64,000 nt of DNA from NCBI RefSeq assembly GCF_002632615.1, contig NZ_NITZ01000014.1, positions 79,779-143,778 on the forward strand, read 5' to 3'. Of this stretch, positions 1 through 64,000 are shown one piece after another. The notes under the pieces were generated by a model. The model saw only the letters and a list, made by a program, of their open reading frames with translations, was not told where the DNA came from and did no database searches. Position 1 is the stretch's first letter. Each line of letters begins with the position of its first letter. Position numbers and translations under genes: made by a program. Source of the DNA: Xenorhabdus miraniensis. Its GTDB lineage: Bacteria > Pseudomonadota > Gammaproteobacteria > Enterobacterales > Enterobacteriaceae.

Positions 1-2
1 CC

Positions 3-89
3 AACCAAGCACATCAGAATGCCCATGATGCGATAGATGATGTCATAGAAAAAATGGGACAGGCGCAACTCGAAAAAGCCGTAGCCTAA
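3..89 (+). CDS. C-terminal end of an unidentified protein (cut by window edge)
   Basis: An open frame enters from the left edge and ends at a TAA at 87-89, giving 28 residues that finish in EKMGQAQLEKAVA. The tail is helical and charged, with no recognisable motif, so I cannot name the protein. A strong hairpin starts 24 bases after the stop, which supports a real gene ending here and converging on ydbL. Too little is visible to assign a family. Confidence 0.45.
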   Translation, partial: NQAHQNAHDAIDDVIEKMGQAQLEKAVA

Positions 90-112
90 TAAAAGGTAGC
101 TTGATAAAGATT

Positions 113-138
113 AAGTGCGCCGAACGGCGCGCTTATTT
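113..138. terminator. Bidirectional intrinsic terminator between the left-edge gene and ydbL
   Basis: A 9-bp stem (113-121 with 126-134, one G-U pair) closes a GAAC tetraloop and is followed by ATTTCTT on the plus strand. It overlaps the ydbL stop codon at 133-135, so on the minus strand the last bases of ydbL form one arm. Confidence 0.7.
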
Positions 139-453
139 CTTCACCCAATTGCCATTGATACCAAGAACATACTCTCCTGACGTCGCCCGGCTGACTAATT
201 TTTCACCCGCAATTTTCGCGACCTGATCTGTTGTCATATTGTTTTGGACCGCAATTTCAGCATATTTCTTTTCCCGTTCTTCATTAATTTTTTTAACTAC
301 AGACTGAGCGTCTTTGGTATTTTTTACGGGTGCCAGATAGCCACTGAATGTTTCCCCCACCAGCCCTTGTTGTTTTGCTTCGTTCAATGTCATTCCCACA
401 GCAAAAGAGCTGAATAGCAGACTCAAAATAAAGACCATTCCTGCTTTTTTCAT
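133..453 (-). CDS. ydbL: YdbL, DUF1318 periplasmic protein
   Basis: A 106-residue protein with a clear N-terminal signal peptide (KK, then a hydrophobic stretch to about residue 20) followed by a DUF1318-type domain rich in charged helices; the segment GYLAPVKNT and the C-terminal GEYVLGINGNWVKK are typical of YdbL. It is the last gene of the ydbH-ynbE-ydbL operon, 10 bp after ynbE. In E. coli the three proteins act together in moving phospholipid between inner and outer membrane, with YdbL thought to assist YdbH-YnbE assembly. That role is known from the family, not visible in this sequence. Length matches E. coli YdbL closely. Confidence 0.9.
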   Translation of the reverse strand: MKKAGMVFILSLLFSSFAVGMTLNEAKQQGLVGETFSGYLAPVKNTKDAQSVVKKINEEREKKYAEIAVQNNMTTDQVAKIAGEKLVSRATSGEYVLGINGNWVKK

Positions 454-463
454 ATTCTAACCC

Positions 464-688
464 TTAGAATAAATTAGAGTTGTTTTTGAGCATATCTTCA
501 ATTTGCCGATCGACCTTAATATGAATTTCATGTTCAATTTTCACATTCATATTGATATTGATGGGTTTATCAGGTGTCGCGACTTCCAGCCTGACACAAC
601 CCACCAATACTATGTTAATCAACATTATGCTTACTAACGCCATGCCCATTCTGACGGATGGTATTCTGCATCCAACTTTTGTTATCAT
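464..688 (-). CDS. ynbE: YnbE outer-membrane lipoprotein
   Basis: A 74-residue lipoprotein. Residues 1-30 form a signal sequence with a basic N-terminal part and a lipobox LVGC, giving the lipidated cysteine at residue 31. The mature part carries the family core INMNVKIEHEIHIKVD. A GGGAG Shine-Dalgarno sequence lies 7 bases before the chosen ATG, which favours this start over the internal Met at residue 14. In E. coli, YnbE multimerises by beta-strand stacking at the outer membrane and joins YdbH to form a trans-envelope bridge. Here it lies between ydbH (upstream, 107-bp gap) and ydbL (10-bp gap), in the same order as E. coli. Confidence 0.9.
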   Translation of the reverse strand: MITKVGCRIPSVRMGMALVSIMLINIVLVGCVRLEVATPDKPININMNVKIEHEIHIKVDRQIEDMLKNNSNLF

Positions 689-795
689 TTATCACTCCCA
701 GTTGACAGGAACAGCCCAAAACAAATAAGAATCTTTAATCCATTGCCTTATTACTGACAACCCTACTTGCCGTTTTATTTCCATCTAATTAACCC

Positions 796-3405
796 CTACA
801 TCACCGATATATTTTTCTGTAACCACTCTTCCAGATTACTGCCAAACCGTAAGCTGCGCCATAACTGAAAAATATTCTCTTCATGACGGTAGTTGAGCCT
901 GACTTCCCGCTTTTTGTCGACCACGGGATTAACCCCACTGATCTCAGCATGTAATGTCAAAATGCCCAAATTATCGAGGGTCACATAGGCTTTTGAACGG
1001 CTGATTTCTAAATAACGTAACCAATCCATTGCCATACCGGCTGAGAAGTCATTTTTTCCTATAGAATCAACCGTATCCTTATCCAACCTCAAGGTCAGAT
1101 ATCTTTCATTAGATACCCAGCCTCGCTGAATAATCCACTTTTCGTCATTTAATAAGATTGGCAATTCACCACTGATTTTTCCTGACATTGCTATTTGCTT
1201 CACTTTTAATACGCCAAACAATTTGCTTAGGTTCAGTTTGTTAAATCGCAATACCGCAGCTTCTTTTTGGGGAAGCTGCAATTTGTTCATTTTCAACTGA
1301 CCATCCAGCGTATCAACATTCACATTAGTCAATGCCAACGGCTGTGCATGGGTTGGTGGATAAAAACCCAGCAAATCGGCTGTTACATTCTGCATGTCAA
1401 ACAGCCCCTTAATGGCTTTGATGCGAAGCTGGACTGGTGATGTTAATCCCAACTGCCAAGTCTGTTCCTGCAAACGCCATGGAAGCACAAACTCCAAACC
1501 ATCAACTTCCCCGTTTTTCAGCCACATATTCGCTTCTTTTACTACCCAGTGACCACCAGCGCGCAGTCCTTGCCCTTTCGCGGCTGAAAAAGCAGCCTGA
1601 GCATAAATTTTACCGCCACGCACTGTAATTCCCAGATCGGGTGGGATTAAGGATTGAAATGCTAATAAAGACTGCTGAGGCCAACGCGCTTCTCCCCTTA
1701 ATCGTTCCCCATCCCAACGCCCATAAAATGGAATCGGGCCAATACCTTTGGAATGTAATTTGCCATTTAGCATAAAATTATCTGGTGATTGCCCAGTCAA
1801 TGTGGCCTTAAAATCAAATGGCGGTAAAAAACCACCCGATCGAAATTCGGTTTTTTGAGAAGATAATTGCAAGTCCCCCGTAAATGCCGGACGACTTGCC
1901 GAACGTTCCCAAACTAATGGCTTAGTCAGTTTTAAACGGGGTGATTTCATTTGCACAAGACCATATTGAATACGATTAAACCCTGTATTTAATCCATCCA
2001 CTGTTATCTGTGATTGCTTCCAGCTTCCTGTACCTGCAAGGTCCCATTTAGCCTGTAGAGGGGGTAAATTTCCATTTCCCCAAGAACGCCATTTCCAGTT
2101 TCCCTGATCGGGCATAAAATCTTCTGCATACCCATCCAGGTGTAATTTGAATGTTCCCCAATAGCTATCTTGCGCCCGTAAAATGGCCTGTAGACGGCCA
2201 GTAAAACCCTCACGAGTCAAGTACGTGCCTGCTAAAGGCAAACGAGCTTCTTTGACAGTAAAAGTCTCACTCACCTTTCCCCATGCACGAAACAATGCTC
2301 CTGATTGAAAAGTGATCTTGGGTGCCACCCAAGACCCAGTGACAACAGCAGGTAATGACATGGTCATGATCATTTCCCCGCTATTGATTTGTCCGGTTAA
2401 CTGGAATGGAATATGTACATTGATCACATTGATTGGTGTTGATGGCACTGACAAAACGACATTGCCTTTACCTCTCTCATTTTGAGTCACCAGATTTACC
2501 CGCCCACTGACAGACATGCCTGCTAACCCTTTTTTCCATTGTTCAAGCCTGATATTAATCCCTCCAGACAACGGTTGGTTTGCTGCCAACCATTGCCATT
2601 TACCATTACTGATCAAGAATTGAGAGGCATTGAATGACCAAGGCAACTCCGCGAGTAATTGTTGTCCCTTTTCCTCAATAACAGTAAACAATCCACTCTT
2701 CCCCTTCCATTTCAATGCCAGCAGCAAAGGTTCTGGGTATTGGCTCACAGATAAATGAGCTGTTATTTGCCCTTGTTCAGGGAGTGATTTAATCTCTAAA
2801 GGTAAGGCCATATCTCCATTCAAGCTAATTTCCTGTTCAGGCAATTTCATCCAAAATTGATTAATAATGAGCGTCTTTTTATCTGTAATATTTGCGTTTA
2901 GCGTTAATTTCTCACCCTGATAAGAGAGCATTTGGCTCTGGGATGAGGAATCAAATTGGAGTCTGCCGGCGAATTCTTGCCATGGGATAACAGCAAGATG
3001 GTCAACAACAAGGTTAATTGCTGGGATATGGGATAATATCTCTTGTACAGATAATGGTGCTGACTGTTTTTCAATCACGGGCAAGTGAACCAAACATTGG
3101 CTTTGAGTATCAACATTGGCAACATGAATATTCCAATGACGGCCCTCGGTATTTTCTCGACGTGAATATTCTATGGATAATCCAGATACATTTATCCATT
3201 CACATGTCTTTGCCTTCAATGACAGCCTATCCAACCATAGTGCATTCTTTTTCCATGTTGGTTGGCTCAAAGAAAGCGTTACTCCCTGTGGCAGCCAATG
3301 ACCGGCAATTGATGGTAGCCAGCGTGGAAGTGTATACCACCCCGCCAATACCAATAACACCAGCACAATCACTATCACTGCAAACACTTTTAATAGTCTT
3401 GTCAT
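796..3405 (-). CDS. ydbH: YdbH, AsmA-like intermembrane phospholipid-transport protein
   Basis: An 869-residue protein with one N-terminal membrane anchor (about residues 5-27) and a very long beta-rich periplasmic region typical of the AsmA-like bridge proteins YhdP, TamB and YdbH. E. coli YdbH is 879 residues, so this copy is full length. The family is thought to form a hydrophobic groove that carries phospholipid to the outer membrane, and YdbH pairs with YnbE at its far end. It is the first gene of the operon. The ATG at 3405 has no strong Shine-Dalgarno sequence, but the next methionines would delete the anchor. Confidence 0.92.
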   Translation of the reverse strand: MTRLLKVFAVIVIVLVLLVLAGWYTLPRWLPSIAGHWLPQGVTLSLSQPTWKKNALWLDRLSLKAKTCEWINVSGLSIEYSRRENTEGRHWNIHVANVDTQSQCLVHLPVIEKQSAPLSVQEILSHIPAINLVVDHLAVIPWQEFAGRLQFDSSSQSQMLSYQGEKLTLNANITDKKTLIINQFWMKLPEQEISLNGDMALPLEIKSLPEQGQITAHLSVSQYPEPLLLALKWKGKSGLFTVIEEKGQQLLAELPWSFNASQFLISNGKWQWLAANQPLSGGINIRLEQWKKGLAGMSVSGRVNLVTQNERGKGNVVLSVPSTPINVINVHIPFQLTGQINSGEMIMTMSLPAVVTGSWVAPKITFQSGALFRAWGKVSETFTVKEARLPLAGTYLTREGFTGRLQAILRAQDSYWGTFKLHLDGYAEDFMPDQGNWKWRSWGNGNLPPLQAKWDLAGTGSWKQSQITVDGLNTGFNRIQYGLVQMKSPRLKLTKPLVWERSASRPAFTGDLQLSSQKTEFRSGGFLPPFDFKATLTGQSPDNFMLNGKLHSKGIGPIPFYGRWDGERLRGEARWPQQSLLAFQSLIPPDLGITVRGGKIYAQAAFSAAKGQGLRAGGHWVVKEANMWLKNGEVDGLEFVLPWRLQEQTWQLGLTSPVQLRIKAIKGLFDMQNVTADLLGFYPPTHAQPLALTNVNVDTLDGQLKMNKLQLPQKEAAVLRFNKLNLSKLFGVLKVKQIAMSGKISGELPILLNDEKWIIQRGWVSNERYLTLRLDKDTVDSIGKNDFSAGMAMDWLRYLEISRSKAYVTLDNLGILTLHAEISGVNPVVDKKREVRLNYRHEENIFQLWRSLRFGSNLEEWLQKNISVM

Positions 3406-3664
3406 ATAAAACGTCTAATACATAGGTGTATTAACTGATCTTACACCATCACTATAGAAGGAATTAGAATCAGTCCTAAGATGAAAGATAGATTAAGAAA
3501 TCATAAAAAGCTCGGCGTATCAATAATACACTGTAACTTCTATAATTATCTTTGATGACTACCTGTTAAATTAATGATATTAGGTTGATCGTTTGCTCAA
3601 ATTTCTAGAAACTTGTGGTAATGACAGTATGAAATACTTAAATAAACAGGATTGATTGCCACGT

Positions 3665-5125
3665 ATGACAACCTTTTATTCTGTACTTAACTGGCTGGCG
3701 ATTTTCTTATACTGGTTGATTATTGCTGGTATCACTATTCGTGTTTTGATGAAACGCCGTCCAGTGACATCAGCAATGACTTGGGTACTGATTATTTACA
3801 TTCTTCCTTTAGTAGGCATTGTTGCTTATCTATCATTTGGCGAATTACATCTTGGCAAACGCCGAGTTGAGCAAGCCAAACAAATGCGTTCATCTGTCGC
3901 CAAGTGGCTTGCGGAGTTAAGAAAATCCTCCCATATTTTTACCGATGAAAATAGTGAGGTGGCCACGCCGCTATTTCAATTGTGCGAACGTCGTCAAAAA
4001 ATCAAAGGTGTCAGGGGCAACAAAATGCAATTAATGACATCTTATGATAACTCCCTGAAAGCCATTATTCATGATATTGAAAATGCCAAATATAATATTG
4101 AGATGGTCTTTTATATATGGCAATACGGCGGGTTGGTCGATCAGGTTACCGATGCCTTGATGCGTGCGGCCAAACGCGGCGTTAAATGTCGTATCATGGT
4201 GGATTCGGCCGGAAGCTGGCAATTTTTTCGCAGCCCATATCCTGATATTATGCGCAAGGTCGGCATTGAATTTGTCGAGTCGCTAAAAGTGAATATCTTT
4301 CGCTTGTTCTTGCGGCGCATGGACTTACGTCAACATAGAAAAATTATTCTGATCGATAATCATATTTCATACACTGGCAGTATGAATATGGTTGATCCTC
4401 GTTTTTTCAAACAAGATGCAGGGGTCGGGCAATGGGTTGATATCATGGTAAGAATGGAAGGCCCGGTCACGACAACACTCGGAATTGTCTATGCGTTTGA
4501 CTGGGAAATGGAAACAGGACAGCGTTATCTGCCGTCGCCGCCTGACAGCACCATCATGCCTTTTGAGCAAGCCAGCGGGCATACAGCTCAAGTTATTGCT
4601 TCCGGGCCGGGATTTCCTGATGAATTAATCCAACAATCCTTGATGACTGCGATTTTTTCTGCCCGTGAGCAACTTATTCTTACCACCCCTTATTTTGTTC
4701 CCAGTGATGATTTAATGCACGCGATTTGTACCGCGGCCCTGCGTGGTGTTGATGTAAGTATCATTGTGCCCAGCCAAAACAATTCCTTTCTTGTGCGCTG
4801 GGCCAGCCGGGCATTTTTTACTGAATTACTGGAAGCCGGGGTAAAAATTTATCAATTTGAGGATGGGCTATTACATACCAAGAGTGTTTTGGTCGACGGA
4901 CAGCTTAGCATGGTCGGTTCAGTCAATTTGGATATGCGTAGTTTGTGGTTGAATTTTGAAATCACGGTTGTGATTGACGATGAACACTTTGGAAATGATT
5001 TAACGCTGGTTCAACAAGACTATATTATGCGTTCAACGCTGCTTGCCAGCAATCAGTGGGAAAAGCGCCCAGTTTGGAGCCGTATTCTTGAACGTGTATG
5101 CTACTTTTTCAGTCCTCTCTTATAA
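3665..5125 (+). CDS. clsA: Cardiolipin synthase A
   Basis: This inner-membrane enzyme condenses two phosphatidylglycerols into cardiolipin plus glycerol. There are two N-terminal membrane helices (about 5-27 and 38-58) and two phospholipase-D HKD motifs: HRKIILID with His224, Lys226 and Asp231, and HTKSVLVD near residue 404. The C-terminus YFFSPLL matches E. coli ClsA. I chose the ATG at 3665 (486 residues, the E. coli length). A TTG three codons upstream (3656) is better spaced from AGG at 3648-3650, so that start cannot be excluded. It diverges from ydbH across about 260 bp. Confidence 0.95.
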
Positions 5126-5203
5126 TTCGTGACAGAAAAAGTATTCATGCAATATAGAACATGTTTTAATTTCACTCTGTTATTAATCTCGGATACTGCC
5201 ATC

Positions 5204-5557
5204 ATGGAAAATCAACCGACACATTCTATGCAATTAGATATTAACAACCGAATGACTGAGGATGAGGCGCTTGAAAAAGCCTACGATATCTTTCTGGAAG
5301 AAGCGCTCTCTAATCTCGATCCGGCTGATAGTCTATTGTTTAATTTGCAATTTGAAGAACGGGGTGGAGCAGAATTACTGGAACCTTCTGATATTTGGTT
5401 TGAGCATGTTGATTTCAAATTGGATCCAGATTTTTTCTCAGAAGTCATTATTGGCTTGGCAGAATCAGAAAATGCTGAAATTGATGATGTTTTTGCCCGC
5501 ATTTTGATTTGCCGGGAAAAGTCTCACCCTGTCTACCATATCTTGTGGAAAAAATAA
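5204..5557 (+). CDS. yciU: YciU, DUF440 acidic dsDNA-mimic protein
   Basis: A small, highly acidic protein of the DUF440 family, in which a surface of Asp/Glu side chains resembles the DNA backbone. The core [10 protein letters not shown] followed by [19 protein letters not shown] is diagnostic. E. coli YciU is 109 residues. The ATG at 5204 gives 117, and Met9 of that product would give 109, so either start is possible; the frame extends upstream to a GTG just after clsA, but that extra stretch does not look like the family. It follows clsA as in E. coli and is closed by a terminator at 5593. Its physiological partner is not settled. Confidence 0.88.
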
Positions 5558-5592
5558 CAATTCACTTCCTCCTCAGGATATTATTAACAGAT

Positions 5593-5620
5593 AAATGCCC
5601 TCAGGATGAGGGCATTTTAT
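5593..5620 (+). terminator. Intrinsic terminator after yciU
   Basis: An 11-bp stem (5593-5603 with 5607-5617) closes a GGA loop and runs into TTTTATTTAT. It sits between yciU and the convergent oppF and probably stops transcription mainly on the plus strand. Confidence 0.85.
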
Positions 5621-5677
5621 TTATGTTAGTTTAAATCAGTGACAGCGTCACATAATGTATGTTTTCCGCATCACTCA

Positions 5678-6679
5678 CTATAGCGGATCAACTTTGAGAC
5701 AAGACACTGCATGCTTAAAGCTGCCTTCAAGCAATGGACGGGTCTTAGCACATTCCGCATCTGCCATTGGACAGCGGGTGCGGAATACACACCCGGATGG
5801 GGGATCAATCGGTGAAGGTAGTTCCCCTTCCAGCAATTCAATATGCTTATTACGTTCTTTGTCTGGATCAGGAATCGGTACTGCCGACATCAGCGCCCGG
5901 GTATAAGGATGTAACGGATTATGATAAACCTCATCATACGTTCCCAACTCTACCGCATTCCCCAAGTACATCACCAATACCCGATCTGATATGTGTTTCA
6001 CTATCGACAGGTCATGCGCAATAAATATCAGGGAAAGCCCCATTTCCCGTTGCAATTCCTGCAATAAGTTAACAACTTGCGCCTGAATGGAAACATCCAG
6101 TGCAGAAACGGGTTCATCACAGATAACTAATTTAGGCTCCAGGATCAAAGCACGGGCAATCCCAATACGTTGGCACTGACCGCCTGAAAATTCATGAGGA
6201 TAACGGTTAATCAGATTAGGTAATAACCCCACCCGCATCATCATCTGTTTCACTTTTTCTTTTATTTCCCCATCCTTCATTTTGGGGTAATAAGTTTTCA
6301 ATGGCTCAGCAATAATGTCCCCAATGGTCATACGCGGGTTCAACGATGCCAAAGGATCTTGGAAAATCATCTGAATATCGTTGCGAATATCCCGCCATTG
6401 CTTGTCACCCATTTCCAACAGGTTCTGCCCGAGCCACGTCACTGCCCCGCCAGAGGCTTTCACCAGCCCAATAACGGCTCTGGCAAGCGTTGACTTTCCA
6501 CAACCCGATTCACCTACGACGCCCAGTGTTTCACCTTCGTATAATCTCAAGGTCACACCATCTACGGCTTTTAAGGTTTTAGCTGGTTGCCAGAACCATT
6601 GCTTTCCATCTTTAATATCAAAATAAACTTTGAGATCATCGACTTCCAATAGGACACGTTTTTCAGCTATTGTGCTCAT
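5678..6679 (-). CDS. oppF: Oligopeptide ABC transporter ATP-binding protein OppF
   Basis: One of two ATPases that power oligopeptide uptake through OppBC. Walker A GESGCGKST is at residues 56-64, the ABC signature FSGGQ at 164-168, and Walker B LVICDEP at 184-190. The C-terminal extension typical of Opp/Dpp ATPases contains four cysteines (GCVFRTRCPMADAEC, then SC). At 333 residues it is full length (E. coli 334). It is the last gene of oppABCDF, and its start overlaps the oppD stop by 4 bp, implying translational coupling. Confidence 0.97.
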   Translation of the reverse strand: MSTIAEKRVLLEVDDLKVYFDIKDGKQWFWQPAKTLKAVDGVTLRLYEGETLGVVGESGCGKSTLARAVIGLVKASGGAVTWLGQNLLEMGDKQWRDIRNDIQMIFQDPLASLNPRMTIGDIIAEPLKTYYPKMKDGEIKEKVKQMMMRVGLLPNLINRYPHEFSGGQCQRIGIARALILEPKLVICDEPVSALDVSIQAQVVNLLQELQREMGLSLIFIAHDLSIVKHISDRVLVMYLGNAVELGTYDEVYHNPLHPYTRALMSAVPIPDPDKERNKHIELLEGELPSPIDPPSGCVFRTRCPMADAECAKTRPLLEGSFKHAVSCLKVDPL

Positions 6680-7674
6680 ACTAATTCCTCCTGGGGTTTA
6701 AAGCAGGCACGCAAACGCCCAAGGTTAAATTTTTCCAACTGTGGTTCTTCGTGAACACAACGCTCAGTGGCAAACTGACAACGTGGCTGGAATGGACATC
6801 CTTTCGGCAAACGCAACAAGTTGGGAGGATTACCCTGAATGGTTGTCAGTGATTCTTCATCATCATCCAAACGAGGAACAGCGTTCAATAGCCCGATGGA
6901 GTACGGATGTGTGGGATGATAAAATATGTCACGCGCCGTGCCATATTCCATCGTTCTCCCTGCATACATCACCAATACTTTGTCACAGATACCTGCCACT
7001 ACACCCAAATCGTGGGTAATCATAATAATGGCGGTATTGAATTCTTTTTTCAGTTCATTAAGTAACGTCATGATCTGCGCCTGAACCGTCACATCCAATG
7101 CCGTTGTCGGTTCATCTGCAATCAATAGCTTAGGCTGGCACAATAATGCCATGGCAATCATGACGCGCTGACGCATACCGCCAGAGAATTCATGCGGATA
7201 CATTTTCATCCGCTTACGCGCCTCTGGCATTTTAACCGCATCCAGCATACGAATAGATTCTTCGAAGGCTTCGCTTTTACTCATATTTTTATGCAGCATC
7301 AGCACTTCCGTTAATTGCTCACCAACTCGCATATAAGGATTGAGGGAAGTCATGGGATCCTGAAATATCATCGAGATCTCTTCTGCCCGCATTTTGTTTA
7401 ACTCTTTTTCCTGCAAATTGAGAATTTCTCGCCCATTAAAGTTAGCAGAGCCACTGACAGAACCATTACTGGCCAATAATCCCATTAATGCAAATGCAGT
7501 CTGAGATTTACCAGAGCCAGATTCTCCCACGATCCCCAGTGTTTCCCCTGCCTGTAAGTCAAAATTCAGTTTGTTCACGGCTGTCACGTTGCCATCAGGA
7601 GTGCTGAATGTCACATTCAGGTCTTTCACCGACAAGAGTGACTCAGTATTTTTTGCAGTTTCTACGCTATTCAT
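6676..7674 (-). CDS. oppD: Oligopeptide ABC transporter ATP-binding protein OppD
   Basis: The second ATPase of the oligopeptide transporter. Walker A GESGSGKSQ is at 50-58, the signature FSGGM at 163-167, and Walker B LLIADEP at 183-189, with a cysteine-containing C-terminal extension. At 332 residues it is close to E. coli OppD (337). It lies 9 bp after oppC and overlaps oppF by 4 bp. It pairs with OppF as a heterodimer on the cytoplasmic face of OppBC. Confidence 0.97.
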   Translation of the reverse strand: MNSVETAKNTESLLSVKDLNVTFSTPDGNVTAVNKLNFDLQAGETLGIVGESGSGKSQTAFALMGLLASNGSVSGSANFNGREILNLQEKELNKMRAEEISMIFQDPMTSLNPYMRVGEQLTEVLMLHKNMSKSEAFEESIRMLDAVKMPEARKRMKMYPHEFSGGMRQRVMIAMALLCQPKLLIADEPTTALDVTVQAQIMTLLNELKKEFNTAIIMITHDLGVVAGICDKVLVMYAGRTMEYGTARDIFYHPTHPYSIGLLNAVPRLDDDEESLTTIQGNPPNLLRLPKGCPFQPRCQFATERCVHEEPQLEKFNLGRLRACFKPQEELV

Positions 7675-7683
7675 AGGCTCTCC

Positions 7684-8592
7684 TTAACGGTCTTTCGGAT
7701 CGAGGGCATCTCGCAGGCCGTCACCAATAAAATTGAAACAAAACAGGGTCATTACCAGAAAGCCTGCCGGAAATAACAACAACCATGGAGCGACTTCCAT
7801 AGAATTAGCGCCATCGCTTAACAAAGCGCCCCAACTACTGAGCGGCTCCTGAGTTCCCAAACCAAGGAAGCTCAAAAAGGATTCAAACAGGATCATGCTG
7901 GGTACGAGCAATGAGGCATAAACCACCACAACACCTAATACGTTTGGCACGATGTGACGTAAAACAATATGGCGGGTAGAAACACCACAAACCAAAGCGG
8001 CTTCAATGAACTCCTTGCGCTTTAAGCTCAATGTCTGACCACGGACGATACGTGCCATATCCAGCCATGACACCATTCCTATCGCAACGAAAATTAACAG
8101 GATGTTCTGACCAAAAAAAGTGACCAGAAGGATAACGAAGAACATGAATGGAAAAGAGTTGAGGATTTCTAATAAGCGCATCATGACCATATCAACTTTA
8201 CCGCCAAGATAGCCTGACATTGCACCATACAGAGTGCCGAATAACACGGCAATCAAGGCTGCGGCAATGCCCACCATCAACGAAATTCGTCCGCCGATGG
8301 CAACACGCACCAATAAATCACGCCCTGATGAGTCGGTGCCAAAATAGTGGCTGGATTCAAAATCCGGTGGCATCGTCATCATGTTCCAATCTGTATCATC
8401 GTAGGCAAATTGAGACAGCATTGGCGCTAAAATCACAAATAATGTAATCAGAAATAAAATACATAAGCTCGTAATCGCTGCTTTGTTATGCATAAAACGA
8501 CGACGGGCATCCTGCCACAAACTGCGGCCTTCAATTTCGAGCTGCTCAGAAAAATTTTCCAGAGCCTCGCTATTTTTTTTATTCAGTAACAT
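7684..8592 (-). CDS. oppC: Oligopeptide ABC transporter permease OppC
   Basis: A 302-residue inner-membrane permease with a long N-terminal segment before the first membrane helix, as in OppC. The cytoplasmic coupling (EAA) loop reads EAALVCGVSTRHIVLRHIVP, and the C-terminus GDGLRDALDPKDR is characteristic of the DppC/OppC class. It forms the channel with OppB. The 9-bp and 14-bp gaps to its neighbours fit a single transcript. Confidence 0.97.
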   Translation of the reverse strand: MLLNKKNSEALENFSEQLEIEGRSLWQDARRRFMHNKAAITSLCILFLITLFVILAPMLSQFAYDDTDWNMMTMPPDFESSHYFGTDSSGRDLLVRVAIGGRISLMVGIAAALIAVLFGTLYGAMSGYLGGKVDMVMMRLLEILNSFPFMFFVILLVTFFGQNILLIFVAIGMVSWLDMARIVRGQTLSLKRKEFIEAALVCGVSTRHIVLRHIVPNVLGVVVVYASLLVPSMILFESFLSFLGLGTQEPLSSWGALLSDGANSMEVAPWLLLFPAGFLVMTLFCFNFIGDGLRDALDPKDR

Positions 8593-8606
8593 TGCGTGCT
8601 CCAGTC

Positions 8607-9527
8607 TCAGTAACGAATTTTCGGATCAATGACGGCATACAGCACATCAACGATAGCATTAAACATGATGGTTAAACTTCCCACCAGAATCGTCAAACTG
8701 AGTACCAGTGAGTAGTCACGATTTAATGCGCCATTAACAAACAATTGACCCAGGCCCGGTAAACCGAAAATAGTTTCAATGACCATTGAACCTGTAATAA
8801 TACCTACGAATGCAGGTCCCATATAAGAAATGACGGGTAACAGGGCGGGTTTTAACGCATGACGGAAAATAATCTTTCGCAATGGCAAACCCTTGGCTCG
8901 TGCTGTGCGAATAAAGTTGGAGTGCAGAACTTCTATCATAGAACCGCGGGTAATACGGGATATGCTGGCAATATAAGAAAGGGAAAGTGCAACCATCGGC
9001 AGAAGCATATATTTAGGTGCCCCGCCATTCCAGCCCCCACCCGGCAACCATTTTAAGGTAATGGCAAATATAAGCACTAATAAGGGGGCAACCACGAAGC
9101 TGGGGATAACAACCCCCGTCATGGCAAACCCCATCACCGTATAGTCCCATTTTGTATTCTGATTTAATGCTGCAATAACCCCTGCACTGACACCAAATAT
9201 GACTGCCATAATAAAAGCAGCAAATCCCAATTTGGCCGAAACTGGCAGCGCTTCTGCAACCAGATCATTGACACTGTAGTCTTTATATTTAAATGAGGGG
9301 CCAAAATCCCCTTTGGAAAGTTGGATTAAGTAATTGAAGTATTGTTTATAGATAGGGTCATTCAAATGGTATTTCGCTTCAATATTTGCCATAACTTCCG
9401 GCGGTAGCTTCCTTTCCCCTGTAAATGGGCTACCCGGTGCAAGCCGCATCATAAAAAACGAAATAGTAATAAGAATAAAAAGTGTCGGGATCGCCTCTAA
9501 GCAGCGGCGTAAAATAAACTTTAGCAT
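8607..9527 (-). CDS. oppB: Oligopeptide ABC transporter permease OppB
   Basis: A 306-residue permease with the N-terminal MLKFILRRCLEAIPTLF helix of the DppB/OppB class. The coupling loop contains RTARAKGLPLRKI, and the C-terminus is DVLYAVIDPKIRY. E. coli OppB is also 306 residues. It is separated from the upstream oppA by 85 bp containing a weak hairpin, which usually allows more OppA than membrane components to be made. Confidence 0.97.
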   Translation of the reverse strand: MLKFILRRCLEAIPTLFILITISFFMMRLAPGSPFTGERKLPPEVMANIEAKYHLNDPIYKQYFNYLIQLSKGDFGPSFKYKDYSVNDLVAEALPVSAKLGFAAFIMAVIFGVSAGVIAALNQNTKWDYTVMGFAMTGVVIPSFVVAPLLVLIFAITLKWLPGGGWNGGAPKYMLLPMVALSLSYIASISRITRGSMIEVLHSNFIRTARAKGLPLRKIIFRHALKPALLPVISYMGPAFVGIITGSMVIETIFGLPGLGQLFVNGALNRDYSLVLSLTILVGSLTIMFNAIVDVLYAVIDPKIRY

Positions 9528-9579
9528 TGCCCGTTCCTATTGTTTAGCCAAACCATAGCCTTAAATTATCTGACAAGCA

Positions 9580-9603
9580 GGCGACCCAATAGATTGAGCC
9601 ACC
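9580..9603 (-). terminator. Weak hairpin between oppA and oppB (possible attenuating terminator)
   Basis: A 10-bp stem (9580-9589 with 9594-9603) with a 4-base loop and three G-U pairs when read on the minus strand. It has no good U-tract. In other enterobacteria a hairpin here lowers oppBCDF expression relative to oppA; the same role is inferred. Confidence 0.4.
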
Positions 9604-9612
9604 TACTGATTC

Positions 9613-11256
9613 CTAATGTTTTATTATGTACATATCCTTCGCATGGAAGTTATCCAATGGATCTTTGCCGGTATAGCCACCAACATAAGGCTTCACTAAA
9701 CGAGAATTGGTATAGTAGAAGATTGGAACAATTGCAGAATCTTTATCTAATTGAGCATTCGCTTTGGCGTAAATTTCCGCACGTTCTTCATCAGTTTTTG
9801 CTTGAAGTGATTGTTTCAATAACGCATCAAACTCTTTGCTCTTGTAGTGAGCGGTATTATTACTGCTATTGGATAACATTGAATTCAAGAAGGTAGAGGC
9901 TTCGTTATAATCAGCACACCATCCGGCACGGGCAATGTCATAATTACCCTGATGGCGAGAATCCAGAAACGTTTTCCATTCCTGATTTTCGAGGGAAACA
10001 TCAACACCGATATTCTTTTTCCAAAGGGAAGCAGCAGCAATAGCTAATTTTTTATGCAGATCGGAAGTGTTGTACAGTAACTTAATTTTCAGGGGATTAT
10101 CTTTGGTAAACCCGGCTTCCGCCAAAAGTTTTTTCGCTTCGTCGTTACGCTGTTGCTGATTTAGCTTGGTATACCAATCCGGTTTTTCATCTTTAAAATC
10201 GGCGATATAAGGTGGTGTATAACCATAAGCGGGTATATCCCCCTGATTTTTCACCTTATTAGTCATAATATCTCGATCTATACCCAGATTCAGCGCGGTA
10301 CGTACTCGTGGATCATTAAAGGGTGGCCTTTCATTATTAATTTCATAGTAGTAGGTACACAGTTTCGGATTAACAACTAACTGCTCAGGGATCTCTTTTT
10401 TCAGTTTTTGGAACAACTCAACAGGTAAGTTGTCATAGGACATCTCAATTTCACCAGCACGATAACGGTTAACATCTGTAATTTCAGAGGAAATTGGCAA
10501 GATAGTGACTTGATTAATGATGGTGTTTTTATTATCCCAATACTGGGGATTACGTTCGAGAACCAGTCGCTCATTGATCACCCAACTTTTCGGTTTATAA
10601 GCGCCATTACCTACAAAGTTTTGCGGTTGTGTCCATCTATCACCATATTTTTCTACGGTTGCACGATGGACAGGAGATGTGGTCGGGTGAACAAACAATC
10701 TAACTAAATAAGGAATAGATTCACTGAGGGTTAACTGTAATGTGTGATCATCTAATGCCTTCACCCCCAAAGATTCAGGTTTTTGTTTGCCTTTGATGAT
10801 ATCGTCAACGTTAAGAAGATGGGCATATTGCATAAAACTTGCATAGGGAGATGCCGTATTGGGATCTACTACTCGGCGCCAGCTGTAAACAAAATCCTGT
10901 GCGGTGACAGGGTCACCATTTGACCATTTTGCATCTTTACGCAAATGGAATGTCCAAACTTTAAAGTCCTTATTTTCCCAGCTTTCTGCCACTCCTGGTA
11001 TAATTTTACCGTCAGGCTCATTGATGACCAAAGTTTCAAACAAATCACGGGCAATGTTGGATTCAGGAACACCTTCAATTTTATGCGGGTCCAGTGATTG
11101 CGGTTCAGAGGCATTATTGCGAACCAGTACCTGTTTTGCAGCGTCTGCCAGTTGCACACCAGCCGGTACTTGTGCTGCAAATGCCTGCCCCCCTATCAAC
11201 ATGCCTAATGCTACAGCAATGCCAGTAGCAAGTTTTTTCTTTGTTGTGTTTACCAT
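9613..11256 (-). CDS. oppA: Periplasmic oligopeptide-binding protein OppA (operon-proximal copy)
   Basis: An SBP family 5 periplasmic receptor that delivers peptides to OppBCDF. The signal peptide ends near the AFA site, and the mature protein carries the family signatures SLDPHKIEGVPESN and TYYYEINN. The chosen ATG at 11256 has a GGAG site 9 bases upstream and gives 547 residues (E. coli 543); the open frame continues 18 codons upstream without a matching signal sequence. It is closer to E. coli OppA than the copy upstream and directly precedes oppB. OppA is a classic GcvB small-RNA target, but I did not identify the pairing site. Confidence 0.95.
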   Translation of the reverse strand: MVNTTKKKLATGIAVALGMLIGGQAFAAQVPAGVQLADAAKQVLVRNNASEPQSLDPHKIEGVPESNIARDLFETLVINEPDGKIIPGVAESWENKDFKVWTFHLRKDAKWSNGDPVTAQDFVYSWRRVVDPNTASPYASFMQYAHLLNVDDIIKGKQKPESLGVKALDDHTLQLTLSESIPYLVRLFVHPTTSPVHRATVEKYGDRWTQPQNFVGNGAYKPKSWVINERLVLERNPQYWDNKNTIINQVTILPISSEITDVNRYRAGEIEMSYDNLPVELFQKLKKEIPEQLVVNPKLCTYYYEINNERPPFNDPRVRTALNLGIDRDIMTNKVKNQGDIPAYGYTPPYIADFKDEKPDWYTKLNQQQRNDEAKKLLAEAGFTKDNPLKIKLLYNTSDLHKKLAIAAASLWKKNIGVDVSLENQEWKTFLDSRHQGNYDIARAGWCADYNEASTFLNSMLSNSSNNTAHYKSKEFDALLKQSLQAKTDEERAEIYAKANAQLDKDSAIVPIFYYTNSRLVKPYVGGYTGKDPLDNFHAKDMYIIKH

Positions 11257-11380
11257 TTTATTCTTACTCCTATTAATATCATCTGATCCATGAATGCGAT
11301 ATCCACGCATTAGAATGGTTGTTATTCGTACCCTAAAGGAACTATTTTGTTTACAGCAAGATAATATTTTGTGATAACGA

Positions 11381-13021
11381 TCAGTTAATCGCTTTTTTAA
11401 TATACAGATTCTTTAAATCGATATAATCAAGGGGGTCTTTTCCTGTCATTCCCCCAACCGTCGGACGAATAAGGCGCACACTGACACGGTAATAAACCGG
11501 TATCAGCCCAGAGTCTTTATCGAGTTGAGCCTCAGCTTCCTGATAAAGTTTCTTACGCACTGCTTCGTCTTTAGCGACAAGTGCCTGACTCAGATAATTA
11601 TCAAAAACCTCACTTTGATAGAAAGTGGTGTTGTTACTGCTCGTTGACAACAACATATTCAGGAAAGAAGAAGGTTCGTTATAGTCGCCACACCATGTCG
11701 CTCTTGCGACATCAAAATTTCCCTGATGACGATTCTGGAGAGAGGTTTTCCACTCCTGATTTTGCAGAGTGACTTTTGCACCAATATTTTTCTGCCACAT
11801 AGAAGCCGCAGCAATGGCTTGTTGTTTGTTTTGTTCTGATGTGTTGTATAGCAAGGTAAATTTCAGGGGATTACGGGCATCAAAACCCGCTTCTTTCAAT
11901 AATTCCCTTGCCCGCTGATTGCGTTGCTCTTGTGTCCAGCTTGCCCATTCGGGATTAATCGTCAGGCCGCTACCAATATAAGTCGGGCTGAAACCATACG
12001 CAGGAATTTGTCCCTGCCCCATAATCCTTTCAACAATAATATCCCGGTCAAGACTCAGTTTTATGGCTTCCCGTACCCGTTTATCTTTAAACAGCGGTTT
12101 TTGGTTATTGATTTCATAGTAAAATGTGCACAGGTAAGGTGAAATTTGCAGTTGGTCGGGAATATCCCGTTTCATTTTTTTATACAGATCGGGTGGAATA
12201 GCGTTGTCAGTAATATCCACTTCTCCGCTGCGATAGCGGTTAACACCGCTGATTCCTGAAACAATCGGCAGGAAAGTCCCTTTTTCAATAATGGTTTCTT
12301 TATTATTCCAATACTGAGGGTTACGCGTTAACACAATCCGCTCATTAACTACCCAGTCTTTCAAAATATAAGCCCCATTACCAATATAGTTTTCTGGTAA
12401 CGTCCACTTATTACCCCATTTTTCGATCACATCCTGCCTGACGGGTTTCACTGCCGTATGGCTCAACATATCAACAAAATAGGAAACTGGGTGACTGAGA
12501 GTGACTTGAAGACGATGATCATCTAACGCCTTAACACCCAATTGATCCGGTGATTTTGTTCCTTTTAAAATCTCATCGACATTCTGAATATAGGCATATT
12601 GTAAATAACTGGTATAAGGTGACCCTGTGCTTGGATCAGCCAAGCGACGCCAACTATAGACAAAATCCTGCGCAGTCACAGGCTTACCATCGCTCCATTT
12701 GGCATCTTTACGTAAATAGAATGTCCATAGCTTATGGTCCTCATTTTCCCACCTTTCTGCCACCCCCGGAATTGTCTCGCCATTTGGGCCTGTCGTGACC
12801 AACCCTTCCAACAAATTACGGATAACGGCCGTTTCTGGACCACCTTCAACTTTATGTGGGTCCAGTGAAGTGACTTCAACGCCATTGTTAACGGTTAGTT
12901 CTTGTTTTTCGGCTAGCGTGATCCCTGCTGGTACGGTCGCCGCAATTCCTTGTACGGCAGGAACCGATAATAAAACGATACTCGAAATCAACCGACTCAA
13001 CTTTGATGGTTTTTTCCCCAT
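11381..13021 (-). CDS. oppA: Second OppA-type oligopeptide-binding protein
   Basis: A 546-residue paralogue of the adjacent OppA, 124 bp upstream of it on the same strand. It has a signal peptide ending near IAA, then VPAGITLAEKQELTVNN and SLDPHKVEGGPETA, and ends in GGMTGKDPLDYIDLKNLYIKKAIN. GGAGG five bases before the ATG at 13021 fixes the start; a TTG at 13033 overlaps that ribosome site and is rejected. The ligand-contacting regions differ from the other copy at many positions, so a different peptide preference for the same OppBCDF channel is plausible but inferred. No oppBCDF genes of its own are nearby. Confidence 0.93.
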   Translation of the reverse strand: MGKKPSKLSRLISSIVLLSVPAVQGIAATVPAGITLAEKQELTVNNGVEVTSLDPHKVEGGPETAVIRNLLEGLVTTGPNGETIPGVAERWENEDHKLWTFYLRKDAKWSDGKPVTAQDFVYSWRRLADPSTGSPYTSYLQYAYIQNVDEILKGTKSPDQLGVKALDDHRLQVTLSHPVSYFVDMLSHTAVKPVRQDVIEKWGNKWTLPENYIGNGAYILKDWVVNERIVLTRNPQYWNNKETIIEKGTFLPIVSGISGVNRYRSGEVDITDNAIPPDLYKKMKRDIPDQLQISPYLCTFYYEINNQKPLFKDKRVREAIKLSLDRDIIVERIMGQGQIPAYGFSPTYIGSGLTINPEWASWTQEQRNQRARELLKEAGFDARNPLKFTLLYNTSEQNKQQAIAAASMWQKNIGAKVTLQNQEWKTSLQNRHQGNFDVARATWCGDYNEPSSFLNMLLSTSSNNTTFYQSEVFDNYLSQALVAKDEAVRKKLYQEAEAQLDKDSGLIPVYYRVSVRLIRPTVGGMTGKDPLDYIDLKNLYIKKAIN

Positions 13022-13624
13022 TTTTTCCTCCAAGCGATAAACAGCAAATGAATCGTTTTTAATCTACTAACCCCAATAATTTACTTATCGCGTTAACAAG
13101 TGGTAATTAACCTACTAAAAAGCTATGCTCACATAATAATTGTTATATAGTTTTTATAATAAATTTATTAAAGGATTAAGGTTATTCATTTCCCTTGTAT
13201 ACAATCCATTCACAATACCAATGTAACGCATTAATAATATTAGTTTTTATTTTGTTACCCCAAGGCAATGATCATAAAATGCGATTACGAGAGAAAATAA
13301 ACATTATTTTAACAAAATGCAATCACCACAGAGTAAAAATCCACCTTCATCACAAAATAGCTAAGCAAGCTACCAATTAAATAAGATTATAAAAAGTAAA
13401 ATAGTGTGGAAAATTACAGTATTATTTTGAGGTAGTCAGGCTAGAAAAGAATAAAATATGAGCAAAGATATTTAAGAAACTATTCGAAATGGTGTTATTG
13501 ACCAATTGTATTTTAATTGGTCACCTGTTGATTGAGTTTTGGCTGATTTACTCTCTTTTTGAGTAAAAAATTTCATCTTATTACATTAATGATTTAAATA
13601 AATACATAAGTGATCTTGACTGTA
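13022..13624. other. Intergenic region between oppA2 and ychE, no gene supported
   Basis: About 600 bp of AT-rich DNA. It should hold the main opp promoter and a long leader. A 9-bp inverted repeat (13499-13507 with 13515-13523, TGACCAATT arms) lies before the ychE stop side but lacks a U-tract. A 61-codon plus-strand frame at 13195-13380 has no ribosome site and no recognisable sequence. Confidence 0.5.
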
Positions 13625-14269
13625 TCATAATAATCCTGGAAACAGCACTTTTACTCCCGTGACAATAAATTCAACACCTAACGACATTAACAATAATCCC
13701 ATAATTCGGGTAATCACGTTAATGCCGGTCTGCCCCAAAAATTTCACCAACAAAGATGCTGAACGGAATAACAACCAACAACAAAAAGCAAACAGCACAC
13801 TGGTTAATGCCAATCCAAAATAATTTTGCCATCCTTGATAACGTGCGCTCCATACCATGCAAGAACTAATCGCCCCTGGGCCTGCCATAAGGGGTAACGC
13901 CAATGGCACAACAGCAACACTACTCCTCACTGCGGCCTCCGATTTTTCCAGCTTATTTTGTTTATCTTCTCCCAATTTGCCATTAATCATCGCTACTGCA
14001 ATTGTAACTATCAACATCCCACCTGCTATACGAAACGAGTTTATTGAAATACCAAACACATAGAGGATCGAATCACCAACCAATAAGGAAATACATAAGA
14101 TAATGGCAACAGATAAGTTTGTTATGAAATTGGTTTTATTACGTCCCGCAGGTGTCTGATAATTAGTCATACTAATGAAAACAGGTAAAACGCCAATCGG
14201 GTTGACTAATGCAAACAATCCCATAAAAAATTTAATATAACCAGAAAATCCCAGTAATGACTCACCCAC
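13625..14269 (-). CDS. ychE: YchE, MarC-family integral membrane protein
   Basis: A 214-residue MarC-family protein with six predicted membrane helices; FFMGLFALVNPIGVLPVFISMT and the C-terminal TRIMGLLLMSLGVEFIVTG are family hallmarks. The frame extends to a TTG at 14290, but AAGGGG sits 6 bases before a GTG at 14269. That start gives MGESLLGFSGYIKFF, collinear with E. coli YchE (215 residues). The function of the family is unknown despite the old MarC drug-resistance label. The position next to oppA is conserved with E. coli. Confidence 0.9.
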   Translation of the reverse strand: MGESLLGFSGYIKFFMGLFALVNPIGVLPVFISMTNYQTPAGRNKTNFITNLSVAIILCISLLVGDSILYVFGISINSFRIAGGMLIVTIAVAMINGKLGEDKQNKLEKSEAAVRSSVAVVPLALPLMAGPGAISSCMVWSARYQGWQNYFGLALTSVLFAFCCWLLFRSASLLVKFLGQTGINVITRIMGLLLMSLGVEFIVTGVKVLFPGLL

Positions 14270-14758
14270 AATCAACCCCTTCTCATACAAATAAATAAAA
14301 CTTATAGCAATAACTAAACAATACAGTAAATCGAAATCAATTCGTTACGTTAAATCAACTAATTCGGAAATTTTTATCAATAAGCTCAGCCTATCAATAA
14401 GAAATACAATAAAAATAAAGTTAATGAATTGTATTAAATTGGTTAATTGAAAATGTAAATTTATACCAATATATCAATTGGTAATTGCCCTCCAAAACAA
14501 AAGCTGAATTGTGTCAGCTTAATGTTTTCATGATCTAAATCACAATATAAAAGCCTGTAAATGGTAATCTGTATTCAACGTAAAATTTCAAGACAAGGAA
14601 TTATTCCTATATCGATCATTTCATTAAGCAATTTTTTAAGGCAATTAGCCGTATTTTTGATTAAATCTAAAAAATTAATCTCATTACACTATTTGATAAT
14701 TTAATAATCTCGCAGCTAATTACCTTAAAAAATTTAACATTTATCAGGAGTAATTTTT
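14270..14758 (+). promoter_or_regulatory. adhE upstream region with FNR/CRP-like site
   Basis: An AT-rich stretch of about 490 bp. TGAT-CTAA-ATCA at 14531-14542 has both FNR half-sites in the right spacing, and the same bases plus CACA also resemble half of a CRP site. A 7-6-7 inverted repeat TACCAAT/ATTGGTA lies at 14464-14483. AdhE is anaerobically induced in enterobacteria, so regulation by oxygen is plausible; binding is inferred. AGGAG lies 8 bases before the adhE ATG. Confidence 0.45.
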
Positions 14759-17422
14759 ATGGCTGTAACTCAACTTGCTGAACTCAACGAATTAGTTGCT
14801 CGCGTAAAAAAAGCCCAACACGAATTTGCTAACTTTTCTCAGGAACAAGTTGACCGAATTTTTCGTGCTGCTGCCCTTGCTGCCGCAGATGCTCGTATTT
14901 CACTGGCAAAATTAGCGGTGTCTGAATCTGGAATGGGAATAGTAGAAGACAAAGTGATCAAAAATCATTTTGCTTCTGAGTATATTTATAACGCCTATAA
15001 AGATGATAAAACCTGCGGCATCTTATCTGAAGATAATACGTTCGGTACTATTACTATTGCGGAACCTATTGGCCTAATTTGCGGTATCGTTCCAACAACA
15101 AACCCGACATCTACAGCCATTTTCAAGGCACTTATCAGCCTGAAAACCCGAAATGGCATTATTTTCTCCCCCCATCCACGAGCTAAAAAGGCAACCAATA
15201 AAGCAGCCGAAATCGTCTTAAAGGCAGCAGTTGAAGCAGGGGCGCCAAAAGACATCATTGGCTGGATAGATGAACCTTCTGTCGAGCTTTCAAATGCTTT
15301 AATGCATCACCCTGATATTAATTTGATTTTAGCAACCGGTGGCCCTGGCATGGTGAAAGCAGCCTATAGTTCCGGCAAACCTGCAATTGGTGTCGGTGCC
15401 GGTAATACCCCTGTGGTCATTGATGAATCAGCAGATATCAAACGTGCCGTCGCCTCAATTCTGATGTCAAAAACCTTCGATAATGGTGTGATTTGTGCTT
15501 CGGAACAATCAGTGATTGTTGTTGATGCTGTTTATGAGCAAGTTCGTGAACGTTTTTCAACTCACGGTGGATATATTCTGCAAGGAAAAGAACTGAAAGC
15601 GGTTCAAGATATTATTTTAAAAAATGGTAACTTAAATGCTGCAATTGTTGGCCAGCCAGCAACAAACATTGCTGAAATGGCTGGGGTTAATGTACCTGAA
15701 AATACTAAAATTCTTATCGGTGAAGTCACGCTGGTCGATGAGACTGAACCTTTCGCTCATGAAAAATTATCGCCGCTACTTGCTATGTACCGTGGTAAAG
15801 ACTTTGAAGATGCCGTTGAAAAAGCTGAGAGATTAGTTGAAATGGGCGGTATCGGGCATACTTCATGCCTTTATACTGAACAAGATAATCAGGCTGAGCG
15901 CATTAAATATTTCGGCGATAAAATGAAGACTGCCCGTATCTTGATTAACACACCAGCATCCCAAGGTGGAATCGGCGATTTGTATAACTTCAAGCTATCC
16001 CCTTCTCTTACGCTGGGTTGTGGATCTTGGGGCGGTAACTCCATTTCCGAAAATGTGGGGCCAAAACATCTGATCAATACGAAAACAGTCGCTAAAAGAG
16101 CCGAAAATATGTTGTGGCATAAACTTCCAAAATCAATCTATTTCCGACGCGGCTCTCTGCCGATTGCGTTGGAAGAAGTCGCTACAGACGGCGCAAAACG
16201 TGCTTTTATTGTTACAGACCGCTTCTTATTCAATAACGGTTATGCCGATCAGGTTATCAATGTGTTGAAATCTTACGGTATAGAAACTGAAGTCTTTTTC
16301 GAAGTTGAAGCAGACCCTACTTTGAGTATCGTCCGTAAAGGCGCTGAACAAATGCATCTGTTCAAACCGGATGTCATTATTGCTCTTGGTGGCGGTTCCC
16401 CCATGGACGCGGCCAAAATTATGTGGGTGATGTATGAGCATCCAGAAACACATTTTGAAGAACTGGCCCTGCGCTTTATGGATATCCGTAAACGCATCTA
16501 TAAGTTCCCGAAAATGGGCGTAAAAGCCAAAATGGTTGCTATTACCACGACGTCAGGAACAGGTTCAGAAGTAACGCCTTTTGCGGTTGTCACTGATGAC
16601 ATAACCGGGCAAAAATACCCATTGGCAGACTATGCACTGACTCCTGATATGGCGATTGTCGATGCCAATTTAGTTATGGACATGCCAAAATCCCTGTGTG
16701 CTTTTGGTGGTCTGGATGCAGTAACACACGCACTGGAAGCCTATGTTTCTGTTCTGGCTAATGAATATTCTGATGGACAAGCCCTGCAAGCACTGAAGCT
16801 ATTGAAAGATTTTCTGCCTGCCAGTTACCACGAAGGGGCAAAAAATCCCGTTGCCCGCGAACGTGTCCATAACGCAGCGACCATTGCCGGCATTGCTTTT
16901 GCCAACGCATTTTTAGGCGTATGCCACTCTATGGCCCATAAACTTGGCTCCGAATTCCATATTCCACACGGTTTAGCCAATGCGCTGTTAATCTGCAATG
17001 TGATTCGCTACAACGCGAATGACAACCCAACGAAACAAACCGCATTCAGTCAATACGACCGTCCACAGGCGCGACGTCGCTATGCGGAAATCGCAGATCA
17101 TCTAGGACTAACCGCATCAGGTGATCGTACTGCGGCAAAAATTGAAAAACTGTTGACCTGGCTAGAAGAGATAAAATCCCAGTTAGGCATTCCCGCTTCT
17201 ATCCGCGAAACAGGTGTTCAAGAGGCTGATTTTTTGGCAAAAATTGACAAACTCGCAGAAGATGCGTTTGATGACCAATGCACTGGGGCCAATCCACGTT
17301 ATCCATTAATTTCTGAATTGAAGCAATTGCTATTGGATTCTTTTTATGGTCGTAAGTTCGCAGAACAAAGCGGACCTCAGGAGGCAATAAGACCAAATAG
17401 AAAAAATAATAAGAAACAATAA
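14759..17422 (+). CDS. adhE: Bifunctional acetaldehyde-CoA/alcohol dehydrogenase
   Basis: Converts acetyl-CoA to acetaldehyde and then ethanol using two NADH, the main ethanol branch of mixed-acid fermentation. The N-terminal half (to about residue 440) is an aldehyde dehydrogenase with GVGAGN and catalytic Cys246 in DNGVICASEQ. The C-terminal half (about 450-870) is an iron-dependent alcohol dehydrogenase with GGGSPMDAAK and metal ligands in the segments GGLDAVTHALEAY and CHSMAHKLG. It has 887 residues (E. coli 891). The family assembles into spirosomes. It is monocistronic, with its own terminator. Confidence 0.98.
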   Translation: MAVTQLAELNELVARVKKAQHEFANFSQEQVDRIFRAAALAAADARISLAKLAVSESGMGIVEDKVIKNHFASEYIYNAYKDDKTCGILSEDNTFGTITIAEPIGLICGIVPTTNPTSTAIFKALISLKTRNGIIFSPHPRAKKATNKAAEIVLKAAVEAGAPKDIIGWIDEPSVELSNALMHHPDINLILATGGPGMVKAAYSSGKPAIGVGAGNTPVVIDESADIKRAVASILMSKTFDNGVICASEQSVIVVDAVYEQVRERFSTHGGYILQGKELKAVQDIILKNGNLNAAIVGQPATNIAEMAGVNVPENTKILIGEVTLVDETEPFAHEKLSPLLAMYRGKDFEDAVEKAERLVEMGGIGHTSCLYTEQDNQAERIKYFGDKMKTARILINTPASQGGIGDLYNFKLSPSLTLGCGSWGGNSISENVGPKHLINTKTVAKRAENMLWHKLPKSIYFRRGSLPIALEEVATDGAKRAFIVTDRFLFNNGYADQVINVLKSYGIETEVFFEVEADPTLSIVRKGAEQMHLFKPDVIIALGGGSPMDAAKIMWVMYEHPETHFEELALRFMDIRKRIYKFPKMGVKAKMVAITTTSGTGSEVTPFAVVTDDITGQKYPLADYALTPDMAIVDANLVMDMPKSLCAFGGLDAVTHALEAYVSVLANEYSDGQALQALKLLKDFLPASYHEGAKNPVARERVHNAATIAGIAFANAFLGVCHSMAHKLGSEFHIPHGLANALLICNVIRYNANDNPTKQTAFSQYDRPQARRRYAEIADHLGLTASGDRTAAKIEKLLTWLEEIKSQLGIPASIRETGVQEADFLAKIDKLAEDAFDDQCTGANPRYPLISELKQLLLDSFYGRKFAEQSGPQEAIRPNRKNNKKQ

Positions 17423-17445
17423 TAAATGATAGGCTGATGTAATTT

Positions 17446-17476
17446 AAAAGGCGCTAGGTTACCCTAACGCCTTTTT
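17446..17476 (+). terminator. Intrinsic terminator after adhE
   Basis: A 13-position stem with one mismatch (17446-17458 with 17463-17475), a TTAC loop and a T-run. The A-rich left arm makes it potentially bidirectional toward tdk. Confidence 0.85.
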
Positions 17477-17540
17477 CTATTATTACATTTACCTGGTTTA
17501 ATAACTTTATGCCCATTCTTAGATCGCAACGTTTGTCGTA

Positions 17541-18137
17541 TTAAGCTTTTTTTGCCTTAGCCTCACGAATAACGTCACTATAGTGCTTACGGCACACAGA
17601 GACGTACTTTTCATTACCACCAATATCAACCTGAGCCCCGTCGTAAACAACGTTCCCATCGCTGCCAAAGCGCAATACACGGCTGGCTTTTCTCCCACAA
17701 TGGCAAATTGTTTTCAACTCCACCAACTTATCTGACCATGCGAGAAGATATTCGCTTCCACTGAATAACTCCCCTTGAAAATCGGTTCTCAGACCATAAC
17801 AAAGAACAGGGATATCATCATAATCTACAATTTCACATAGCTGTTCGACATGTTCTTTCGTCAAGAATTGACATTCATCAATCAAAACACAATGAACTTT
17901 TTCCGCCTCATTTTCACTTCTGATAAGCTCGGCAATATTTTTTTCGGGTGAAAACAGCAAAGCTTCAGCGGATAAACCAATACGGGAACTTACCTTTCCT
18001 TTACCGAACCGAGTGTCGATTTCCGCTGTAAAAATCAGCGTCCTCATTCCTCTTTCGTTATAGTTATAGGATGATTGCAATAAGGAAGTTGATTTCCCTG
18101 CATTCATGGCAGAATAATAAAAATAAAGCTGAGCCAT
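17541..18137 (-). CDS. tdk: Thymidine kinase
   Basis: Phosphorylates thymidine with ATP for nucleoside salvage. The P-loop SAMNAGKST lies at residues 8-16, the Walker B-like [11 protein letters not shown] near 85-95, and a structural zinc site is formed by cysteines in the segments KTICHCG and VCRKH. I chose the ATG at 18137 (198 residues) because [16 protein letters not shown] matches the family start. An ATG four codons upstream lies directly on the AGAGG site. It is convergent with adhE and divergent from hns, as in E. coli. Confidence 0.95.
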
Positions 18138-18783
18138 TGGCCCGTCCATCCTCTTGTCAAATTTAATCAGTCGGTATATCGCGGTAAGTTTACCACAAAC
18201 TCTGATTGAGATTGCTCCCTGTTATTGCTAAATGTGGAGTAGCAGAAACAAATTAGAACAAATAAGAAAATATTATTTTCATGATAATCATCACATTTGA
18301 GCATATAAAATCAGCACACAAGCACATTCTGCATGACAAATGAACGAAATTAACATCAAAAAGAAATAGTTATTTATCCTTCCACTCTTTGCATATTAAT
18401 AATCATAGCGGTTTACTTTTGCTCAATTCGGTCACTATAATCATAACCAATAGATTACCCATAAAAAACTTTCAGCTCACACTAAATTCTTCAACTTATT
18501 TCCAGAAGAACAGTTAACATTTCTTACGGATTGACTATAAATTAGTTTTATACGTCTCAGTTTATCCCTTACTCAACTTTACAGTAATCCGTCCTCAATG
18601 CTTATTGAAAAATGGCAATCTGAATAGCGTGATTAAAACGCAATATATCGATTATCAAAAAAATTGCATTTTAAAATGACATGTTTTAGCCTGAGAAAGT
18701 AAATTCACTATTGCAGAAAATAAAATAGCATTCTATTATTATCCCTACATCAGCCATCATCATTATAATTTGAGACCAGGACA
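18138..18783. other. Intergenic region between tdk and hns
   Basis: About 645 bp of strongly AT-rich DNA with no credible frame. It should hold the divergent tdk and hns promoters; AT-rich DNA here fits H-NS autoregulation, which is inferred. AGG lies 5 bases before the hns ATG. Confidence 0.5.
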
Positions 18784-19185
18784 ATGAGCGAAAATTTAAA
18801 ATCCTTAAATAACATCCGTACCTTGCGCGCACAAGCAAGAGAATGTGAACTTACTACTTTAGAAGAAATGCTGGAAAAACTTACGACTGTTGTTGAAGAA
18901 CGTCGCGATGAAGAAAGCCATGCTCGTGCACAAATAGAAGAGCGTACACGTAAACTTCAAGAATACCGTGAAATGCTGGAAAAAGACGGCATTGAATTAA
19001 GTGATTTAGTAGATGCTTTAAGCGGTAAATCTACTGGTAAATCTAAACGTGCAGCACGTCCAGCTAAATATTCATACGTTGACGAAGGTGAAACTAAAAC
19101 TTGGACCGGTCAAGGCCGTACACCAGCTGTAATCAAAAAAGCAATTGATGAACAAGGCAAAAAACTGGAAGATTTCCTGATCTAA
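18784..19185 (+). CDS. hns: Histone-like nucleoid-structuring protein H-NS
   Basis: A 133-residue nucleoid protein that binds AT-rich DNA and silences horizontally acquired genes. The N-terminal coiled-coil oligomerisation region (about 1-80) is followed by a Lys/Arg linker and the DNA-binding domain with the AT-hook-like loop TWTGQGRTP near residues 106-114. Length and motif are those of genuine H-NS rather than Hha or MvaT. It is monocistronic with a strong terminator. It is a likely regulator of the AT-rich accessory loci in this window (inferred). Confidence 0.97.
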
Positions 19186-19210
19186 TCAGTTGTCTTGTAG
19201 ACTCAATAAC

Positions 19211-19240
19211 AAAAATACCCCTTATCGGGTATTTTTGTTT
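19211..19240 (+). terminator. Intrinsic terminator after hns
   Basis: A perfect 10-bp stem (19211-19220 with 19227-19236), loop CTTATC, followed by GTTTTT. Confidence 0.9.
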
Positions 19241-19385
19241 TTATGCTTAATACAACTAACTAGGTTAATTACTGGCTGATGTAAAAAAACACCGAGATTT
19301 ATATTAACGACTAAGTCGCTTTCATATTCTCATGTGCTAAAGAAGAACTTAACACTAACTTAGTTTTTTATTAACATAAACTGAT

Positions 19386-19411
19386 AAAAAGGAGCTAATC
19401 GCTCCTTTTTT
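19386..19411 (-). terminator. Terminator of the galU-ugd-epimerase operon
   Basis: A perfect 10-bp stem AAAAAGGAGC/GCTCCTTTTT (19386-19395 with 19401-19410) with loop TAATC. It is symmetric, so it can act on both strands, and lies 10 bp from the epimerase stop. Confidence 0.88.
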
Positions 19412-19420
19412 ATTTCACCA

Positions 19421-20431
19421 TTACGCTGCCTGATAAAAGTTTAAGTACCAATCAACAAAGCGTTTTACCCCTTCCTTCACCGGAGTATCAGGTGAAAAGC
19501 CAATTTTAGCGTAAAGCTCACTAGAATCTGCGCATGTTGATAACACATCGCCATCCTGAATTTCCATAAAGTTTTTCTTTGCTTCAATTCCTAATGAATC
19601 TTCAATGGCTTCAATAAAATCCCCCAGCTTTGTCGGTTGGCCGTTACCAATATTGTAAACACAGTATGGCGCAGAGCTGGCAGATATCTGACCATCTTCA
19701 ACTGACCAATTTTTATTGGAAGCAGGAATGACAGCTTGCAATCTGATTATAGATTCAACAATATCATCAATATATGTGAAATCCCTCACCATATTCCCAT
19801 GGTTATAAATATCGATTGGTTTGCCTTCTAACATAGCTTTAGTAAATTTAAATAAAGCCATGTCAGGGCGTCCCCATGGCCCATATACGGTAAAAAATCT
19901 CAACCCGGTAGTAGGAAGGTGATAAAGATGCGAATAACTGTGAGACATTAGCTCATCAGCTTTTTTCGTGGCTGCATATAAAGAAACAGGGTGATCAACA
20001 GAATCATCAGTAGAGAATGGCTGCTTTCTATTTAAACCATATACTGAACTTGAAGACGCATATAATAAGTGTTCCACATGATTATGGCGACATCCTTCAA
20101 GGATATTGATATGACCGATGATATTGGCATCAATATATGCCATTGGGTTTTGGATAGAATAACGCACGCCAGGTTGAGCACCCAAATGGATAACTCGCTG
20201 AAATTGATGCTTAGTAAACAATTCCGGGATGGCAACTCTATCGGCCAAATCTAATTTTTCAAATTTGAAATTCGAATAAGGGAGTAATAAATTTAATCTC
20301 GCCTGTTTTAAATTAACATCATAATAATCATTGAGGTTATCGATACCGACAACCTCATACCCCATATTCAATAATCGCTGGCTAACATGAAAACCAATAA
20401 AACCAGCGGAACCTGTAACTAAAAATTTCAT
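19421..20431 (-). CDS. NAD-dependent epimerase, likely UDP-glucuronate 4-epimerase
   Basis: An extended SDR-fold sugar-nucleotide epimerase of 336 residues with the Rossmann motif GSAGFIG near residue 8 and the catalytic YAATK (Tyr-x3-Lys) near residue 155. It begins 8 bp after ugd, so the operon can make UDP-glucose, UDP-glucuronate and probably UDP-galacturonate for capsule, LPS core or O-antigen. That context and the similarity to CapI/WbnF/Uge-type enzymes support the UDP-GlcA 4-epimerase call; the exact substrate cannot be read from sequence. The ATG at 20431 is preferred over an in-frame TTG at 20443 that lies inside the end of ugd. Confidence 0.88.
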   Translation of the reverse strand: MKFLVTGSAGFIGFHVSQRLLNMGYEVVGIDNLNDYYDVNLKQARLNLLLPYSNFKFEKLDLADRVAIPELFTKHQFQRVIHLGAQPGVRYSIQNPMAYIDANIIGHINILEGCRHNHVEHLLYASSSSVYGLNRKQPFSTDDSVDHPVSLYAATKKADELMSHSYSHLYHLPTTGLRFFTVYGPWGRPDMALFKFTKAMLEGKPIDIYNHGNMVRDFTYIDDIVESIIRLQAVIPASNKNWSVEDGQISASSAPYCVYNIGNGQPTKLGDFIEAIEDSLGIEAKKNFMEIQDGDVLSTCADSSELYAKIGFSPDTPVKEGVKRFVDWYLNFYQAA

Positions 20432-20439
20432 ATAATAAC

Positions 20440-21783
20440 TCAAATAACCGGATTGATTGAGGCCCCGCGCCCAATTCCATAGTATGTAAATCCACGCGAT
20501 TGCAGGCGCTCAGGATCATAAAGATTACGTCCATCAAAAATCACTGGCGTTTTCAATGAATCCTTAATCACATCAAAATCAGGCGCTCTGAAGTTTTGCC
20601 ATTCTGTGCATATAACCAAAGCATCGGCACCTTTTAATGCTGCCTCTTTGGTACCCATTAAAGAAAGATCGTCACGCTGTCCATAAATACGTTGGGCTTC
20701 CTGCATGGCTTCGGGATCATATGCCTGTATTTTAGCGCCACATTCCCATAATGTTTCCATCAAGACACGACTTGATGCTTCACGCATATCATCCGTATTA
20801 GGTTTAAACGATAACCCCCAAATAGCGAATGTTTTGCCAGATAAGTCATTACCAAAATGACGTTTTACAAAAGTAGGCAATTTTGTTTTCTGTTTTTCGT
20901 TAACCTGCTCAACGGCCTGAAGAATTTTTGGCGTATATCCAATTTGTTCAGAAGTACGAATCAATGCCTGAACATCTTTCGGGAAACATGAACCACCATA
21001 TCCACATCCAGGGTAAATAAAATGATATCCGATGCGCGAATCAGAACCAATTCCCTGACGTACATTCTCAATATCCGCTCCCAATATCTCTGCCAGGTTA
21101 GCAATTTCATTCATAAAACTAATTTTGGTTGCCAACATACAGTTAGCTGCATATTTAGTCAGCTCAGCACTGCGAATATCCATGACTATCATGCGATCGT
21201 GGTTACGATTAAAAGGTTCGTAGAGTTCACGCATTACATCAACTACATTATCGTTATCACAACCAATGATTATGCGCTCAGGTCGCATGCAATCGGCAAC
21301 TGCCGCACCTTCTTTCAAAAATTCAGGGTTAGAGACAACATCGAACGGGAGTTCTACATTGCGTTCTGCCAGTGTTGCCTGCATCACTGCCCTGACTTTA
21401 TCAGCCGTGCCCACGGGTACTGTTGATTTGTCAACAACGACTTTATAGCCATCCATATTTTCCGCGATGGTTCTGGCTACCGCAGTGACATATTGAAGAT
21501 CGGCTGATCCATCTTCATCGGGAGGTGTTCCTACTGCAATAAACTGTAATTTGCCATGAGCAATACCGGCTTTGGCATCCGTTGTAAAATTTAAACGCCC
21601 TTCTGCATGATTTTTCTTTACCAAAGGCGTCAAACCCGGTTCAAAAATAGGGATCTGACCATTTTTCAGGTTCTCGACTTTTTTTGCATCAACGTCAACA
21701 CAAAGTACATCATGCCCAACTTCTGCAAACACGGTTGCCTGAACTAAGCCCACATAGCCAATACCAAATACAGTAACTTTCAT
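20440..21783 (-). CDS. ugd: UDP-glucose 6-dehydrogenase
   Basis: Oxidises UDP-glucose to UDP-glucuronate with two NAD. The N-terminal Rossmann GIGYVGLV is at residues 7-14 and the catalytic cysteine lies in [12 protein letters not shown]; the C-terminal UDP-binding domain is present. It has 447 residues, the longer bacterial form. AAGGTG precedes the ATG by 4 bases. It is the second gene of the galU-ugd-epimerase operon. In enterobacteria UDP-GlcA feeds capsule, colanic acid and 4-amino-arabinose routes. Confidence 0.96.
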
Positions 21784-21807
21784 ATCACACCTTAAATCAC
21801 CAGTAGA

Positions 21808-22725
21808 TTATTTTTCAATCCGATTTTGCAAAGTCATGACCCAATCCGTGAATAATTTACCCAGTTCCTTATGTTTCATGCCATATTCAACAAATGCCTG
21901 CATATAACCTAATTTATTACCACAATCGTGGCTACGCCCCTGCAAGTGATAAGCCTCAACAGGTTCTTTTTCCATCAGCATGGCAATTGCATCTGTCAAT
22001 TGTATTTCATCTCCTGCACCTGGTGCAGTTTTTGCCAATAACGGCCAAATATTTTCAGATAATACATAGCGCCCAACGATAGAAAGATTTGAGGGTGCTT
22101 CTTCTGGTTTTGGCTTTTCAACAACGCGAACAATAGGCTTGCTATCACCCGGTTTTAGTTCTTCACCTAAACAATCGACGATACCATAATCCGAAACACT
22201 CTCTACAGGAACAGGTTCAACCAGAATTTGGCTTGCGCCACTACTATTAAAGCGTGACAACATTTCGCTCAAATTATATTTTGACAAATCAGTACTATAT
22301 TCATCCAAAATAACATCGGGCAAAATCACTGCAAATGGCTCATTACCAATAAGCGGCTTGGCGCATAGCACGGCATGCCCCAACCCTTTTGCAATCCCTT
22401 GGCGGGTCTGCATAATGGTCACATGCTTTGGGCAAATAGACTGTATTTCATCTAATAACTGGCGTTTCACTCTTTTCTCAAGAATCGCCTCCAGTTCAAA
22501 GCTGGTATCAAAATGGTTTTCTATCGAGTTTTTGGATGAATGTGTAACCAGAATAATTTCATTAATGCCCGCTTTGATACATTCATTGACGACATACTGA
22601 ATAAGTGGTTTATCCACAAGAGGGAGCATTTCTTTAGGAATGGCCTTCGTGGCTGGTAACATCCGAGTTCCCAAACCGGCAACGGGTATAACAGCCTTTT
22701 TTACCTTTTTATTTATTACTGACAT
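21808..22725 (-). CDS. galU: UTP-glucose-1-phosphate uridylyltransferase
   Basis: Makes UDP-glucose from UTP and glucose-1-phosphate. The nucleotidyltransferase start [20 protein letters not shown] (residues 13-32) and the later VVEKP and [11 protein letters not shown] segments are diagnostic. It has 305 residues (E. coli 302). It is the first gene of the operon, 24 bp ahead of ugd, so substrate supply and oxidation are co-expressed. UDP-glucose is also needed for LPS core, trehalose and osmoregulated glucans. Confidence 0.96.
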
Positions 22726-23414
22726 TACATTGTCTCCTACTGCTCTGTTGTCACTGACAAAATCCTTTACAGCTTAAACAATAGCATTAACTCTCTAAAA
22801 AAATGGTATGTGTGAAGAAAATCGTACTTGCAAAAAAATAACGCGCATGAGTATACCAGTTAATTCAACTAGATATACAGTACGAAAACATTTAATCGCA
22901 CTTCAGTGATTCAATATTTAGTATCACGATAAAATGATACATAAATGTTATAAACCAACTGATAAAGAGATGAAAAAAACATCAGTTTTATTTCTATTAT
23001 GCTATACGCTGTATTAGCAAAAGAGTTGTATTACCAAAAGGACTGTGCTCAGCGATTTAAATTGAATGAATATTCTTCAATACAGAGAAGACAATTTGTT
23101 ATCTCACGGCATCTAATAATTACGGAACTTAATATATGTATTTAATCTGGTTGGCAACAATAAAATGTTTTCTCTGTAAAGAGTGATATAACTCATAATT
23201 TCAAAATCATTCATGATAATCATATTCGAACCCTGCTCCACCATAGCGGACACTTAGCAAGCGTTGCGACGGTTGCCCATATTCGAGTATCATCAGCCAA
23301 TGATAGCTCGATAGACCTGTACTATTTATTATATTCTTACATTTATTATAGTCTTACATATCTTTGCAATATTGCTCATATTGACAGCAACCACTTTGAA
23401 TAATTGGAGTTATT
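22726..23414. other. Intergenic region between galU and ychJ
   Basis: About 690 bp, AT-rich on the galU side and more balanced around 23230-23320. No frame resembles a protein and I see no strong hairpin. It should contain the divergent galU and ychJ promoters. Confidence 0.45.
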
Positions 23415-23876
23415 TTGACAAACATGTGTTCCTGCGGCAGTGGTTCACCTTTCACTCATTGTTGTAGCCCCTATCTCGAAAATCATCGTCTTGCTCCAAA
23501 TGCCGAATCTTTGATGCGTTCCAGATATAGTGCTTATGTGACGCAAAATGCAAACTATCTTATCGCTACTTGGCATCCTGATTGTCAGGCTGAAAATTGG
23601 CGTACAGAAATAGAGAAAAGTTTCGCGGGCGTACAATGGCTGGGACTGAACGTCCTCGAAACGAGCGAAGGTAAACATAATAACGAGGCCTATGTTGAAT
23701 TTTCAGCTTGCTTTATTGAACAAGGAAAGCAAGATAGACAATTGATTCATGAGCGTTCGCGTTTTTTGCGCATTGAACAACGTTGGTTTTATATCGATGG
23801 CGTTCGCCCTCAGACAGGCCGTAATAGCCCTTGTCCGTGTGGTTCAGGCAAAAAATACAAGAAGTGCTGTGGATAA
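23415..23876 (+). CDS. ychJ: YchJ, SEC-C motif protein
   Basis: A 153-residue protein with zinc-binding SEC-C motifs at both ends: [13 protein letters not shown] at residues 5-17 and [13 protein letters not shown] near the C-terminus. The centre carries the NTF2-like core [23 protein letters not shown]. The start is a TTG: GGAG at 23406-23409 lies 5 bases before it, and the product [10 protein letters not shown] aligns with E. coli MSQLCPCGS. The ATG at 23424 would be 14 bases from the ribosome site. Function unknown. It precedes purU, as in related genomes. Confidence 0.9.
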
Positions 23877-23943
23877 ATCAGTATCTAAGTATTAAACATA
23901 ACAATTCACAAGTAGTGAAGAATATTCGGGGATCTCGTAATCC

Positions 23944-24792
23944 ATGCAAAACACAAACATACAAAAAAAAATCTTGCGTACAATCTGTCCTGACGCTAAA
24001 GGATTAATCGCAAAAATCACAAATATTTGTTACAAACATCAATTAAATATCGTTCAAAACAATGAGTTCGTAGATCATCGTACTGGACGTTTTTTTATGC
24101 GCACAGAACTAGAGGGTATTTTCAACGATGAAACACTTCTGGCAGATTTGGATGATGCCCTGCCAGTCGGTTCAAACCGCGAATTAAATACAGCCGGTCG
24201 CCGCCGTATCGTTATCATGGTGACAAAAGAAGCACATTGTATTGGCGATATCTTAGTAAAAAGCGCCTATGGTGGATTGGATGTTGAAATTGCTGCTGTT
24301 ATCGGCAATCACACAACCCTGCAACATTTGGTTGAACAGTTTGGTATTCCATTCCATTACATTAGCCATGAAGGTTTAACTCGTGAGCAACATGATGAAG
24401 CTCTCATGGCTCAAATTGATCAATATGAACCCGATTATGTTGTGCTCGCTAAATACATGCGTGTTTTAACACCCGCATTTGTTCAGCATTATCCAAACCA
24501 AATAATCAACATCCATCATTCATTCTTACCGGCATTCATCGGTGCACGCCCTTATCATCAGGCTTATGAGCGTGGTGTAAAAATCATTGGCGCCACTGCT
24601 CATTATGTAAACGATAGCTTAGACGAAGGCCCAATTATTACTCAGGATGTAATTAATGTGGATCACACCTATACTGCGGAAGAGATGATGCGTGCAGGGC
24701 GAGATGTTGAAAAAAATGTTTTGAGTCAGGCATTGCACTCTGTTTTTTCTCAACGAGTCTTTGTATATGGTAACCGCACTATTATCCTTTAA
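23944..24792 (+). CDS. purU: Formyltetrahydrofolate deformylase
   Basis: Hydrolyses 10-formyl-THF to formate and THF, supplying formate for PurT and balancing one-carbon pools. An N-terminal ACT regulatory domain (about 8-85) precedes a formyltransferase-fold domain (about 90-282) with the catalytic segment NIHHSFLPAFIGARPY and the Asp in LDEGPII. It has 282 residues (E. coli 280). The tRNA-Tyr gene follows, the same neighbourhood as tyrTV near purU in E. coli. Confidence 0.97.
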   Translation: MQNTNIQKKILRTICPDAKGLIAKITNICYKHQLNIVQNNEFVDHRTGRFFMRTELEGIFNDETLLADLDDALPVGSNRELNTAGRRRIVIMVTKEAHCIGDILVKSAYGGLDVEIAAVIGNHTTLQHLVEQFGIPFHYISHEGLTREQHDEALMAQIDQYEPDYVVLAKYMRVLTPAFVQHYPNQIINIHHSFLPAFIGARPYHQAYERGVKIIGATAHYVNDSLDEGPIITQDVINVDHTYTAEEMMRAGRDVEKNVLSQALHSVFSQRVFVYGNRTIIL

Positions 24793-24879
24793 AAAGTAAG
24801 AAGTTATTGGACGTTAGAGCATAATCTGCTCATGAGGTTTAAAAAAACATCGTTCGATACTTTATTTTCAATAAACTAC

Positions 24880-24907
24880 TTTACAGCGGCGGCTTATTTG
24901 GTATTAT
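24880..24907 (+). promoter_or_regulatory. tyrT-type stringent promoter
   Basis: A -35 TTTACA (24880-24885), a 16-bp spacer beginning GCGGCG, and a -10 TATTAT (24902-24907) followed by a GC-rich discriminator GCCGTCCGC. This is nearly the E. coli tyrT promoter, including the spacer sequence. The GC-rich discriminator is the hallmark of stringent control by ppGpp/DksA. Upstream AT-rich DNA could hold Fis sites, which I did not resolve. Confidence 0.88.
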
Positions 24908-24946
24908 GCCGTCCGCTGCTAACGACAGCGAACAATTCAAAAATCT

Positions 24947-25031
<85 letters not shown>

Positions 25032-25227
25032 TCAAAGAATCACCCTTACTTTACATCACCCAATAATTCAACATATCCTGCTTTAGAGAAGCTCCAAAAC
25101 CCTTTGAGCAAAATTCGAATGAATACAGCGTAATGATAATGCCTATAGCGTATAGAATTACACGGAATGAGATAATGAAATGTATAGGTATGGATATAGT
25201 GTGGCGTGCGTGATGTGCTAATCCGAA

Positions 25228-25270
25228 GGTGAGGAACAAAATGACGAATCACCCTTCCTCACCACCATCA
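25228..25270 (+). repeat. Partial copy of the tRNA-Tyr 3' end (rtT-like repeat) with hairpin
   Basis: The tRNA 3' end and its flank, CACCACCATCAAA (25024-25036), recur at 25260-25272, 236 bp downstream, preceded by CTTCCT in place of CTTCCCC. The copy forms a 9-bp hairpin, GGTGAGGAA (25228-25236) with TTCCTCACC (25255-25263). In E. coli tyrT, 178-bp rtT repeats also begin with the last 19 bases of the tRNA gene and are co-transcribed. A degenerate version of that structure is the best explanation; an attachment-site scar is the alternative. Confidence 0.55.
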
Positions 25271-25377
25271 AAAATCTACCCCAAGCCCTGAGTGCATTAC
25301 AAAAGCAATAAATGCCTTTGGATAAGTACCAATAGCGGAGCTGGGAAATCTGGAGTTCGCTCCGCTTATGTAATCGG

Positions 25378-26241
25378 CTACTCCATATCGCTAACAGAGT
25401 CGATGAAACGATTTAACACGCTTGAATGAGACTTTGATTTGTAGACATAACACTGATTCACTGCATCAGGTCGTGATATTGGAATGAAGCCTAAGCTTTC
25501 TCCCTCTTCCAATGCGCCGGAGTGGGAATCTGTAATACAAATATAATCGGTTGACTGAATAAAATTAAGACAGCATTCTATATTGTCCATCTGTCGAATA
25601 TTGACCTTCTCTCCATTTTTTATCATTTCCTCTTCCAAATTCTTTATCAAATTACCTTTGTAGAGTACGGGATCACATAACCATGTTCTCTTTTTCAGTA
25701 ATTGAGTAAAGTCCCCATTCACTTCATTCAATAACTCTTTACGGCAGCAGATCCCTAAATTTGGCCCATCAATTTTCCGTACAAGACTGAATCTATCACT
25801 AAGTACTTTTTCTGAGCTTAAAATTATCGTATTACCCTCATAGTCAACTATTTCATCAATGTTATCATAACTGAAGCGTAATATATTTACTTGAGCATTA
25901 TTTCTGTCCGCTGCTTTATAAAGCGAAATCAGATGCTTTTTCTTACCCCAATCATGGTATATATTTACCACATTACAAATACTCCCGCTGATGTGTTTCT
26001 TTGTAATTTCTTTCTCTTTCAAATAGAGCTCTTTTAGGTCATTATATAACTCCACTCCGTCTTTGGTCAGAATCATCCCAAACTTCTCCCTTTTAAATAA
26101 GCGCTTTCCTAACGTCGCTTCAAAGTCTTTAATTGATTTAGCGACTGGGGGAGTAGTACGGTTCATCACTCTTGCCGCCTTGCTTAAAGAACCCATTTCC
26201 ACCACCGCCATGAATGCTTCTAATTTACGAGAAAAAAACAT
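25378..26241 (-). CDS. LysR-type transcriptional regulator
   Basis: A 287-residue regulator with a clear N-terminal winged helix-turn-helix (LEAFMAVVEMGSLSKAARVMN, residues 7-27, through about 60) and an effector-binding region of roughly LysR size but low similarity to well-studied members. It has many Lys/Ile/Asn residues and AT-rich codons, unlike the neighbouring housekeeping genes, and sits between a tRNA gene and xthA, a common spot for acquired genes. The target and ligand are unknown; no adjacent structural gene is available as a target. Confidence 0.8.
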   Translation of the reverse strand: MFFSRKLEAFMAVVEMGSLSKAARVMNRTTPPVAKSIKDFEATLGKRLFKREKFGMILTKDGVELYNDLKELYLKEKEITKKHISGSICNVVNIYHDWGKKKHLISLYKAADRNNAQVNILRFSYDNIDEIVDYEGNTIILSSEKVLSDRFSLVRKIDGPNLGICCRKELLNEVNGDFTQLLKKRTWLCDPVLYKGNLIKNLEEEMIKNGEKVNIRQMDNIECCLNFIQSTDYICITDSHSGALEEGESLGFIPISRPDAVNQCYVYKSKSHSSVLNRFIDSVSDME

Positions 26242-26892
26242 AATTCACCGTTCCTATGTAACTTGTGGCTAAAATAATTTCCTTGAAATGGCCTTCTCAT
26301 CAGGTAACCGCTAAATCAAACTTGATATTATGAAGGTACAATTTTGTACAATAAAAATAGATATTTTTCAAATGACATTTATATAAAATGCCAGCCCCTG
26401 ATGCAATAATGCGGTTTAGATGAACTATATAATTCATCTATATCATGATGAATATTCCACCGTGATTGTAAGCCATTAATAAATATAACCATGACCTACA
26501 AGTCCAAATTTCTATCAGAGATTGATTAACTCTTCTACTTTTTCATTAATTAATTTTTGTAACGCACAACATAAAATAAATTCAAAGCATAAAAAACCTA
26601 ACAAGGATTATAATATCACTCGTTTAATATAACATATTAAAACTAGTGAATTATCATATATCCTTTAATTCATTACTTGTTATCTTTGTGTTTTATTATT
26701 ATTTATAAAACGATTCGACACTATAAATTTGGGGTAGCAAGAGTATTATACTCATAATAGTATTACATATAGGAGTAAAGTAGCGAAATATCAAGTTAGT
26801 TAGGTAAAATTTATTATTTAATAAATAGTTACATCTTTATTTATATCTGTTAACATTAAAAACCAGTACATTCTCAAGGTGATTATAACGAT
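26242..26892. other. AT-rich intergenic region between the LysR gene and xthA
   Basis: About 650 bp of very AT-rich DNA carrying the divergent promoters. I see no frame with protein-like sequence and no strong hairpin. The composition makes it a good H-NS target (inferred). Confidence 0.45.
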
Positions 26893-27699
26893 ATGAAATT
26901 TATCTCATTCAATATTAATGGATTGCGAGCACGCCCCCATCAACTTGCTGCCATTGTTGAACAACACCAACCAGATGTGATCGGATTACAGGAAATAAAA
27001 GTTCACGATGAAATGTTTCCCTTAGAAGAAGTGAGCAAACTGGGCTATCACGTCTTCTATCACGGCCAAAAATCACACTATGGTGTTGCCTTGCTTACCC
27101 GCCAGCAACCCGTAGAAGTTCGCAAGGGTTTCCCTACAGATGGTGAAGATGCACAACGTCGTATCATTATGGCTGATATCGAAACACCTCTCGGTTTATT
27201 AACTGTAATCAACGGCTATTTTCCTCAAGGAGAAAGTCGTGATCATCCAGTCAAATTTCCGGCAAAAGAAAATTTTTATCAGGATCTGCAATCCTACTTA
27301 GTCAATCACCATACCCCAGAATCACACATTCTGATCATGGGAGATATGAATATCAGCCCTACTGATCTTGATATAGGAATCGGAGAAAACAATCAAAAAC
27401 GCTGGTTAAAAACGGGGAAATGCTCTTTCCTGCCAGAAGAGAGAGAATGGATGGAACGCCTTAAGAATTGGGGATTAATCGATACATTCCGGGCTAAACA
27501 TCCCGAAATCAATGACCAATTCTCTTGGTTTGATTATCGCTCAAAAGGGTTTGATGATAATCGCGGATTACGCATTGATTTGTTGCTTGCCAGCCAATCC
27601 TTAGCAGAACGGTGTATCTCTTCAGGCATTGATTATGCCATTCGCAGCATGGAAAAACCGTCTGATCACGCTCCTGTCTGGACAGAATTTGAAATATAA
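26893..27699 (+). CDS. xthA: Exodeoxyribonuclease III
   Basis: The main AP endonuclease and 3'-5' exonuclease of base-excision repair. [18 protein letters not shown] at the N-terminus, GLQEIK with the metal-binding Glu34, the GDMNISP segment near 151-157 and the C-terminal SDHAPVW with catalytic His are all present. It has 268 residues, the E. coli length. AAGGTG lies about 12 bases before the ATG. It is monocistronic and convergent with topB across a hairpin. Confidence 0.97.
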
Positions 27700-27715
27700 T
27701 TACCAAATTATGAAA

Positions 27716-27742
27716 CACAGCACCATGAATTATGGTGCTGTG
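27716..27742. terminator. Hairpin terminator between xthA and topB
   Basis: A perfect 11-bp stem CACAGCACCAT/ATGGTGCTGTG (27716-27726 with 27732-27742) with a 5-base loop. The T-tract is weak on the plus strand (CTATCACATTTATT) and short on the minus strand (TTTC), so a bidirectional but imperfect terminator is likely. Confidence 0.65.
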
Positions 27743-27754
27743 CTATCACATTTA

Positions 27755-29695
27755 TTACGTCCGATTAACTTTATCTGTCTTTGTCTTATTCTGACGGGAT
27801 TTTGTCTGTTTCCCTTTTTTACCTTTTGCAGGAGCAGGAGGTAAGTCCCTGAACGCCTTCAAATTTCGGTATTGTTTTGCCTGCCAGATTAATTGTTGCA
27901 ACGTCTCTTGAAGAGGCAACATAAAATCCTGATAGCGGAATTGCTTTTCACTGATTTGCGTCAGCCGGGATTCCCAATGTGCTGTCATATCGGGTAATAC
28001 AGCCATATCCGGCAATACATGGATCAACGCTCGCCCGGCAGGTGTGGCATGAATATAACGCCCTTTTTTATATAAAAACTCCCGTTTAAATAGCAGCTCA
28101 ATAATCCCTGCCCGGGTTGCTTCCGTACCTAAACCATCTGTTGCCCTCAGAACCTTTTTCAATGCCTTATCCTGGACAAATCGGGCGATACCCGTCATTG
28201 CAGACAATAATGTTGCATCGGTAAAAGGTCGTGGTGGTTGTGTCTGCCTTTCCACCACTTCCCCCTTCTCACACAAAAGCTCATCGCCCTTAGCAACAAT
28301 CGGTAATGGAGTACCTTCGTTCTCTTCATCCCGCTCCTTGTTACCAAGCAAAGTTCTCCAGCCCGCTTCTGCTAAAAAACGTGCTTTAGCGATAAATTTT
28401 CCACCTGCAATATCGAGTTCAATCGTACACTTACGGAATACTGCATCAGGGAAAAATTGCATCAGATATTGCCGGGCAATTAAGCCATAAATGTGACTTT
28501 CATTATCTGTCAAATTAACTTGGCTACTGCGGGCAGTAGGAACAATGGCATGATGCGCATCCACTTTCTTATCATCCCAACAACGATTCTTTTTATCCAC
28601 ATCCAAAGCATCTTGAGGAAGCAAATGTGCAGCATGCACTGAAATAGCATTCAGGACCGCATGACGCCCTGCAAAATGTTCTTCTGGTAAATAACGACAG
28701 TCCGAGCGTGGGTAAGTAATCAATTTATGGGTTTCATAGAGCCGCTGACAAATATCCAGTACTTCTTGGGCACTCAAACCAAAACGCTTGGCTGCTTCAA
28801 TCTGCAAGGAAGAAAGCGAAAATGGCAATGGTGCAGTTTCTGATTCCCGTTTATCCTGATAGGCTGCGACATAGGCAGGTTGCCCTGTAATACGCGCTAC
28901 AACATGCTCTGCTAATGGACGGTGAATTACCCTTCCTTCCTCGTCCTGAAAATCAATACATGATTCACTTGGCTGCCATAATGCCGTAAACCGCTCTTCA
29001 TTTGGCGTGACAATATGTGCTTTAACCTCAAAAAAATCTTTCGGCACAAAATGCTCTATTTCTTCATCACGACGAACAACTAACCCTAAAACGGGTGTTT
29101 GAACACGCCCAACAGATAACACCCCCTGATAACCTGCATTCTGGCCCAATAACGTATAAGCACGGGTCATATTGATGCCATAAAGCCAATCTGCTCTCGC
29201 TCTGGCAAGTGCAGAAACACACAAAGGAACAAATTCCCTGTTGCTTCTCAGACGTTCAATCGCTTTTGTGACTGCCTGAGGATTCAAGTCATTAATCAGG
29301 CAACGTTGGACATTTTGCTTTTTTTCCGTATCCAGCGCTAAAAAATCCAGTACTTCATCCACCAGCAATTGCCCTTCACGATCCGGGTCACCTGCATGGA
29401 CAATTTCGTTCGCCCTTTCCAGTAGGGATTTAATTGTATTGAGCTGCTTAGCCACGTCAGCCCGTGGCTTTAACTGCCATTTTTCAGGAATGATCGGTAA
29501 ATCAGCCAATACCCAGCGGGCATAACGGGTATCGTAAGCATCTGGCTCAGCCTGCTCTAATAGATGACCAACACACCAGGTAACAAACTGATTATTACCG
29601 CACTCTATAAACCCATCCCCACGCCGATGAGGTTTCGGTAACACATCCGCTATAGCTCTCGCTAGGCTGGGTTTTTCTGCAATAAAAAGACGCAT
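27755..29695 (-). CDS. topB: DNA topoisomerase III
   Basis: A type IA topoisomerase that unlinks replication intermediates with RecQ. The Toprim domain begins [19 protein letters not shown] and includes DPDREGQ near residue 105; the catalytic tyrosine lies in [14 protein letters not shown] (Tyr near 328). The Lys-rich C-terminus ends [10 protein letters not shown]. The ATG at 29695 gives 646 residues and the family N-terminus. An in-frame TTG four codons upstream is better spaced from AGG and could add four residues. It is followed on the plus side by convergent xthA. Confidence 0.95.
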
Positions 29696-29811
29696 GGAAT
29701 TATTCAATATTTACCTGTAAAAAATATACTTTAAATACATCATACTATTTCAACAAATTTTCTAAGCTTCCTTACTCGGATAATGGCTTTTAAATGAGTA
29801 ATTGTGGTTAT

Positions 29812-30855
29812 TTATTCAACAACTTCAATTAATGCCCTGTCTGAGCTTGGTTCAGACAATTCACCAATCGCTATCAAATCAATGTCGTGGTTGCGTGCAA
29901 TGGCTTCCGCCTCTTTCACGGCATCCGGCAAAATAGCCAGCAATAAACCGCCCGACGTTTGTGGATCACACAGGAGATGGCGTTGACGAACAGTCATTTC
30001 TCCTATTAAGTGCCCATAACTGTCAAAGTTGCGCCCCGTGCCACCAGGTACGCAACCTTTTTCAATATAAACATCAACATCCGGCAATCTTGGTATCTGC
30101 GAAAACTTGACCGTTGCCTGAACGCCTGAGCCTTCACAAATTTCACCTAAATGCCCTAACAGGCCAAAACCTGTTACATCCGTCATCGCCGTGACACCTT
30201 CAATACCTGCAAAATCTGCGCCTGCTTTATTCAGCCTGCACATGGTTTCTTTCGCAACACCTTGGTGTTCAGGCCGAAGCAAACCTTTCTTTTCAGCGGT
30301 GGTCAATACGCCAATACCTAAAGGCTTAGTCAAAAACAGGTGGCTGCCTGCCCTTGCCTGATTATTACGCTTCACACGCTCAATATTGATGATACCGGTC
30401 ACTGCCAAACCAAAAATGGGCTCAGGGGCGTCAATCGAATGCCCGCCAGCAAGGGAAATACCTGCCGCCTGACAAACAGCCCGCCCCCCCTCAATGACTT
30501 TTTGGGCAATTTCCGGGGGCAATTTAGCAATTGGCCACCCCAGAATTGCGATCGCCATTATCGGCTTGCCTCCCATCGCGTAAATATCACTGATGGCATT
30601 AGTCGCCGCAATACGACCAAAATCAAATGGATCATCAACAATTGGCATAAAGAAATCCGTAGTGCTAATGATGCCTGTGCCATTGCCAATATCATACACA
30701 GCAGCATCATCACGGGTTTCGTTACCCACCAGCAAATTAGGATCGAAAAATTTTGCTTGTTCACTATGCAAAATAGTTTCCAATACCTTAGGAGAAATTT
30801 TGCAGCCACATCCGGCGCCATGGCTATACTGAGTCAGACGGATTTCTGTTGACAT
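29812..30855 (-). CDS. selD: Selenophosphate synthetase
   Basis: Makes selenophosphate from selenide and ATP for selenocysteine and seleno-tRNA synthesis. The N-terminal HGAGCGCK holds the catalytic Cys16 and Lys19 (a true Cys form, not Sec). ATP/Mg-binding segments DDAAVYD and [10 protein letters not shown] are present. It has 347 residues, full length. GGAGT lies 8 bases before the ATG. It sits 14 bp after ydjA and upstream of topB in the E. coli order, so the three genes probably share a transcript. Confidence 0.97.
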
Positions 30856-30869
30856 TGTTGTTCACTCCG

Positions 30870-31421
30870 TTAGAAGTAACTGACAAATTGTGTTAAGTCT
30901 GGCGTGGCTACTTTTACTGGAGCCTTGAGTTCCGGCGTCCCTAAATAGAGGAACCCCACAATTTTGTCATTCTCATTACATCCCAGACCCGCTTTGACAA
31001 TAGGATCTTCTGTCCATGAGCCTGAGCGCCATATGCCGCCAAAACCCTGGGCAACAGCCGCCATCTGCATGGCGTGAACGGCACAGCCCGCAGCAACAAC
31101 TTGTTCCCATGCAGGTACTTTTGCATGTTCAACCACTTTAGCAATAACCGTGATGATCATCGGAGCACGATAAGGTGCATTTTTTGCTTTTGCTTCAACC
31201 TCTTTGCCTAATTCTCCCTCAATAGCCGCTTTTTCAAGAAGTGCGCTAAATTTATCAATGCCTTCTCCCTGCATCACAACAAAATGCCAAGGACGCAATG
31301 CCCCATGGTCAGGTGCTCTCATCCCTGCGGCCAAAATATGTTGTAATTCGTTTCCTTCTGGGGCGGGTGTCGTTAAGCGGGCAATTGAACGACGATTCAA
31401 CAAAAGTTCCAAAGCATTCAT
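30870..31421 (-). CDS. ydjA: YdjA, nitroreductase-family NAD(P)H oxidoreductase
   Basis: A small FMN-dependent nitroreductase-fold protein of 183 residues (E. coli 183). [16 protein letters not shown] and the FMN/dimer segment [21 protein letters not shown] are diagnostic. AGGAGG five bases before the ATG at 31421 fixes the start; the frame extends ten codons further without support. The physiological substrate is not established. It is the first gene of a ydjA-selD-topB cluster, divergent from sppA. Confidence 0.93.
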
Positions 31422-31588
31422 GATTTCCTCCTGAATAAGATAATCTGTCACAAACCAACATTCTCTGTTTATTTGTTAATGAATGAAAGCACAGAAATCG
31501 TTTTTTCAACCACTCACGTGATTTCTGGCTGACATTTACAAATAAGCTGATTAGGATAACCCCATTTGATACCATAACTGGAGACGAT

Positions 31589-33481
31589 ATGCGTACTTTA
31601 TGGAAGTTTATAGCGTCATTATTTAAATGGAGTTGGAAGCTGCTAAATTTCGTTCGCCAACTTATTTCTAATTTTATCTTTATCCTGCTGATTGTTGTCG
31701 TTGCCGTTGGCATAATCGCTTACCAGCACCAATCTAATTCTAACGATAACTACCAAGGCGCATTATATGTAGATCTATCTGGTATAGTTCTTGACCGAGT
31801 ATCCTCTCGCAACCCGCTTGATCTATTGGGAAAAAGCCTTTTCGACTCCTCCGGTAAAAGTTCACAGGAAACTTCTGTATTTGACATTGTTGACAGCATT
31901 CGTCGTGCCAAAAATGATCCCAAAATTACTGGAATGGTATTAAAGCTGAATAACTTTATCGGTGCAGATCAGCCTTCCATGAGGTATATCGGCAAAACCA
32001 TCAGCGAATTTAAAGCGGCGGGCAAACCTGTTTTTGCAATAGGTGATACTTACAGTCAATCACAATATTATTTAGCCAGTTATGCAAATGAAATATACCT
32101 GTCCCCACAAGGAACCGTTGATATCCATGGTTTCTCGACCAATCATTTGTACTACAAATCATTATTGGACACGCTGAAAGTTTCTAACCATATTTTTCGT
32201 GTAGGAACCTATAAATCGGCAGTGGAGCCCTTTTTACGGGATGATATGTCAGAAGAAGCACGTCAAGCTGACAGCCTGTGGCTCAACGAGCTTTGGAATA
32301 ATTACTTAAATACCATTGCCGCTAACAGGAAGACTTCTGCCGAACAAATATCCCCTGCTGCAACTAACTTCCTTGAAAAATTTCGTAAAGCAGATGGTGA
32401 TGCCGCACTGTATGCGTATCAAAACAAGCTGGTCAATTATATTGAGCCACGCAGTACTATTGAAAACAAAATGAAGGAAATCTTCGGTTGGGATGCGGAA
32501 CGAAAGCATTTCAACTACATCAGCATCTATGATTATATTGCCCTGAAACCAGTACAAACCCTGGGCAATAATCAAGGTAATATTGCCGTTATTATTGCTG
32601 AAGGCGCGATTCTGGATGGTAAAGAAGAGCCAGGCGTAGTAGGAAGTGACACAATTGTGGAGCAGCTACGTGAAGCACGCAATAATCCTGACATAAAAGC
32701 GATCGTATTGCGGGTAAACAGCCCTGGTGGCAGTATCGGTGCATCAGAGATTATTCGTAGCGAAATCGCAGCCATCCGCTATGGCAATGGAAAAAATAAT
32801 GGTGAAGGCGCTAAACCTGTTGTGGTTTCAATGGGAGGTTTAGCAGCATCAGGCGGCTACTGGATATCCACCCCGGCCAACTACATCATTGCAGATCCAA
32901 ATACATTAACAGGTTCTATCGGTGTTTTTGGTCTGTTTCAAACTTTTGAAAAAAGCCTAAATTATATCGGTGTGAATACTGATGGTGTTTCAACAACGCC
33001 ACTGGCAGATATCTCCGCAACCAAAGGCATTAACCAAATCGCCTCCGATGTAATACAGTTGTCTATCGAAAATGGCTACAGTAAGTTTATCAAACTGGTT
33101 GCACATTCACGTAATAAGTCGCTGGATGAAACCAATAAAATTGCTCAAGGACGTGTTTGGAGCGGCTTTGATGCCAAAAAACTGGGTTTAGTCGATCAGT
33201 TGGGTGATTTTGATGATGCTGTCAAAAAAGCCTCTGAACTGGCAGGCGTTAAAAACGTATCACTGAACTGGATGCAGCCTGAACTCTCATTCTCTGAAAG
33301 AATGATGTTAGGTTTCACTTCATCAGCACAAGCCCTGCTGCCAAATGTATTACAGTCAATGTTGCCAGCTCCGTTTTCTCAGGTTGCTCAAGACATGAAA
33401 AAACAGGCTGTGTTTTATAACAATATGAATGATCCGCAGCATATTTATACATTCTGTCTGAACTGTGTCGATATCCGTTAA
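31589..33481 (+). CDS. sppA: Signal peptide peptidase A (protease IV)
   Basis: An inner-membrane serine protease that degrades cleaved signal peptides and acts in envelope proteolysis. One N-terminal membrane helix (about 27-45) is followed by tandem S49 domains. The general base Lys209 in GTYKSAVEPF and nucleophile Ser421 in GGLAASGGYW form the family Ser-Lys dyad. It has 630 residues; the nucleophile is displaced by about 12 relative to E. coli Ser409, partly owing to an insert GNGKNNGEG near 399-407. GGAG precedes the ATG. A terminator follows at 33544. Confidence 0.96.
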   Translation: MRTLWKFIASLFKWSWKLLNFVRQLISNFIFILLIVVVAVGIIAYQHQSNSNDNYQGALYVDLSGIVLDRVSSRNPLDLLGKSLFDSSGKSSQETSVFDIVDSIRRAKNDPKITGMVLKLNNFIGADQPSMRYIGKTISEFKAAGKPVFAIGDTYSQSQYYLASYANEIYLSPQGTVDIHGFSTNHLYYKSLLDTLKVSNHIFRVGTYKSAVEPFLRDDMSEEARQADSLWLNELWNNYLNTIAANRKTSAEQISPAATNFLEKFRKADGDAALYAYQNKLVNYIEPRSTIENKMKEIFGWDAERKHFNYISIYDYIALKPVQTLGNNQGNIAVIIAEGAILDGKEEPGVVGSDTIVEQLREARNNPDIKAIVLRVNSPGGSIGASEIIRSEIAAIRYGNGKNNGEGAKPVVVSMGGLAASGGYWISTPANYIIADPNTLTGSIGVFGLFQTFEKSLNYIGVNTDGVSTTPLADISATKGINQIASDVIQLSIENGYSKFIKLVAHSRNKSLDETNKIAQGRVWSGFDAKKLGLVDQLGDFDDAVKKASELAGVKNVSLNWMQPELSFSERMMLGFTSSAQALLPNVLQSMLPAPFSQVAQDMKKQAVFYNNMNDPQHIYTFCLNCVDIR

Positions 33482-33493
33482 AAACGACTTATC

Positions 33494-33532
33494 TATACCC
33501 AATAGATTTCAAGTTGTGTCGCGACGGGTATA
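33494..33532. repeat. 39-bp element with TATACCC/GGGTATA ends
   Basis: TATACCC (33494-33500) and GGGTATA (33526-33532) are perfect inverted ends around CAATAGATTTCAAGTTG and a GC-rich piece. From memory of these genomes, TATACCCAATAGATTTCAAG is a common beginning of an intergenic palindromic repeat in Xenorhabdus and Photorhabdus; here the long interior seems deleted. It lies between the sppA stop and its terminator. Confidence 0.5.
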
Positions 33533-33543
33533 CCTCAAATTTG

Positions 33544-33572
33544 AAGCCTGATTTCACGATCAGGCTTTTTTT
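33544..33572 (+). terminator. Intrinsic terminator after sppA
   Basis: A 9-bp stem AAGCCTGAT/ATCAGGCTT (33544-33552 with 33559-33567), loop TTCACG, then TTTTT. Confidence 0.9.
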
Positions 33573-33623
33573 ATTCCCCATACTCCCTATAATCCGGCTA
33601 AATATTTTTATTGAGACGTGATC

Positions 33624-34643
33624 ATGCAGAAGAAATCTATCTATGTTGTTTACACTGGCGGCACAATCGGGATGCAGCATTCTCCTAATGGGTACATTCC
33701 TGTCTCCGGCCATTTGCAACAGCAACTCGCAAAAATGCCTGAATTCCACCGACCAGAAATGCCAACATTTACGATCCGTGAACATCAACCCCTGATTGAC
33801 TCTTCTGATATGAGTCCTGATGACTGGGGCATTATCGCAAATGATATCCACCAGAATTATCATGACTATGACGGCTTTGTTATTCTGCATGGCACCGACA
33901 CCATGGCTTTCACTGCCTCAGCGCTTTCTTTCATGCTTGAGAACCTCAACAAGCCGGTTATTGTGACAGGGTCACAAATACCTTTAGAAGCATTACGTTC
34001 TGATGGTCAGACAAACTTACTTAACGCCTTGTATCTTGCTGCAAACTACCCTATCAACGAAGTCAGCCTGTTTTTCAACAACAAATTGTTTCGTGGAAAC
34101 AGAACAGTTAAAGCCCACGCTGATGGTTTTGATGCCTTTTCATCCCCTAACTGTTCACCATTAATGGAAGCAGGCATCAATATTCGCACTTTCAAAACAA
34201 GCCCCATACCTGCCAAGCACAGCGAGTTTGTCGTCAATCCGATCACATCACAACCGATTGGTGTTGTAACCATCTACCCAGGCTTATCCAGCCAAGTGGT
34301 AGAAAACATCCTGATGCAACCGGTTAAGGCATTGATTTTAAGATCATATGGAGTTGGCAATGCCCCGCAATGTGCCTCTTTGCTAAAAACATTAAGAGAA
34401 GCGACCGAGCGAGGAATTATCGTGGTTAATTTGACTCAGTGTATTTCTGGCCGGGTCAATATGGAGGGATATGCTACCGGTCACTCACTGGCCGCATCAG
34501 GTGTTATCAGCGGTTATGACATGACTTTCGAGGCCGCCTTGACGAAATTGCACTATTTATTGAGCCAATCTTACACACCCGAAGAAATTCGCTACCTGAT
34601 GCAGCAGAATTTGCGCGGTGAATTGAGCTATTCAGATGATTAA
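33624..34643 (+). CDS. ansA: Cytoplasmic L-asparaginase I
   Basis: Hydrolyses L-asparagine to aspartate and ammonia; the type I enzyme is cytoplasmic and this copy has no signal peptide. Catalytic-threonine motifs are YTGGTIG (Thr near residue 12) and HGTDTM (near 89-94). The ATG at 33624 gives 339 residues (E. coli 338) and the conserved start MQKKSIYVVYTGG; a GTG two codons upstream is less likely. It is followed 21 bp later by pncA, the same pair as in E. coli, and both are closed by one terminator. Confidence 0.96.
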   Translation: MQKKSIYVVYTGGTIGMQHSPNGYIPVSGHLQQQLAKMPEFHRPEMPTFTIREHQPLIDSSDMSPDDWGIIANDIHQNYHDYDGFVILHGTDTMAFTASALSFMLENLNKPVIVTGSQIPLEALRSDGQTNLLNALYLAANYPINEVSLFFNNKLFRGNRTVKAHADGFDAFSSPNCSPLMEAGINIRTFKTSPIPAKHSEFVVNPITSQPIGVVTIYPGLSSQVVENILMQPVKALILRSYGVGNAPQCASLLKTLREATERGIIVVNLTQCISGRVNMEGYATGHSLAASGVISGYDMTFEAALTKLHYLLSQSYTPEEIRYLMQQNLRGELSYSDD

Positions 34644-34664
34644 TAAAAAGGTAAATCGAGAAAT

Positions 34665-35318
34665 ATGATGAAAACAGCATTATTACTTATCGATCTGCAA
34701 AATGATTTCTGTACTGGGGGCGCACTGGCGGTTAAAGAGAGTGAGACTGTCATTAAAGTAGCGAATGAGGTTATCGCCCTCTGTCAGGAAAATAATAGCC
34801 AGAAGAATCATACTGCTATTATTGCCAGTCAGGATTGGCACCCAACAAACCACATGAGTTTTGCCGTAAATTCCGGGCAAAAAATGGGGGAATTAGGCGA
34901 ACTTAATGGCATTCCCCAAATATGGTGGCCGGTTCACTGTGTACAGGGGCAATTTGGAGCAGAATTTCATCCTTTATTGAATCAATCAGCTATCCAGGAA
35001 GTTTTTCAAAAAGGCGAAAATCCCCAGATAGATAGTTATAGTACGTTTTTCGACAATGACCATAAAAGCGAAACTCAACTGCATGGATGGCTGACTGAAC
35101 ATAATATACAGCGCTTACTTGTATTGGGCATTGCTACTGATTACTGCGTTAAATTTACTGTACTTGATGCTCTGGCTCTCGGCTACGAAACCTATGTGAT
35201 TACAGATGGTTGTCGTGGTGTCAATATTCAGCCCGATGACAGCCAGCATGCTTTTGAGGAAATGGCATCCAAGGGTGCTAAATTAATCTCACAAAGCGAA
35301 ATAGTATCGATTTTGTAA
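34665..35318 (+). CDS. pncA: Nicotinamidase
   Basis: Converts nicotinamide to nicotinate for NAD salvage. Catalytic Asp10 lies in LLIDLQNDF, the metal-binding DWHPTNH segment follows near 59, and the catalytic cysteine lies in LGIATDYCVKFTVLDAL (near 163), with a lysine in FQKGENPQID between. It has 217 residues (E. coli PncA 213). Two adjacent ATG codons make the first Met ambiguous. Co-transcription with ansA is likely. Confidence 0.95.
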   Translation: MMKTALLLIDLQNDFCTGGALAVKESETVIKVANEVIALCQENNSQKNHTAIIASQDWHPTNHMSFAVNSGQKMGELGELNGIPQIWWPVHCVQGQFGAEFHPLLNQSAIQEVFQKGENPQIDSYSTFFDNDHKSETQLHGWLTEHNIQRLLVLGIATDYCVKFTVLDALALGYETYVITDGCRGVNIQPDDSQHAFEEMASKGAKLISQSEIVSIL

Positions 35319-35331
35319 ACACCAAAAATCG

Positions 35332-35378
35332 CCTCGTCCTTGGCTAAAATTATTTTTAGCAAACAGGACGAGGTTTTT
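35332..35378 (+). terminator. Intrinsic terminator after pncA
   Basis: A 9-bp stem CCTCGTCCT/AGGACGAGG (35332-35340 with 35365-35373) encloses a second smaller stem GCTAAAA/TTTTAGC and is followed by TTTTTAT. Confidence 0.85.
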
Positions 35379-35495
35379 ATGTACAAACTAAAAACGTACA
35401 CAATGTTGTACATAAAAATTGATCTTACATTGGTTAGATAGGGAAAATTGAGATCGGTTTCAAGGTGAGGATAAGAAGGAAGTTACTATCACTAT

Positions 35496-35513
35496 AGGGC
35501 AGCAATCTGCCCT
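35496..35513. repeat. Short perfect hairpin AGGGCAG-CAAT-CTGCCCT
   Basis: A 7-bp GC-rich stem with a 4-base loop in DNA with no gene. It could be a terminator of a lost gene; only TT follows. Confidence 0.4.
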
Positions 35514-35660
35514 TTAACATACGGGATAACCCTGCATGTACTGGACAGCTTAAACTCAAGCTCTCCTGTGTCGTTTATAACTCATTGATTTATCCGAGAC
35601 CGTCACGTTGACTCAATCATTGCGGAAATCCCACTTGAATAATGTTGATTGAGTTTTAAT

Positions 35661-35720
35661 CTCCAATCTTCTGCATCATGCAGAAGATTGGAGGGTTAAA
35701 GGTGAGATTTCTCACCTTTA
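35661..35720. repeat. Two adjacent long perfect palindromes
   Basis: First a 15-bp stem, CTCCAATCTTCTGCA (35661-35675) with its complement at 35679-35693, loop TCA. Second an 11-bp stem TAAAGGTGAGA (35697-35707) with its complement at 35710-35720, loop TT. The second ends immediately before the lectin remnant. Neither is followed by a T-run. Possible leader structure or remains of a mobile palindromic element. Confidence 0.5.
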
Positions 35721-35723
35721 TAA

Positions 35724-35870
35724 AACTTGTTGATTTTGCTTATTTCTGTCACAGGGACAGGGATTTTTACTGTGCTGAGTTTTGATAGCAACTACAGTGA
35801 TAACTCAGGTGACTTTTATGTTAATGTTAAAATAGAGTCACGTTATTCTCTTCTCGAAGAAATAAAATAA
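35724..35870 (+). pseudogene. C-terminal remnant of a LecA-like (PA-IL) lectin
   Basis: An open frame of 48 codons bounded by an in-frame TAA at 35721 and a TAA at 35868. It has no ATG and contains LSFDSNYSDNSGDFYVNVKIE. This resembles the C-terminal calcium-lectin strand region of PA-IL (which has DVPGTYGNNSGSFSVNIG). The intact protein would be about 120 residues, so roughly two thirds are missing at the 5' side. A good terminator follows at 35884, as expected for a former gene end. The family call rests on one short motif. Confidence 0.5.
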
Positions 35871-35883
35871 ATAATTAAAACTC

Positions 35884-35910
35884 TAACCCGCAACTTTCTG
35901 CGGGTTAATT
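35884..35910 (+). terminator. Terminator after the lectin remnant
   Basis: A perfect 9-bp stem TAACCCGCA/TGCGGGTTA (35884-35892 with 35899-35907), loop ACTTTC, then ATTATTC. Confidence 0.7.
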
Positions 35911-36102
35911 ATTCATACCAAATAGGAAAAATGGAAACAGTTTTTATTTGAAATATATTTTTCATCACATTTCTATAAATTAGCGGCCATGACATCAATT
36001 TATTGAATCATGTATAGCATGCTTATTTGAATAATATTCAGGCCATGATTCCAATAATTAGATATTGTGATAGATGCCTCTCTTTTTTATTATTGGTGAG
36101 TT

Positions 36103-36160
36103 ATGGCGAAAGTTAATGTGGTTTGTCGTTATTGTCACAAAACAGAAGAGGTCAAGAAAA
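36103..36160 (+). pseudogene. IS1-family InsA N-terminal remnant
   Basis: The frame starts ATG and reads MAKVNVVCRYCHKTEEVKK, the zinc-finger start of IS1-family InsA proteins (first C-x2-C pair). After about 19 residues the similarity stops and the frame runs into the terminator of the opposing gene. No second C-x2-C, helix-turn-helix or InsB part is present, so this is a truncated insertion-sequence scar. Confidence 0.6.
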
Positions 36161-36162
36161 TG

Positions 36163-36192
36163 AAAAAGCCCCACATGGTTAGTGAGGCTTTA
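36163..36192 (-). terminator. Terminator of the PixA-like gene
   Basis: On the minus strand, AAAGCCTCA pairs with TGGGGCTTT (one G-U) around a 9-base loop and is followed by TTC. It lies 27 bp beyond the stop of the PixA-like gene and abuts the IS1 remnant. Confidence 0.7.
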
Positions 36193-36218
36193 TTTATAAT
36201 TGGGAATTACACAATGGA

Positions 36219-36779
36219 TCATCTATTGTCCAGAATAATAGCTGGATCCCAATTAACATATCCCCTGAAATTACCATTATCATATATACCTACAATGAAC
36301 GCATAATATTCTGTAGCTGCATTTCCAGGAGGAGGCATGTTTTTAACGGTGATATCCCAATAGTAGCTAAATATTTCCTGAAGATCTACTTCAAGCGGAT
36401 TTGGGTTTGGTACTGGATTATCTGACTTCAACACAGGGACATAAGAATGTATCGGCTTTACTTCTGGGGGGACGAAAAAATAACTTGCTTCAGTTGGTGT
36501 CTGAAAAACCGGGTAAAGTTTCAATAATGCAGCTGAATACTCTGAATCTTTAGACAAAGTAACCCCACGCCAACGAATAGTATCACCATTCTTAGCTTTA
36601 ACTTGTAAGTCACTTCCACCCTGACCCTGTATAACATATTTTGACTTAGCTAACATATGAATATATTTGTTTCCATTACTAAGGAAAGTAGGTGCATTAA
36701 TATTATTACTAATCTTACCATAATCTTCCATAATAGATTGCGCGTCCACAGTAACTAATATATCGATCACATTCGCCAT
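36219..36779 (-). CDS. PixA/AidA-family inclusion-body protein
   Basis: A 186-residue protein of the AidA/PixA family. N-terminal NVIDILVTVDAQSIMEDY, then HMLAKSKYVIQGQGGSDLQVKA and GDTIRWRGVTL are the conserved blocks, and the C-terminal half has YWDITVKN and YYAFIVGIYD. PixA is a methionine-rich crystalline inclusion protein of Xenorhabdus nematophila and AidA is a quorum-regulated protein of Burkholderia/Ralstonia. This copy is not notably methionine-rich, so it is a family member rather than PixA itself. It sits among insertion-sequence scars, suggesting acquisition. Role unknown. Confidence 0.82.
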   Translation of the reverse strand: MANVIDILVTVDAQSIMEDYGKISNNINAPTFLSNGNKYIHMLAKSKYVIQGQGGSDLQVKAKNGDTIRWRGVTLSKDSEYSAALLKLYPVFQTPTEASYFFVPPEVKPIHSYVPVLKSDNPVPNPNPLEVDLQEIFSYYWDITVKNMPPPGNAATEYYAFIVGIYDNGNFRGYVNWDPAIILDNR

Positions 36780-37167
36780 TATAGTACCCTCATTAGTTAA
36801 TAGTATTATTATTTTTTATTCGCAAACCAAAATAACAACAGGCCTATATTTAAACACTAAACTGCTTACAGATTTAACCATATCAGAATAAATCAAGATG
36901 GAAATATCAAAAAAATATAATAACAAAGGAAAATAAATTACAATTAAATATTTTTAATGATATTGATTTGATATTGTTTGTTTTATGTAAAATTTATTTC
37001 CAAATCTATTTTGTATTGCTATTAAATAGACTAGAAACAAAAAAACGCAATCGCGAAACTTTAAACACTCGATAAGCTATGTGACATTGCTATCACCCTT
37101 ATCACAATATACTGACTTTTGTAATTAAGCAACTTGATTAACGGTTTCTTTTTGCACACATTTATCC
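36780..37167. other. AT-rich region upstream of the PixA-like gene
   Basis: About 390 bp of very AT-rich DNA that should hold the PixA-like promoter. No frame is credible until the transposase remnant at about 37168. Confidence 0.45.
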
Positions 37168-37262
37168 AGTTCCAACACCAGATCCGAAACAGCCAGCACA
37201 TTAATCATCTCAACCAGCAGTTCGCGGTCACCGAACCCAATCAGGTTTGGTGCGGTGATTGT
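37168..37262 (+). pseudogene. IS3-family transposase (OrfB) remnant, frameshifted
   Basis: One frame reads [12 protein letters not shown] and the next reads [20 protein letters not shown]; together they match the stretch just before the integrase core of IS3-group OrfB, where TEPNQVW-x-x-D introduces the first catalytic Asp. A one-base deletion near 37200 splits the frames, and similarity ends right after GD. No flanking inverted repeats were found. It is a decayed fragment 88 bp from the yeaC stop. Confidence 0.6.
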
Positions 37263-37349
37263 AGTTTATGTACACCAAGCAACAAGCAAGATGTACATAT
37301 TTCTCGTGACACAAGGTGTGTGTTTGTAACTATTACTGACTATTAATAA

Positions 37350-37619
37350 CTAAAGCTGATTAATGAACCGTATTTCGGACTGGAATGTCGCTTTTAGCTC
37401 TTGTTTACTTTTGATAGTAATTTGACCATCTGTGCCAATCGTCATATGTTCAGGATCATGATTATGCCTGGCCTGCCAAAGCATCACCGCCTGTAAACTA
37501 TGTTCTTTCTGTTCTGGCGTAAGTGGTACGCCATCCTGCCATTTTCCTAATTCGACAGCCTGAACCAATCGCTGATAAATTTCGGGTGTCATGGCAGAAA
37601 TTAAATCATCCAACTTCAT
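37350..37619 (-). CDS. yeaC: YeaC, DUF1315 protein
   Basis: An 89-residue cytoplasmic protein of the DUF1315 family. MTPEIYQRLVQAVELGKWQDG and QKEHSLQAVMLWQARHN match E. coli YeaC (90 residues) closely. Function unknown. It lies upstream of the msrB/gapA group as in E. coli, but here its 3' side faces the scar island. Confidence 0.92.
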   Translation of the reverse strand: MKLDDLISAMTPEIYQRLVQAVELGKWQDGVPLTPEQKEHSLQAVMLWQARHNHDPEHMTIGTDGQITIKSKQELKATFQSEIRFINQL

Positions 37620-37813
37620 TAATATTCCTTAGCGGCTACATGGCTATTTATATTATTTACACGATGACACTGAGAATGACTATAAGCCGACACTATTTCA
37701 ATCAATATCATCACAAGTTAATAGCTTAATTTTAACACCAGAGCTGAATCGTTTCTTTTACATTATGAAACCCAATAGTTTCACCTGAGTTCAAAAAACA
37801 GCCTTAAATGACA

Positions 37814-38227
37814 TTAACCTGCTGTTTCTTCGCTTGTTTCTTTATCGATAAAACGCAATGCTGCTGAATTAATGCAGAAACGCTCCCCTGTCGGTTTGGG
37901 GCCATCGGGAAAAACATGCCCTAAGTGGGCCTGACAATGGCTACAACGCACCTCTATCCGGTGCATATTATGTGAATAATCATCAAGGTAAGTGATAGAA
38001 TCATCATCGATTGGCTGGTAAAAACTCGGCCATCCGCATCCAGAATCAAATTTAGTATCTGAAACAAATAATGGCTGGCGACAACACAGGCAATGGTAAA
38101 TACCACTTTTTTTGTTGTGCAGTAATTTTCCTGAAAACGGCGGCTCAGTGCCTGCTTCTTGCGTAACATGACGCTGCATTGTACTAAGCTGTTCTATAGA
38201 AAGGGAAATATTTTGACTTTTAGCCAT
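37814..38227 (-). CDS. msrB: Methionine-R-sulfoxide reductase B
   Basis: Reduces protein-bound methionine-R-sulfoxide. Structural zinc cysteines are Cys46/Cys49 (CLCC) and Cys95/Cys98 (CSHC), and the catalytic Cys118 is in [13 protein letters not shown]. It has 137 residues, the E. coli length, from the ATG at 38227, which has AGGTGG 5 bases upstream; a GTG three codons earlier overlaps that site. It is divergent from gapA. Confidence 0.95.
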
Positions 38228-38465
38228 GATGACCACCTTTTAAGGCCAATATTTTCAATAAAAAAATCATCGAAAACAACAAAAAATCAACATAAACATG
38301 TTAAAACGCATTCTAACCCATTCAACACAGCAATTTACCTTACTAATTGTGATAAGTCTCACATATCTAACCGATGGTAACTTTAAATATCTCCCTATAC
38401 CCCGATAATGGTGTGCGTAGAGCTTGTCCCGGCTGTATAACAAGCGTTCAGATAGTGATTATTAA

Positions 38466-39566
<1,101 letters not shown>

Positions 39567-39585
39567 TCGAGCTTTCTCCATATTC

Positions 39586-39617
39586 AAAAACCACCTGTTT
39601 ACGGGTGGTTTTTTTAT
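39586..39617 (+). terminator. Intrinsic terminator after gapA
   Basis: An A-run, CCACC-TG paired with CG-GGTGG around a TTTA loop, then seven T. Very strong. Confidence 0.92.
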
Positions 39618-39717
39618 CCCAAAATTTATATTTTCAGAACATTGAGCTATTCTTGAGCCTTATCACCACTACTCATTCAAGATGTTACCTATTCAGGTTT
39701 ACATAAGGTTATGACAA

Positions 39718-40599
39718 ATGCTTGATAAAATTTTTTCATTACCGGTTGTAGAACAGATATCCCCTTATATCAGTCAACGAAACATTGACGGCTTTCCCTT
39801 GATTGTTGTTTCCCATCCTAAAGTACGCGGTGCGATTAGCATTCAAGGGGCACATTTGCTCACATGGCAGCCTGATAGTGAAAAACCCGTCTTATGGTTA
39901 AGTGATCAAACTGCCTTTAGGGCAGGTACAGCAATTCGGGGTGGGATTCCCATCTGTTGGCCCTGGTTCGGTCCAGTTTCGGCTCCCAGCCACGGATTTG
40001 CCCGAATACTGCCCTGGGAGCTCAAAGCACACCATGAAAACGAAAATGGCGTTATTTTGACATTTACTCTCCAGAGTAGCGCTTATACTCATAAATTATG
40101 GCCACATGAATTCACGCTAATTGCCCGCTTTAAATTAGGGGAAACCTGCGAAATAGAGCTGGAGTGTCATGGTGAATATCAAGCGACTGGCGCCCTTCAC
40201 TCTTATTTCAATGTCAGTGACATCAATCAAATTCGAGTCAGTGGGCTTGGTGCTCATTTTATTGATACTGTTACAGACAGAGAAATGTACGCCCATGAAG
40301 ATTTAATTTTTAAGGGACGAACAGACCGCATTTATACAGAGCCGGACGATTTCAGCTTATTGAGAGACTCCATGTGGAAGCGAACAATTGAAATACACCA
40401 CTACCACCATAGCGATGTAGTATGCTGGAACCCTGGCGCTGAACTTTCCAATAATATGAAAGACATGAGCCGGGAAGGTTATAAAAACATGGCCTGTATC
40501 GAAACTGCTCGTATCAATAACCCATTGCGCCCCAGAAATGGCGATCCAGATAGGTTGTCCGTTATTATTCGCTGCCGAAAAATTCCTGACGGTTATTAG
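39718..40599 (+). CDS. yeaD: YeaD, glucose-6-phosphate 1-epimerase family protein
   Basis: An aldose 1-epimerase-like protein of 293 residues (E. coli 294). IRGGIPICWPWFGP and HGFARILPWEL carry the family active-site region, with the catalytic His in ALHSYFNV and Glu in the C-terminal CIETARI. The family interconverts alpha and beta glucose-6-phosphate, which fits its place after gapA. It is convergent with mipA across a shared hairpin. Confidence 0.92.
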   Translation: MLDKIFSLPVVEQISPYISQRNIDGFPLIVVSHPKVRGAISIQGAHLLTWQPDSEKPVLWLSDQTAFRAGTAIRGGIPICWPWFGPVSAPSHGFARILPWELKAHHENENGVILTFTLQSSAYTHKLWPHEFTLIARFKLGETCEIELECHGEYQATGALHSYFNVSDINQIRVSGLGAHFIDTVTDREMYAHEDLIFKGRTDRIYTEPDDFSLLRDSMWKRTIEIHHYHHSDVVCWNPGAELSNNMKDMSREGYKNMACIETARINNPLRPRNGDPDRLSVIIRCRKIPDGY

Positions 40600-40610
40600 G
40601 TCAAGGTAAT

Positions 40611-40655
40611 GAAAAGCTGAACTTTGCCATAACAATTGCAAACATTCAGCTTTTC
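40611..40655. terminator. Bidirectional hairpin between yeaD and mipA
   Basis: An 11-bp perfect stem GAAAAGCTGAA/TTCAGCTTTTC (40611-40621 with 40645-40655) with a 23-base loop. Confidence 0.65.
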
Positions 40656-40676
40656 AGTAGCTATCTGGAAGAAAAA

Positions 40677-41426
40677 TCAAAATGTATAAGTAATACCGGA
40701 CCAGATAATACCGGAGTATGAACGATTGATCATCGGACTATCTTTAATTTGATTGGGTAAGTATTCAACACGCCCTGCCATGAAGGCTGTCCAACTTTCA
40801 TTAAGAGAATAATAACCAGATAATTCAAAATAAGGGCTCCAGCTATCTCCTGGTGTGTATTCAGCTAACCCACTACGTACTGACTCTCTTTTTGTTATGC
40901 CATAGCTATAGCGGTTCTGTTTTTTACTATCCCAAATCACACCAATGCCAGGCTTCAATACCCAATCACCTTGCTCAATATTATATAAATAGGAAAAGTC
41001 AGCTCGGATCCCTTTACTCTCTCCTAACATATCAGCAGCAACAGAAGCACGCAGTGTTCCCCAGTCTTCATGATGCTGATAAGTAAAGCCACCCATCATC
41101 GTGTCACGACGGCGATCCAACTTTTTCATTTGTTCATTTTTACTATCTTTGGGATGAAAGGCTTGCGGAGAATAAAATACATCAACAGAAAGTTCGTCTT
41201 TGGGTTGATTCCAGAGGTAATAACCAGCAGTCAACGTATGAAAATAAAAGTTTTCACTTTCATAAGAAACCATAGGAACAGGCAGGAAATTATCCTGCGC
41301 TTTCGCGCCCTTGTAAGGTTTAGCCTCATACACTGCCGACAAACCAACAGACCATTCACCAGCATATGTCACAGAAGAAAATAAGCACAGACCAGCTACA
41401 GCAACAAATACCTTATTTTTATTCAT
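40677..41426 (-). CDS. mipA: MipA/OmpV-family outer-membrane protein
   Basis: A 249-residue outer-membrane beta-barrel protein with a signal peptide cleaved near SVTYA-GEWSVG and an aromatic C-terminus (WSGITYTF) typical of barrels. In E. coli, MipA scaffolds the murein synthase PBP1B and transglycosylase MltA; other members act in outer-membrane permeability. The gapA-yeaD-mipA neighbourhood is conserved (yeaE is absent). The ATG at 41426 has only a weak ribosome site. Confidence 0.9.
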   Translation of the reverse strand: MNKNKVFVAVAGLCLFSSVTYAGEWSVGLSAVYEAKPYKGAKAQDNFLPVPMVSYESENFYFHTLTAGYYLWNQPKDELSVDVFYSPQAFHPKDSKNEQMKKLDRRRDTMMGGFTYQHHEDWGTLRASVAADMLGESKGIRADFSYLYNIEQGDWVLKPGIGVIWDSKKQNRYSYGITKRESVRSGLAEYTPGDSWSPYFELSGYYSLNESWTAFMAGRVEYLPNQIKDSPMINRSYSGIIWSGITYTF

Positions 41427-41821
41427 ATTAAGTTATTTCCACTTTAATGAGTCTTTGTTAATTTAGTTTCCTGTAAAACAAATAGCTAAAAAACATTCGT
41501 ATTAAAAAAACAAACTCCAATATGCAGGGGCTGAAAAAGCTCCCACGGCATCTCAGTTTAACGATTAATCATACAGTATTAGATATATTTTGTACTGCCC
41601 GCCACTCTGAAAAAATCATATCAAATATTGTGATCAGCACAGTTACTCAAAAATAAGAACTACCCAACAAGACAATTTATTAGGCATAAAATAATTAGGC
41701 ATAGAATAATCCAGAGAAAGCAAAATCCTCTGGATTACTTCAGCGACATAAGACTATTCAAAATACTTTAACCGAACAACATGACTTCCTCAGAAGAGGG
41801 TATTCCGTTAAGAATAAGAAA
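41427..41821. other. Intergenic region between mipA and dadX
   Basis: About 395 bp with the mipA promoter and a perfect 10-bp hairpin TAATCCAGAG/CTCTGGATTA (41707-41716 with 41728-41737), probably the dadAX terminator although its minus-strand U-tract is poor. No gene seen. Confidence 0.5.
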
Positions 41822-42889
41822 TTAAGTAACAGTGACAGGGACTCTTTTCGCTAAAGCACACAGAAGTTCATATCCAATAGTGCCTGCCGACTCTGCAACT
41901 TCATCCACTGGTAGTTTTGTTCCCCACAATTCGACAGTACTGCCTATGTTTGCCTGTGGGCATGGAGTCAAATCAACGGTCATCATGTCCATTGATATAG
42001 CGCCCAATAATTGAGTACGGATACCATCAACCATGACAGGGGTTCCCGTTGGAGCATGTCTCGGATATCCATCCGCATAGCCACATGCTACTGTGCCTAC
42101 ACGCATGGGTTTCTGAGTTGTATAGCGGCTGCCGTAGCCAATTTTTTCTCCTTTGGGAAGCTCGTGGACCGCAATGATTTCACTTTGCAACGTCATAGTT
42201 GGTTTCAATCCAATATCCGCAATATCACACCACTTTCCGCTTGGGGATGCACCATAGAGAATAATGCCCGGACGAACCCAATCGCCATGTGTCTTCGGAT
42301 ACCACAAAACAGCGCCAGAATTCGCCAAACAATGAGGAAGTGAGTTCATTTGCAAGCGTTCAACAACCGCAAATTGCTCATTAACACCAACTCCATTATC
42401 AGAATTGGCAAAATGGGTCATTAAAGTCACTGAATTGACGTTTTTAATTCCTCTCGCTTTTGAAACTATCTGCGGAAACTCTTCTGGCGTGAATCCTAAC
42501 CGATTCATACCACTATTAAGTTTCAAATAGATATCAATGGGATTGTCCAACCTGGTTTTTTCTATCTCCTCAAGATGCCAATGACTATGTACTGCGGTTG
42601 TCAGACGGTACTCATTAATAATGTCTAAATCCGATGATTTGAAAAAACCTTCCAATAATAGGATTGGTCCCTGCCATCCTTGTTCTCTTAAATAAATAGC
42701 TTCATTCATGTCGAGCAGTGCAAACCCATCTGTCTGTATGAGTGATTGCCATATTCGGTCCAATCCATGCCCATACGCATTCGCTTTCACTACCGACCAG
42801 ACTTTACTGTTACCAACCCTTTGGCGAATAACCGATAAATTATGGTGGAATGCTTCGAGATGGATCGTTGCCAAAATAGGACGTGGCAT
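41822..42889 (-). CDS. dadX: Catabolic alanine racemase
   Basis: A PLP-dependent racemase of 355 residues. PLP-Lys35 is in VVKANAYGHG and the opposing catalytic tyrosine is near 252 (IGYGSRY). It converts L-alanine to D-alanine, which DadA oxidises. It lies 20 bp after dadA with GGAGT before its ATG, so the two form the dadAX catabolic operon, which is why I call it dadX rather than the biosynthetic alr. Confidence 0.95.
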   Translation of the reverse strand: MPRPILATIHLEAFHHNLSVIRQRVGNSKVWSVVKANAYGHGLDRIWQSLIQTDGFALLDMNEAIYLREQGWQGPILLLEGFFKSSDLDIINEYRLTTAVHSHWHLEEIEKTRLDNPIDIYLKLNSGMNRLGFTPEEFPQIVSKARGIKNVNSVTLMTHFANSDNGVGVNEQFAVVERLQMNSLPHCLANSGAVLWYPKTHGDWVRPGIILYGASPSGKWCDIADIGLKPTMTLQSEIIAVHELPKGEKIGYGSRYTTQKPMRVGTVACGYADGYPRHAPTGTPVMVDGIRTQLLGAISMDMMTVDLTPCPQANIGSTVELWGTKLPVDEVAESAGTIGYELLCALAKRVPVTVT

Positions 42890-42909
42890 AACGACTCCTT
42901 TTCTATGGT

Positions 42910-44211
42910 TTATGCAGTATGTAAATGAGGATTCATTGGAAACACTTTTATATTGAACCCATTGATATATCTAAATACAGAGAGATCATCTGCCGCAATA
43001 TCAGGTTTCTTGCCTGAAATTAAATCAGCCAATAACTTTCCTGAACCACAAGCCATTGTCCAGCCTAGTGTTCCATGCCCGGTATTTAAATATAGATTCG
43101 AATATTTGGTTGGGCCAACGATAGGCGTTCCATCTGGCGTCATCGGACGTAACCCCGTCCAGAATGAAGCTTCTTCAATCTTGCCACCATTGTGGTAAAG
43201 ATCTTGCACAACCATCTTCAATGTTTCACAGCGATTTTGAAGAACGTTCAAATTAAAACCGACAACTTCTGCCATACCTCCGACGCGAATACGATCATCA
43301 AAACGGGTAATAGCAATTTTGTACGTTTCATCAAGCACAGTTGATACAGGTGCCCTTGATTCATCCATAATCGGCATCGTTAATGAATAGCCTTTCATTG
43401 GATAAACCGGAATTTTGACGAGATTTTTCAATATCTCTGTGGAATAAGAACCCATCGCGACCACATAATGATCAGCAGTCATGATGCCATCATCACATTG
43501 AATACCCGATACTTTATGCCCATCCACCAAAATCTGCTTAACGTGCTTATTAAAAATAAACTTCACACCAGCATCTTCTGCCATTTTTGCCAATCTCTTG
43601 GTAAAAATCTGGCAATCACCGGTTTCATCATTTGGTAATTGCAACCCGCCGGTCAGTTTATGGAAAGTATGGGCAAGAGCAGGTTCCACAGTTGCTAATT
43701 GTTCGGCAGTCAATAACCGATAAGGCACCCCTTCCTGCTCTAACACAGCAATATCATTGGCAGCATTATCAAATTGCTTAGTTGTTCTGAACAGTTGCAG
43801 CGTTCCACCCTGACGCCCTTCATACTGGATACCGGTATCAGCCCTTAATTGCTTAATACAGTCCCGGCTATATTCTGCCAAACGTACCATTCTGCTTTTA
43901 TTCATAGCGTAATGGCTTGCATCACAATTACGCAGCATTTCCCACATCCAGCGTAATTGAAACAATGAACCATCAGGACGAATAGCCAGAGGTGCATGTC
44001 GTTGAAATATCCACTTTATGGCTTTAAGTGGGATCCCAGGTGCTCCCCAAGGTGTCGCGTACCCTGGTGATATTTGACCAGCGTTACCGGCACTCGTCTC
44101 TTCAGCGGCACTATTCTGGCGATCAATTACAATAACTTCATGACCTTCCTGCGCAAGATACCACGCACTGGTTACGCCAATAACGCCACTGCCTAAAATA
44201 AGAACCTTCAT
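42910..44211 (-). CDS. dadA: D-amino acid dehydrogenase small subunit
   Basis: An FAD-dependent inner-membrane dehydrogenase that deaminates D-alanine to pyruvate, feeding electrons to quinone. The N-terminal dinucleotide-binding motif [14 protein letters not shown] is at residues 7-20, and the C-terminal [16 protein letters not shown] and [15 protein letters not shown] blocks are typical. It has 433 residues. GGAGT lies 7 bases before the ATG. First gene of dadAX; in E. coli it is controlled by Lrp and CRP, whose sites I could not assign in the AT-rich upstream DNA. Confidence 0.96.
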
Positions 44212-44774
44212 TTTGTACTCCGTTGGTGAATCATCCTCACAAGCATAATATGCTAAAGATAAAAATCCAATACAGAATAATAGGCTGTAACATAATTAAT
44301 CAATTTTTAGGATTCAAGTCACAACTCCATTACAAACTCAAGATAAGGCATTTATTTAAAATAAATGCAGAAATTAATAAATTTTAAATTAAATCAATGA
44401 AATAAGATGGGATTAAATTCTGCCAACCCCCTTTGATTTTCATCTTTCAAAGTGATTTTTGCGGTAAAAAATAAACATTAAATTCACAACACGAATTTAC
44501 ATAAAAAACCAACAAAAATAGAAAATACAAAATAAAATTTCGATTAAATATTCATTGGGTAGAATAATAATTTAAAAAATTGAATTATACAGTTTGGATG
44601 AATTTTCAGCGTTAATTAAGGAGCCAAAAACATAAAGGAAGGATCACGGTCCCACTTAATTTGATTTATTCCACAATCAAATATGACGCCATTTTGGCAC
44701 ATCCATTGAATTTTGTTAAAAACAATGCTAAATTAAACAGTGAGTGAAGATTCGTATTTCAGAGGAGTAGGCAC
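44212..44774. other. Intergenic region between dadA and the toxin-antitoxin pair
   Basis: About 560 bp, very AT-rich from 44300 to 44600, with divergent promoters for dadA and the antitoxin. No credible gene. In E. coli ycgB lies between dadA and fadR; none is present here. Confidence 0.5.
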
Positions 44775-45068
44775 ATGGCCACATTAATCAATGAGAGAAT
44801 CACTACTAGGGTGAGCTCAGAAACCAAAGAGCTACTAGAAATAGCACTGTCATTATCAGGGTATGCAAGCCTGAATAGTTTTATTGCCAATGCAGCTATT
44901 GCGGAGGCAAAGCGATTGATTGAACAGAACATGCGTATTCGATTGTGTCAGGAGGATGCACTGGCATTTGTTAATGCATTGGAAAACGAAAAACCAATCA
45001 ATGAGCGTTTCCTTCGTGCTGCTCGTAGACATAAGGAAACAATAGATGCAGATAAAACCTCTAGATAA
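44775..45068 (+). CDS. TacA-type DUF1778 antitoxin
   Basis: A 97-residue DUF1778 protein. The N-terminal ribbon-helix-helix-like part (ERITTRVSSETKELLEIALSLSG) should bind DNA and autoregulate; the C-terminal tail (ALENEKPINERFLRAARRHKE) is the usual toxin-neutralising peptide. GAGGAG is well placed before the ATG. The stop overlaps the start of the GNAT gene by 23 bp, the standard TacA-TacT arrangement. Confidence 0.92.
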   Translation: MATLINERITTRVSSETKELLEIALSLSGYASLNSFIANAAIAEAKRLIEQNMRIRLCQEDALAFVNALENEKPINERFLRAARRHKETIDADKTSR

Positions 45069-45558
45069 AAACAAACATGATAGAAATAATTTTGATTGTG
45101 GTGAGCCTGAGCTAAACAATTACTTGAAAACCGTTTCAGGGCAGCATGATAAAAAAGCTCTATCAAGAACATTTGTCCTCACCAGTAGCCAGAATGAACA
45201 TCAAATAAAGGGATTCTATTCCTTGGCACTTTGCACTATAGAATTAGATGAACTACCAGAAAAAATAGCGAAAAAATACCCGTCAGCACTGCATTGTGCT
45301 CTTATTGGTCGATTAGCTGTAAGTAAGTCATTTCAACGCCAAGGATTTGGCGAAATTTTGCTGATAGATGCAATTCGCAAAGCCATAAAGTCATCAAAAA
45401 TCATCCCCACTCCGATGATTATTGTTGACGCTAAGAACGACATAGTAAAAAGGTTGTACATAAATATGGGGTTTGATGAGTTTCCTCGGGAAAAGGGCAA
45501 GCTGTTTATGACCATGGTCAACGCAATAAAAATGATAGAAATTGCAGATGGGGTTTGA
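45046..45558 (+). CDS. TacT-type GNAT acetyltransferase toxin
   Basis: A 170-residue GNAT-fold protein with the acetyl-CoA motif A RLAVSKSFQRQGFGEILL near 88-105 (Q-x-x-G-x-G pattern) and the C-terminal GFDEF loop. Related toxins TacT, AtaT and ItaT acetylate the amino group of charged tRNAs and halt translation. The family, the overlap with a DUF1778 antitoxin and the isolated position support the call; the target tRNA cannot be inferred. Confidence 0.92.
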   Translation: MQIKPLDKNKHDRNNFDCGEPELNNYLKTVSGQHDKKALSRTFVLTSSQNEHQIKGFYSLALCTIELDELPEKIAKKYPSALHCALIGRLAVSKSFQRQGFGEILLIDAIRKAIKSSKIIPTPMIIVDAKNDIVKRLYINMGFDEFPREKGKLFMTMVNAIKMIEIADGV

Positions 45559-45888
45559 TTTGCTAAAAATAAAAAGGTAAACGAGACCAGCCGTGTGCAA
45601 CAAGCGCATATTGATGGGAGGTACGGGCAATTTCTTTGCGAGCCAATACGATAATCGGTTCGTTAAGCTAGCTAAAGGCGATACGGTCATTATTGAGAAA
45701 ACGTCAAGCATCTATTGGCGGTTATCACAGCTACCGGGTTACTGTCTCGTCTTGAGCCAAGATAAGAGAAATGATGGGATAAAGGAACATCCCCAGAAAC
45801 ATAGAAAACTTTATAGAACATGACTATGTCACTGGGGAGAACAAGCGTCAACAACGCATCAAGTCAAAGAATAATATAAAAAGTATAA
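45559..45888 (+). repeat. Post-toxin region with palindromic repeat fragment
   Basis: A 14-bp imperfect inverted repeat (12 of 14 pairs) CCCCAGAAACATAG (45790-45803) with CTATGTCACTGGGG (45823-45836) is followed by a stretch ending CATCAAG...AGTATA. This looks like the right part of the Xenorhabdus/Photorhabdus intergenic repeat whose ends are TATACCC/GGGTATA. Before it, 45590-45780 has near-coding composition in one frame but no recognised protein; I do not call a gene. Confidence 0.45.
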
Positions 45889-46611
45889 TCAGCCGAAATG
45901 TGCTTCTGTTAATTCATTGATCATGGCACTTTGCATACCATGCCAGATAATCCCACTGTCTTTACCATAATTACGCACACAATCCATGATCTTGTCATAC
46001 GATTGTTCCTGACACAGTAAACCCAACTGTTGGTAGAAATTCATTGCCAGCTTACGTGCTTCAGGGCTGGAGAAATAATAACGACCAACACGGGTATATA
46101 ACCCTTTCAGCCCATTAATAATCAAACCATAGATCGGGTTGCCTGATGCAAAGGCCAAGCCACGGAAAATATTATAATCCACAGAACTGAAAGACTCGGC
46201 GGTATCTTCCACATTTTCTTTTTCTGCCAGAACTTCCAGTGATTTTTCAGGATTATGTCTGAACGCAGTACGAATAAAGATAGCGGCGATATTCGTTCTC
46301 ACCGCCAATAAATTGTCGATTAACTGGGGAACGCGATCATGATCAAGACGCGCCAAGGTTTCCAGAATATTAAGACCGGATGTTTCCCAGAAGTTATTGA
46401 CCTTTGTTGGTTTTCCATGCTGAATAGTCAACCAGCCATCACGGGCAAGGCGCTGCAACACTTCACGCAAAGTCGTACGGGTGACACCGATCAATTCAGA
46501 TAATTCACGTTCTGCTGGCAGTATGGAACCGGGTGGAAAGCGATTATTCCAAATACTTTCAATGATATACTCTTCCGCAAAACTCGCAGGACTTTGAGCC
46601 TTAATTACCAT
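45889..46611 (-). CDS. fadR: Fatty acid metabolism regulator FadR
   Basis: A GntR-family regulator of 240 residues. The N-terminal winged helix ([42 protein letters not shown]) is followed by the all-helical acyl-CoA-binding FadR_C domain. It represses fad genes and activates fabA/fabB, and is released by long-chain acyl-CoA. It is divergent from nhaB, as in E. coli. Confidence 0.97.
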
Positions 46612-46875
46612 AATTTTAATTATTCCAAAGCAGTTTTCTTGGCTAATAATAGCTGTTGATCATACCAGAATGTGTTTGTCCGACATAGTTACCTGGTAAA
46701 TAAACCGTGAAAGAGTGAAAGGGCTCATAAAAAACTCAGTCATTCACGGATTAATTATGCGCTGATACCCTTAAATTGCTATCTTGTTGAGCGTACTATG
46801 GCTTAGTTTTGGATTGTCCAGATTTGGCTATTTAGACTTATTCCACGTATCTACTAAAGAGGAAAGTTAACAATA

Positions 46876-48420
46876 ATGGAAATCAGTATACGACGTGCAG
46901 TGGTGAAAAACTTTCTCGGCAATTCGCCGGATTGGTACAAATTGGCTATCATTGTTTTTCTTATCATCAATCCACTGGTTTATTTTTTTGTCAGCCCTTT
47001 TATTGCTGGCTGGATGCTCGTTGTTGAGTTTATCTTCACTCTGGCAATGGCATTGAAGTGCTATCCTTTGCAACCCGGCGGGTTACTTGCCATTGAAGCC
47101 GTCATCATCGGAATGACGTCGCCAAACCAGATAGGCCATGAAATCAGCAACAATCTGGAAGTCATTTTACTCTTGATTTTCATGGTTGCGGGTATTTATT
47201 TCATGAAACAGCTCTTGCTGTTTGTTTTTACGAAGCTGTTATTAAGCATCCGCTCCAAGAAAATGCTGGCACTGGCTTTCTGTCTGGCAAGTGCTTTTTT
47301 ATCTGCCTTTCTTGATGCCCTGACCGTCATTGCCGTTGTGATCAGTGTTTCAGTCGGGTTTTATGCCATCTACCATCAATTCCTTTCCCAAAATGGCAAT
47401 TCTGAACTCAATGACGATAAGTTCATTGATAACGAAGATAAAAAGCAGACACTGGAACAGTTTCGTGCCTTTCTGCGCAGCCTGATGATGCACGCGGGTA
47501 TTGGTACTGCTCTGGGTGGCGTAATGACCATGGTAGGTGAGCCACAAAACCTGATTATTGCCAAGCATGTTGGCTGGGATTTTGTCACCTTCTTTATTCG
47601 TATGTCGCCAGTCACTATTCCTGTATTTGTTTGCGGTTTGCTGGTCTGTGTGCTGGTTGAACACTTTAAACTGTTTGGTTACGGCGCTGAATTACCGGAA
47701 CGTGTTCGTTCAGTGTTAGAAGACTATGACCAGAAAGCCAGTGAAAAACGTACCCGTCAGGAAAAAGCCCAGCTTGCTGTGCAGGCGTTAATTGGTATTT
47801 GGCTGATTGTGGCACTGGCTTTCCATTTAGCCGAAGTGGGCTTGATTGGCCTGTCAGTGATTATTCTCACCACGGCATTTTGCGGTATTACTGAAGAACA
47901 CGCCTTGGGTAAAGCATTCGAAGAAGCCCTGCCGTTTACTGCATTGCTAACGGTATTCTTCTCTGTGGTTGCCGTGATTGTTGACCAACAACTGTTTACG
48001 CCATTCATTCAATTTGTCCTACAGTCTTCGCCGGCTTCACAGCTTTCCTTATTCTATCTGTTCAACGGCTTGCTTTCTGCTGTTTCTGATAATGTCTTCG
48101 TTGGTACGGTGTATATTAGTGAAGCTCTGACCGCCCTGAAAAACGGTCTGATTTCACAACAACAATATGAATATTTGGCGGTAGCCATCAATACAGGAAC
48201 CAACTTGCCTTCTGTCGCAACACCCAATGGGCAGGCGGCTTTCCTGTTCTTACTGACTTCTGCTCTGTCTCCGTTGATTCGCCTCTCTTATGGCCGCATG
48301 GTGATGATGGCACTGCCTTATACTATTGTGATGACATTAGTCGGGTTTCTGAGCGTTGAGTTTTGGTTGGTTCCTGCCACTGAATATCTCACCAAACTGG
48401 GTTTGGTTGCTCCGTTATAA
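46876..48420 (+). CDS. nhaB: Na+/H+ antiporter NhaB
   Basis: An inner-membrane sodium/proton antiporter of 514 residues with about twelve hydrophobic helices. [25 protein letters not shown] at the start and [20 protein letters not shown] near 435 are highly conserved. The fadR-nhaB-dsbB order matches E. coli. It exports sodium at neutral to alkaline pH. A strong terminator follows. Confidence 0.97.
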
Positions 48421-48449
48421 CTGTTAACAGAATTAACTGTTGTATCCTG

Positions 48450-48487
48450 CCGGATAGTGTGGCTTTACACACTATCCGGTTTTTTGT
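48450..48487 (+). terminator. Intrinsic terminator after nhaB
   Basis: A perfect 12-bp stem CCGGATAGTGTG/CACACTATCCGG (48450-48461 with 48468-48479), loop GCTTTA, then TTTTTTTG. Confidence 0.93.
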
Positions 48488-48592
48488 TAATGCTCTTCCT
48501 GAAAAAATAGCGCAGTTAACTTTAATTTTATTTTTTTATGACGGATGAAACGGCACAATAAGCCAATTAATTCATACATGGGGAAAACAACA

Positions 48593-49117
48593 ATGTTCCA
48601 ATTTTTAAAACAGTGTTCCCAAGGGCGAGGTGCATGGTTATTAATGGCGCTGACAGCTCTTATCTTAGAAGCCACCGCACTCTATTTTCAGCATGTTATG
48701 CAGTTACAGCCCTGTGTTATGTGTATTTATGAGCGTGTTGCCCTGTTTGGTATTTTAGGCGCTGCATTGCTTGGTGCCATTGCCCCTAAAACCCCTTTGC
48801 GCTGGCTGGCGATCCTGCTATGGATTTACAGCGCATGGCAAGGACTGCAACTGGCATGGGATCACACCATGATGCAGTTATACCCTTCTCCCTTTAATAC
48901 CTGCGATTTCTTTGTCAGTTTCCCATCCTGGTTACCGCTGCATGAGTGGCTGCCTTCAGTGTTTCAGGCCTATGGGGATTGCTCGGTGAAACAGTGGGAA
49001 TTTTTAACATTGGATATGCCGCAATGGTTGATTGGCATTTTTGCGGCTTATTTGGTGGTAGGCGTACTGGTGCTGGTCAGTCAGGTTTTTCAGGTTCGTA
49101 ATAGAAATAGGTTCTGA
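48593..49117 (+). CDS. dsbB: Disulfide bond formation protein B
   Basis: A four-helix inner-membrane quinone reductase that reoxidises periplasmic DsbA. The first periplasmic loop has CVMC (E. coli Cys41/Cys44 pair) and the second has Cys in NTCDFF and YGDCS (Cys104/Cys130 pair). It has 174 residues from the ATG at 48593, collinear with E. coli (176); an upstream frame extension of 16 codons is rejected because GGGG precedes this ATG and homology begins [14 protein letters not shown]. Confidence 0.96.
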
Positions 49118-49227
49118 GAATAAAAACTGCCCCTTGTTGTTGGAGATGATAACTTGGGACAGTTTGGTTTCGGTGATTTTATCTGACCATTAGAGCCTGT
49201 AAATTAAATTTAATGGCTTTGATATTC

Positions 49228-52200
49228 TCACTTGTTACGGCATGCTACAGGATTATCCAGATAACCATAGGTAAGAGATCCATCCCCAAGATTGACTTTC
49301 TTTCGGTATCCTGGGTGTTCACCTGAAGTAAATTTATCGTATGCATAGTAACTCCAATTTTTAAGCCATCCATATTTTTTGTATATTATATTCTCTGCTC
49401 CTGCATTATATTGGTTAGCTAATGTCTGATACTCGGAAGCGTATGGCGTCCGTAGACCTCGATCAGAGCAAAATTTGATAACATTATCAGTAGCAACAGT
49501 TGTCCATTCCTCGTTATTGATGAGACCATGATCACTAGGAGTATCCCCGGCTAGTTCCGCTTTTAATGTAGGTCGATTAAAAGTCATCCCACCCGCAGAT
49601 ATAGTGTTAAACATATGCCCCCAATAATTAGCCACAGACACATCAGGGCTGGTAATCACAGTAAAGGTAACATTTTTTGTCTGCTCAGTAAGCGCACCAC
49701 TAGCACCTTCAGCAGTCACTTTCAATGTCGTTTTCACTCCTTTCCCATTAGGGTCAGTTACCTTGATAATGAAGTCACCATTCTCATCCGTATGACCGCT
49801 GTAAGTCTTCGTATTACCACTCAGCACGCCGCCTTTGTCATATAAAATACCTTTTTCAATATCCAGTTTTACGGTAGGTGTTTCATTACCATTTTGACGG
49901 TTGGTCGCTGTCATTTTAATGGTCACCGGTACACCACCAATCGGTTTTTTATCCTTTTGGGTTTTGATCGTTAACTCAATCGACTCAGCTATATTATCAA
50001 CCAGATCGATTTTGGCTTTGGCGGTGGTTTTATCCGCATCTACGCTAAAATCATCTGCGATACCTTTTACCGTGCCATCCTGATTACCCCCTGTGACATT
50101 ACCTTTCTTGGCTTCCTGCTCAGAATCTGTCGCCACTGTCTTACCCAACATCATTTTATCACCATCTGACTTCAGCGGACTGCGGGGAACCATGGCGAGC
50201 TGGATAATCCGGCCACTGTCTTTTGCTTCCAGAATATAGGGTGGCACTGTTTCAGAAATTGTGATGTGGTGGTCAGGATCATTAACTAAGTCGTTGATCC
50301 TTTTCTCTGGTGATGTCGGAGCATTCGGATCATCAATATCGGAATATTTAATACCCCAGAGATACACTGAGTTATCCACATCATCTTTATCATTTTTCTT
50401 AAAGATGTACGAACCGGTCAGGGACTGCCCTACTTCCAGTGTGCCGTTAATCGTTAATCCTTCAATGATGGGCCCTCTGTTTGGATCAATGATTGCCCCG
50501 TCATCGGTTCCTCCGATAAGGGTATGGTCTTGTCCCGTATTTATCACTGCATCAGTCCCGATTTCCTTGAGACCGTTTTTCGGTGTGATGGTAATTTCCA
50601 GCAGCCTGCCAGTATCCTCTTTACCCAGTGTGTAAGAGGGAATATCACCACTCAGGATTTTTTTGCCATCAACCGTGCCTTTGGCTTCAGGGTCCTGTAC
50701 CTCTTCTCTTGGCCCGCCGTTTTTATTCTCCGGCCTTAAACGCTTCCAGACATAGGTGGAATTATCTGTGACATCCCCGTTGTTGGGATTAAATTCATAT
50801 TTGGCCTTTAAGGTTTCATTCAGGTACAGCCTGCCCTCCAACAACAGTTTATCAATGGAGGGTTTTGCTGCCGGATCAAGGATAGTGCCCGGTTTTCCGC
50901 CCATGGAGGTCGTTTTATTCACGGCACTGTCAGTCATGCTGATATCCACCGTTTTAGGCTCACCCTGATCGCTGTTTCCATTAATGGGCTTAACGGTAAT
51001 CGCAAGGGTTTTCCCGGCATCATCCTGCGCTAATGTTTTACTTAAGGTACCGGTTTTATTTTGGGCATTTTTGCCGCTGTCCGGCACGGCCTGATAATCG
51101 GCTTCCGCCACTGTGGTGCCTTTTTCATGCCAGGCAAATTGGGAGAGATCAGTGGCATCCCCGCCGTTATCCTTAAAAGTGTATTGAGCCGTCAGAGGCT
51201 TATTGATTTCCAACTCCCCGCTCAACACAATCTGTTCGATGCCGGGTTTGGCTTTCGGATCAGCCACGCCGCCATTGCCATTGCTCCCGGTAATGCCTTG
51301 GTTAAATTTCGGATCATTCACATCGGCAGTCAGCGGTGCATTAGCCCGTAAATTCGCCTCATTCGCTGCCAGTATCGACACCTCCAGTACCTTGCCGATA
51401 TCGCTGCTTTCAATGGTGTATTTCACCTTGTCCTTATCAGCCGCACCGGTGGCAACCCGCCCTTCGCCGTTTTTCTGCACCAATTCTATCGGCTCTTTTA
51501 CCCCCGCCTCATCGGCTAACTTCATCACCCGTTTCGCTGTCGTGCCTTTTTCTCCCCAGACATAGAACGAGCGATCAGTGGTGTTGCCGCCTTTGGCCTC
51601 AAACTGATAGAGAGCATGCAGGACGCCGTTGACATGCAAAACCCCTTCCAGTTGCAGGCCACTGATGCCGGGGGCTTTGTTTTCATCAAACTCAATCACC
51701 GTCTCCTGCTTTCTGTCCGTACCGTCCACGGCCGTGGTCAGTGTCCAGTTACCGGTTTTCCGCCCAGCGGTCACGACAACTTCATAGACCCCGTCTGACA
51801 CCTCCTTGACGTCACTTATCTGTGGATCTTTACCTTCCCCCTGCAATTGCCCTGATGCAGAAACCCTGATGCTGTCTTTTGCCCCCGTGACCGGTTTGCC
51901 CTGTTTATCTTTCAGCACAACCCGTAAGGTTTTGGTGGAAACACCATCCGCTGCCAGTGCATTACTGCCGTCTGTCGGCTCAACGGTGGGGCTGTTGCTA
52001 TCCAATATATCCGCCAGAGTTTGCCCGAAGTTAATGGTGGCAGGGCGTTTCAGCCGCTTGCCGAACACCTCGGGGGTCAGCGTCCATTTGCCTTTTTTCG
52101 CGCCGGCGGTGACAGGCACTTCATACAGGCCACTGCCCGGCGGGACTTCTCTGGCTTTGCCGTAAGCCGGCAAGGTTTCACCTTTGCCATACAACTCATG

Positions 52201-54825
52201 ATTATCCGGTATCAGGTTAATACTGTTTTCTGCCCCGGTAATGGGATGACCATTGATGTCTTTCAGGTTCAGCCTGATGATGGTGGTATCCCCCTCATTA
52301 GGCAGATCACCTTTTTCCGCTACAAACTCGGATTTATCCGGGTCAACCAACTCCGCCTTTGACGCACCAAAGGTGATTTCTGTCGGCGTTTCCAGCGGCT
52401 TGCCCTCTACTTTGGTCGTGATTTTCCACGAGCCGGTTTTATCGCCGGCTTTGACCTTCACCTTATAAATGCCGCTGCCTGCCGGCTCTTCCCAGACCTT
52501 ATCAATGGTGGGTTTATTTTTGCCGTCACCCGTCAGCGTATCGCCGTTGTCTTCGAATGTGATACTGTCCTTCGCATTCGGGATAGGGTTGCCGGATTTG
52601 TCCTTAAGATGGAGGGTCAGGACGGTGCTGTCCTCGTTATTGGCCGCCAGTACGTTGGTTTCCGGCGTAAACTGTGAGCCTTTAGTATCCACAATGTCCG
52701 TCAGAGACTGACCAAAGGTGATGATGGCGGGTTTCAGCGCCTTGCCGTCCACGTTCGGCGTAATTTTCCAGGTGCCTTTTTTCTTGCCGGCAGTCACCTT
52801 GGCTTTATAGATACCGCTGCCGGTCGGATCTTCTCTCACCTCACCCAAAGAAGGATAAGGCGGTTCACCGTACAGTTCGCTGTTGTCCTTATCCAGTGTG
52901 ATTTTATCGGCCGCACCCGTAATGGGGTTACCGTCCTTGTCTTTCAGGTTCAAGATGATGTCGGTTGTGTCACCTTCCTTGCTCAGGGTGCCCGCTTCCG
53001 GCTTAAACTCAGTGCGGTCGGTATCTATCATGTTCGCCAGTGAATCACCGAAATCAATGACCGTGGGCGTCAGGGCATGGCCGTCAACGTTAGGCTTGAT
53101 AGTCCATTTACCGTGTTTAGTCCCGGCGGTGGCGGTCACTTCATAAATCCCGCTGCCTTCCGGCACTTCTTTCACTTCTGTTCCCAGCGCCGGGTCTTTG
53201 CCGTCACCGGTCAGTTTGGTCTTGTCATCGGTCAGTTTGATATTGCCCGCAGCCCCGGTCACCGGCTTGCCGTCTTTGTCGGTCAGTTTCAGGCGGATAA
53301 CCGTCTGGGTTTTTCCGTCAGCCACCATCGATTTATTGGCGGGTTCGAATCCCGAACCCGCCGGATTGACCGCGGAAGAGAGCACCTGTATCTGCGTTTC
53401 CATCCGGTCAGAGGCATTACCCTGTGTATCATAGGCGATACCGGATAAGGTATAAGTATTATTACCTTTCTCATGGAACGGTGGCAGGGTCAGCAGGTAA
53501 TGGGTGCCGCCGCGAACGGGTTCAGCGGCGAAACCGGCTGTCCGCGCCGAAGCATTCACGCTTTCCAGCTTGCCACCGCCTGCCACCAGACCGGCGGTAT
53601 CCCAGACAATCTCTTTCAGGCCATGTTTGGCACTGACATTGATATTCAGCGGGATGACCGCACCGCCACGCCCGCTAATCCGATTTTCCATCATCAGGCG
53701 TATCAGGTTTTTCTTGCGGTACTCCAGTACGATTTGGTTATTGCGCTCGACCAAATCATAACGCCCGCCTTGCAGGCTGCGTTTGAAGGCCACTACAGAC
53801 GGGTCAACCTGCCTTGACCACGGTGTGCCAATTTCATAATTCAGGCCAAGGTTAAACAGGGTTTCCCCGCCGCCAGAGGTGCTTTGTTTACGGTCAAGCC
53901 CCAGTGTCACCAGCGGGATGGGGGTATAGTTCATCCCCAGTGTAAAGGCCGCCGGGTTTTTCTGCCGGCGCGTTTCGCTCAGTAACCCGACTTCATCCCC
54001 AAAATACTGCTCATAGATTAGTTTGCCCCCCAGTTGCGGGTAGGCAGGAATATACCCTTCGCCGCGCAGGTCAAACCCGTTGGCGGGGCGCTCATCGTAA
54101 TCTTTCAGTTTCTTGCCGTCTTTCCAGCCGCTGGCACGGAAATAACCGTTCGCCCCGAATTTCATAAAGTCACGGGCATATTCGGCACCCACCCCGAAAC
54201 GGGTGTGGTCACGGGTGATGTCGTGGTCAAGAAAGGCGTTATAGCCAAACATGCCGCCATCAAGGAAATGGCGCTGCCCCAGTCCCCAGTTGGCGGTGGT
54301 GCGACTGTCAATATGGCGCAGGCCGAACTGGGTAAAGGCCATCCGTTTTTCCGTGTCATACAGCGGCAACAGCATATCAAACTGGCTGCCGTCCAGCCGC
54401 CCGCGGTCATCCACATTGGCCTGTAATTTAACAGTACCGTACCGTTGCAGCCAGTTCTGCACCGCCTGATTGGCCTCACTGACCGCCATACCGCGTAACT
54501 GGCTCTTGGTGCTGTCCACCAGATTGCCGCTTTTCAGCATCCCCGCAGCACGGGAAGCGGCACTCGCCAGCCAGCGCTCGGTATTGTCTCCGGTATTGGC
54601 GGGGGGGTCGTCATGGCTGGCGGCTTGTTTCAGGCTGTCCGCCAGTATCTGACGGGATTGGGATGGAGGCACATCAATTTCATCGCCGGTTCTGGTGGCC
54701 GCCACGGCAGGGGTAAACGCCCCCGCCACGGGAAATAAAATCTGGGCAACGATATTCACCCACGCCACCTGTTTCAGCCGGTAGCGTTGTCTTTTTGTCC
54801 ACTGCCTGTTTTGTTGCTTTAGCAT
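49228..54825 (-). CDS. Invasin/intimin-like inverse autotransporter adhesin
   Basis: A 1865-residue surface protein. A long signal region (VAWVNIVAQILFPVAGAFTPAVA) is followed by an inverse-autotransporter beta-barrel (about 120-380: GLGQRHFLDGGMFGYNAFLDHDI-type strands, YGANGYFRASGW-like segments). The passenger has about five bacterial Ig-like Big_1 repeats (each with LKDKDGNPITGA and GSGIYxVxVTAG-type strings) and then four repeats of a second type (GLxLxGxLxVNxxLxAxYxF...DxSxYxW). One further Ig-like unit precedes a C-terminal adhesion-like domain with two cysteines. The ATG at 54825 has GGAAGG 9 bases upstream; a TTG at 54834 abuts it. It probably exports the passenger C-terminus outward for adhesion. 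The invertible element lies directly upstream. Confidence 0.9.
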   Translation of the reverse strand: MLKQQNRQWTKRQRYRLKQVAWVNIVAQILFPVAGAFTPAVAATRTGDEIDVPPSQSRQILADSLKQAASHDDPPANTGDNTERWLASAASRAAGMLKSGNLVDSTKSQLRGMAVSEANQAVQNWLQRYGTVKLQANVDDRGRLDGSQFDMLLPLYDTEKRMAFTQFGLRHIDSRTTANWGLGQRHFLDGGMFGYNAFLDHDITRDHTRFGVGAEYARDFMKFGANGYFRASGWKDGKKLKDYDERPANGFDLRGEGYIPAYPQLGGKLIYEQYFGDEVGLLSETRRQKNPAAFTLGMNYTPIPLVTLGLDRKQSTSGGGETLFNLGLNYEIGTPWSRQVDPSVVAFKRSLQGGRYDLVERNNQIVLEYRKKNLIRLMMENRISGRGGAVIPLNINVSAKHGLKEIVWDTAGLVAGGGKLESVNASARTAGFAAEPVRGGTHYLLTLPPFHEKGNNTYTLSGIAYDTQGNASDRMETQIQVLSSAVNPAGSGFEPANKSMVADGKTQTVIRLKLTDKDGKPVTGAAGNIKLTDDKTKLTGDGKDPALGTEVKEVPEGSGIYEVTATAGTKHGKWTIKPNVDGHALTPTVIDFGDSLANMIDTDRTEFKPEAGTLSKEGDTTDIILNLKDKDGNPITGAADKITLDKDNSELYGEPPYPSLGEVREDPTGSGIYKAKVTAGKKKGTWKITPNVDGKALKPAIITFGQSLTDIVDTKGSQFTPETNVLAANNEDSTVLTLHLKDKSGNPIPNAKDSITFEDNGDTLTGDGKNKPTIDKVWEEPAGSGIYKVKVKAGDKTGSWKITTKVEGKPLETPTEITFGASKAELVDPDKSEFVAEKGDLPNEGDTTIIRLNLKDINGHPITGAENSINLIPDNHELYGKGETLPAYGKAREVPPGSGLYEVPVTAGAKKGKWTLTPEVFGKRLKRPATINFGQTLADILDSNSPTVEPTDGSNALAADGVSTKTLRVVLKDKQGKPVTGAKDSIRVSASGQLQGEGKDPQISDVKEVSDGVYEVVVTAGRKTGNWTLTTAVDGTDRKQETVIEFDENKAPGISGLQLEGVLHVNGVLHALYQFEAKGGNTTDRSFYVWGEKGTTAKRVMKLADEAGVKEPIELVQKNGEGRVATGAADKDKVKYTIESSDIGKVLEVSILAANEANLRANAPLTADVNDPKFNQGITGSNGNGGVADPKAKPGIEQIVLSGELEINKPLTAQYTFKDNGGDATDLSQFAWHEKGTTVAEADYQAVPDSGKNAQNKTGTLSKTLAQDDAGKTLAITVKPINGNSDQGEPKTVDISMTDSAVNKTTSMGGKPGTILDPAAKPSIDKLLLEGRLYLNETLKAKYEFNPNNGDVTDNSTYVWKRLRPENKNGGPREEVQDPEAKGTVDGKKILSGDIPSYTLGKEDTGRLLEITITPKNGLKEIGTDAVINTGQDHTLIGGTDDGAIIDPNRGPIIEGLTINGTLEVGQSLTGSYIFKKNDKDDVDNSVYLWGIKYSDIDDPNAPTSPEKRINDLVNDPDHHITISETVPPYILEAKDSGRIIQLAMVPRSPLKSDGDKMMLGKTVATDSEQEAKKGNVTGGNQDGTVKGIADDFSVDADKTTAKAKIDLVDNIAESIELTIKTQKDKKPIGGVPVTIKMTATNRQNGNETPTVKLDIEKGILYDKGGVLSGNTKTYSGHTDENGDFIIKVTDPNGKGVKTTLKVTAEGASGALTEQTKNVTFTVITSPDVSVANYWGHMFNTISAGGMTFNRPTLKAELAGDTPSDHGLINNEEWTTVATDNVIKFCSDRGLRTPYASEYQTLANQYNAGAENIIYKKYGWLKNWSYYAYDKFTSGEHPGYRKKVNLGDGSLTYGYLDNPVACRNK

Positions 54826-54924
54826 ATTTATCAACCTTCCGAATCAACATTATTCCCACCAGACACCATCAGGCGCCGGTGCTATTGACTCATCCCGGAG
54901 CGTTGTGACTATCCCCTCGGCGAA

Positions 54925-55237
54925 TTGACAATTAGTACCAAACTGTCAAGTCACCTAAAACAGCTATTTTTAAACGTAGTTCATTTTCTTATTATCTGCA
55001 AAACGCCAAATAACATATTGATATTAAAATATTAATAAATTATTGATTTTTGATTAATCCCATTTCTATAGCCTGAAATTTTTTTCCAACTTTTTCTATA
55101 CAATTTCCCAATCTTGTATGTCACTCAAATTCGAAAGACTCATTTGCTTAATTGTCTGTTTAAGTTGGTTTATTCGGCCGATTTTTTTATTTTTCGGATG
55201 AAAAATCCTTAGTTAACAGTTTGGTACTAATTGTTAA
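54925..55237. repeat. Invertible element bounded by 25-bp inverted repeats
   Basis: The left repeat (54925-54949) and right repeat (55213-55237) are inverted copies, 23 of 25 bases identical. The perfect 19-bp core reads ACAGTTTGGTACTAATTGT on the plus strand at 55216-55234, its complement at 54928-54946. Each repeat is itself a dyad: 9-base arms (TTAACAGTT with AATTGTTAA, 8/9 paired) around a 7-base centre TGGTACT, the layout of a tyrosine-recombinase core site. The 263 bp between the repeats carry no gene apart from the recombinase tail. The left repeat is 99 bp from the adhesin ATG. Confidence 0.85.
55095..55124 (-). promoter_or_regulatory. Candidate invertible promoter of the adhesin
   Basis: On the minus strand a -35 GTGACA (55119-55124), an 18-bp spacer and a -10 TATAGA (55095-55100) point toward the adhesin, with transcription starting near 55088. 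It lies inside the invertible element, so the displayed orientation would be ON. The match is moderate (5/6 and 4/6) in AT-rich DNA where chance matches are common. Confidence 0.4.
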
Positions 55238-55846
55238 CTTTTTTCGTTTTCCTTTATCGTCCCATATTGTCTCAAATCTTCCCGCATTACTCGCGGTGTA
55301 GCGGACTGTATGGCGAATATTCCGGTGACCTAAATAGTCTTGAATCAAGCGGGTATCTACCCCATTGTCTGCCAACGCATAACCACAGGCATGCCTCAAC
55401 ATGTGCGGATTCGCGCAAATCGACAATTTTGCCTTTTGGCTGGTTTGCCGAAGAATTTTATAAATCTGCTGACGTGACATACGTTGACCACTACGAGATA
55501 AAAATAACCAATCGGGTTCTTTACTATCAATTGCCTGACCATCTAATAATGCGGATTTCTTCGGCAAATACTTCGAACGCTCAGCTAACCAGCGACGTAC
55601 CAATTGAATTTCACGGGATACCATTGGGTGAATAGTAGAAAAACCATTTTTTAATCGTTGTACTCGCAAGCTTTTTCCTTCCAAGTCAACATCAGAAATT
55701 CGCAAATTCAATAATTCAGATACCCGGAAACCATGAATAAATCCCATAAATATCATACAAATATTACGTGCTGCGTGAGGATATTTATCCAACGCAGTGA
55801 GCAATACATCAATTTCAGACTGGGTCAAATATTTTCGCTTTAGCAT
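55187..55846 (-). CDS. FimB/FimE-like tyrosine recombinase
   Basis: A 219-residue integrase-fold recombinase of the short FimB/FimE/MrpI type, lacking an N-terminal core-binding domain. The catalytic set is Arg41 (GFRVSELLNL), His148 and Arg151 (HMLRHACG), His174 (LGHRNIRHT) and Tyr183 (VRYT). The adhesin follows 360 bp downstream on the same strand. The last 17 codons cover the right inverted repeat: LTISTKLL is encoded by it. Inversion would replace the final ten residues (LLTKDFSSEK) by about 30 others ending KTPNNILILKY. No other fimbrial genes are nearby. Confidence 0.9.
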   Translation of the reverse strand: MLKRKYLTQSEIDVLLTALDKYPHAARNICMIFMGFIHGFRVSELLNLRISDVDLEGKSLRVQRLKNGFSTIHPMVSREIQLVRRWLAERSKYLPKKSALLDGQAIDSKEPDWLFLSRSGQRMSRQQIYKILRQTSQKAKLSICANPHMLRHACGYALADNGVDTRLIQDYLGHRNIRHTVRYTASNAGRFETIWDDKGKRKKLTISTKLLTKDFSSEK

Positions 55847-56182
55847 ATTTTTTATCTCCCGATAATTAATTGAAAAGAAGTTATAAGGAATACCTTAATT
55901 ATTCTTGCTCATTATTTTCAGACTGCAATATCAACCACAGAATAATCTGATGATTTTTCTGTAAATAAGATTTGTGTGGCTAAAAAATAATTGTCATTTG
56001 ACCCAATAACTTCTATAGCTGTATCGTGTCAGTTATCGAGAGAAAAAAATAAATATTTTTATAGACTGGATAATGCCTTTCATTTTTACTAAGGAAAAAC
56101 ATTATAAGGATGAATATCCTGCGGATTAAAAGTTGACAGAAATATGTTTATATTGGCAGTGACATATTTCTGTCATAAAAAA
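55847..56182. other. Intergenic region with a 13-bp hairpin
   Basis: This holds the recombinase promoter and, near the DUF333 gene, a perfect 13-bp stem TGACAGAAATATG/CATATTTCTGTCA (56134-56146 with 56163-56175) with a 16-base loop. Read on the minus strand it is followed by AACTTTTAAT, so it may terminate the lipoprotein gene. No gene seen. Confidence 0.5.
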
Positions 56183-56473
56183 TTAAATTGACGCACATCC
56201 GCCATCCAGCAAAGCCTGTTCATTACAGCGACGGCCATTAGCCAGTTGGCACACAGGCACTTTCTGACCATTCAATTGATTAGTCAGTGTCTGAATCCCT
56301 CCTGCGTCAGTGCAAGTTTCACTTGCATCTTTACTCAAGTGAATCCCCAGATCAGAGTAGTGATAATGTTTGTATCGATTTAATGAAGCATTTGTTTGCT
56401 GCCCACTGCAACCAGCCAATATGCCGAAAACCAACAACAAACTACACAAAATAATTCTCCGCCTTAAAAGCAT
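56183..56473 (-). CDS. DUF333 lipoprotein
   Basis: A 96-residue lipoprotein. RRRIILCSLLLVFGILAGC gives a basic start, hydrophobic core and lipobox with Cys22 as the lipidation site; Ser23 next to it favours the outer membrane by the +2 rule. The mature part has the DUF333 pattern of paired cysteines (ETCTDAGG, PVCQLANGRRCNEQAL, GGCAS). Related to E. coli YoaF and similar proteins of unknown function. Confidence 0.88.
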   Translation of the reverse strand: MLLRRRIILCSLLLVFGILAGCSGQQTNASLNRYKHYHYSDLGIHLSKDASETCTDAGGIQTLTNQLNGQKVPVCQLANGRRCNEQALLDGGCASI

Positions 56474-56519
56474 ATTTTCTCCCGTTGAATCATCGAGTTA
56501 ATCTATAGATCAATATAAA

Positions 56520-56852
56520 TCAGTGTCCTGCACTTTTAGAAAACAAATTAATAACTAAAACGCCGGCAATAATTAGAAGGATTCCAATAATTGCGGGTAA
56601 ATCAAGTTTCTGTTGATATAAAAATATACCTGCTATGGAAACTAACACTATGCCAAGACAAGACCAAACGGCATAAGCAATCCCCAAGGGCATTACTTTA
56701 ACAACTTGTGATAACGCCCAAAAAGATAAACAATACCCAAGCACAACAATAATCGAAGGTACTAAGCGAGTAAAGCCATCCGCAGTTTTTAACATCGTTG
56801 TTGCTACCACTTCAGACAAAATTGCGATAAATAAGTAACCCCACACGCCCAT
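56520..56852 (-). CDS. emrE: EmrE-like small multidrug resistance efflux protein
   Basis: An SMR-family proton-coupled exporter with four membrane helices. The essential glutamate lies in LSEVVATTMLK (Glu14 by EmrE numbering), and GIAYAVWSCLGIVLVS plus LDLPAIIGILLIIAGVLVINL match EmrE. The ATG at 56852 gives 110 residues, exactly EmrE length, with GGTGAG just upstream; the longer frame to 56885 adds 11 unsupported residues. Members act as antiparallel dimers exporting cationic drugs or osmolytes. Confidence 0.9.
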   Translation of the reverse strand: MGVWGYLFIAILSEVVATTMLKTADGFTRLVPSIIVVLGYCLSFWALSQVVKVMPLGIAYAVWSCLGIVLVSIAGIFLYQQKLDLPAIIGILLIIAGVLVINLFSKSAGH

Positions 56853-57772
56853 ATTGCTCACCAACCTAAAAATAAGATAGACCACATTCCCAAAAAAACG
56901 GGTTAATCTACCACAATTCGGGGTGTAACGCTTTAACGAAAAACACCATTTTATCTATCATTATTGGTGTAAAATCATGCAGTTATAAGGCCGGGTTTTA
57001 TAAATTTATTTTATTAAGTTATCCACATGTATCAACATCACCTCCCTCATCACAAATAACACCACTTTCACAACAATTTTAATCAAAATACTTCCCATGA
57101 TTGATAAAAAATATATTTAAAAAGAATTAATAATCCAATGGTAAAATTACTTACACTAGCGATTTACTTCAATATAAAAAAGAATGAAAGGCTGTTTACC
57201 TTAATAAAAACAAAACGATACAAATAAAATATAAACTTGAAACCATAAACAATATAAATTATATCATTTTGCGATTTATAGGCCATTAAAAAAAATTAAC
57301 CATATTAAATAAAAAATAATATAGACTTCAATCCAAATGACAATCACTATTACAGCACAAAGAATTATTACCATGCAATAATGATGAGTGAAACACAATG
57401 ATTATCATTGAAAATAAAAAGAATCTGGGCGGAACAGGATGGGTGACAAGGATGTATACTTGAAAGAATCAGAAATAAGACTTTAACTATTGGCTAACTA
57501 TTGACTGAAAATAAATATCAACTATTTTGCATAAGGAAGAATGCTGAAAGGTTGCAAGATTGGCTGTAATGATACCATGGTGAATAATGCTAACACTTAT
57601 TGAATAAAAATAACAAATTAATATTTAAACCATCAGGAACAAAATATAGTTTGCTAAATTATGTTAATACTAAAAACATAAATAAATTAAGGTTAGGCAC
57701 TCGCTGAAATTTACCCATTTGTATCATAGATTACAAATAACTTGCAAGCGGAATGCGTTCGTATAATTTATT
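56853..57772. other. Long AT-rich regulatory region upstream of the NRPS
   Basis: About 920 bp with no credible gene on either strand and very low GC. It includes the possible Fur site at 57394-57412. An in-frame TAA at 57764 excludes an earlier NRPS start. The composition makes silencing by H-NS plausible (inferred). Confidence 0.55.
57394..57412 (+). promoter_or_regulatory. Fur-box-like palindrome
   Basis: CAATGATTATCATTG (57396-57410) is a perfect 7-1-7 inverted repeat. Over 19 bp it agrees with the classical Fur consensus at 13 positions by my count. It lies about 360 bp before the NRPS ATG and may control iron-responsive transcription; distance and lack of a mapped promoter keep this tentative. 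Confidence 0.4.
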
Positions 57773-60700
57773 ATGAAAACAACTGAAGGTTCGCTAAATT
57801 CGAACTTATATGACCTTCATCCCGCTCAAGAAGATGTGTTTTACGAGCAAACCCTTCATGAAAATACTCCATTACACAATATAGGCTGGTATACCTTGAT
57901 GGAAGGTGAGATTGATATCGTCATCTTGCAACAAGCCTGGCAATTACTGCACCAACATATTGATATCCTAAGATTACGTTTCTCGATTAATTCGGATAAT
58001 GAAGCAACGCAATATCTTGAAAATCAGAGCAATCCAGAGTCAATCTTATTCCATGATTTTTCAACGCAGCCTGATCCTGAAGAAAAAGCCCGGCATTGGA
58101 TGCAGCAACAGGTAAGCCAGCCCATCAACTTCCCAAATGAGATCTTGTATCAGATTTCATTAATTCGCATTGCGAGTGAAAGGTATTATTTTTTCAATAA
58201 ATTCCACCATATTATCATTGATGGGACCGGTTTATTGCGACTTCATGAATATGTTTTTAAGTTGTACTCATGCCTGAAAAATGGAACATCAACAACTTGG
58301 TTATCAGGAATTCCACAATATTTAGATGTAATAGAGAAAGCAAAAGAATACCTGAATTCTTCCCATTACGAAGAAGATAAAAGCTACTGGTATAATTTTT
58401 TAGCAAAAAATGACATCCATCAATTAACGCCTTATTATCAAAATAAGGGTTCTGGTAGCGATGAGTTGGTATTGCCATCGTCAATTAAAGCAGATTTACG
58501 CGCTTTTTGTGAAGAAAATAAGACGAATCTTCTCGCTGTCTTCTCTAGTCTGGTCACCATTATGATGTCAGAACTGACAGGACAGCAAGAATTAACATTT
58601 AATACCATCACTCATGGAAGAAAGACAAAATCAGAGAGAAATATCGTAGGGATGCTGGCAAATATATACCCCGTACATTGCCATGTTTCTGACGAAATCA
58701 GTATGATTGAGCAGATTAAACTAACCGAATCAGCGCTAAAAGAGAGTTATCACCACGGTCAATTCCCTCGTTCTCATTTGGTCAGAATAGCTAATCATTA
58801 TGGAATTGCTTTACCCAATATATTTATATTCTATGAAAAACTTGCAGGGTCAACACCTGAAATCAGCCAGGCACAATATCATGTTATCGACGGATTCTCT
58901 AATATTGATCCTATCGCTTTTCGATTAAAAGATTTTGGACATAATCAGGAAATAACAATAACGATAGATTACTTACAGGAATATTTTAGCGCTCAAGATA
59001 TAAAAAAAATATTTAAACGATTGCAAAACTTATTGACTGCTCTGCTTAACTCCTCTTCTGTATTAGTCAGTGACTTACCTGTTTTATTAGAACAAGAGCG
59101 CCATACCCTATTGCACTGCTGGAACCAGACCAACGTCCCCTACCCGCAAGAGATGATTCTACAACAGCAGTTTGAGGTTCAGGCCGCAGCAACACCCGAT
59201 AATGTGGCGTTAATATTCGAAGAGGAAACCCTGACCTACCGTCAGCTCAACGAACGGGCAAATCAACTCGCTGTTGTGATACGCGAATGTTACCAACAGC
59301 AACATAACGCAACAATGCAGGCAGATACACCAATAGCCCTCTACCTCGATCGCAGTCTGGAAATGGTGATCAGTATTCTGGCGGTGCTGAAAGCCGGCGG
59401 TGCCTATGTGCCGATTTCTCCCGAATATCCACCGGAGCGAGTCCAGTTTATTCTGGAAGATACCGGAAGCCCGTGTGTGATAACCCAGCAACGATATCTG
59501 ACGACACTGGAAAAATGTGCGCATATTTTACCCATCCAACCTGCGCTGATAGCCGCAGATGACAGTACAATCACCAAAGATCAACCAGCGGAAAATTTAG
59601 TGCCGGTAAACAAAAGTACAGATCTGGCATACATTATCTACACCTCCGGAACGACCGGGCAGCCGAAAGGTGTTGAGCTGACCCATCAGAACGTCATCAA
59701 TCACCTGTGTTGGATGCAGGCTCAATATCCCTTAAGTGCATCGGATAAAGTCCTGCAACAAATCCCTTATACCTTTGATGCTTCAGTCTGGGAGCTGATT
59801 GCAGCTAACTGGTTTGGTGCCAGTATTGTGATGCCCTCACCGGATGTGCATAAACAACCCGAAGTCCTGCATCAACTGATACAGAAAACCGGCGTGACGG
59901 TTGTGCAGTTTGTCCCATCCATGTTAGGTGCTTTCTGCCAGACAATACGGGATTTAGGCCAGCAATTGCCTGACACTATCCGTTATGTGCTATGCGGCGG
60001 AGAAGCGTTGACGATGTCCCATGTCAGCGCATTCAGAGCCATAAATAGGGGTTCGAGTACTTTAATTAATCTCTATGGCCCAACTGAAACGACAAATGAT
60101 ATCACTCACTTTGATGTCACTGATGAATTTAGTGGCCATGTCCCCATTGGCAAGGCACATCATAATACCCATCTGTATGTCCTTAATCGTAATGGCAAAC
60201 TGTCTCCTATTGGTGCGCCCGGAGAGTTGTATATCGGCGGTGCCGGACTGGCACGGGGATATCGGAACCGTCCGGAACTGACTGCTGAGCGTTTTGTCGA
60301 AAATCCGTTTGCCAGTGCTGAAGATAAGGCTAACGGTTATACCCGTCTGTACAAAACCGGTGATTTGGTGCGCTGGCTGCCGGATGGCAACCTCGAATAT
60401 CTGGGGCGCAATGATTTTCAGGTCAAAATCCGCGGTTACCGCATTGAGCTGGGTGAAATTGAAACGGCTTTATCCTCCCACCCACAGGTGAAACAAGCCG
60501 TGGTGATTGACCAGGAGCATGCGGGCCATAAAGCACTGGCCGCTTATCTGGTGACAGACGAAACGCTGACCAATGATACTCTGCTGGAATATCTTTCAGC
60601 CCTTTTGCCGGAATATATGATACCCGCCAGCTTTACCCGCATTGAGGCCATCCCCCTGACCACCAATGGCAAACTCGACCGTCATGCCTTGCCAGCGCCA

Positions 60701-63700
60701 GTATGGGAAAACCGGGATCGTTATATAGCACCGCGTACGGAGTTGGAAACTCAATTGTGTGCACTCTGGCAAGATGTTTTGGGATTAGAGCGGATCGGCA
60801 TTGAGGACAACTTCTTCCGTATCGGTGGCGATTCGATTATCAGTATCCAGTTGGTTTCCAAACTGCGGCAGGCAGGTTTCTCTCTTCAGGTCAAATCGAT
60901 TTTTGAAGCACCAACAGTATCGCGTCTGGCGCAACTCCTGACACAAACAACATCCGCAGTCACCGTGGTTGCTGAGCAGGGATTATTAAGCGGGGAGTTT
61001 GATTTATTACCTATCCAGCAAGATTTCTTCAATCAAAATCTGCCATATCCGCACCATTGGAATCAGGCATTTATGTTCCGGCTTCCCGGGAATATTCAGC
61101 ACAAACATATTGCACAGGCCCTGATAGCGCTGGCAGAGCGACATGATATGTTACGTGCCCGTTTTATCAACACAGCACAGGGCTATCGTCAGTGTTACCC
61201 CGCAGGAATGCCGTTCCGGTTGCCTGAATTACTGCATTGTGATGTGAGAGAGCTGGATGAAGCTGAACGATACCAGCAACTGACCCAATGGCAGAGTGGT
61301 TTTGATTATTATGAGGGGCCTTTATGGCAAGCCGCTCACCTGACCGGATATGCCGACGGCAGTGCCCGATTATTTTTCGCCTTTCACCACCTGATTATTG
61401 ATGCCGTATCGTGGCGAATTATCGCCGAAGATATGCGCCTGCTACTACAAGGCACAACGCTGCCACCGAAAACCAGTAGTTACCGGCAATGGGTCACTGC
61501 TGTCCAACGTTATGCAGTACAGCATCAAGACGAAGTGCCCTACTGGCAGGGCGTCATGACAGGGAAAAAAAGCTATCCGGTGATGGGAGAAATCAACTCG
61601 CAACAGTTGAGCTTATCATCCGAACTGACCAGCACCCTGCTGCGTGAAGCCAATTCAGGTTATCACACTGAAATCAATGACCTATTGCTCAGCGCCCTCA
61701 CATTGGCATTGCAGACAACCTTCTCCCAACCGATGAACGCCATCATTCTTGAAGGACATGGACGGGAAACCATCGACAATACGCTGGATATCTCCGAAAC
61801 CGTTGGCTGGTTTACGACTGTGTATCCTGTTTGCCTGACCGTGCAGGATGATATTGCAGAAACCATTATTCACACCAAAGAGATGCTGCGTGCTATTCCC
61901 AATAGGGGCATTGGCTACGGTGTCTTACATCAGGCGGGATATCTGACCGGAGATTTACCTGCCATCAGCTTTAACTATCTTGGCCAATTCCTCGGCCAAT
62001 TCGGCGGTGAGACCAGACAAGCCAACCATCAGGATTGGACGCTGATCGACGATAGCTGTGGTTCAGTGATCGCCAATGAGAACGGCAGTCATTTACTGCT
62101 GGATATCAATGGTGCTGTTCAGGCGGGAAAACTGCAATTCAGCGTAATGTCCCGATTGCCATCAGACCAGACACAAATGTTTATCACGGCTTTTGAGCAA
62201 GCCCTCAATCATGTCATCGCTGCCGGTCAGAAACAGGCTCAATCGGGTGGAATGAAAACACCCAGTGATTATGAATTTAAAGCCGTTTCAATTGAACGCC
62301 TAAAACGTTTGCAGCAAAGCTATCAGGTGGAAACCCTGTACCCTGCCACCAGTTTGCAGCAAGGACTTATTTATCACCATCTGGCTCAACCACAGGATGA
62401 TGCCTATCGTGTGCAACTATTGTTGGATTATCACACCAATATCGATCTTGCCGCCTATCAACAAGCCTGGGCGCTGACTTCACTGTGCTTCCCTATCCTC
62501 AGAACCGCATTTGATTGGGAAGGGGAAATTTTACAGATTGTGACTGAGGGTCCAAGTCTTGGTCCGGCTAATTTCACCATCAAGGATATCAGTCAATTAC
62601 CAGAAGAAGAGAAGGATCGGGCAATTGAAGCGATCCAACAACATGACCGTACCCTGCCTTTTGATTTTAGTCAGCCCGGTTTAACCCGCTTTACGTTCAT
62701 CAAGCAACATGAACAGTTGGCGACAATCCTGATTACACAACACCACGCGATTATCGACGGCTGGAGTGGCCCGATTTTATTGCAGACCGTACATGAGTAT
62801 TACAACGAACTCACGCAGGGGCGCATCCCCCAAGTAGTGGTAGATAAAGCCTATCTGGCAACCCAGCAATACTATCTGGAGCATCAGGCTGAATCTGAAG
62901 CTTATTGGGCTGAGCGTAAAACGCATTTCCGGGAACCTAATGATTTGTCAGTCCTGTTAAGCCATCACGTTGATTTAACACAGATTAAAACCGTTGAAAA
63001 ACCCGCCGAACAGATGCTCACTGTACAGGGAGATTTTTATGAACAACTGAGGAGCATGTGCCGGATGCAAGGTGTTACGCTCAATGTGGTCCTGCAATTT
63101 GCCTGGCATAAATTACTGCACAGTTACACCGGGGATGAACAGACCATCGTGGGCGCCACCGTTTCCGGCCGTGATGTACCGGTGGCGGGCATTGAGTCCA
63201 GTGTCGGCTTGTATATTAATACCCTGCCGTTGATGGTGCAGTGGACTCAGGCGGACAATATCTCTGCGGTTTTACAAGACATACAGAAGGATATCGCCGC
63301 ACTCAACAGCCACAGTGCCGTATCACTCGCCAGCTTGCAGCCAGACGGAGAACGGTTATTCCATAGCCTGTTCGTCTTTGAAAACTACCCGGTTCCTGTG
63401 GTGAGCGAAAACGAGAAAGGGATTGAAAATACCCAGAAGTTCCGCCAAGCCATCGAAAAAGTGGATTATCCGTTGTCATTGATGGCCTACGAGCAGGGCG
63501 ACAGTTTAATCATAAAATTGGGTTATGGTGAAGGCTGGCTGACAGATAAACAAGTGCTGCGTTTGCTTGGTCAGCTTGAGCGCATTCTGCACGCCGTGGC
63601 CTGTGACCCACATCAGCCGCATACGTCAATCATGTTCCTTAGTGAAGAAGAGCGCCATACCTTGCTGCATACATGGAACCAGACCGATGTTTCCTACCCG

Positions 63701-64000
63701 CAGGACAAAACCCTGCAACAATTGTTTGAAGCACAGGTGGAAATCACGCCGGATAACGTGGCCCTGGTGTTTGAGGGAGAAACACTGACCTACCGCCAGC
63801 TCAACGAACGGGCGAACCAGCTAGCAAGCGCTATTCGCGAACATTACCAGCAGCAAAAAAATGCACCGCTGCAAGCCGGCACACTGATCGCCCTTTATTT
63901 TGACCGCAGTCTGGAAATGGTGATCAGTATTCTGGCCGTGCTGAAAGCGGGTGGCGCTTATGTGCCTATTTCACCGGCATATCCCGCGGAACGCGTCAAT
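57773..64000 (+). CDS. Non-ribosomal peptide synthetase, 5' part (C-A-T-E-C-A...)
   Basis: An open frame of 2076 codons that continues past the window. An N-terminal condensation domain has HHIIIDG (His145-His146, Asp150), so an acyl starter or upstream donor is expected. The first A domain (about 435-970) has YTSGTTGQPKG near 623 and NGKLD near 963; its specificity positions read D-A-W-Q-L-G-L-N-D, nearest in my memory to glutamine codes. T domain: GGDS, phosphopantetheine Ser1021. E domain (about 1077-1500): HHLIIDAVSWR, ETVGWFTTVYPV, FNYLGQF. The second C domain has HHAIIDG near 1656-1662, and a second A domain is cut at residue 2076. Product unknown. Confidence 0.93.
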   Translation, partial: MKTTEGSLNSNLYDLHPAQEDVFYEQTLHENTPLHNIGWYTLMEGEIDIVILQQAWQLLHQHIDILRLRFSINSDNEATQYLENQSNPESILFHDFSTQPDPEEKARHWMQQQVSQPINFPNEILYQISLIRIASERYYFFNKFHHIIIDGTGLLRLHEYVFKLYSCLKNGTSTTWLSGIPQYLDVIEKAKEYLNSSHYEEDKSYWYNFLAKNDIHQLTPYYQNKGSGSDELVLPSSIKADLRAFCEENKTNLLAVFSSLVTIMMSELTGQQELTFNTITHGRKTKSERNIVGMLANIYPVHCHVSDEISMIEQIKLTESALKESYHHGQFPRSHLVRIANHYGIALPNIFIFYEKLAGSTPEISQAQYHVIDGFSNIDPIAFRLKDFGHNQEITITIDYLQEYFSAQDIKKIFKRLQNLLTALLNSSSVLVSDLPVLLEQERHTLLHCWNQTNVPYPQEMILQQQFEVQAAATPDNVALIFEEETLTYRQLNERANQLAVVIRECYQQQHNATMQADTPIALYLDRSLEMVISILAVLKAGGAYVPISPEYPPERVQFILEDTGSPCVITQQRYLTTLEKCAHILPIQPALIAADDSTITKDQPAENLVPVNKSTDLAYIIYTSGTTGQPKGVELTHQNVINHLCWMQAQYPLSASDKVLQQIPYTFDASVWELIAANWFGASIVMPSPDVHKQPEVLHQLIQKTGVTVVQFVPSMLGAFCQTIRDLGQQLPDTIRYVLCGGEALTMSHVSAFRAINRGSSTLINLYGPTETTNDITHFDVTDEFSGHVPIGKAHHNTHLYVLNRNGKLSPIGAPGELYIGGAGLARGYRNRPELTAERFVENPFASAEDKANGYTRLYKTGDLVRWLPDGNLEYLGRNDFQVKIRGYRIELGEIETALSSHPQVKQAVVIDQEHAGHKALAAYLVTDETLTNDTLLEYLSALLPEYMIPASFTRIEAIPLTTNGKLDRHALPAPVWENRDRYIAPRTELETQLCALWQDVLGLERIGIEDNFFRIGGDSIISIQLVSKLRQAGFSLQVKSIFEAPTVSRLAQLLTQTTSAVTVVAEQGLLSGEFDLLPIQQDFFNQNLPYPHHWNQAFMFRLPGNIQHKHIAQALIALAERHDMLRARFINTAQGYRQCYPAGMPFRLPELLHCDVRELDEAERYQQLTQWQSGFDYYEGPLWQAAHLTGYADGSARLFFAFHHLIIDAVSWRIIAEDMRLLLQGTTLPPKTSSYRQWVTAVQRYAVQHQDEVPYWQGVMTGKKSYPVMGEINSQQLSLSSELTSTLLREANSGYHTEINDLLLSALTLALQTTFSQPMNAIILEGHGRETIDNTLDISETVGWFTTVYPVCLTVQDDIAETIIHTKEMLRAIPNRGIGYGVLHQAGYLTGDLPAISFNYLGQFLGQFGGETRQANHQDWTLIDDSCGSVIANENGSHLLLDINGAVQAGKLQFSVMSRLPSDQTQMFITAFEQALNHVIAAGQKQAQSGGMKTPSDYEFKAVSIERLKRLQQSYQVETLYPATSLQQGLIYHHLAQPQDDAYRVQLLLDYHTNIDLAAYQQAWALTSLCFPILRTAFDWEGEILQIVTEGPSLGPANFTIKDISQLPEEEKDRAIEAIQQHDRTLPFDFSQPGLTRFTFIKQHEQLATILITQHHAIIDGWSGPILLQTVHEYYNELTQGRIPQVVVDKAYLATQQYYLEHQAESEAYWAERKTHFREPNDLSVLLSHHVDLTQIKTVEKPAEQMLTVQGDFYEQLRSMCRMQGVTLNVVLQFAWHKLLHSYTGDEQTIVGATVSGRDVPVAGIESSVGLYINTLPLMVQWTQADNISAVLQDIQKDIAALNSHSAVSLASLQPDGERLFHSLFVFENYPVPVVSENEKGIENTQKFRQAIEKVDYPLSLMAYEQGDSLIIKLGYGEGWLTDKQVLRLLGQLERILHAVACDPHQPHTSIMFLSEEERHTLLHTWNQTDVSYPQDKTLQQLFEAQVEITPDNVALVFEGETLTYRQLNERANQLASAIREHYQQQKNAPLQAGTLIALYFDRSLEMVISILAVLKAGGAYVPISPAYPAERVN

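Follow-up and report, generated by a model that had tools for sequence, protein, structure and literature searches.

The locus described here raises the question of whether a short stretch of DNA in front of a giant adhesin gene is an invertible switch, operated by the recombinase encoded next to it. The locus lies in a 64-kb stretch of Xenorhabdus DNA, which we call the window, meaning the whole stretch that was analyzed. Comparison with related loci leaves inversion of the segment well supported, and the neighboring enzyme is very probably able to flip it, which would turn the adhesin on and off.

Architecture of the locus

A sequence-only reading of the window had proposed two 25-bp inverted repeats that are 23/25 complementary, share an exact 19-bp core, and are spaced 263 bp apart, and this description is confirmed (Table 1). 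The pair is the only exact inverted repeat of at least 15 bp with 50–600 bp between arm starts in the 64-kb window. Its 19 exact bases exceed what is found in 300 dinucleotide shuffles of positions 54300–56500, where the longest exact inverted repeat is 17 bp and the mean is 10.1 bp. Direct reading also bears out that each repeat is itself a dyad, with 9-base arms (8/9 bases paired) and a 7-base center. A short segment with flanking inverted repeats beside a recombinase gene is the arrangement that characterizes FimB-type promoter inversion switches. The element had been placed between the two genes, but the right repeat actually lies inside the recombinase ORF, an overlap that the earlier reading missed.

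Table 1. Features of the adhesin-recombinase locus (window coordinates).
Feature	Position	Strand	Remarks
Inverse autotransporter adhesin	49228..54825	-	1865 aa from ATG 54825 (ORF open from TTG 54834); start by leader comparison
Conserved adhesin leader with predicted RNA structure (two stems)	54825..54910	-	13 leaders aligned
Adhesin-side inverted repeat (recombination site)	54925..54949	+	core also next to homologous recombinases
Invertible segment	54950..55212		263 bp, 27% G+C; both orientations in homologous units; both junctions in L100
Candidate promoter toward adhesin, weak	54973..55001	-	TTGCAG-17-TACGTT; -35 at 55001-54996, -10 at 54978-54973
IHF-like site TATCAATATGTTA	55011..55023	-	at most one mismatch to the IHF consensus WATCAANNNNTTR at one alignment position in 15/15 elements
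Recombinase-side inverted repeat	55213..55237	-	inside the 3' end of the recombinase gene; core also next to homologous recombinases
FimB-type tyrosine recombinase	55187..55846	-	219 aa as read; 239 aa with a different tail if the element is inverted

Homologous units in Xenorhabdus

The homologs of the recombinase at about 66–86% identity are all from Xenorhabdus (one partial copy reaches 93% and one broken copy 59%). Some homolog is present in 28 of 149 genomes sampled across the family, the best beyond the genus being 60% identical. The core-gap-core site pattern occurs in 12/30 Xenorhabdus genomes, the other 18 being without the exact pattern, and in 1/149 of the family-wide genomes. The latter is G001, taken as X. 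khoisanae MCB and the nearest genome compared.

Homologous units keep the core, a pitch of 288–292 bp, and the overlap with the recombinase end. In group A units an adhesin follows, and a branch with support 97/96 separates these units from the rest of a tree of 32 recombinases. Among the matches listed, group B units have a carB-like gene on one side and, on the other, an mrp-like fimbrial operon with its 3' end toward the unit. Group C units neighbor ter-like genes or, in the case of L089 and L085, precede fimbria-like genes; the names of group B and C neighbors were recognized from protein starts rather than by family search. X. mauleonii carries four A units, including a tandem pair in L072; the two in G029 are 12 kb apart. 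A block inside the element, CTTTCGAA at window positions 55130–55137, was also seen, of which CTTTCG is kept in 15/15 aligned A elements. In L073, L074, L077, L078, and L083 the recombinase-element unit adjoins an mrp-like fimbrial operon (named by appearance) at its 3' end; transcription from an outward promoter there would be antisense to the operon.

Inversion of the segment

The sequence-only reading had suggested comparison of the same locus in relatives as a check on inversion, and such comparison finds both orientations. Of the 15 A elements whose interior can be read, six lie relative to the recombinase as in the window (the window itself, L062, L064, L065, L068, and the first unit of L072) and nine are inverted (L061, L063, L066, L069, L070, L071, the second unit of L072, L075, and L099). 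This count leaves out L067, whose interior reads N, L084, which has one site, and L100, a contig without the recombinase. On the recombinase tree at least five orientation changes are needed for 14 of these 15 units (L099 was left off, its recombinase start being missing). L065 and L066, only about 0.04 apart on the tree, are in opposite states. Group B contains both states too, L081, L082, and L083 differing from seven others on the tree.

Both orientations are also found in one assembly, G001. The first 41 bases of its contig C23 (L100) are identical to the contig's own adhesin-side flank read on the opposite strand, and after them come the repeat, the whole element, the repeat, the flank, and the adhesin. 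The 41-mer has no other copy in the genome at three or fewer mismatches. The left junction is that of the window, and at the right junction the other end of the element is joined to the adhesin via a hybrid repeat, as predicted if the crossover occurs inside the core. The recombinase of this locus falls in an assembly gap, because contig C157 stops at the base corresponding to window position 57164. Both orientations were probably present in the G001 culture, which a mixed population would explain most simply; a less simple possibility is a genuine inverted duplication concealed by the assembly gap. An assembly fold-back is judged less likely: the joins coincide precisely with the repeats, one of the repeats is a hybrid, and the flank copies enclose the complete element. 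In 35 other units and the window, the two 40-base flanks are different from each other at 24–35 positions. At the level of sequence comparison, inversion and the boundaries of the element are established.

The recombinase and its two tails

The neighboring gene had been read as encoding a FimB-like recombinase, and rightly so. Its product scores 257 bits against the NCBIfam invertase model NF007370 (cut-off 221) and 216.6 against NF007371, slightly below the cut-off of 222. The catalytic R-H-R-H-Y set is complete, R41, H148, R151, H174, and Y183 being invariant when the protein is aligned with five FimB-like proteins. Values of pN 0.101 and pS 0.632 indicate strong constraint on the recombinase body.

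Since the recombinase-side repeat falls among the final codons of the gene, every flip exchanges the tail of the enzyme; reversal of the element in silico yields the longer ORF and the other C-terminal tail. A repeat inside the coding end of the recombinase, such that inversion alters the C-terminus, is what defines ipuS-like switches. As far as sequence can tell, both the type of the recombinase and the exchange of its tail are firm. Across 15 A units the enzyme is 228–239 aa long in the inverted state and 209–228 aa in the window state, and in every unit the window-state form is shorter by at least two residues. The long tail has no stop within the first 54 bases in 15/15 A copies, while the other two frames have stops in 6/15 and 15/15. 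It is present in 12 of the 17 B/C copies counted (L097, L108, and L109 were left out), and these 12, selected for the long tail, have no stop within the first 72 bases, against 11/12 and 12/12 with stops in the other two frames. Codon comparison of the long tail gives 0.50 in B/C units, the other two forward frames giving 0.84 and 0.89; in A units the value is 0.74, with 1.04 and 0.71 in those frames. The sequences suggest coding constraint on the long tail in B/C units, while the A values give no clear sign of it.

The adhesin and its leader

The adhesin contains an IAT_beta domain (PF11924, 338 bits, at 102–366) followed by Invasin_D3, BIg21, and the C-terminal adhesion domain InvE_AD. An N-terminal IAT beta-barrel ahead of an Ig-like passenger is the mark of inverse autotransporters (type Ve). 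In the 13 aligned leaders compensatory changes occur in 6/20 predicted pairs, and two pairs of the predicted structure involve the GG of the likely ribosome-binding site. The leader RNA structure is a possible second level of control. An Rfam search gave no match within 54000–57800.

In all 16 recombinase-bearing A units examined beyond the second repeat, the adhesin leader follows. In L065 (X. japonica) the leader passes straight into internal adhesin sequence; the adhesin start is evidently deleted there, and the recombinase and element are retained. The 13 conserved leaders include those of L192 and L195, near-related adhesin genes with no recombinase site within the fetched upstream DNA. 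These unswitched paralogs share the leader yet have no element; therefore, the switch is not needed for an adhesin gene to persist.

Candidate promoter and its direction

A minus-strand promoter inside the element and directed toward the adhesin had also been claimed. A weak candidate with that direction exists, but the claimed position near 55088 is probably wrong, as neither the consensus scan nor conservation supports a promoter or start there. The candidate in Table 1 is the best conserved sigma-70-like site outside the repeats, with a mean of 4.9 bits over 15 elements, whereas the best such site in the opposite direction has 2.3 bits. It is not significant, 18 of 120 column permutations reaching 4.9. 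The consensus scan of 54800–56500 found 6 promoter-like sites against 6.3 ± 2.7 in shuffles, and only one of them, at 55068–55039 (9/12), is on the minus strand inside the element. The DNA upstream of the L192 and L195 adhesin genes, compared with the elements in search of a promoter, gave short matches only. The window orientation is likely ON, and the promoter direction proposed for it agrees with that of ipuS, where ON means the shorter enzyme and a start in the element.

Proposed mechanism and alternatives

We consider it probable that the locus is a self-contained phase switch, in which the recombinase inverts the 263-bp segment carrying the adhesin promoter and the flip also exchanges the tail of the enzyme. 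The FimB-type recombinase would bind both dyad repeats and pair them, perhaps aided by IHF bending, and crossover inside the 19-bp core would invert the segment. In the window orientation (putative ON), the promoter near the adhesin-side repeat would read out into the adhesin leader. In the inverted orientation (putative OFF), it would point at the recombinase gene from its 3' side, leaving the adhesin silent. The recombinase tail would be shorter in the putative ON state and longer in OFF. We infer the action of the neighboring recombinase, the promoter with its direction, and ON/OFF expression of the adhesin.

The element might instead invert without a promoter of its own, its orientation deciding whether transcription from the recombinase gene, located immediately upstream of the adhesin and on its strand, can read through. 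Co-orientation of the two genes fits this, as do the outcome of the permutation control and a density of promoter-like sites no higher than in shuffles. We nevertheless regard it as unlikely, given that the two terminator-like sites in 54800–56500 both lie outside the element and that in the closely similar ipuS, where this question was tested, the mapped start lies within the element and only in ON (PMC6083910). It is very improbable that the altered recombinase tail, as self-regulation, is the main product of inversion and the adhesin effects are incidental. Both alternative ends recur across units, with the long tail open in 15/15 A and 12/17 B/C copies counted, as such a view would have it; yet the A-unit codon value of 0.74 stands against 0.71 in another frame, the A units examined lead without exception into an adhesin leader (in L065, that of a deleted adhesin remnant), and truncated IpuA inverts in both directions (PMC6083910). 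Least of all do we expect a frozen relic, an element that once inverted but has stopped switching in the window strain. Although the related units L084, L091, L093, and L094 have lost one or both sites, the numerous changes of orientation between close relatives, the presence of both junctions in the nearest genome, the intact catalytic residues, and the constraint on the recombinase body all speak against it.

If the locus is a self-contained phase switch, a more speculative and rather doubtful extension can be considered. The short (putative ON) and long (putative OFF) recombinase forms may differ in activity, direction preference, or stability, a built-in feedback by which the switch state of each cell would set its own flipping rate. 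Xenorhabdus would then use several self-tuning cassettes, some in tandem, showing different sets of giant adhesins in the nematode and insect phases. Because the truncated IpuA of E. coli works both ways, a functional difference between the two forms is to be shown and not assumed.

Relation to known inversion switches

The fimS switch of E. coli, with FimB and FimE, has in the available description FimB-type recombinases, a similar size (314 bp), and a position just upstream of a surface gene; it differs in driving a fimbrial operon. IHF is involved in fimS, as it may be in the window element, and fimE lies outside the switch, unlike the recombinase gene of the window. The Xenorhabdus B/C relatives (e.g. 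L073, L089) have related recombinases, a near-identical core, and a similar pitch and recombinase-end overlap, but are located at the 3' side of a fimbrial operon, before a fimbrial gene, or beside ter-like genes, and not before such an adhesin. The mad switch of Photorhabdus is, in the text available, a short promoter inversion for a surface structure in a nematode symbiont, but it drives a fimbrial locus (PMC5903667); the comparison covers the kind of switch and its target.

The sequence-only reading had called a one-gene switch for an inverse autotransporter much less familiar. This holds for the inverse type, while for autotransporters in general ipuS (IpuA, ipuR-upaE) of uropathogenic E. 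coli CFT073 is a close precedent. According to the accessible part of that report, the distal repeat lies inside ipuA and the ON state gives a truncated enzyme, which still inverts both ways; the start site is inside the 260-bp element, in the coding region of the full-length recombinase (PMC6083910). Common to ipuS and the window are the FimB-type recombinase, the repeat in its coding end, an autotransporter adhesin as target, and the shorter enzyme in ON (putative ON in the window). In contrast, ipuS as described there has 7-bp repeats, a two-gene operon with a LuxR-type regulator, four acting recombinases, and a single locus, and UpaE is presented in that part as an autotransporter with a C-terminal translocator and is not termed inverse (PMC6083910), whereas the window adhesin is of type Ve.

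Both the change of the recombinase tail and an autotransporter target have a precedent in ipuS. As far as the search extended, the type Ve target, the one-gene recombinase-switch-adhesin cassette, the fact that it has multiplied within the genus, and the recurrent alternative-tail pair are new. Among the matches listed from the open-licence literature, none describes an invertible switch before an inverse autotransporter or for Xenorhabdus invasins; duplicated invasins are reported in Xenorhabdus, with no switches mentioned in the part of that source available (PMC3220699). Beyond fimbrial operons and a single autotransporter operon of E. coli, the range of FimB-type promoter inversion is thereby extended to multiplied one-gene inverse-autotransporter cassettes in nematode symbionts. 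With many natural copies in both states and two recombinase ends each, feedback of the switch state on its own recombinase would become directly testable.

Additional observations

A distant FimB-like recombinase (about 45% identical) is divergent from an inverse autotransporter of about 1000 aa, beside two-component-system-like genes, in L110:3039-7669 and L104:3606-8077. No inverted repeat of at least 13 bp has both arms between recombinase and autotransporter in these two loci, and with no clear switch repeats between the genes we do not claim them as switches. In L104, one AT-rich 16-bp repeat pair flanks the distant recombinase. In the window itself, a very large ORF at 57773-64000 (+), NRPS-like by appearance, runs off the end.
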